Of a stretch of 27,709 nucleotides of DNA, positions 1 to 27,709 are shown one piece after another. The translations under genes were made by a program, and so were the position numbers. Numbering within the stretch: position 1 is the stretch's first letter; each line of letters begins with the position of its first letter. The notes under the pieces are model-generated. The model saw nothing but the letters and a program-made list of their open reading frames with translations. It did not search any database and was not told where the DNA came from. The DNA comes from a virus: the IMG/VR virus record IMGVR_UViG_3300017745_000037, positions 1-27,709 of that record; one strand, given 5' to 3'.

Positions 1-2
1 TT

Positions 3-692
3 TATAATCCAGCATCTATCGCATCAAATAGAAATGAAGAAATAAAAGTAAGTGTTAATAGCGCTAGTGGGTTAGTTAAAGATTTTAGTTTGTTAAATTC
101 TAGAATAATTTCAGATAATCTTAATGCAGGAGTGGGCGATACTCTTCTAGGCAATATAACGTACGAAGGAAATAGAAACGATAATCCACCAGATCTTAAT
201 ATTGAAGTATCTTATTTCAATTTTTTAGAAGCAACTGATAATGTATTACGTGGAGCGATTACAGGAGTAGCAGCTTCTTCGAGTCAAGTAGAATTATTAA
301 GTGAATCTAGTTTTTCTAAAAAAATACCCTCTTTATATGACGAAACAGTTTCAGCAGTTCAAACACAGCGAGTGTCACAAATAGCAACTTTTGTGGGCAG
401 AAGAGATGGTAAATTGAGATATAAATTAGATTTTAGTTCTGATGATTATAAATTTTATCTTGGTGGTACGGCTCTTAACGATGAAGATGCTTGGGTTCCT
501 GTAGGTGGAACAAATGTTCTCGCTCAAGGAGTTAATATATTTCCAGATAGAAATTGGGCAGGATTTACCAAAGCTTTTGTTACCCAAAATGACAAGGGTG
601 TAGCTGGAGGATTAAAACTTGTAATAGAGGTGGATCAAACCTATACAGCTATAGATTCACCGATAAATGTTATATTACATTTGGAACCATAA
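3..692 (+). CDS. Virion structural protein, 5' truncated (unknown function)
   Basis: The reading frame is open from base 3, so this is the C-terminal 229 residues of a gene that begins left of the window. A TTG at 90 could pose as a start, but uninterrupted coding upstream (beginning Y-N-P-A-S-I-A-S) argues against it. The visible part is rich in Ser, Thr, Asn, Asp and short beta-strand-like stretches, with no membrane segment or coiled coil, as in phage tail or fibre proteins. No catalytic motif is visible. It is followed after 24 bases, including a (G/C)TGTAA motif, by a tail-tube-like gene on the same strand. The structural role is inferred from composition and neighbourhood only; I do not recognise the family. 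Confidence 0.6.
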   Translation, partial: YNPASIASNRNEEIKVSVNSASGLVKDFSLLNSRIISDNLNAGVGDTLLGNITYEGNRNDNPPDLNIEVSYFNFLEATDNVLRGAITGVAASSSQVELLSESSFSKKIPSLYDETVSAVQTQRVSQIATFVGRRDGKLRYKLDFSSDDYKFYLGGTALNDEDAWVPVGGTNVLAQGVNIFPDRNWAGFTKAFVTQNDKGVAGGLKLVIEVDQTYTAIDSPINVILHLEP

Positions 693-701
693 GTATTTTA
701 A

Positions 702-707
702 GTGTAA
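702..707 (+). promoter_or_regulatory. GTGTAA motif before the 717 gene
   Basis: TTTTAAGTGTAATAAT precedes the ATG at 717, with 9 bases between the core and ATG. It is one of nine related sites in the window (see findings). If it acts as a -10-like element, transcription would start at or next to the ATG. There is no Shine-Dalgarno sequence here. Confidence 0.5.
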
Positions 708-716
708 TAATTATAT

Positions 717-1538
717 ATGGCGTTTTTAACATTTAGGGATTTACCGATTTATCTTAGTACTGCAGGTTTGCCAAGTGAAGGGGAAAACAACAGCACAATG
801 GTTCATGCAACGCAGGGTCAATTTAACTACACGCCAAATTTACAGCAAAACAGATTATTGGGTCAACAAGCAGCCTCCAAAAATAATTTTGTCGTAGCTG
901 GACCACCAGCAGCAACTTTATCGTTTAGCGCTTATTTAAAAAATGGCGAGTTTGAACCTAACGATTTTACTGGAAACAATCCTATCCACTTTAGAATAGG
1001 AGATGCTGCTGGAGACGAACTTAGGGGAAGAAATATGTATTTGTCGTCTTATTCTTACAGTATAGCTCCATATCAACCAATTTTAGTAAATGCTGAATTT
1101 GCAATTTACGAAAGGCCAAGCGGACAAATGGCTGCAGAAACTACTAATGGACCAGCTCCTACATCTATTGGAACTTATGCCCACAGTGTTTATTCTACGG
1201 TAGGTGCAGCTGCTCAAGTTTCAGCTACCCTACTTGAATCTGTTCAATATCAGTTTCAAACCACAAGACTTCCGATATACCAAATAGGCTCAAAAGCTCC
1301 AAGCGAAGTAAAACAATTATCTGCAGAACAAAGTTGTACTATCGTAGGTGATCAAATAGACTTAATTATAGCAGAAACAGGAAAAGCTGTTACATCATTT
1401 GACATAACTTTAAATAACAGTACTCCAGCCGAAGTTATGAAAAACACCATTAATGGTCAGATGATTGCAGAAAATGTAAGTATCTCTGCTGGGGATATAG
1501 CAAGGGGCACTGTTACTATATCAGAACCACTTATATAA
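717..1538 (+). CDS. Tail-tube-like structural protein (short paralogue)
   Basis: This 273-residue protein has a beta-rich composition. Its N-terminal region has the pattern F-N-Y-T at 36-39, then G about 10 residues later and a Pro-rich turn before a beta strand. The same pattern occurs in the minus-strand protein at 13409-14701 and in the partial gene at 27476. A second shared patch is N-x-Y-L-S-x-Y-S, and a third is R-x-P-I followed by I/L-G-S. Together these suggest a diverged family of tail-tube or tube-related virion proteins. ATG at 717 is the start because the (G/C)TGTAA motif lies just upstream and no in-frame start precedes it. The role could be tail tube, tube cap or another phage tail protein. 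Paralogy was judged by eye and the exact role is uncertain. Confidence 0.55.
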   Translation: MAFLTFRDLPIYLSTAGLPSEGENNSTMVHATQGQFNYTPNLQQNRLLGQQAASKNNFVVAGPPAATLSFSAYLKNGEFEPNDFTGNNPIHFRIGDAAGDELRGRNMYLSSYSYSIAPYQPILVNAEFAIYERPSGQMAAETTNGPAPTSIGTYAHSVYSTVGAAAQVSATLLESVQYQFQTTRLPIYQIGSKAPSEVKQLSAEQSCTIVGDQIDLIIAETGKAVTSFDITLNNSTPAEVMKNTINGQMIAENVSISAGDIARGTVTISEPLI

Positions 1539-1544
1539 TTTTAA

Positions 1545-1550
1545 GTGTAA
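1545..1550 (+). promoter_or_regulatory. GTGTAA motif before the zinc-ribbon/sigma operon
   Basis: TTTTAAGTGTAAAAAT repeats the first 12 bases of the site at 702 exactly. It lies 6 bases after the stop codon of the tail gene and 43 bases before the ATG at 1594. A 14-bp inverted repeat lies in between. It would head the operon that encodes the zinc-ribbon protein, sigma factor and terminase. Confidence 0.5.
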
Positions 1551-1551
1551 A

Positions 1552-1589
1552 AATAATAACTTTAAAAAAACTTACTTAAAGTTATTATT
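1552..1589. repeat. Perfect 14-bp inverted repeat (hairpin) before the zinc-ribbon gene
   Basis: The left arm AATAATAACTTTAA (1552-1565) is the exact reverse complement of the right arm TTAAAGTTATTATT (1576-1589), separated by a 10-base loop. It begins one base after the GTGTAA core and ends 4 bases before ATG 1594. The stem is almost all A-T and has no following T-run, so it is a poor intrinsic terminator. It could be a 5'-leader hairpin that hides or exposes the start codon, or an operator. Confidence 0.6.
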
Positions 1590-1593
1590 GATT

Positions 1594-1914
1594 ATGATTA
1601 AATTTTGTTCTGAATGTGGTGTTAAAGTTGAATATAAGTTCAGCCCCCCTAAATTTTGCTCTAGTTGTGGCTCGCCAATGGGTGTTGCTACAATAAACGA
1701 ATCTAAACCATTAGATCGAAATGTTAGGTCTTCTAGAAAAATAGAAGCTATTGGTGACGACCAAACAGATGCTGATAGCGTTCCTAATATTTCAAAATTA
1801 GATTATGAAATCGAAGATTTTGGTGCAAGTGTAACTCATACAATTGGCTCTTTAGCTGGAAAAGAATTACCCAAGAAAAGAAAAATTGTAAGAAGAAACA
1901 TTGATGAGTTATAG
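1594..1914 (+). CDS. Small zinc-ribbon protein coupled to sigma factor
   Basis: This 106-residue protein has an N-terminal zinc ribbon with Cys5, Cys8, Cys22 and Cys25 (C-S-E-C then C-S-S-C-G). A variable, acidic middle follows, and the C-terminus is basic (K-K-R-K-I-V-R-R). A TTG at 1588 is an alternative start, but it lies inside the hairpin arm; ATG 1594 is preferred. The gene overlaps the sigma-factor gene by 11 bases, so the two are probably translationally coupled. Zinc ribbons commonly bind nucleic acid or contact RNA polymerase. A role as transcription accessory factor to the neighbouring sigma factor is an inference from position alone, with no family match recalled. Confidence 0.6.
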   Translation: MIKFCSECGVKVEYKFSPPKFCSSCGSPMGVATINESKPLDRNVRSSRKIEAIGDDQTDADSVPNISKLDYEIEDFGASVTHTIGSLAGKELPKKRKIVRRNIDEL

Positions 1915-2578
1915 ATTCGAAGATAAAATCGAAGAGATAGAAAGGGCTCTAGAAAAGAAAAGAAACAAATGGGATTTAGATGCAGTCCCATCTGTTGACT
2001 ATGATGATATCAAACAAGTTATCATGACCCACATATATAAAAAGTGGCATTTGTGGGATCAAACTAAGCCAATAGAACCTTGGCTAAGTAGAGTTGTATC
2101 TAATCAATTTAAAAACTTATTAAGAAATCACTATGGGAATTATGTAAGACCTTGTCTTAAATGCCCGCACAATTTAGGGGGAGATTCTTGTGGACTTAAT
2201 CCTTCTGGCAAACAAGAAAATACATGTACAGAATTTAAAGAATGGGAAAAAAGAAAAAAATCAGCATACGACATAAAGCTGGCAGTGACAATAGAAAATC
2301 ATACAAACGAAATACAACAAAGAGAAGATGAGTTTATAGACCTAGAAAGAGCGACTAAAAAAGTATCTATAGAATTAAAGCAATACTTAACTGAAAAACA
2401 ATTTATAGCATTCGAAATGTTATTTGTGGAAAACCATTCAGAAGAAAAGGTAGCTAACTTTTTAGGTTACAAAACAAATGAAAAAAGAAGGTCTGCTGGA
2501 TATAAGCAAATTAAAAATTTGAAAAAGATATTCCAAGAAAGGGTAAAACAAATTTTAATAAACAAAGATATAATATGA
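1904..2578 (+). CDS. Phage RNA polymerase sigma factor with embedded Cys cluster
   Basis: This 224-residue protein has the two-domain plan of small sigma-70 factors. Residues about 33-79 resemble region 2: an acidic D-Y-D-D-I start, then a W-L-x-R-V-V-x-N-x-F-x-N helix ending R-N-H-Y. Residues about 162-211 resemble region 4 (L-T-E-K-Q, then a helix-turn-helix-like stretch with a basic second helix). Between them Cys84, Cys87, Cys96 and Cys108, with nearby His89, form a probable zinc-binding insertion, which ordinary ECF sigma factors lack. The start is ATG 1904 rather than TTG 1901, giving an 11-base overlap with the zinc-ribbon gene; the stop overlaps the next start as ATGA. It probably redirects host RNA polymerase to phage late promoters, as T4 gp55 does. 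The fold assignment is by eye. Confidence 0.7.
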   Translation: MSYRFEDKIEEIERALEKKRNKWDLDAVPSVDYDDIKQVIMTHIYKKWHLWDQTKPIEPWLSRVVSNQFKNLLRNHYGNYVRPCLKCPHNLGGDSCGLNPSGKQENTCTEFKEWEKRKKSAYDIKLAVTIENHTNEIQQREDEFIDLERATKKVSIELKQYLTEKQFIAFEMLFVENHSEEKVANFLGYKTNEKRRSAGYKQIKNLKKIFQERVKQILINKDII

Positions 2579-3612
2579 CAGACTTAACTAACAGTCAAAA
2601 GGAAAAAATTCTAAATGAATTTGAAAAGAACCCAAATATTATAGATATCACAAAAATAGTATTTGAAGACGAAAGTTTAGACGGCCGATCTAAGGAAGGT
2701 AGAGCTGTTACAAAATTTTTAGCAGAAAACGGTTTAAAAGCAAAAACTACAAAACATAAAAAAGTAGAATCTATAGAATTAACTCAAGAACAAGAAAACA
2801 TCATAGAGCAGAGAGTTGATGCTGGTTGGTCATCTTTACAAATAGCAAAAGAGTTATTTGGAAACTCAGTTAAGAATCTAAGCAAAGAGCAAAGAACTGT
2901 GCACGAATACGTTTTAACATTAGATGTTGAAGCTCCTCCAGAAGAGATGCCAACATACGTAGCTCCACATGCTATTTCTAGAATTATAAAAAAAATTAAC
3001 GATTCGACTGGATATGGATTAGAAGAAAATAAAATGTCCAGACATCAATACGCTTGTTGTGAAAAATTAAGAATTAATCTAAATAATTCAAGACTTGTGG
3101 CTATTATCAATAATTATATTAACCCTAGGGACAAAGAGCTTTTTGAACAAGAGTTTATACGGCTAACTTGGGATAAGCCAGATTTAACCCCAGACGAACT
3201 GAATCTTTATATGAACGTATGTAAAGAGATAATTAATTTAGAATTGATAACTGGGCACCTGCAAAAATTAAACGAAATGTTTGAGAGTGCCGACGATCAA
3301 GACGAAATGACTGTAAGATTAGCGGAAATTATAAAGGCCAAAAGTTCTGAGTATCATCAGTGTGAAAGTAGAATTGAAAACTTAACAAAAAAATTACAAG
3401 GAGATAGAGGCGAAAGAATGAAGAACAAACAAAAAGAAACTGCATCTTTTTTATCAATTGTTCAATTGTTTCAAGAAGAGGAGGAAAGAGCTAATATGGT
3501 AAGGATTGCAGAAATGCAAAAAGAACTAATTAAAGAAGAAGCTAAAAAAATTGAAGGTATGGCAGCTTGGAAAGCTAGAATTTTAGGTATAGGTATAGAT
3601 GATGTCTTATAA
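2575..3612 (+). CDS. Helix-turn-helix, coiled-coil protein; probable small terminase subunit
   Basis: This 345-residue soluble protein has a helix-turn-helix-like segment around residues 71-105 (a glutamine-rich helix, then G-W-S-S-L-Q-I-A-K-E-L). A long, highly charged helical C-terminal half is probably coiled coil. The modular plan of N-terminal DNA-binding motif plus helical oligomerisation region suits a terminase small subunit, which recognises the packaging site. Position supports this: only the nuclease gene separates it from the large terminase, all in one overlapping operon (ATGA overlap before, 11-base overlap after). It is longer than most small terminases (commonly 100-200 residues), so a transcription regulator or other DNA-binding packaging factor is possible. 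Confidence 0.5.
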   Translation: MTDLTNSQKEKILNEFEKNPNIIDITKIVFEDESLDGRSKEGRAVTKFLAENGLKAKTTKHKKVESIELTQEQENIIEQRVDAGWSSLQIAKELFGNSVKNLSKEQRTVHEYVLTLDVEAPPEEMPTYVAPHAISRIIKKINDSTGYGLEENKMSRHQYACCEKLRINLNNSRLVAIINNYINPRDKELFEQEFIRLTWDKPDLTPDELNLYMNVCKEIINLELITGHLQKLNEMFESADDQDEMTVRLAEIIKAKSSEYHQCESRIENLTKKLQGDRGERMKNKQKETASFLSIVQLFQEEEERANMVRIAEMQKELIKEEAKKIEGMAAWKARILGIGIDDVL

Positions 3613-4525
3613 ATGCAAAGAATGTGGAGAAGAGTTTAATTCTGAAAAAGCGTTACACGCTCACATAAAAAAACATGGTTTTTATGTTGCTGATTATTAT
3701 GTTGAGCATTATCCAAGATTTAATAAATTAAACGGCAATCCTATACAGTTCAAAAACAAAGATCAATATTTTTCAACAGACTTCGCGAATGTAAGTCAAA
3801 TGAGAAAATGGTGTGAAGAGTCTAATGGTAGCGAAGTAAAAAATTACATACTAAAAACTTTAGCTGAAAGAGTGAGATTAAAGGGGTGGCAGTATGCGCC
3901 AAGCCATGTAGAGCTATATAAAACAAAAATGCCAGATATAAATATCTATAAAAAGTATTGCGGGGGATACAATAAAGCTTGTGCGGAAATAGGGATAGAG
4001 CCTTTATTCAAAAGGCCGATGCCTCAAAAATTTTACGATAATTTTGATGTAAAGGTATTTGTGGACACCAGAGAGCAGAAGCCTTTATACTTCAAAGATT
4101 CAGAAAGTTTAAAATTAGATTTTGGTGACTATACACTAGCTGGAAAAGATTTCACTAATACATTTGTAGATAGAAAAAGCGCAACAGATTTTATCGGGAC
4201 TTTTGGTCAAGGTTTCGAAAGATTTAAAAGAGAAATGAAAAGGTGTGTAGAACTGGATAGTTATATGTATGTAGTTGTTGAAAAATCCATAGAAAGCATT
4301 TACAGCGATTATTTTCCAGGTAAAAAAACATCTACTTTAAATTGGGCGTTATCTAACATGGTAAAACTACAACACGAGTTCCCTAGGAGGTGTCAGTTTG
4401 TATTTACTAGATGTAGAGCTCAGAGCGAAATGTTGATTCCAAAGTTATTAGCTTTGGGAAAAGATTTGTGGGAAACCGATATTCAATATTATATAGAAGA
4501 AGAAGATGTCTTGGGAAACGGGTAA
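3602..4525 (+). CDS. C2H2 zinc finger/ERCC4-type nuclease
   Basis: This 307-residue protein (from ATG 3602; ATG 3599 would add one Met) opens with a textbook C2H2 finger: Cys5-x2-Cys8-x12-His21-x3-His25. A middle region with Y-P-R and Q-F-K-N-K patches follows, then a C-terminal ERCC4 nuclease domain. The key motifs are D155-T-R-E, G-D176-Y and D190-R-K-S-A-T-D, matching the XPF/ERCC4 signature GD...ERK...D with Asp in place of Glu. Such enzymes cut branched or flap DNA using a divalent metal. Its place between the small-terminase candidate and the large terminase, with 11- and 20-base overlaps, suggests it clears branches from replicated DNA before packaging or assists terminase cutting. The nuclease assignment is strong; the packaging role is inferred. 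Confidence 0.82.
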   Translation: MSYKCKECGEEFNSEKALHAHIKKHGFYVADYYVEHYPRFNKLNGNPIQFKNKDQYFSTDFANVSQMRKWCEESNGSEVKNYILKTLAERVRLKGWQYAPSHVELYKTKMPDINIYKKYCGGYNKACAEIGIEPLFKRPMPQKFYDNFDVKVFVDTREQKPLYFKDSESLKLDFGDYTLAGKDFTNTFVDRKSATDFIGTFGQGFERFKREMKRCVELDSYMYVVVEKSIESIYSDYFPGKKTSTLNWALSNMVKLQHEFPRRCQFVFTRCRAQSEMLIPKLLALGKDLWETDIQYYIEEEDVLGNG

Positions 4526-6359
4526 TCAAAAACCTATTAAAAGGGAAGATATAAATCAACAAGTTTTAGAACTTGAGGGATACCTTGAAGACAATAAAGC
4601 GAAGTATTGGTTATACAAATTTTTAAAAGAAAACGTAACGTTTACAACAGAACTCTTAACTGGTATAGAATTATTTCCGTTTCAACATATGGCTGTAAAG
4701 GCCATGATGGAGAATGATTACTTTTTGGGCGTATGGTCCCGTGGTATGTCGAAATCCTTTTCTACGGGCATTTTCGCGCTGTTAGACGCTATGCTGAACC
4801 AAGGAGTACATATCGGAATTATATCTAAATCGTTTCGTCAGTCTAAAATGATATTTAGAAAGATAGAGGATATAGCATCCGACAAAAAAGCAGAACTATT
4901 TCAACAGTGTATAGGTAAGGTTACAAAATCAAATGACGAATGGTCTATGGTGATAGGCAAAAGCAGGATTACAGCTTTACCCTTGGGCGATGGTGAAAAA
5001 CTCCGTGGTTTCCGTTTCCAAAGGATTATTGTAGACGAATTACTCTTGATGCCAGAAAAAATTTATAATGAAGTTATTATGCCGTTCCTTGCTGTTGTAG
5101 AAAACCCAACAGAAAGACAAAAAATTAAAGATGCTGAAGATCAAATGATTAAAGCTGGCAAAATGAAAGAAGAGGATAGAAAAGAATGGCCAAGTAATAA
5201 AATGATAGGTCTTTCATCTGCATCATATAAATTTGAATATTTATACAAATTGTATCAAGCTTATGAAAATATGATATTCAATCCTGGGGCGAAAAACCAA
5301 GGAAGAAGATGTATTATGCAGTTTTCGTATGACGCCGCACCGAAAGCTTTGTATGATGAAAATTTAATTAGTCAAGCTAAAGGTTCTATGAGTCAATCGC
5401 AGATTGATCGAGAGTTTAACGCTATATTTACTGACGATAGCGCTGGTTACTTTAAAATTAGTAAAATGGCTGATTGTACAATTGTAGATGGGGAATCGCC
5501 TTGTGTGGAGGTGGCTGGAGATCCAGACGCTCAATATATAATGGCTTTTGACCCCTCGTGGTCAGAGTCTGAAACTTCTGATGATTTTGCCATACAGATT
5601 ATAAAATTAATGCCAGAACAGAAAAAAGGTGTTGTAGTGCACAGCTATGCGTTACCAGGAACAAATCTTAAAAAACATATTATATACTTCAAGTATTTAT
5701 TAGAACACTTTAATATAATTATGATTGTAGGGGACTATAATGGTGGTGTCCAGTTTTTAAATTCAGCAAACGAAAGCGACATATTTAAAAGAGCAAATCT
5801 AAAAATAGATTGTTTTGAATCAGATTTTATACATCCACAAAACTATGTTAATGATCTAAAGGATGCAAGAAGGCAATATAATTTATCTAGTGGTGTTATA
5901 TGTAATTTGCGTAAACCTACATCACAATGGATTAGAAATGCGAATGAAATGTTGCAAACATCTTTCGACAGAAAGAAACTATATTTTGCCGCAACAGCTA
6001 TGGATGAAAATTATTCCATACAAAAATCCAAAAAAATACCAATTAAAGATTTAAAGTTTTCCAAGTATGAAGACGAGAAGAACGTCGGCGCTAAGATGAT
6101 TGATTTTATTGAGCATCAAAAAGATATGATTGACTTAACAAAAGCTGAATGTGCACTTGTACAAGTGACAACTTCTGCTGGAGGCACACAAAACTTTGAT
6201 TTACCACCTAATCTAAAAAGACAAAAAGGCGCAGATAGACCAAGAAAAGATTCGTATTCCGCTATTGTACTAGGAAACTGGGGTATGAACATATATTATG
6301 ATATGATGGACATACCAGAAGAAAACAATATGGGATTTACTCCAATGTTTATTAAGTAA
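4506..6359 (+). CDS. terL: Terminase large subunit (ATPase-nuclease packaging motor)
   Basis: This 617-residue protein has the length and order of large terminases. The ATPase domain carries a Walker A-like loop at residues 78-84 (S-R-G-M-S-K-S, with Ser where many have Gly before Lys). Walker B is near 173-178 (R-I-I-V-D-E, with Asp177 and Glu178). A likely coupling motif (L-S-S-A-S) follows. The C-terminal RNase H-like nuclease has the expected acidic residues in F-D-P-S-W near 350, V-G-D-Y-N-G near 410 and R-K-D-S-Y-S near 582. It docks on the portal, pumps DNA into the prohead and cuts concatemers. The ATG at 4506 lies 20 bases inside the nuclease gene, so expression is probably coupled. 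The portal gene follows after 51 bases. Confidence 0.93.
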   Translation: MSWETGNQKPIKREDINQQVLELEGYLEDNKAKYWLYKFLKENVTFTTELLTGIELFPFQHMAVKAMMENDYFLGVWSRGMSKSFSTGIFALLDAMLNQGVHIGIISKSFRQSKMIFRKIEDIASDKKAELFQQCIGKVTKSNDEWSMVIGKSRITALPLGDGEKLRGFRFQRIIVDELLLMPEKIYNEVIMPFLAVVENPTERQKIKDAEDQMIKAGKMKEEDRKEWPSNKMIGLSSASYKFEYLYKLYQAYENMIFNPGAKNQGRRCIMQFSYDAAPKALYDENLISQAKGSMSQSQIDREFNAIFTDDSAGYFKISKMADCTIVDGESPCVEVAGDPDAQYIMAFDPSWSESETSDDFAIQIIKLMPEQKKGVVVHSYALPGTNLKKHIIYFKYLLEHFNIIMIVGDYNGGVQFLNSANESDIFKRANLKIDCFESDFIHPQNYVNDLKDARRQYNLSSGVICNLRKPTSQWIRNANEMLQTSFDRKKLYFAATAMDENYSIQKSKKIPIKDLKFSKYEDEKNVGAKMIDFIEHQKDMIDLTKAECALVQVTTSAGGTQNFDLPPNLKRQKGADRPRKDSYSAIVLGNWGMNIYYDMMDIPEENNMGFTPMFIK

Positions 6360-6366
6360 AGTTGCC

Positions 6367-6383
6367 AAAGTTACTTTAACTTT
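6367..6383. repeat. 7-bp inverted repeat abutting a GTGTAA motif
   Basis: AAAGTTA (6367-6373) and TAACTTT (6377-6383) flank a 3-base loop and end one base before the GTGTAA core. The A-T stem is weak and has no proper T-tract, so a terminator is unlikely. It may be an operator or a chance palindrome in AT-rich spacer. Confidence 0.35.
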
Positions 6384-6389
6384 GTGTAA
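6384..6389 (+). promoter_or_regulatory. GTGTAA motif before the portal gene
   Basis: ACTTTGTGTAAAGAAC lies in the 51-base gap between terminase and portal, 21 bases before ATG 6411. There is no Shine-Dalgarno sequence between it and the ATG. It would start the head-gene transcript. Confidence 0.5.
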
Positions 6390-6410
6390 AGAACTTTATA
6401 ATAACAAGTT

Positions 6411-8372
6411 ATGCCTAGAAAATATACAAAAAAATCAGACTATTGGAATAAATTTACCAGACCGATAAATCAAACATCTCAAGCAAGTCAAAATGTAGAG
6501 CCTGCTTCAATAGGATCCGCCTACCATGTTTCAGAAGCATCATATAGTAGATCGGGCAGTATTAATAATTTAACATCACAACAAACATCAACTAGAATCA
6601 ATAGGTCTTCTATTGCTAAACCAGTCAACAAGTTTAGTCAAATTAGAGGAGGATTATTACCTTATGAAATGTCTAGTGACGGAATCAATGTCAGAGAAGC
6701 TATTGAACTATGTCAAAAAGCTTATGCCAATGTTCCTATTTTTAGAAATACAATAGACATGATGTCTGAGTTTGCCAATACTGATGTATATTTAGAAGGA
6801 GGCAACGCAACATCTAGAAGCTTCTTTAAAAAACTCTTCGAAAAAATTAAACTATGGGATTTAAAAGATCAATACTTTAGAGAGTATTATAGAAGTGGTA
6901 ACATATTTCTTTACAGAATTGACGGCAAATTTAACTTAGATGATTTTAAGAACTTTTCTAAAAACGTATCTGAGTTGCCCGCAGAAAACAAATTCCCGAT
7001 TAGATATATACTATTAAATCCATTTGAGATAGTAGCTAAAAGAAGCACTGTATTTAGCTCGAAAGATGGTGCTTATGCTAAAATATTATCAGAATTTGAT
7101 ATGGAAAGATTATCTAATCCTAAAAACGATTATGATAAACAAATATTTGAAGCATTAGATCCAGAGGTAAAAAAACAAATTAAAGATGGGGCTTATTTTA
7201 AAGACGGACTAAAAATTAATTTAGAAAACGAGAGAATAGCATATAGTTTTTATAAGAAACAAGACTACGAACCATTTGCTGTACCATTTGGATATCCTGT
7301 TTTAGAAGATATCAACGCAAAGATGGAAATGAAAAAAATGGATCAAGCTATCATGAGAACTGTAGAAAACGTCATTCTTATGATAACAATGGGTACGGAT
7401 CCAGATAAGGGTGGCATAAATCATCATAATGTGAAAGCTATGCAAACATTATTCTCAAACGAATCTGTGGGCAGAGTTTTGGTATCTGATTATACAACAA
7501 AAGCGGATTTTGTTATACCAGATATTAACAAAGTGGTTGGGCCACAAAAATACGAAGTTATTAATAAAGATATTAAAGAAGGTTTGCAAAATATCATTTT
7601 AAATGACGATAAGTATAACGGAGCTCAAATTAAAGCAAGAGTATTTTTAGATAGACTTAAAGAAGCTAGAGAAGCTTTTATAAATGATTTCCTACAACCA
7701 GAAATTAAAAGAATTGCAAAAGACTTAGGTTTTAGATCTTATCCAGATGTAAAATTCCAAGACGTTGATTTAAGAGATGAGGTTCAACTTATGAGAGTCA
7801 CAACAAGACTTATGGAGTTAGGTATTTTAACTGCAGAGCAAGGTATGCAAATCATACAAACTGGTAGATTCCCATTAGCGGAAGAGTTAGATGCAGCTCA
7901 AGATAAGTTTGTTGAACAAAGAAAGAAGGGTCATTATAACCCGATTGTAGGAGGTATACCAATGATAGAAGACGATGCACCAGTCGAATCAGCTGATGAA
8001 CAAAAGGTTCCTGGAGTACCAGGCAGACCAGTTGGGACAACTGAAGCAAAAGAATCAATTTCGAAAGAAGCCATACAGTCAACTGTTTACGAAATAGAAG
8101 CTTTGCAAACACTAGCGACGCAAGAAATGAAAACCAAAATGGGTAAAAAAAGACTAACTAAACAACAAAAAGAAATGATCGCAAGTTTATGTGAATCTGT
8201 TGTATGCGGTAGTGAAAAAGAAAATTGGACAAGTACAATGATTTCTTGTGTAAATGACTATACAAAGATTGAAAGTTTGAACACATTAAGTGAAATTTAT
8301 GATGTCTCAGATGCTCATCAATTAGAAATTTATCCATCAGCAATTTTATACCACTCAAATGAAAGAAATTAA
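6411..8372 (+). CDS. Portal protein
   Basis: This 653-residue protein follows the large terminase, the usual portal position. The first ~80 residues are Ser/Thr/Asn-rich and low complexity. A mixed alpha/beta core follows, with G-I-N-V-R-E-A-I-E-L-C near 100 and a long helical stretch (I-K-E-G-L-Q-N-I-I, then a Lys/Arg-rich helix) like the portal stem and crown helices. The segment G-I-L-T-A-E-Q-G-M-Q-I-I-Q-T-G-R-F-P is typical of phage portals near the C-terminal end of the core. A ~130-residue C-terminal tail follows, Pro/Gly-rich then charged. The portal is the dodecameric ring at one capsid vertex through which DNA enters and leaves. The next gene starts 14 bases inside its end. Confidence 0.85.
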   Translation: MPRKYTKKSDYWNKFTRPINQTSQASQNVEPASIGSAYHVSEASYSRSGSINNLTSQQTSTRINRSSIAKPVNKFSQIRGGLLPYEMSSDGINVREAIELCQKAYANVPIFRNTIDMMSEFANTDVYLEGGNATSRSFFKKLFEKIKLWDLKDQYFREYYRSGNIFLYRIDGKFNLDDFKNFSKNVSELPAENKFPIRYILLNPFEIVAKRSTVFSSKDGAYAKILSEFDMERLSNPKNDYDKQIFEALDPEVKKQIKDGAYFKDGLKINLENERIAYSFYKKQDYEPFAVPFGYPVLEDINAKMEMKKMDQAIMRTVENVILMITMGTDPDKGGINHHNVKAMQTLFSNESVGRVLVSDYTTKADFVIPDINKVVGPQKYEVINKDIKEGLQNIILNDDKYNGAQIKARVFLDRLKEAREAFINDFLQPEIKRIAKDLGFRSYPDVKFQDVDLRDEVQLMRVTTRLMELGILTAEQGMQIIQTGRFPLAEELDAAQDKFVEQRKKGHYNPIVGGIPMIEDDAPVESADEQKVPGVPGRPVGTTEAKESISKEAIQSTVYEIEALQTLATQEMKTKMGKKRLTKQQKEMIASLCESVVCGSEKENWTSTMISCVNDYTKIESLNTLSEIYDVSDAHQLEIYPSAILYHSNERN

Positions 8373-8817
8373 AAATCCTTTAACAGCGAATATTGATCGT
8401 TCAAACGGCAATATTGAAATCTCCATAGCTAAAAAATATTCTGAAAAAGAAGAAGCTATGTATAAATCGTTTATGAATGTTTGCGCGACAGACGACAAAG
8501 CTTTGATCAATACATCTGCAATGGACGACGATAAAACAATGAAAGCTTGCGGAATGCAATTTGATAAAATGCGAGCAATGTTAAATGAAGTTGGCGAAGG
8601 CGGTTTAACAGAAAAACAAAAAAAATTACCTCCAGCTCTTCAAAAAGCTATCTTAAAAAAGATGAAAGAGGAAGGCAAACCTACAGAAGAAGAATCTGAA
8701 GCTGCTAGTAAACTATTATCAAAAGACGACCAAAAGAAAGAAGAAGTTGGTCCAGAAGGAGAGCTTAAGAAAGTAGATAGTCCTAAAGACCCTAAATCTG
8801 TAGAAAAAAATAAATAG
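8359..8817 (+). CDS. Small charged protein between portal and protease (unknown)
   Basis: This 152-residue, highly charged protein has no membrane segment. A mid-protein helix L-P-P-A-L-Q-K-A-I-L-K-K is followed by a Lys/Glu-rich, probably disordered tail. It starts 14 bases inside the portal gene, and its TAG stop shares its G with the GTG start of the protease gene (TAGTG), so it is translated with both. Its location in the prohead-assembly cluster suggests a head-assembly or internal head protein, but no family is recognised. Confidence 0.6.
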   Translation: MKEIKNPLTANIDRSNGNIEISIAKKYSEKEEAMYKSFMNVCATDDKALINTSAMDDDKTMKACGMQFDKMRAMLNEVGEGGLTEKQKKLPPALQKAILKKMKEEGKPTEEESEAASKLLSKDDQKKEEVGPEGELKKVDSPKDPKSVEKNK

Positions 8818-10340
8818 TGGCTCACAAGTACACAACTAATTTTGATTTTGAGGTTAGCGCCAGCGATGAAGTAGGTGGTATTATTTTGTCGAAGGCTAAC
8901 TTACAAAATTTAAAATCATTAATTCCAAACCAAGTAGATCTTAAAAAGAACATAGATTTGATGGGTGTTGCTTTTAACGCTGCTGTGGTTAACGAGTTTA
9001 ACAAAAACGGTGATGGGATTAGTACAAAAACAGCAATCGATTCCGTTCAACAGTTTGTTCACAAACCAACAAACATAGAACACAACAAGAAAAAAGTTGT
9101 AGGTCATATCGTTAACGCTGGATTTAGTGACTATGTTGATAGCTCTATTTTAATCAATGTAGACGAGAACGAAACAAATCCATTCAACATAGCTCTTGGT
9201 GCTGTGGTATACAAAACAGTTGATAGAGAGTTTTTTGAAACACTACAAAATAGCACTAACCCAAACAATAAATTACATAATGCAGTTTCAGCTAGTTGGG
9301 AAGTTGGCTTCAGTGATTACAAAATTGCTGTAGGAAGTAAAAATTTAAAAGACGCAGAAATCATTTCAGATCCAAAACAAATAACAGAAATGAAAGCTAT
9401 GTTAAAAGGTTTTGGAGGCAAAGGAAAGATGGATGATGGAACACCTTTGTATAGATTAATCGTCGGTAATGTTTATCCATTAGGTATTGGTTTTACGATG
9501 AAACCAGCAGCTAATGTAAAAGGGGTAATTTCAGAAGAAAGCATAACTCCAGAAGTAAAAGAAACAAAAGCTATAGAAATAAATACAAAACAAAACGAAC
9601 AACTACAAAAAGTTGCGGCTAAAATTTCACAAAATTTAAAAAATACTGTAAACAATAACAATATTATGGACATAGAAAACCTATTAACAGAACTCAAGAG
9701 CGATCTTCAAGAGAAAAAGTTTTCTCAAGAAGCTATTGCAGGCATGACATCAACATTTGCTGATGCCATTAAAACCAAAGATGAAGAGTACAAAGCTTCT
9801 CTTGAGGCTGCAGAAAGTGAGAAGGCTGAAATCGCAAAAGCGAATGAAGAACTCAAGACTTCTGTAGAATCAATTAAAGAAGAATTAGCTAGTGCTCAAG
9901 AGCGCATCGGAGAGTTTGAAAAAGCACAAGCTTCTGCAGAAGCAGAAACTGTTTTCAACTCACGTATGGAAGAAATTGATTCAATCTATGATTTAGAAGA
10001 AAGCGACTCTGCTTTTATTGCTGAAAAAATTAAAGGACTCGATACTTCAGAAGAAGCATACGCTTCTCTAAAGTCAGAGCTTGAAGTATTTTGGGCAAAC
10101 AAAAACAAAGAAGCTAAAGCTAAATTCGAAGAAGAAGTTCAAGCTCGCGTTAAAGAAGAAGTTGAAAAACGCCTTAGTGGTGAAACTTCAGAAGCATCAG
10201 AAACAGACGTTGAAGAAGCTTTGGATAACGCAGAAGAAACAACTTCTGAAATACCAAACAATAACGAGGCTCAAGCTTCAGCTGGAACACTTAAAGAAAA
10301 GTTTGCAGCAGCTTTCAGCCGCGATAACATTTTATCATAA
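8817..10340 (+). CDS. Prohead protease with C-terminal scaffold domain
   Basis: This 507-residue protein starts at GTG 8817, coupled by a 1-base overlap. The N-terminal ~250 residues look like a prohead maturation protease. His89 or His97 sits in P-T-N-I-E-H-N-K-K, and Ser158 or Ser160 in A-V-S-A-S-W-E-V-G-F; these are candidate catalytic residues. The remainder (from about 284) is Glu/Lys/Ala-rich coiled coil, typical of a scaffold. Fused protease and scaffold upstream of the major capsid gene is a known head-assembly arrangement (compare lambda C/Nu3). Arg codons are AGA in the first part (2 of 2) but CGN in the second (5 of 5). The catalytic residues are predicted by motif position only. 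Confidence 0.75.
   Translation: MAHKYTTNFDFEVSASDEVGGIILSKANLQNLKSLIPNQVDLKKNIDLMGVAFNAAVVNEFNKNGDGISTKTAIDSVQQFVHKPTNIEHNKKKVVGHIVNAGFSDYVDSSILINVDENETNPFNIALGAVVYKTVDREFFETLQNSTNPNNKLHNAVSASWEVGFSDYKIAVGSKNLKDAEIISDPKQITEMKAMLKGFGGKGKMDDGTPLYRLIVGNVYPLGIGFTMKPAANVKGVISEESITPEVKETKAIEINTKQNEQLQKVAAKISQNLKNTVNNNNIMDIENLLTELKSDLQEKKFSQEAIAGMTSTFADAIKTKDEEYKASLEAAESEKAEIAKANEELKTSVESIKEELASAQERIGEFEKAQASAEAETVFNSRMEEIDSIYDLEESDSAFIAEKIKGLDTSEEAYASLKSELEVFWANKNKEAKAKFEEEVQARVKEEVEKRLSGETSEASETDVEEALDNAEETTSEIPNNNEAQASAGTLKEKFAAAFSRDNILS
9646..9651 (+). promoter_or_regulatory. CTGTAA motif inside the protease gene
   Basis: AATACTGTAAACAATAAC lies within coding sequence, 14 bases before an in-frame ATG at 9666 preceded by AATATT. 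The arrangement closely matches the site before the minus-strand tail gene (CTGTAAAGAATATT, then AAATATTATGG). It is the only motif copy inside a gene that is followed by a plausible in-frame start. Confidence 0.45.
9666..10340 (+). CDS. Nested in-frame scaffold protein (internal start in the protease gene)
   Basis: An in-frame ATG at 9666 (residue 284 of the protease-scaffold) would give a 224-residue scaffold sharing the stop at 10340. Three observations support separate expression. A motif-plus-ATTATGG context like that of other gene starts precedes the ATG. The preceding residues form an Asn-rich linker (N-N-N-N-I-M). Arginine codons change from AGA before this point to CGN after it, the usage also seen in the major capsid gene. 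The product is Glu/Lys/Ala-rich, predicted helical and coiled coil, and ends with K-E-K-F-A-A-A-F. Scaffolds are needed in many copies and proteases in few, which is the known reason for nested genes such as lambda Nu3. The internal start has not been demonstrated. Confidence 0.55.
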   Translation: MDIENLLTELKSDLQEKKFSQEAIAGMTSTFADAIKTKDEEYKASLEAAESEKAEIAKANEELKTSVESIKEELASAQERIGEFEKAQASAEAETVFNSRMEEIDSIYDLEESDSAFIAEKIKGLDTSEEAYASLKSELEVFWANKNKEAKAKFEEEVQARVKEEVEKRLSGETSEASETDVEEALDNAEETTSEIPNNNEAQASAGTLKEKFAAAFSRDNILS

Positions 10341-10342
10341 AA

Positions 10343-10369
10343 TTTAACAATTAACAATTACAAAATACA
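10343..10369 (+). promoter_or_regulatory. AT-rich leader with TTAACAA direct repeats
   Basis: The 29-base gap before the decoration-like gene holds AATTTAACAATTAACAATTA, that is TTAACAA repeated in tandem, then an A-rich stretch up to ATG 10370. It has neither a (G/C)TGTAA core nor a Shine-Dalgarno sequence. It may be an unstructured translation-initiation region for a highly expressed gene. Confidence 0.3.
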
Positions 10370-11002
10370 ATGAGTCTTAGACTATTACCATTCAGACAAT
10401 ACGACGAAAATGACGTCGTGAACATGTTTGCATTGGGCAGGGAATCAGCATTAGCTGCTACAACTGACGATGGAAACGGTTCTAACGGGGTATTTGTATC
10501 AATCGCAACAGGAAACTTCGACGCAGACACAATTGAGTATGTATCGGATTCATATCTAGGTAAATCAGATTATCCTTTTGTCGGTCCAGATCAATACCCA
10601 GTGAACTCAGCATTAACCGTTGCTGCAACGACATCTGGAGCCATTCCTTTCGGAATTACTCTGAATCAAACTGCAAAGAACGATGAAAATGGTGAGAAAT
10701 TATTATATAACGCAACTAAAAAAGAAGAGCTTCAAGCTGTTCTTCCTGGACAGACCGTACCTATCGCTACAAAAGGCATTTTCACTTTAGGGTTGAATGC
10801 TGTTGATGGTGGCGCAGGCACTAATGTTTTCACAGTTGGCACAGGTATCAAAATATCTAATACAAGTGCAGGTAAAATCACTGGAGTAGCTCCAACTGAT
10901 TCAACTTCATTTGGTACAGTTATTGGTACAGGTGAGCGTACTTCTACAGGCGGTCTTACAGATCAGTTTGTTGGAAAATATGTTGTCGTTAAGATTGGAT
11001 AA
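10370..11002 (+). CDS. Capsid decoration-like protein
   Basis: This 210-residue protein is Gly/Thr/Ala-rich and predicted mainly beta strand, with no Cys, membrane segment or catalytic motif. It ends in a beta strand K-Y-V-V-V-K-I-G. It lies directly before the major capsid gene, the usual place of head decoration or stabilisation proteins (lambda gpD position). The start is ATG 10370, the first in frame, preceded by an A/T-rich leader. The gap to the capsid gene is only 18 bases, so the two are probably co-transcribed. The role is inferred from position and composition; I do not claim a specific decoration family. Confidence 0.55.
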   Translation: MSLRLLPFRQYDENDVVNMFALGRESALAATTDDGNGSNGVFVSIATGNFDADTIEYVSDSYLGKSDYPFVGPDQYPVNSALTVAATTSGAIPFGITLNQTAKNDENGEKLLYNATKKEELQAVLPGQTVPIATKGIFTLGLNAVDGGAGTNVFTVGTGIKISNTSAGKITGVAPTDSTSFGTVIGTGERTSTGGLTDQFVGKYVVVKIG

Positions 11003-11020
11003 GAAAGGAAATTATTTATT

Positions 11021-12181
11021 ATGAAAATCACTTTAAAAAATACACCAGAACAAGTAGAGCTTGTTAAAGCTATGGCTTCTCGCAACCGCGATGTAGCTTA
11101 TGAAGCGCAAACAGCTCTTGCTGAGTTCATCGGACCAGTTTTAGCAGAGGTTATTAACCAAGCACCAGCTTTGTCTAACCTTTTCACAACTCTTCAGTAC
11201 AATGCAGATGATAATCCTTCAATTCCGTTGGATCTTTATCATGACATTGCTGACGAAGATTACGTACAAGTTTACAGCCAGTCTCGCGCTGGAGGTTTAC
11301 CAACTTCAGAAGTTTTACCAACATCATCAGAGTTAAAACTTGCTACATATTCACTTGATTCAGCAGTTAGCTTCGATCGTCGCTATGCAGCTAAATCACG
11401 CATGGATGTTGTCGCAAAAACAATGACTCGTGTTGCTCAAGAAATTCTTATTAAGCAAAACAAAATCTCAGCAAACGTTGTTATGAATGCTCTTTCAGAA
11501 GCGCATAAAAACAATAGCATCGTTCTAAGTGAATCAGCTGCGATCAAACGTTTTGTTCTTGCTGACTTAAACCACATGATCACACGTTCAAAAAGAATCG
11601 TTACATCATTCCAAGGCGGCACTCCTGCTGGAGACCGTGGTCGCGGAGTGACTGATCTTATCGTTTCTCCAGAGCTTGTTGAAGAGTTACGTGCTATTGC
11701 ATATAACCCAATCAACACTGCTGGTGCTCCTGTAGGTGGTACTGATGCAGTTCGCACTGCTGATGCAATCGCTCAAGAAGCATTTAGCGCTGCTGGTGCT
11801 CCAAGCTTCTATGGTATCAATATCATCGAGCTTAACGAAATGGGTGGAACATCATTAGGAACTACTGAAAGAAGCTTCAACAGTACCTATCGTACATTCG
11901 GTGCTGCTAACGGTACAAGCATCGCTCACTTCGATGGAACAGCTGGTACTGAAGTATTCCAAGCTGACGACGAGCTAGTTCTTGGTATCGACCGCACACG
12001 TGAATCATTGATTCGCCCAGTTGCAGTTGACGCTGAAAATGGTGGTGAGTTCAACTTAATCGCTGACGATCAGTACAGCATCCGTCAAAACAAGATCGGT
12101 TACTTCGGTTCACTCGAAGAAGGTCGTGTTGTTCTTGACGATCGTGCTCTAATCGGAACAGTCATTAAGACAGCTACCTGA
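11021..12181 (+). CDS. Major capsid protein (HK97-fold candidate)
   Basis: This 386-residue protein follows protease, scaffold and decoration genes and precedes a strong terminator, the canonical major capsid position. A helical N-terminal arm is followed by mixed alpha/beta sequence, with a helix of K-N-K-I-S-A-N-V-V-M-N type near 145 (spine-helix-like) and a glycine-rich loop after it. Codon use is distinctive: about 20 of 22 Arg codons are CGT or CGC, against mostly AGA in neighbouring genes, and GC content is visibly higher, as expected for a very highly expressed gene. AAAGGAA lies about 11 bases before the ATG, one of the few weak Shine-Dalgarno-like sequences here. Two stops follow in tandem (TGA TAA). 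Confidence 0.85.
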   Translation: MKITLKNTPEQVELVKAMASRNRDVAYEAQTALAEFIGPVLAEVINQAPALSNLFTTLQYNADDNPSIPLDLYHDIADEDYVQVYSQSRAGGLPTSEVLPTSSELKLATYSLDSAVSFDRRYAAKSRMDVVAKTMTRVAQEILIKQNKISANVVMNALSEAHKNNSIVLSESAAIKRFVLADLNHMITRSKRIVTSFQGGTPAGDRGRGVTDLIVSPELVEELRAIAYNPINTAGAPVGGTDAVRTADAIAQEAFSAAGAPSFYGINIIELNEMGGTSLGTTERSFNSTYRTFGAANGTSIAHFDGTAGTEVFQADDELVLGIDRTRESLIRPVAVDAENGGEFNLIADDQYSIRQNKIGYFGSLEEGRVVLDDRALIGTVIKTAT

Positions 12182-12200
12182 TAAGTTAGTACAACAATTT

Positions 12201-12232
12201 AAAAGCCACTCTTCGGAGTGGCTTTTTTTTTT
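12201..12232 (+). terminator. Strong intrinsic terminator after the capsid gene
   Basis: The stem AAAAGCCACTC/GAGTGGCTTTT is perfect, with a TTCG tetraloop (12212-12215), and is followed by a run of T to 12232. UUCG-closed GC stems with a U-tract are classic Rho-independent terminators. It ends the head transcript; a GTGTAA motif follows 16 bases later. Confidence 0.93.
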
Positions 12233-12248
12233 GAAAAAATTAAATTCA

Positions 12249-12254
12249 GTGTAA
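12249..12254 (+). promoter_or_regulatory. GTGTAA motif after the capsid terminator
   Basis: ATTCAGTGTAATATATAAT lies between the capsid terminator and ATG 12263, with 8 bases between core and ATG. Because a strong terminator lies just upstream, new transcription must begin near here if the following genes are expressed independently. This makes it the best single argument that the motif is a promoter. Confidence 0.6.
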
Positions 12255-12262
12255 TATATAAT

Positions 12263-12898
12263 ATGGAAGAAGATAAAAATCTACATGACTTAAAGGGAGA
12301 ATTTGTTGAAGATATGGCTAACGCTATAGAAAACGATGAAATCAGAAACGATGATCCTTTGGAAGAACTAGAAGAAGCTAATGGAAAAGAACAAGAATCA
12401 GAAGCTTCGGAAGAGCCTAATTTGGATGAATTAGAATATGCTGATGGCAAGGAAAGGGATGAGCTAGATTTGATTGAAGAACAAGAAAAAATCTTTGGCA
12501 CAAATATGTTGAGCCCTTTTAAAACTGCGGACATGAGAATATTCAGACGCAATCTAGAAACAATGACAAGAGATCAAATGAGCTCTATGGCAGAGCGTAC
12601 AGCTTGCAGAATATATTCAAATGAGCAAGAACAAAAAGAAGAACTTACAAGAGGTTTTGTTGACTGGTGTAAGATGAATGCAGGAGCTTTCCAAACAGAT
12701 GCATCAAAAAAAGCAGAAAAAGGGGCTAGAGCTAAAGCATTTGAGGATTCTGTAAGTGTAAAAGAATTAGAGGAAAAGCTTAAATCTAAATCATTATCAG
12801 ATATTCAATCCACTGCAGCTCGCTTAGGATTCAATCCTGGCTTTGATAAAAATAGGCTTATTAATCTAATTAAGCAAGAATATCAAAGACAATCATGA
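12263..12898 (+). CDS. Acidic protein with SAP/Rho-N-like C-terminus
   Basis: This 211-residue protein starts at ATG 12263. A GTG 45 bases upstream extends the frame but lies in the terminator stem and is rejected. The first ~75 residues are strongly acidic and contain an imperfect duplication (L-E-E-L-E-E-A-N-G-K-E and L-D-E-L-E-Y-A-D-G-K-E). A helical middle follows. The last ~40 residues (K-S-L-S-D-I-Q-S-T-A-A-R-L-G-F, then N-R-L-I-N-L-I-K) have the helix-extended loop-helix pattern of SAP or Rho N-terminal nucleic-acid-binding motifs. Its stop overlaps the next start as ATGA. A head-completion or DNA-contacting virion role is possible; function unknown. Confidence 0.6.
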   Translation: MEEDKNLHDLKGEFVEDMANAIENDEIRNDDPLEELEEANGKEQESEASEEPNLDELEYADGKERDELDLIEEQEKIFGTNMLSPFKTADMRIFRRNLETMTRDQMSSMAERTACRIYSNEQEQKEELTRGFVDWCKMNAGAFQTDASKKAEKGARAKAFEDSVSVKELEEKLKSKSLSDIQSTAARLGFNPGFDKNRLINLIKQEYQRQS

Positions 12899-13353
12899 AC
12901 ATAAGCGATTTAGCTACCCAAATATATCATCAAGAGTTTGATTCAACTGGCGTATCCCACACAGCAATTTCTGGGTGGCTTGCCAACAACTTGGGTTTGT
13001 TAAATACTTATTTGTATACCAGTTTCTCTGGAGACAGTGCGCAAATCTCTGGATTTGGCCTAGAAGAGGCTGATATATACAAAGAGATGTACATATACCA
13101 TCACTACACAAAACAGGCTAGAAACACCCTTAGAGGCATAGCAAACGATACAAATGGAAACATATTAAGCGTACGTGATGGCGACAACAGTATTACCTTT
13201 GTAAATAAAAACGAAGTAACAAAAGTTTACAAAAGTTTAGCTAATGATTCTTATGATAAACTATTAAGAATGATACAAAGCTACAATAGTTACAATGCAT
13301 CACCCAGACAAGTTGGTGGTGTGGAAACCTTAATTTCTCCCACTGGAATTTAA
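12895..13353 (+). CDS. Head-tail connector (adaptor) candidate
   Basis: This 152-residue, mainly helical protein follows the head genes and is coupled to the gene before it by a 4-base ATGA overlap. Size, helical character and place after the capsid gene match adaptor proteins that attach under the portal (HK97 gp6/SPP1 gp15 position). A conserved-looking stretch Y-K-E-M-Y-I-Y-H-H-Y is followed by a loop and a basic helix ending L-L-R-M-I-Q-S-Y-N. A bidirectional terminator follows, and the next genes are on the other strand. The role is inferred from position and size. Confidence 0.5.
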   Translation: MNISDLATQIYHQEFDSTGVSHTAISGWLANNLGLLNTYLYTSFSGDSAQISGFGLEEADIYKEMYIYHHYTKQARNTLRGIANDTNGNILSVRDGDNSITFVNKNEVTKVYKSLANDSYDKLLRMIQSYNSYNASPRQVGGVETLISPTGI

Positions 13354-13361
13354 TAATAAAA

Positions 13362-13390
13362 AAACCCCGCTTTTACGCGGGGTTTCGTTT
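13362..13390. terminator. Bidirectional terminator between convergent genes
   Basis: The perfect stem AAACCCCGC (13362-13370)/GCGGGGTTT (13377-13385) has a 6-base loop. On the plus strand TTTCGTTTTT follows; on the minus strand a clean run of seven T follows. It lies between the plus-strand gene ending at 13353 and the minus-strand gene ending at 13409, so it can stop transcription from both sides. Confidence 0.9.
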
Positions 13391-13408
13391 TTAAATCTTT
13401 CGTAAGTA

Positions 13409-14701
13409 TTATACGAATACTTGATCGCCACCAGGGCCTGCTGCAATACCAGAGAAGAAAACGTTGTTAGTTGTATCGTCTGGACCACCAATAGTAACAG
13501 AGAATGTTAAATCAACTGTCTTATTAGGACCAATACTTGAACTAACTGCTTCAGATTCTACTTTAGCATTTTTCAGTGTGTACTCTACTTGTTTAGATCC
13601 AGCAGTATTTGCGAATGAGAATGATAATTCATCAATAAAGCTATCATTTGCAATAACGTCATGTAAAGCTTGGTCTTGAGTTTCATTTACAACAGCACTA
13701 ACTGATAGTGTTGGAGTAATTGGGAAATCAGCAACACGAGCAAAAGCGAATGTTGAACCAAGTTTTTCAATTGGAGTTCTTGATAAAGGAACACTTAGTG
13801 AAATACTTTGGATGTGGCCGTCTGATGAGCCTCCACCAATTTTAAAGAAGCCTTTAGTATTACCTAAAGATAATGACATGTCGCCTGGTTTCAAAGCGTT
13901 AACAATAGCAGCTCCAGTAGATTGACTTGGAGCACTTAATATGACACCAGATCCCTGAGTAGCAAGCTGTGTTCCATTTGTTACGTCAACACCTACACCA
14001 CTAATAAAACCTTTAACGCCAGCATTAATTTCTACAGAGCTACCTGGTTTACCAGCAGCTGACCGTGCGACATCAAAACTTCCGTCTTTAATTTCACCTG
14101 CTGCTGCAGCTCCTGTATCTAAAATGTTACCAGCTCCAAATTCTACAACTGAACCTGCAAGACCAGTGACACCAGAAACTTGAGTTGTTGAATTAGCATT
14201 CAAACCTTCTAGAGAAACTGTGATTGTTGGGAAATCTCCAACTGATGCGTCTAAAGAATAATCAGAAAGATAGCAGTTACCTAATCCAATTGTACTGTAG
14301 TCATTTGTTTTTTCTGTTCGAGCAACGTTAGCATCCTTACCTTCTGGAGTAGTTAACATATAAAGATTAATACCAGAGGTAGCATTTTCTGAAGTTGCGG
14401 AAATTTGATTTGAAATAAATCCCGTTGATAATGTTCCCGATGTAGGGGAGAATCCGAGTGCGAGCTCATTAAAACCATCACCAAGTAAATAGGTTAGGTC
14501 AACCGAAACTGTTGGAGTTTCTAAGATAGTTGAGTCGATACGAGCTAAAGCACCGAATTGGTTAACGTCTGTTCTGTTAACATTGAAAGAATAATTAGCA
14601 GATTGAATTCTTCGAAGCTGCTTATGCTCTATTCTTCCAGTAGAACGAACCGACTTACTAGCGTATAACGCGTCTGATTGATAAATGATTCTATTAGCCA
14701 T
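13409..14701 (-). CDS. Large tail-tube-like protein
   Basis: This 430-residue, beta-rich protein has few charged residues and many Ser, Thr, Gly and Val. It appears to have two related halves: the N-terminal one with Y-S-F-N at 37-40 and N-x-Y-L-S-x-Y-S, the C-terminal one with S-R-T-P-I-E-K-L-G-S and more beta strands. The same signatures occur in the 273-residue protein at 717, and the N-terminal one in the partial protein at 27476. It is last in the minus-strand block, after head-closure and tail-completion candidates, which is the tail-tube position. Because it is expected in many copies, a tail tube or major tail protein is the best reading. The start is ATG 14701, with a CTGTAA motif 15 bases upstream. 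Confidence 0.62.
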   Translation of the reverse strand: MANRIIYQSDALYASKSVRSTGRIEHKQLRRIQSANYSFNVNRTDVNQFGALARIDSTILETPTVSVDLTYLLGDGFNELALGFSPTSGTLSTGFISNQISATSENATSGINLYMLTTPEGKDANVARTEKTNDYSTIGLGNCYLSDYSLDASVGDFPTITVSLEGLNANSTTQVSGVTGLAGSVVEFGAGNILDTGAAAAGEIKDGSFDVARSAAGKPGSSVEINAGVKGFISGVGVDVTNGTQLATQGSGVILSAPSQSTGAAIVNALKPGDMSLSLGNTKGFFKIGGGSSDGHIQSISLSVPLSRTPIEKLGSTFAFARVADFPITPTLSVSAVVNETQDQALHDVIANDSFIDELSFSFANTAGSKQVEYTLKNAKVESEAVSSSIGPNKTVDLTFSVTIGGPDDTTNNVFFSGIAAGPGGDQVFV

Positions 14702-14716
14702 AATATTTAATATTCT

Positions 14717-14722
14717 TTACAG
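14717..14722 (-). promoter_or_regulatory. CTGTAA motif (minus strand) before the tail-tube-like gene
   Basis: On the minus strand TTTAACTGTAAAGAATATT precedes ATG 14701 by 15 bases, inside the 42-base gap that follows the 402-residue gene. It would give the abundant tube-like gene its own transcript. There is no Shine-Dalgarno sequence. Confidence 0.48.
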
Positions 14723-14743
14723 TTAAATTCTTTAAATGTGAAA

Positions 14744-15952
14744 TTAAGCACGAGGAAATCTATTAATGGATACATCAAAATCTACAAATCCAACCTTTAC
14801 ATCTCCTGGTAACGCTGTTTCTGTTCTTTCTGCAAGTTTTGAGGTGACAACATTTTCTATGTAAAACTCTCCAGTTGGTGATTTAAACTCGTTTACTAAA
14901 TTCGTATAATTAAAAGATCCATTCTTTATATCACCTAGTTCTGTTGTAGGATGACCAGTAAATGGAATTTTGGTAAATGTGGTATATCTTGTATCAGCAA
15001 ATATAGATAGTATTCCATCTAGTTGATATTGATTTTCTGACATTACTACAGCCTTAATTGAATTGGTTGTTTTGTCTTCCCCACCAAATGCAAATCCTTC
15101 ATTTCTAGTTAATTCTGAATTAATAAAAACAGCAGGTAACATTTTATCATATGGTTTAACACCAGATAAAATTTTTCCATATCTACTATTTAATTCTAGA
15201 CTGCTATTTAATATTAAATCTTCTTCACTATCATTTGTGATATATATATTAAAATCTTTAACAGCAAAAGTTCCTGTAATTAATGCAGAAGAATCTAAAA
15301 GATTACCAGTTTCTAAAACTCTACCATTTTCAAAATCAAATGTAAATCCAGTTAATCCACTAACCAAAAAACTATCAAATGCTGGAAATGAACCACCAAC
15401 AGCATTAACTCTAGTCCAATCAGGGACTTGCCATGGAAAACTGTAACCAGTATTTGTAGCTCTCCAAGCAACTGAAGCGGATTGAGCTTGGTTAGTATCT
15501 TTTAATTCCCACTTTCCTGTTAATCTTGAGTGGCCAAGGCTTTCATTAATTGCGCTGTTTCTTATCCTTAAACTTAAACTTTGTTGACTTCTAAAAACCA
15601 AATTTTGTTTAGTTGTATTTAATTTGTCAAAAACCCCATCAAAATTATTAGCGCTTATAGCTGGCCCCACATTCGAAACAGAAAATCCAGTAATAGCATC
15701 ATTATTTGCTGATGAATTGCTTCTTCCAGTGCCCATAAGAGTTGTAGGTATTTCTGCACCAGGAACTGAAGAATCTGTAACCCATTGTTTGTAGGGACTA
15801 GCAAAAACGTTAAAACTATCTGGTAGTCTATCGTCTTCAAAATAATATAACTGACCTGTTTGATTTGAAAAGGCCTCACCTTTAGTCAACAAATGATTGT
15901 CAAACCAAAGCATAAAACTAGTCATTACTTCATGTTGGAATTGTGGCTTCAT
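14744..15952 (-). CDS. Virion structural protein of unknown role (402 aa)
   Basis: This 402-residue protein is mostly predicted beta strand after a helical N-terminus (V-M-T-S-F-M-L-W-F-D-N-H-L-L-T-K-G-E). Aromatic residues are frequent; there is no Cys cluster and no membrane segment. It lies between a tail-completion candidate and the tail-tube-like gene. In siphophages that slot often holds the tail terminator, but this protein is far longer than usual terminators (about 130-200 residues). It could be a tail or neck decoration protein or a fused completion protein. Its start overlaps the end of the upstream gene as ATGA (15949-15952). Confidence 0.5.
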   Translation of the reverse strand: MKPQFQHEVMTSFMLWFDNHLLTKGEAFSNQTGQLYYFEDDRLPDSFNVFASPYKQWVTDSSVPGAEIPTTLMGTGRSNSSANNDAITGFSVSNVGPAISANNFDGVFDKLNTTKQNLVFRSQQSLSLRIRNSAINESLGHSRLTGKWELKDTNQAQSASVAWRATNTGYSFPWQVPDWTRVNAVGGSFPAFDSFLVSGLTGFTFDFENGRVLETGNLLDSSALITGTFAVKDFNIYITNDSEEDLILNSSLELNSRYGKILSGVKPYDKMLPAVFINSELTRNEGFAFGGEDKTTNSIKAVVMSENQYQLDGILSIFADTRYTTFTKIPFTGHPTTELGDIKNGSFNYTNLVNEFKSPTGEFYIENVVTSKLAERTETALPGDVKVGFVDFDVSINRFPRA

Positions 15953-16530
15953 ATTTTTAAATTTTGGAATTCTTTTTTATATGTTTTTAAAAAATGAGAT
16001 ATATATTTTGTATTCTGAAATCTCGCTTTTCTAACTTTCTTTTTGGACTGTATACCAAAACCAGATCTACTTGCATCTGATTTCTTTTTTAAATAATAAC
16101 CAAGACCAGATAATCCTGTTTCCATAGATTGTGCCCAACTTCTACCAGTCATATATGGTAGAGGAGTCGCTTTAAATATGTCTTCGGCTTCTGGCAACTG
16201 AACAGAAAATGTAGCACCTTTTGTTGATCTTTGACCTATGTTGATTGTTGTTGTATTTAAAAGATCTAAAATAGGAGCTATTGGGTCATCGCCTTGTTCG
16301 AAACCAATAAATGAAAAAAGATTTGTAACTCCTCCAAGTGTGCCACTAATATTATCAGCCTGGACTCCAGCTTTTATTTCTTGAGTAATTGGGTGATTTA
16401 AAAAATCTGTTATCATTTCTTTCTTTTTCTGGGCAAAAGAAGATTTAATCAGTTTCCTGACCGTTGGTAAAACCAAAGCACTTGATTGTGATCTTAAAGA
16501 TTTTTGTATTTCTAGAGTTAACAAAGACAT
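15949..16530 (-). CDS. Tail-completion/neck protein candidate (HK97 gp10-like position)
   Basis: This 193-residue protein has a basic helical N-terminus, a middle with F-L-N-H-P-I-T-Q-E-I and N-I-S-G-T-L-G-G, and a strongly basic, aromatic C-terminus. The H-P-x-T-x-E pattern followed by a Gly-rich loop recalls HK97 gp10-type neck proteins, and the order fits: it follows the head-closure candidate and precedes tail genes. It overlaps its neighbours by 1 base (TAATG) upstream and 4 bases (ATGA) downstream, so the block is translated as one unit. The assignment rests on position and a weak motif resemblance. Confidence 0.45.
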   Translation of the reverse strand: MSLLTLEIQKSLRSQSSALVLPTVRKLIKSSFAQKKKEMITDFLNHPITQEIKAGVQADNISGTLGGVTNLFSFIGFEQGDDPIAPILDLLNTTTINIGQRSTKGATFSVQLPEAEDIFKATPLPYMTGRSWAQSMETGLSGLGYYLKKKSDASRSGFGIQSKKKVRKARFQNTKYISHFLKTYKKEFQNLKI

Positions 16531-16988
16531 TATTCTTCCATTGGTTTGAGATAAAAGTGGTAATACTGTGGCCCAAAAATACCAGTTGGATTACCTTTTG
16601 TTTCTATTGTGTATTTTCTACCCTCGAACTCGCATCTTGTAGCTTCTTTTAATAATTCAAAACCAGTAGCATTAACAGTAATTCTAACTTCGCCATCCAT
16701 AACTGTAAAATCTGATTGGCTGTTTATGTTTCCGTCTGCAAAACCCTTTTCTTTTGCGTCTATATATTTAATTCTTGCTTTAATGGTTTGTTGTTGAACG
16801 GTTTTTGTAACAGTTTTCTTACCACCGCCAGATCTTCCGTATATTCCATTATACTCAGAACTAGCAGCTATTGAAACGGTTTTGCCTTCTTTGAAAACCG
16901 TGATGTTTCTCGCAAAGGTTTCGTGTATGTCATCTATGATTGCTTTAATCGTAGATTTTTGCGATTCTGATATAAGTGGAGTGGCCAT
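16530..16988 (-). CDS. Head-closure (stopper) protein candidate
   Basis: This 152-residue protein has a helical N-terminus, a Gly-rich loop (Y-G-R-S-G-G-G-K-K), and a beta-rich second half with D-G-E-V-R-I-T-V-N and E-F-E-G-R-K-Y-T-I-E ending in a strand H-F-Y-L-K-P. The small beta-barrel-like layout with a Y-x-I strand near the end recalls SPP1 gp16/lambda gpFII-type head-closure proteins. It is first in the minus-strand block. The start is ATG 16988, with the GTGTAA motif 8 bases upstream and no Shine-Dalgarno sequence. The role is inferred from position and fold impression. Confidence 0.45.
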   Translation of the reverse strand: MATPLISESQKSTIKAIIDDIHETFARNITVFKEGKTVSIAASSEYNGIYGRSGGGKKTVTKTVQQQTIKARIKYIDAKEKGFADGNINSQSDFTVMDGEVRITVNATGFELLKEATRCEFEGRKYTIETKGNPTGIFGPQYYHFYLKPMEE

Positions 16989-16996
16989 GTTACTTT

Positions 16997-17002
16997 TTAC
17001 AC
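16997..17002 (-). promoter_or_regulatory. GTGTAA motif (minus strand) before the head-closure gene
   Basis: On the minus strand AAAAAGTGTAAAAAGTAAC is followed directly by ATGG, with 8 bases between core and ATG 16988. It heads the whole minus-strand block. Confidence 0.5.
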
Positions 17003-17009
17003 TTTTTAT

Positions 17010-17015
17010 GTGTAA
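17010..17015 (+). promoter_or_regulatory. GTGTAA motif (plus strand) before the tail-assembly operon
   Basis: TTTTATGTGTAAATAAC precedes ATG 17035 by 19 bases and mirrors the minus-strand copy at 16997-17002. It would start the transcript of the chaperone-position genes. Confidence 0.5.
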
Positions 17016-17034
17016 ATAACCATAGGAATAAGGT

Positions 17035-17334
17035 ATGATAGCGCAAGATTTTCTAAATGATAGATCTCATCATCATATAAGGTTTTTATTTAAATCTTAT
17101 TTAATGTTGTTAGAGGATTTAAAAAAAGAGCATGACATCAGGTACAAAAAGTTGTACGAATTGTTGCCAGAAGATCAACATGATCTAATTAAAATGGCTG
17201 ATTATTTCGATGAAGAATATTACAATCAGTACAGAAAAAAAGTATTAGATATTGGAAATTCTGTTTTGCGAGATTATAATAGTGAGTTAGAAAACTTAAT
17301 AGTTGAATTCAGGTTTAAGGATAATGAAAGATAA
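17035..17334 (+). CDS. Small helical protein at the head of the tail operon (unknown)
   Basis: This 99-residue, predicted all-helical protein is rich in Leu, Tyr, Lys and Glu, with no Cys or membrane segment. It is the first plus-strand gene after the inverted block and overlaps the next gene by 11 bases. Position before two further helical proteins and the tape-measure gene suggests a tail-assembly factor or chaperone, but it is not recognised. An AAGG sequence lies too close to the ATG to be a good ribosome site. Confidence 0.5.
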   Translation: MIAQDFLNDRSHHHIRFLFKSYLMLLEDLKKEHDIRYKKLYELLPEDQHDLIKMADYFDEEYYNQYRKKVLDIGNSVLRDYNSELENLIVEFRFKDNER

Positions 17335-18052
17335 TAAAATTATATATAAATTTAAAACGGATAAAACCATCGAAGAAAAGGTGGAATCCAAAAGAACTAA
17401 TAAAGACGGAGAAGAAGAAATCGTTTTTAAAAATAAAAAGGTTAAAAAACCTCAAACTATCATAATTAATAAGCCTACGCGCAGAATGATAGACGCTGCC
17501 GAAGAATACTATGCTATTCAAGTTAGCCAAAATATTAAAAAAGGCATTGTAACTAAAGCTATGTTGCAAAAAAAATATGCAGATACAGGAGGCTCTCTTA
17601 CTGATGACGAGAGTAGAGATATGATTAAAGCTGTTCAAAAAAGCAACGAATTATCAAATGAAATACAAATGCTAGTTGCCACAAATGGGGACAAGAATAA
17701 AATTGAAGAATTAGAAAACCAGTTGTTAAATTTGAGAAAACATTTGGTTGAATTAGAAAGCTCTCTGCAGGGTATTTACCAAAATACAGCTGATGCTAGA
17801 GCAGAAAGAGCTACATTACTTTGGTATGTTGTTAACCTAACACAAATTCAAAATCAAGAAAAAGAACTAAGTAATTTCTTCGATGGCGTCTTATTGGAGG
17901 ATAAATTAGAAAATTTATACGAAAAAGATGAATCTGGAGATGAGTTTTTTGAAAACGCTTTAGATAAAATCATGAAGATTGTTTCTTATTGGCACTATAC
18001 AGGCGACACTAGTGAAGAAAAAATCAATCAATTTGTAGAAAATGCAGGATGA
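17324..18052 (+). CDS. Tail-assembly-chaperone-position protein 1
   Basis: This 242-residue helical protein starts at ATG 17324; an upstream TTG at 17303 would add seven residues and is less likely. The basic N-terminus (K-N-K-K-V-K-K-P) is followed by a long coiled-coil-like stretch (about residues 95-165, heptad Leu/Ile) and an acidic C-terminus. It overlaps both neighbours by 11 bases. Genes just upstream of the tape measure usually encode chaperones that coat it during assembly (G and G-T in lambda). No family signature is recognised, and I found no convincing in-frame slippery heptamer for the usual -1 frameshift. Confidence 0.45.
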   Translation: MKDNKIIYKFKTDKTIEEKVESKRTNKDGEEEIVFKNKKVKKPQTIIINKPTRRMIDAAEEYYAIQVSQNIKKGIVTKAMLQKKYADTGGSLTDDESRDMIKAVQKSNELSNEIQMLVATNGDKNKIEELENQLLNLRKHLVELESSLQGIYQNTADARAERATLLWYVVNLTQIQNQEKELSNFFDGVLLEDKLENLYEKDESGDEFFENALDKIMKIVSYWHYTGDTSEEKINQFVENAG

Positions 18053-19025
18053 TTTATCATTAAGCATTATAGCAGAAATATTTAACGAATGTACTGAAGT
18101 AAATAGTTCATACGGAATTTTGTATTTGAGGCACTTCTCCCAGATAGAAACTTCGACTAACCTTCTTAAGAAATCCAGATACATTGAAAAAGCTCAAAAA
18201 AAAGGTTTACCTACAGAAAAAGAAGCTTTAGATTTTCTTTTGAAGGAGGGTATGTGGGAAGAAGAGCAAGAAAAAGAAATCAAAAAGAAAAAAGAATTTG
18301 TTGAAAATTTAAAAACTGGTTTAAGTAAGTTACAATTACCATCAGCTAGAGAAAAACACAAAGAGCTAATTAAAGAAGAAGAAAATAAATTTAAAAAAAT
18401 GTCTTTTGATAGATCTGCATTGATTGGTTTAACTGCAGAGACATATGCGGATAAAGTAGTTAACAGAGATTTTTTTGAATCCATAGCATATTTTGACAGA
18501 GATTTTAGAGAACCTGTTTTAAAAAACATTAGTTACGATGCAAAAGAAACTGAATTAGAAATAACTAAAATACAAGAAGAGTTTTTCAAAAAGTTTTCTG
18601 AAAAAAATATATCAACAGCTGTTCTTTCTCCAGCTTATTCAGCTTACTTACCATTTTCTGAAGATATAATGTCTATTTTTGGTAAACCATTAAAAGACTT
18701 GTCTAATTTTCAATTAAGATTATGCTCATTTGGTAGAACCTTTTTAAGTGTATTCAAAAACAGCCCCAAAGAAATACCTGAATACATAGCAAAAGACCCA
18801 GAGTTACTATTAGAATTTGCTGAGTCGTTAAGAAATGAAAGAAAGGGCTCAGATAAGAAAGCTTCTCAAGGAGATGGAGGCTCTGTAATGTTTGGGGCTA
18901 CAAAATCAGACATCGAAGCTGTTAAAAAAGAAAATGAAGACGCTGTAACTTTAGATGAAGCATTAAACAAAGAAGGAAAGAGTGGATTAAACATGCAAGA
19001 TCTTATGAAAATGCATGGCGTTTAA
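18042..19025 (+). CDS. Tail-assembly-chaperone-position protein 2
   Basis: This 327-residue, mostly helical protein has a long, highly charged coiled-coil-like region near residues 70-130 and a more hydrophobic helical domain after it (S-P-A-Y-S-A-Y-L-P-F). A flexible Gly/Ser/Lys-rich linker follows, and the end is a short Met-rich helix (L-N-M-Q-D-L-M-K-M-H-G-V). It starts 11 bases inside the previous gene and ends 21 bases before the tape-measure start, the usual tail-chaperone location. It has its own ATG and does not depend on frameshifting. A tape-measure chaperone role is inferred from position. Confidence 0.45.
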   Translation: MQDDLSLSIIAEIFNECTEVNSSYGILYLRHFSQIETSTNLLKKSRYIEKAQKKGLPTEKEALDFLLKEGMWEEEQEKEIKKKKEFVENLKTGLSKLQLPSAREKHKELIKEEENKFKKMSFDRSALIGLTAETYADKVVNRDFFESIAYFDRDFREPVLKNISYDAKETELEITKIQEEFFKKFSEKNISTAVLSPAYSAYLPFSEDIMSIFGKPLKDLSNFQLRLCSFGRTFLSVFKNSPKEIPEYIAKDPELLLEFAESLRNERKGSDKKASQGDGGSVMFGATKSDIEAVKKENEDAVTLDEALNKEGKSGLNMQDLMKMHGV

Positions 19026-19031
19026 GTGTAA
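19026..19031 (+). promoter_or_regulatory. GTGTAA motif before the tape-measure gene
   Basis: TTTAAGTGTAATTATCC lies at the end of the chaperone-position gene, overlapping its stop, 15 bases before ATG 19047. AGGA immediately precedes the ATG at too short a distance to be a normal ribosome-binding site. Confidence 0.48.
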
Positions 19032-19046
19032 TTATCCTTATAGGAT

Positions 19047-22000
19047 ATGGCCGACGCAAGAATAAATGTAGATTTTATACCAAGGACTAAAAGAGTCGAA
19101 GCCGCGCTTGCGAAGATAAATGCAGCAGCGAAAGGCGTAGATTTTGGAGGGGGAGTTAGGGGTTTAGATAAGTTATCTAGACCTTTGGGTAAAATTACAG
19201 GACAGGCCAACGAATTCCAAAAATCCTTAGAGGCTTCCAATGCTCGTGTTTTAGCTTTCGGAGCTTCGGTTGCTGTAATAAATAAACTATCAGAAGCATT
19301 TGGTTCTTTGGTTAGTAATACAGTTAAAATTGAAGCAGCGTTTACTAAAATAGGTACAATTTTAGGTGGAACTAGAGAAGACTTAGAAAAATTTGGAAAT
19401 GGTATTTTTAGAGTAGCCCAACAAACTGGTAACTCATTTGATCAAGTAGCAGAGGGTGCGTTAGAATTAGCTCGTCAAGGTTTAAGCGTTGAAGAGTCCT
19501 TATCAAGAGTTGAAACAGCACTAAAATTAGTTAGAGTTGCGGGTGTCGATTCCCAAAAAGCTGTTGGTGGTTTAACTGCAGCGATCAAAAATTTTGGAGA
19601 TGCAGGTTTAACTGTGGCTCAAATAGCTGACAAGTTAGCAGAAGTAGATACAAGATTCGCTATATCTACTGATGATTTAATAGATGGTCTTAAAAGAGCT
19701 TCCGCCTCTGCTCAAGTAGCTGGAGTTTCTTTTGACGAGTTGTTGGCTGTGGTCACAACTGTTGAAGAAAGAACTCAACGTGGTGGTGCTGTTATTGGTA
19801 ATGCCTTTAAAACTATTTTTGCTCGAGTTAGAAGAACAGACACGCTACAAGCTCTCAAAGATGTAGGTATACAAGTTTTAGATTCTGCTGGAAACATTAG
19901 AGGCGCTATTCCTATATTTAAAGATTTAGGTGTTGTTTTGAATGAGTTAGGAATGCAAAGCACTGAAGCCGCAGGTTTGATAGAAAAAGTCGCTGGTGTT
20001 AGACAGGGTGATATATTAATTAATTTAATTAGAGAACTACAAAAAGGGCAAAATCAATTTGCAAAAGCATTAGACGTTTCAGCTGGAGCATTTGGCGCTT
20101 TGGATAGAAAGAATCAAGAGTATTTAAAAACATTAGATGCTACAATTAATAAATTAGGAGTAGCTGCAGAAAAATTATCTTTTGTTGTTGGAGAAACTGG
20201 ATTTGCTGATGCTGCAAAAAATATCTTAAATACATTTGAAAAAGCCATTACTGGAATAACTGATATATTGGATGGAGATAGTATAGGCTCTAAATTTGCA
20301 AACGGTATTTTAAAAGGTGTTGGAAATATATTAACTGGTCCAGGATTAGCGCTTATAGGAGCTGTATTTATTAAATTATTTAGAGACCTTGCTGTCTTTG
20401 GAATAGATTCTTTAAAAACTTTACTCGGAATAAATAAAGCCTCGCAACAACAAGCGGCTTTACAAGCATCTGTTTTACAAACACTTTTATCTAATCAAGC
20501 TATCCAAGCACAGATTTTAAAACTAGAGGGTGACAAGATAGCGCAAGAACAATTACTTTTACAAGTCTACAATCAGCAATATGCTGCTTTAGCTAAAATA
20601 CAAGGAATTGCTAAAACCGTAACACCAGGATTATTTGGAGCTGGCTTAAGAGGTGGATCTGAAGGTGTAAGTAGAAAAACTGGTAAAGCCTCTGGTGGAT
20701 ACGTTGCTAGTGAAGCTAAAGATGTTTCTAGAGGTGTAGGTGGAGCTCCATCAAGTTCTAAAGTTGTATCGATACCAAATTTTGCTTTTGGTGGAGGTAG
20801 AAAAGGTACAATGGTTGCAAATACAAGCGAATACATTGTTCCTAATTATGCTGGTGGAGGAGACGCTATATTTAATCAAGATATGGTAAAGGCCATGGGT
20901 TTACCTTCTGGAGCAAGAAAGGTAAGAGCTGCTGGAGGATTTATACCCAACTTTGCTTCTCCAGGTAGTGCTGATTATTTTAATAATTTAAGAAGAAGAG
21001 AAAAAAGCGGCAAACAATTAAGTGCAGAAGAAGCAGAAGATTTAGCTGCATACAGAGCTAAAAATAAAGCAAGTGTTCTTAACATGGACGCTAGAAATAA
21101 ATTAGGGGTTGCGGCTTTATTTGGAAAATCTAAAGTAGCAAATCCTACAACAAATTTTGGAAAACTTTCAACTACAGAAAGGGGTATTTTAACTTCGTCA
21201 GGATTTGGAGACGTACAAAAAGTTAGGCTTTCTAATGTTCAAGTTAGGTCTTTAAATAATGCAACTGGAAGTCTTAAAAGAGAAAAAGAAAAAAGCGATA
21301 GAAATGTCATATCAAAATTATTCTCAGAACCAACTTACAATTATGGATCTTCTTTATTAGATTTCTTCTCTGGAGATGAAAAGAATAGAACTTTAGGAGC
21401 AATGAAAAAAAGATCTAATGGTGCAAATTTATTCTCCACTTCTGTATTGGGTGGTATTTTTGAAAGCGCTATTAGATTAGTAACTGGAGGAGCAAAATCA
21501 ATTCCAGATTTTGATTCAGCTCTACAAGATCAAACACCTTTTGATTTTGAAGAAGGCGGAAAAGCTAGTAGTAGATTTAAATCAAGATTTGGATTTTCTT
21601 CATCTTTAATTAAAGCTGATGCTAAAAGAACTGGAGACCCAGAACAAGTAAGAAGTTTAATTGGGAAAGCTATTAGAGATAGAAGTGTATTTACAAGTTT
21701 AAGAAAAAAAGTTTCAACAGCGTCTAATGGTTATGTACCCAATTTTGCAATGGATCCTTTGTCAGAAGCGATACAAAGAGAAAAAGAAGCTGGTTTACCA
21801 ATGAGTCAAATTAGACTTAATCAAAGTGGTAAATTAAGAAATGCTCAAAACCCATTAGGATTAGCAATCACAAACACAAGAGATGAACCAACTGGTAGAA
21901 TACCAAATTTTGCAGAACCCAATGAAAGTAAAGCTTTTGGTTTATTAATTTTGGCGCAGGCAGCCAGTGGTTTAGCTAGTACTTTTGCAGAAGGTAATGA

Positions 22001-25000
22001 AAATTTACAAACATTAATTATGGGGATAGGTAATGCTGTTAGTGTTTTTGCTACAATAGAATTATTACAGGGTCCAATAAAAGGCTTTGGTGATAAAATA
22101 AAATCTTTTGGAACTGACATAGCGACATTTAGACCTGGAATGCGTGGTCCTGGTGGTCAAGCAAGAGGTTTCAAGGGAAGTTTGGGTAGAGGAATTGCAT
22201 CAATAGGAGGAGCTTTACCTGGTATTGCTGGCGGTGTTGGATTAGCTGCTTCTCTAATTCCATTAGTTCTTGAATTAACAAAAACAAAAGATAAATTTAA
22301 AGAACTTAATCAATCAATTAGTCAAATAAGTTTTGGAGATTTAGCTGGAGGAGTAAATAGTGCGGTAAACGCATTTAAACAATCTGTCATCGCTGAACAA
22401 AAAAGAAGAGAAAATTTAGAAGCAGCTGGAGTACCTGTTACTGGAAACACTGCTTTAGATCCAAGAAGAGCTGCGATAGCTGATGCTGATGATTTTATAA
22501 AAAAATTCAGAGAAGAGCAAGTCAATACTACGGCATTTTCTTCTGGTTTTAGTAAGGGTGATAGAGAATTTTTAGGCAAGTCATTACTAATTGACCCAGA
22601 AGCGGTAGAAAATGCTTTTAAAGGGGCAGCGAGAGAAACAATAAAGCCAGGACCAGGAGGTGGTAGATTCGGATCATCTAAGATAGATGCCACAACGATA
22701 GATTTTAATGTATTTTTAAAGCTATTATCTGACGAATTTCAAAAACAAACAAGGGCTCAAGAAGCTTTAGCAGCTAAAGCAACCCTTGAAGGTACTTCTC
22801 CGACAAGATCAGTAGCTCAAGTTCAATCTTCGATTGGAAAAGGGTTAGCACAAGCGACAGGATCAATAGATAGAGATTTACGAGCAGATTTAACTAAATT
22901 GCAAAAACAATCTTTAGGTTTTGATGCTGGCTCAGAGGGTCAAATTGGCCAATTTAAGGAAAGAACACAATCGCAAGAAGACGCTTTGCAAATATTAATG
23001 AAAAATAAAGCGTTGACCGCAGACATCAAAAAACAAAGAGTTGCGATATTAGCTTCTTTCACTAAAGAAGTTGTGGCGAACGAAAAGATTAAAGATCTAA
23101 CCGCAGAACAAGAAGCTAAAATTACTGCTATATTAGGTTCAACAAATGATGTAAATAACGCTGAGAAAGAAATATTTGATATAATGGGGCTTAAAGGAGA
23201 AGAAACCGAAGTCCAACAGGCAGCAATTAGAAAAATTACAGAATCATATTATGAGCAAGAGGCAGCTTTATCACAGCAAGAAACAACAAGAAAAGAAGCC
23301 ATAGAGGATGAAGAAGATTTACTTAAAACAAATAGAGATGTAAATAAGATTTATGAAGAAAGGAATATTGCTTTAGCTAATAACTTATCCGCTAATGCAA
23401 AACTTTTAAGATCTCAACAATATGCATACGACTTAGCTGTACAACAAAACGCACTAACAAGACAAGGAGGAGGTTTAACACCTCAACAAAAAAGAGATTT
23501 AGATTACGCTGAAACAATAGCCTCTTTAACACTTGAAGAGGAAGCTGCACAAAAAACATTAGAAGATTTACTAGATAGACAAGCAACTTTACTAGAAGAT
23601 AAATCAGGAAAAAATGAAGAAGCCTTAAATGATGTCAAAAATGAAATAGACGCGCAACAAACTGTTATAAATAATTTAGAGACAATTAATAATTTAAAGA
23701 GACAAGGTGCTTTAACAAATCAAAACGAAACAGCCTACGATTCATATATTAAAAATTTAAATGAAGAAATTGCAGCTTTATCTGAAACCGCTCCAGTAAG
23801 AATTAGTCAAACTATGGAATCAAGTTTGATGAACGCTTTTGAGAGAGTTGCTAGTGAAGGTTCTGATTCAATAGGATCAGCTTTGGGTAATGTAGCTTTG
23901 GATTTTGGAAGAGCTCTACAAAGAGAAATTATGAATAAAGCTGCTAAAAGCTTAGTGTCTTCTTTTGGTAGTTTTGGTTTTGGCGGTATAGGGAAAGCTC
24001 TTGGTTTTAATACAGGTGGAGTTGTAAAGGGAGGTAATGGAGTAACCGATGATGTACCAGCTTTATTAACTGGAGGAGAATACGTAATTAAAAAATCTGC
24101 CGTAAGAAAATACGGAGTAGGATTTTTAAATGAACTTAATGCAGGAAATGCAATGGGCTACAACCAAGGAGGTTTGGTCGATCAAGGCGGAAGTGATTAT
24201 GGGGGTAAAAAATTCTGGGACGATCCAGGTGGCAACCAAATAGGTGGAGAAGCTTCAAAAGCTAGATTACAAGCAGCTTTAGATAAAGATTTATTTGTAC
24301 CTGGCAGTAGAGGTTTTGGCGCAATGACTGGAAAAGAAACTTTATTAGCTTTTGCCACACAAAATATGACATCTGGATCAACTGATATGGTTTCTCCTGG
24401 CTCTTTAAATTTAGAAACCCAAAGCAGAAGATTGAGTAGTTTTGGTAGATTTAGAGACTCTCCAGCAAGAAGAGAATTAAAAGATGCACAACAACAGGCA
24501 TTTAATTTATTTACTCAACAAGTAGGTGAAGAAAGGAGAGTTGTTGAAGAAAATAGAGCAGCTAAACAAGCTAGAGATGAGCGAAGAAGAGCAATGCGTA
24601 AACAAGCTTTTTTTGACGCAGCAGGTGCTGCTTTTAGTGCTGGCTTGTCAAACAAATTGGCTGGTGGGGATTTCTTTGGTAAGAAATATACTGCAGGAGG
24701 AATTCAAAATGCTATGACGGTCGGCGGAGAAACTTTTGAAGCTGGAACATCTTTTAATCAGTTGCAAAAACAATTCCCTGGTATGGATTTTACTCAAGAG
24801 ATGAGGGTTCCTACAGCAAAAATATTTGGAAAACAATTTTATGGAAGTCAAGTAGTAGCAGGAGCCGATGCTGTGGGGCTTAACCTATTCGATGACGTTT
24901 ACTCAAACTTTTCAGAGTCAATACCTTTTGATATGGGTAATGGATTCCAGGGTAGTTTTTTTAATAGACCTGGCGGAGCAAACGGAGGAATGTTTTCAAC

Positions 25001-25376
25001 AAATAAGGTAGCTTTAACAGCTGGAGAATATGTCATGAGTAGAGATTCTGTTTCTTCTTTAGGAAAAGATTTCTTGGATGATATAAATAATTTAAGATTA
25101 CCAGCACCAGGATTTGCTAACGGAGGAATAGTTGGGGGTTCATCTGGATCTTCTACTGCATCTTCTGGCACATCCAATGCTGACGTTGGATCTATAAATA
25201 TAACTGTGAACGTAGACAAAGATGGAAACACTAGCGAGTCACAATCTATGGAAGGTGGAACATCTGCGGATGGAGAAAGGGAAAAGGATTTTGCAAACAG
25301 AATCAAGAGCATGGTAGTTAATGTAATTAACGAAGAAAAGAGAGTTTCTGGATCACTGTTTACAAGAAGAAAATAG
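19047..25376 (+). CDS. Tail tape-measure protein (TP901-1-like)
   Basis: This 2109-residue protein is the longest in the window and sets tail length. Residues ~60-400 match the conserved N-terminal region of TP901-1-type tape measures (A-F-T-K-I-G-T-I-L-G-G, E-R-T-Q-R-G-G-A, F-A-R-V-R-R-T-D, G-A-F-G-A-L-D-R-K-N). Hydrophobic, membrane-like segments lie near 425-445, 962-980, 986-1008 and 1054-1078. Five (I/V)-P-N-(F/Y)-A repeats occur near 576, 598, 633, 897 and 952. Coiled-coil-rich sequence runs about 1350-1560. Three E-Y-(V/I) motifs occur (S-E-Y-I-V-P near 595; G-G-E-Y-V-I-K near 1665; A-G-E-Y-V-M-S near 1990). At about 0.15 nm per residue the tail could be near 310 nm if unprocessed. ATG 19047 follows a GTGTAA motif. 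Confidence 0.93.
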   Translation: MADARINVDFIPRTKRVEAALAKINAAAKGVDFGGGVRGLDKLSRPLGKITGQANEFQKSLEASNARVLAFGASVAVINKLSEAFGSLVSNTVKIEAAFTKIGTILGGTREDLEKFGNGIFRVAQQTGNSFDQVAEGALELARQGLSVEESLSRVETALKLVRVAGVDSQKAVGGLTAAIKNFGDAGLTVAQIADKLAEVDTRFAISTDDLIDGLKRASASAQVAGVSFDELLAVVTTVEERTQRGGAVIGNAFKTIFARVRRTDTLQALKDVGIQVLDSAGNIRGAIPIFKDLGVVLNELGMQSTEAAGLIEKVAGVRQGDILINLIRELQKGQNQFAKALDVSAGAFGALDRKNQEYLKTLDATINKLGVAAEKLSFVVGETGFADAAKNILNTFEKAITGITDILDGDSIGSKFANGILKGVGNILTGPGLALIGAVFIKLFRDLAVFGIDSLKTLLGINKASQQQAALQASVLQTLLSNQAIQAQILKLEGDKIAQEQLLLQVYNQQYAALAKIQGIAKTVTPGLFGAGLRGGSEGVSRKTGKASGGYVASEAKDVSRGVGGAPSSSKVVSIPNFAFGGGRKGTMVANTSEYIVPNYAGGGDAIFNQDMVKAMGLPSGARKVRAAGGFIPNFASPGSADYFNNLRRREKSGKQLSAEEAEDLAAYRAKNKASVLNMDARNKLGVAALFGKSKVANPTTNFGKLSTTERGILTSSGFGDVQKVRLSNVQVRSLNNATGSLKREKEKSDRNVISKLFSEPTYNYGSSLLDFFSGDEKNRTLGAMKKRSNGANLFSTSVLGGIFESAIRLVTGGAKSIPDFDSALQDQTPFDFEEGGKASSRFKSRFGFSSSLIKADAKRTGDPEQVRSLIGKAIRDRSVFTSLRKKVSTASNGYVPNFAMDPLSEAIQREKEAGLPMSQIRLNQSGKLRNAQNPLGLAITNTRDEPTGRIPNFAEPNESKAFGLLILAQAASGLASTFAEGNENLQTLIMGIGNAVSVFATIELLQGPIKGFGDKIKSFGTDIATFRPGMRGPGGQARGFKGSLGRGIASIGGALPGIAGGVGLAASLIPLVLELTKTKDKFKELNQSISQISFGDLAGGVNSAVNAFKQSVIAEQKRRENLEAAGVPVTGNTALDPRRAAIADADDFIKKFREEQVNTTAFSSGFSKGDREFLGKSLLIDPEAVENAFKGAARETIKPGPGGGRFGSSKIDATTIDFNVFLKLLSDEFQKQTRAQEALAAKATLEGTSPTRSVAQVQSSIGKGLAQATGSIDRDLRADLTKLQKQSLGFDAGSEGQIGQFKERTQSQEDALQILMKNKALTADIKKQRVAILASFTKEVVANEKIKDLTAEQEAKITAILGSTNDVNNAEKEIFDIMGLKGEETEVQQAAIRKITESYYEQEAALSQQETTRKEAIEDEEDLLKTNRDVNKIYEERNIALANNLSANAKLLRSQQYAYDLAVQQNALTRQGGGLTPQQKRDLDYAETIASLTLEEEAAQKTLEDLLDRQATLLEDKSGKNEEALNDVKNEIDAQQTVINNLETINNLKRQGALTNQNETAYDSYIKNLNEEIAALSETAPVRISQTMESSLMNAFERVASEGSDSIGSALGNVALDFGRALQREIMNKAAKSLVSSFGSFGFGGIGKALGFNTGGVVKGGNGVTDDVPALLTGGEYVIKKSAVRKYGVGFLNELNAGNAMGYNQGGLVDQGGSDYGGKKFWDDPGGNQIGGEASKARLQAALDKDLFVPGSRGFGAMTGKETLLAFATQNMTSGSTDMVSPGSLNLETQSRRLSSFGRFRDSPARRELKDAQQQAFNLFTQQVGEERRVVEENRAAKQARDERRRAMRKQAFFDAAGAAFSAGLSNKLAGGDFFGKKYTAGGIQNAMTVGGETFEAGTSFNQLQKQFPGMDFTQEMRVPTAKIFGKQFYGSQVVAGADAVGLNLFDDVYSNFSESIPFDMGNGFQGSFFNRPGGANGGMFSTNKVALTAGEYVMSRDSVSSLGKDFLDDINNLRLPAPGFANGGIVGGSSGSSTASSGTSNADVGSINITVNVDKDGNTSESQSMEGGTSADGEREKDFANRIKSMVVNVINEEKRVSGSLFTRRK
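20772..21914 (+). repeat. P-N-F-A repeat region in the tape measure
   Basis: Five short coding repeats (I/V)-P-N-(F/Y)-A lie at about 20772, 20838, 20943, 21735 and 21900, mostly flanked by Gly-rich loops such as A-G-G-F-I-P-N-F-A. DNA sequences differ between copies, so these are protein-level, not recent DNA, duplications. They may be a repeated surface or hinge unit. Confidence 0.7.
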
Positions 25377-27476
25377 ATGGCTAGATTAAGTACAGATTTT
25401 TCATTCGATAGAGATGAGATTATATCTAGAGAATATTTAAAATATGCTTGTGTTGTAAATGCGCCAGGTACAGCTCGTGTAGCATGTCCATACCCAAACA
25501 CAATTGTTTACGAAGAAGATTTTGATGGAACAAACAGGGTTAAAATGTTTGAGTTTGATAGACCTGGTCAAAAAACAATGACTGCACAAGCTGGTAAAAT
25601 ATATTATGGAACAAAAAATATATTTATACACGATATAGGTTCTCATCATAAAATTATACCCTTTTCTTTATCTGGTTTAGATTTTAGTGTTGATACTGAT
25701 AGAGAGGCACCTAGACAATTTTACATATATTCTTTAGAAGATAACACCACCGTAGATTATTCAGACAATCAAAATTTAAGTGCTTCAAGTAGTTCTTTAA
25801 GTATTTCTACTGCTGGTACAATAAATACAACAATTACTCAACAAGAAAACAATCAATACAATCATTTTAAAGCTAACAAACCAATACTATTATCAAGTCA
25901 GGCAAATAGTGAAAAAGATTCAATGGTTCATCCTCCAGCCGCTAAAAGAATATTTTCTAGAGGTATAGGCGGCGTTAGAACCAGAACCGTTCATGAGGGC
26001 GGTAGATTGGCGTTAGGTGGAAGTACATACGATGCAACTAATGCTAGATCCCATTATTTTGCTCCTAATATAGGACAAGTTACTGAAATTAATGATGGCG
26101 AAGGTAGTGAGGGTGTACAGGGTGCAAGCCAAAATCACTTGGCAACTACTTTTGCTATTTCTCAAGCAATTGAAGCTTATTCTATTATTTCTCCTTATCC
26201 AGATACAAAAGTAGACGTTTACTATATAACTGGAGAAGGTGGAGCGGGTAACATATCCCAATGGAAACATTTTGAAACAAGAACTATAAATGGAACTATA
26301 GCAACCCCAGCTTTAATGTATAATAGTCCACTAGGAACAACGCCTCAAGATCAACCAGGAAGTAGTGTTTTAGTCGGAGGTACCGCTAAACTTTGGAGGT
26401 TCGAATCGACAAAACCTGTTATGTTGGTTGTTGATGAAAGCACTGCTGGAAGCGAGCTTTTTGTTGCTGGTTGGGGAAGTGGTCAGCTAAGTCCAGTTTA
26501 TGGTGCAAATTTTAAATTTAAATCAAAAAACAGTTCTTGGATGGGGCAAGGATTTACTCATCACGTATCGCCACTTGGAATTAATAATATGGTTTGCGCA
26601 ATGGATTTAACTTTCCAAGCAGGGCTAAAAAATACTAGAGCATTAGTCAAAAAATTACAAAATGCAACCTCTGGGCCAAAAACTGGACAAGCTGCATTTG
26701 ATGGAGTTGGCACTGATTTTAATTTCGGTAGTAATGGGGAAAGTGAAATTGTAATAAATTTAGATAACGATGCTTATCAAAATTTTCATGGTTCTTATGT
26801 AAACGATTTTTCATACGTTCAATTAGCTCCAGACTTATATGAAACAAATATTAAGTTGATTAATAATAAAGTTTCTTCTGTTTCTAGTACTGGAATGGGT
26901 TTTGTTTCAAAAGACAAATTGATTGATTCTGCAGCGTCTACAAAAGTAAAACATGATATTTTCTACGTTAATAAACCAGGTCATAGTAACACTAATGTTT
27001 TTGATAATTATTACTACATGAATAACGATAGAAATGGCTCTAATTTTAGTTTTGATGGTACAGCAGAACAATTATCTGGATTAACAACCTATACTGGTGA
27101 TTATGTAAATGCCACTAGAGTTTTCTATTTTCAGCCAGATAGACAAGTTCAAATAGCGGTAGATCATTCTTATAGAGAAGTTGCAGTCAAGGGTTCTTTC
27201 ATGCAACAGCTTAATATATCTAGAAATCAAAATTATTTAGGACAAGTTAGATTAACATTTAACAACAGAACTAATAAAGAGGCTTATGCGATTTTACATT
27301 TTTTAGAAACCCATCTTGGATATAAGTCGTTTGTATTTTATAATACTGATGGTGTAACTAATGAAAATAGAGTTTATTATTGTGATGAATGGTCTCATAA
27401 TTATATTTACTTTGATTCAAATACAATCACCGCAACATTTACCGAAATAGCTAACCCAATAACTCCAAATTTCTAA
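25377..27476 (+). CDS. Minor tail protein with gpM-like C-terminal domain
   Basis: This 699-residue protein begins immediately after the tape-measure stop (TAG-ATG) and its stop overlaps the next start (TAATG). It is beta-rich with a Ser/Thr/Asn-rich middle. The last ~110 residues (R-L-T-F-N-N-R-T-N-K-E-A-Y-A-I-L-H-F-L-E, then S-F-V-F-Y, and Y-Y-C-D-E-W near the end) follow the pattern of the lambda gpM/phage minor tail family: strand, helix with F-L, strand, and a C-x-x-W motif. Position just after the tape measure suits a tail-tip or distal tail protein. The large N-terminal part may be an added tail-tip or adhesion region. The domain match is by pattern. Confidence 0.65.
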   Translation: MARLSTDFSFDRDEIISREYLKYACVVNAPGTARVACPYPNTIVYEEDFDGTNRVKMFEFDRPGQKTMTAQAGKIYYGTKNIFIHDIGSHHKIIPFSLSGLDFSVDTDREAPRQFYIYSLEDNTTVDYSDNQNLSASSSSLSISTAGTINTTITQQENNQYNHFKANKPILLSSQANSEKDSMVHPPAAKRIFSRGIGGVRTRTVHEGGRLALGGSTYDATNARSHYFAPNIGQVTEINDGEGSEGVQGASQNHLATTFAISQAIEAYSIISPYPDTKVDVYYITGEGGAGNISQWKHFETRTINGTIATPALMYNSPLGTTPQDQPGSSVLVGGTAKLWRFESTKPVMLVVDESTAGSELFVAGWGSGQLSPVYGANFKFKSKNSSWMGQGFTHHVSPLGINNMVCAMDLTFQAGLKNTRALVKKLQNATSGPKTGQAAFDGVGTDFNFGSNGESEIVINLDNDAYQNFHGSYVNDFSYVQLAPDLYETNIKLINNKVSSVSSTGMGFVSKDKLIDSAASTKVKHDIFYVNKPGHSNTNVFDNYYYMNNDRNGSNFSFDGTAEQLSGLTTYTGDYVNATRVFYFQPDRQVQIAVDHSYREVAVKGSFMQQLNISRNQNYLGQVRLTFNNRTNKEAYAILHFLETHLGYKSFVFYNTDGVTNENRVYYCDEWSHNYIYFDSNTITATFTEIANPITPNF

Positions 27477-27709
27477 TGGCAATAAATAATCCAGTAATAT
27501 CATATGAAAATGTAGCTGTATTGAGAAATATAACAGGGGCGGATGTTAGTTTTTCTAATAGTGGTAACTATTTAGAATTTATTACAAAAGTCCAAGATTT
27601 TAGTTATTCGTTTAACATTGAAAACCAAAATGTTACAAATATCGGATCTGATATTTTTAGTCAAAAAAATCATGTTCAAGCTCCAGAGGTTGAAATATCT
27701 ATTACAAAA
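27476..27709 (+). CDS. Tail-tube-like protein, 3' truncated by the window
   Basis: The start ATG at 27476 shares its A with the stop codon of the minor tail gene, and the frame stays open to the end of the window (78 residues). Y-S-F-N at 44-47, a Gly near 57 and P-E-V-E-I-S-I-T at the end align with the N-terminus of the minus-strand 430-residue protein (Y-S-F-N, P-T-V-S-V-D-L-T). This is a probable paralogue of the tail-tube-like proteins. The missing C-terminus prevents a firm role. Confidence 0.55.
   Translation, partial: MAINNPVISYENVAVLRNITGADVSFSNSGNYLEFITKVQDFSYSFNIENQNVTNIGSDIFSQKNHVQAPEVEISITK

Follow-up and report, generated by a model that had tools for sequence, protein, structure and literature searches.

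A predicted ECF-type sigma factor with a cysteine insertion and a putative one-element late promoter in an uncultured phage lineage

The phages of this lineage are represented by hundreds of metagenomic contigs in IMG/VR (at least 599 matches), and among 50,697 GenBank phage records none gave a match above chance to their sigma factor sigma-1. The lineage is uncultured, mostly aquatic and widespread in metagenomic virus collections. In the window studied here, which is a whole virus record of 27.7 kb (27,709 nt), a first-pass annotation had singled out a divergent sigma factor gene coupled to a zinc-ribbon gene and had proposed that the sigma factor could read a GTGTAA motif, with the zinc-ribbon protein as its possible partner.

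The sigma-1 and zinc-ribbon gene pair

The gene pair and its surroundings comprise the following features (window coordinates):

1594..1914, + strand: zinc-ribbon protein of 106 aa, with a CxxCG-x12-CxxCG ribbon, an acidic middle and a basic C-terminal tail
1904..2578, + strand: sigma-1, predicted ECF-type phage sigma factor of 224 aa, with region 2 at about residues 1-82 and region 4 at about residues 149-220
2153..2227, + strand: zinc-type Cys4 insertion of sigma-1, separating region 2 from region 4, Cys84 to Cys108
2575..6359, + strand: conserved block after sigma-1, composed of a 345-aa ORF, an ERCC4-type nuclease and the terminase large subunit (4506-6359)

The coupling of the two genes was confirmed, since their ORFs overlap by 11 nt on the + strand, and it recurs: a zinc-ribbon match was present at 114 of 120 sigma-1 loci (the six others appear to start at or beside a contig end), and in every relative examined the pair is either overlapping or directly adjacent. 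The proximity to packaging genes likewise held. Sigma-1 occurred in all non-redundant terminase loci in which its slot was covered (85/85), 2.6-5.8 kb upstream of terminase, and the block of sigma, 345-aa ORF, ERCC4 and terminase was common to all fifteen sequences compared.

Relationships of the lineage were also recorded. The nearest counterparts of the window terminase large subunit, at 22-28% identity, come from Bacillus phages Slash, Staley and Stills, from Bacillus SPbeta-type phages and from Lactococcus phages. The MAG labels of three contigs conflict (they include Halobacteriovorax and Flavobacteriaceae) and may be binning errors. One relative contains a large cassette (G001:44227-55534) with genes that, judged by eye, resemble those for sugar or sialic acid biosynthesis and glycosyltransferases.

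The zinc-ribbon protein corresponds to Pfam family PF14803 (28.0 bits, over the cut-off), and the Sigma70_r2 match of sigma-1 lies just below the curated Pfam cut-off (22.6 bits versus 24, E 9e-5). With a profile of 47 members, the best sigma match by sequence among solved structures was Streptomyces SigR, a weak one (E 0.37); the sole row above it was a repeat protein matching sigma-1 at the helix-turn-helix only. In the AlphaFold2 model of sigma-1 (mean pLDDT 75, pTM 0.37), both domains were well modelled and the linker between them had little order; its top Foldseek matches were to the ECF sigma factor SigH of M. tuberculosis (E 2e-3). In this predicted structure, residues 1-82 superposed on region 2 of sigmaE at 2.7-2.9 Å and residues 149-220 on an ECF region 4 (3vfz) at 2.1 Å over 62 residues (Z 7.5). 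Domain-wise matches reached Z values of just 7-8, yet nearly every listed row was a sigma factor. Judged on both region 2 and region 4 of the model, sigma-1 belongs with the ECF-type sigmas. A divergent sigma factor with a Cys insertion, as first described, was thereby recovered at the levels of ORF, Pfam match, predicted fold and family alignment.

Conservation among the 47 aligned members was highest in region 2.3-2.4 (81% majority identity) and in the recognition segment of region 4 (87%), and lowest in the insertion (57%). The insertion of the window protein contains Cys residues at positions 84, 87, 96 and 108, of which Cys84 and Cys108 are invariant across the alignment. The complete CCCC pattern (CxxC..C..C) was found in 41 of the 47 members. 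Because the six remaining ones have a shorter insertion with an alternative Cys/His set (CPDQH..H..CPIC type), a metal site has probably been retained despite the changing sequence. The C-terminus of the zinc-ribbon protein is not conserved lineage-wide and ranges from IDDL in the window clade to GRPRK; in two relatives (G009 and G019) the protein ends in an AT-hook-like KRGRPRK.

A GTGTA(A/T) motif upstream of structural genes

Full reading covered eleven long sequences at first, the window among them, and further ones later. In the window, the motif sites and promoter-like elements discussed below are:

702..707, + strand: GTGTAA, putative late-promoter motif, 9 nt before the ATG of gene 717-1538
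1545..1550, + strand: GTGTAA, 43 nt before the zinc-ribbon ATG, present only in the subclade of the window
1583..1588, + strand: TATTAT, -10-like, 5 nt before the zinc-ribbon ATG, putative class B promoter for the zinc-ribbon and sigma-1 genes
6384..6389, + strand: GTGTAA, putative late-promoter motif ahead of portal gene 6411-8372, with ACTTTATAAT after it
12249..12254, + strand: GTGTAA, 8 nt before the ATG at 12263
16997..17002, - strand: GTGTAA, 8 nt before the ATG of gene 16530-16988, member of a divergent pair
17010..17015, + strand: GTGTAA, 19 nt before the ATG at 17035, leadered case with an AGGA/AAGG Shine-Dalgarno-like sequence
19026..19031, + strand: GTGTAA, 15 nt before the ATG at 19047, which starts a 2109-aa gene

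The GTGTAA motif reported at first reading is real, seven of its 14 window copies falling in the 2.2% of the DNA that is intergenic (p ~7e-9). Upstream of genes, AGTGTAA was observed 78 times versus 2.2 expected, in counts that are not independent since many of the promoters are orthologous. With gene starts taken from a simple home-made caller on contigs that are fragments, 65 of 185 sites had the end of GTGTA(A/T) 8 nt upstream of the ATG and 35 had it 9 nt upstream (together 100/185). In 28 further records of the lineage, GTGTAW-N8/9-ATG occurred 192 times versus 47 for the reversed pattern, a 4-fold excess overall, and none of the relatives read lacked the motif, even where sigma-1 identity was as low as 40%. 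Three bacterial MAGs containing such contigs displayed little enrichment (77/67, 62/44 and 136/89 for motif/reversed, 1.2-1.5 fold). A longer pattern, GTGTAAWAATWA with two mismatches allowed, occurred at chance level and was dropped.

Promoter type varied with gene class. The motif preceded 73 of 148 structural versus 7 of 45 replication genes (p 5e-5), and the host-type TTGACT..TATAAT promoter 8 of 148 versus 17 of 45 (p 3e-7). Roughly five AT-rich bases lie 5' of GTGTA(A/T), and no -35 consensus was found upstream of the GTGTA sites. Several motifs directly abut terminator T-runs, so that at these sites a -35 element could not be conserved. Divergent intergenic regions contain one motif per strand. 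Shine-Dalgarno-like sequences accompanied 4% of the sites with the motif at 7-10 nt versus 38% of those at 15 nt or more (p 5e-8), a contrast which points to leaderless and leadered transcripts from one and the same element and not to a ribosome signal. On these sequence grounds we regard GTGTA(A/T) as a lineage-wide, promoter-like motif of one element on late structural genes, from which the late mRNAs are probably leaderless, with RNA starting at or beside the AUG. A literature search brought up no account of GTGTAA promoters in phages.

The zinc-ribbon/sigma-1 operon itself generally displays a different arrangement, designated class B, in which the zinc-ribbon ATG is preceded at 5-9 nt by a TATAAT-like element; TANNNT is present near there in most relatives. 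Between GTGTAA and this ATG, the window also contains a 14-bp inverted repeat (1552-1589, AATAATAACTTTAA...TTAAAGTTATTATT), and related repeats were seen only in the close relatives L083, L087 and L090.

In the terminase-portal gap (window 6360-6395), a AAAGTNACTTT palindrome and further AACTTT copies directly precede the portal GTGTA motif. This arrangement occurred in nearly all relatives having a terminase-portal intergenic region, usually as the only such site of the genome, with 4.3 ACTTT/AAAGT copies per portal promoter versus 0.42 in shuffled sequence. In G009, where the portal gene has moved, a AAAGTTAACTTT variant accompanies it. The palindrome is a candidate operator or packaging-related site. 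Relatives also displayed fused terminator-promoters (e.g. G003:45633, G007:83144 and G005:15008), in which the T-run of an intrinsic terminator runs straight into TATAAT or GTGTAA a few bases before the next ATG.

Two phage sigma factors and the proposed reading of the motif

Sigma-1 is accompanied in this lineage by a second phage sigma factor, sigma-2, of about 185-205 aa, whose gene adjoins those for SSB and dNMP kinase and is present in all relatives holding the replication module. One example is:

L148:17801-18358: sigma-2, sigma-70/FliA/sigma-32-like

The sigma-2 profile matched RpoD, SigA and FliA, and its structure model matched sigma-32 and WhiG. An additional, ECF-like sigma is encoded in genomes G007 and G008. 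These two had been considered as genomes devoid of sigma-2 and were dropped, replication genes being absent as well. No phage multisubunit RNA polymerase was found in 18 records (the control matched in 14/14), so the host enzyme is presumably redirected; in the search for a single-subunit polymerase, the control matched nowhere.

We propose that host sigma-70 promoters (TTGACTTT..TATAAT) would express the early genes, including sigma-2, that class B promoters (TTTATAAT-N5-ATG) would then express the zinc-ribbon/sigma-1/terminase operon, and that sigma-1, rather than sigma-2, would finally read the GTGTA motif and open these promoters, redirecting the host RNA polymerase to the phage late genes. 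GTGTA(A/T) would be a -10-type element with RNA starting at or beside the AUG, hence leaderless late mRNAs. The zinc-ribbon protein would be a co-activator that accompanies the sigma-1 holoenzyme and acts at the AT-rich flank, a role suggested by the common operon and by the basic tail, AT-hook-like in some relatives. The promoter classes can be read directly from the DNA; which sigma factor serves which class we infer.

Co-occurrence and family resemblance lead us to favour sigma-1 as the GTGTA reader, if only slightly. Elements of the GTnnAA kind are ECF-like and would fit sigma-1, and TATAAT would fit sigma-2 or the host sigma factor. Sigma-1 is itself ECF-like and GTGTAA resembles an ECF -10 element more than sigma-70 elements, which speaks for this assignment; the solved complex of an engineered sigmaE region 2 contains GTAAAA. 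Moreover, region 2 of sigma-1 and the motif persist lineage-wide, while sigma-2 has diverged in G019 (32% identity to that of G001) where the motif is unchanged. Against sigma-1 count its gene position within the packaging block, its well-conserved region 4 recognition helix in spite of a motif devoid of a -35, and the early promoter of sigma-2, which is what would be expected of a late-gene activator. The first proposal that the sigma factor could read GTGTAA is retained in part: the motif is conserved on late genes, but a second phage sigma could read it.

That reading, in which sigma-2 recognizes GTGTA and sigma-1 serves another step (e.g. a promoter subset or the coupling of transcription to packaging), is unlikely in our opinion but deserves to be taken seriously. 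The constant association of sigma-2 with the replication module agrees with it, and the TTGACT (TTGACTTT-type) promoter of the sigma-2 operon in most genomes examined indicates that sigma-2 is made early. Likewise, the gp36 sigma gene of phage phiEco32 is located near a dNMP kinase gene. Yet neither sigma-1 nor sigma-2 is detectably homologous to gp36 in profile comparison, the sigma-70/FliA/sigma-32 type of region 2 in sigma-2 fits TATAAT-like elements better, and the G019 divergence just mentioned left the motif the same. Presence or absence of the genes cannot assign the motif to either factor. Twenty-two of 28 sigma-2 contigs were without a sigma-1 match, but the eight of these sigma-1-less contigs for which the whole sequence was read were also devoid of TerL, portal, ORF351 and ERCC4; we consequently rejected such contigs as relatives lacking sigma-1, since they are fragments without the terminase-portal block. 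Among the 85 loci covering the sigma-1 slot, no relative was found to lack the gene, and the predicted fold is that of a sigma factor, so neither of the two checks named in the first-pass annotation refuted its proposal.

With sigma-1 as the favoured reader, its partner could still be an anti-sigma or timing factor that keeps it inactive until late infection instead of a co-activator, which we consider doubtful. Sigma/anti-sigma pairs are often co-transcribed, and the overlapping or adjacent placement of both genes in the relatives examined agrees with this. Zinc anti-sigma factors, however, display a HxxxCxxC helical fold, whereas the sequence of the zinc-ribbon protein reveals a CxxCG..CxxCG ribbon and a tail that is basic and, in G009 and G019, AT-hook-like (RGRPRK).

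It is less probable again that the host sigma-70 holoenzyme reads GTGTA as an extended -10 with some other phage factor, sigma-1 being dispensable. The motif is indeed in -10 register, GTGTAA-N8-ATG aligning with TATAAT-N5-ATG, and it overlaps the -10 of a TTGACT promoter at a presumed ribonucleotide-reductase gene; nevertheless, GTGTA sites display neither a -35 nor a strong T at the last -10 position, prefer structural genes and are little enriched in bacterial MAGs. Finally, a translation-initiation signal, which the fixed spacing to the start codon might evoke, is very improbable given the second motif population at 15-30 nt from the ATG, more often with Shine-Dalgarno-like sequences, and given the occurrence of the motif once per strand in divergent regions and immediately after terminators.

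Taken as a whole, the sigma-1-based model, a two-sigma cascade in which a zinc-insertion ECF sigma and its zinc-ribbon partner make most of the late regulon leaderless via a one-element promoter at a fixed ATG distance, is tentative, and we would not be surprised to see it fail in one of its parts.

Relationships to known phage and bacterial systems

The analogy to T4 gp55 and gp33 drawn in the first-pass annotation holds for a divergent phage sigma factor, a single-element late promoter and a small co-encoded putative partner. It fails at region 4, since T4 gp33 substitutes for this region (PMC2988020) and sigma-1 has its own, conserved one, and at the T4-style hydrophobic-acidic C-terminus that binds the clamp, which was not conserved across the lineage in either sigma-1 or the zinc-ribbon protein. 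The IDDL end of the latter in the window clade was suggestive of such a tail but, not being conserved elsewhere, was rejected. Searches for the beta-clamp (PF02768) gave no match over the cut-off in 9 records, and those for the gp45 clamp (PF09116) gave none, the control likewise remaining below the cut-off.

Phage phiEco32 gp36/gp79 is the closer precedent. Gp36 uses a single-element promoter, tAATGTAtA, with starts 6-8 bp downstream, and is stimulated by the small helper gp79 (PMC8948821). Both systems would combine a phage sigma on host RNA polymerase, a one-element promoter and a small partner protein, and the promoter consensus differs from the GTGTA motif by one base. The motif and its ATG spacing fit a gp36-type promoter, whose geometry applied here would place transcription starts at the ATG. 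The two also differ: gp36 lacks homology to region 4, its sequence revealed no Cys4 insertion, and its gene is among the phiEco32 middle genes, in contrast to the packaging-block location of sigma-1. Since neither sigma is detectably homologous to gp36 (hhalign probability ~0.1% for each), we consider that the sigma-1 system may work like gp36 without filing it in the gp36 family.

Bacterial ECF sigmas (E. coli sigmaE, Streptomyces SigR, M. tuberculosis SigH) share with sigma-1 the region 2 plus region 4 architecture and the predicted fold. Sigma-1 adds to these the zinc-type Cys4 linker insertion and the zinc-ribbon partner, and no -35 was seen in its presumed promoters. Leaderless phage transcripts are produced by the phiKZ non-virion RNA polymerase. 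This enzyme recognizes a late TATG element (PMC5312081) and is, as in phiKZ-type jumbo phages in general, a phage-encoded multisubunit polymerase, contrary to the situation in the sigma-1 lineage, where no such gene was found in 18 records.

If the proposed mechanism is true, zinc insertion and zinc-ribbon partner together would represent a new phage sigma architecture, and host RNA polymerase with a phage sigma may produce largely leaderless late mRNAs. The motif would then predict late genes and transcript starts throughout an uncultured group, and the sigma-1/sigma-2 pair would make it possible to test cleanly how promoters are shared out between two sigma factors of one phage.
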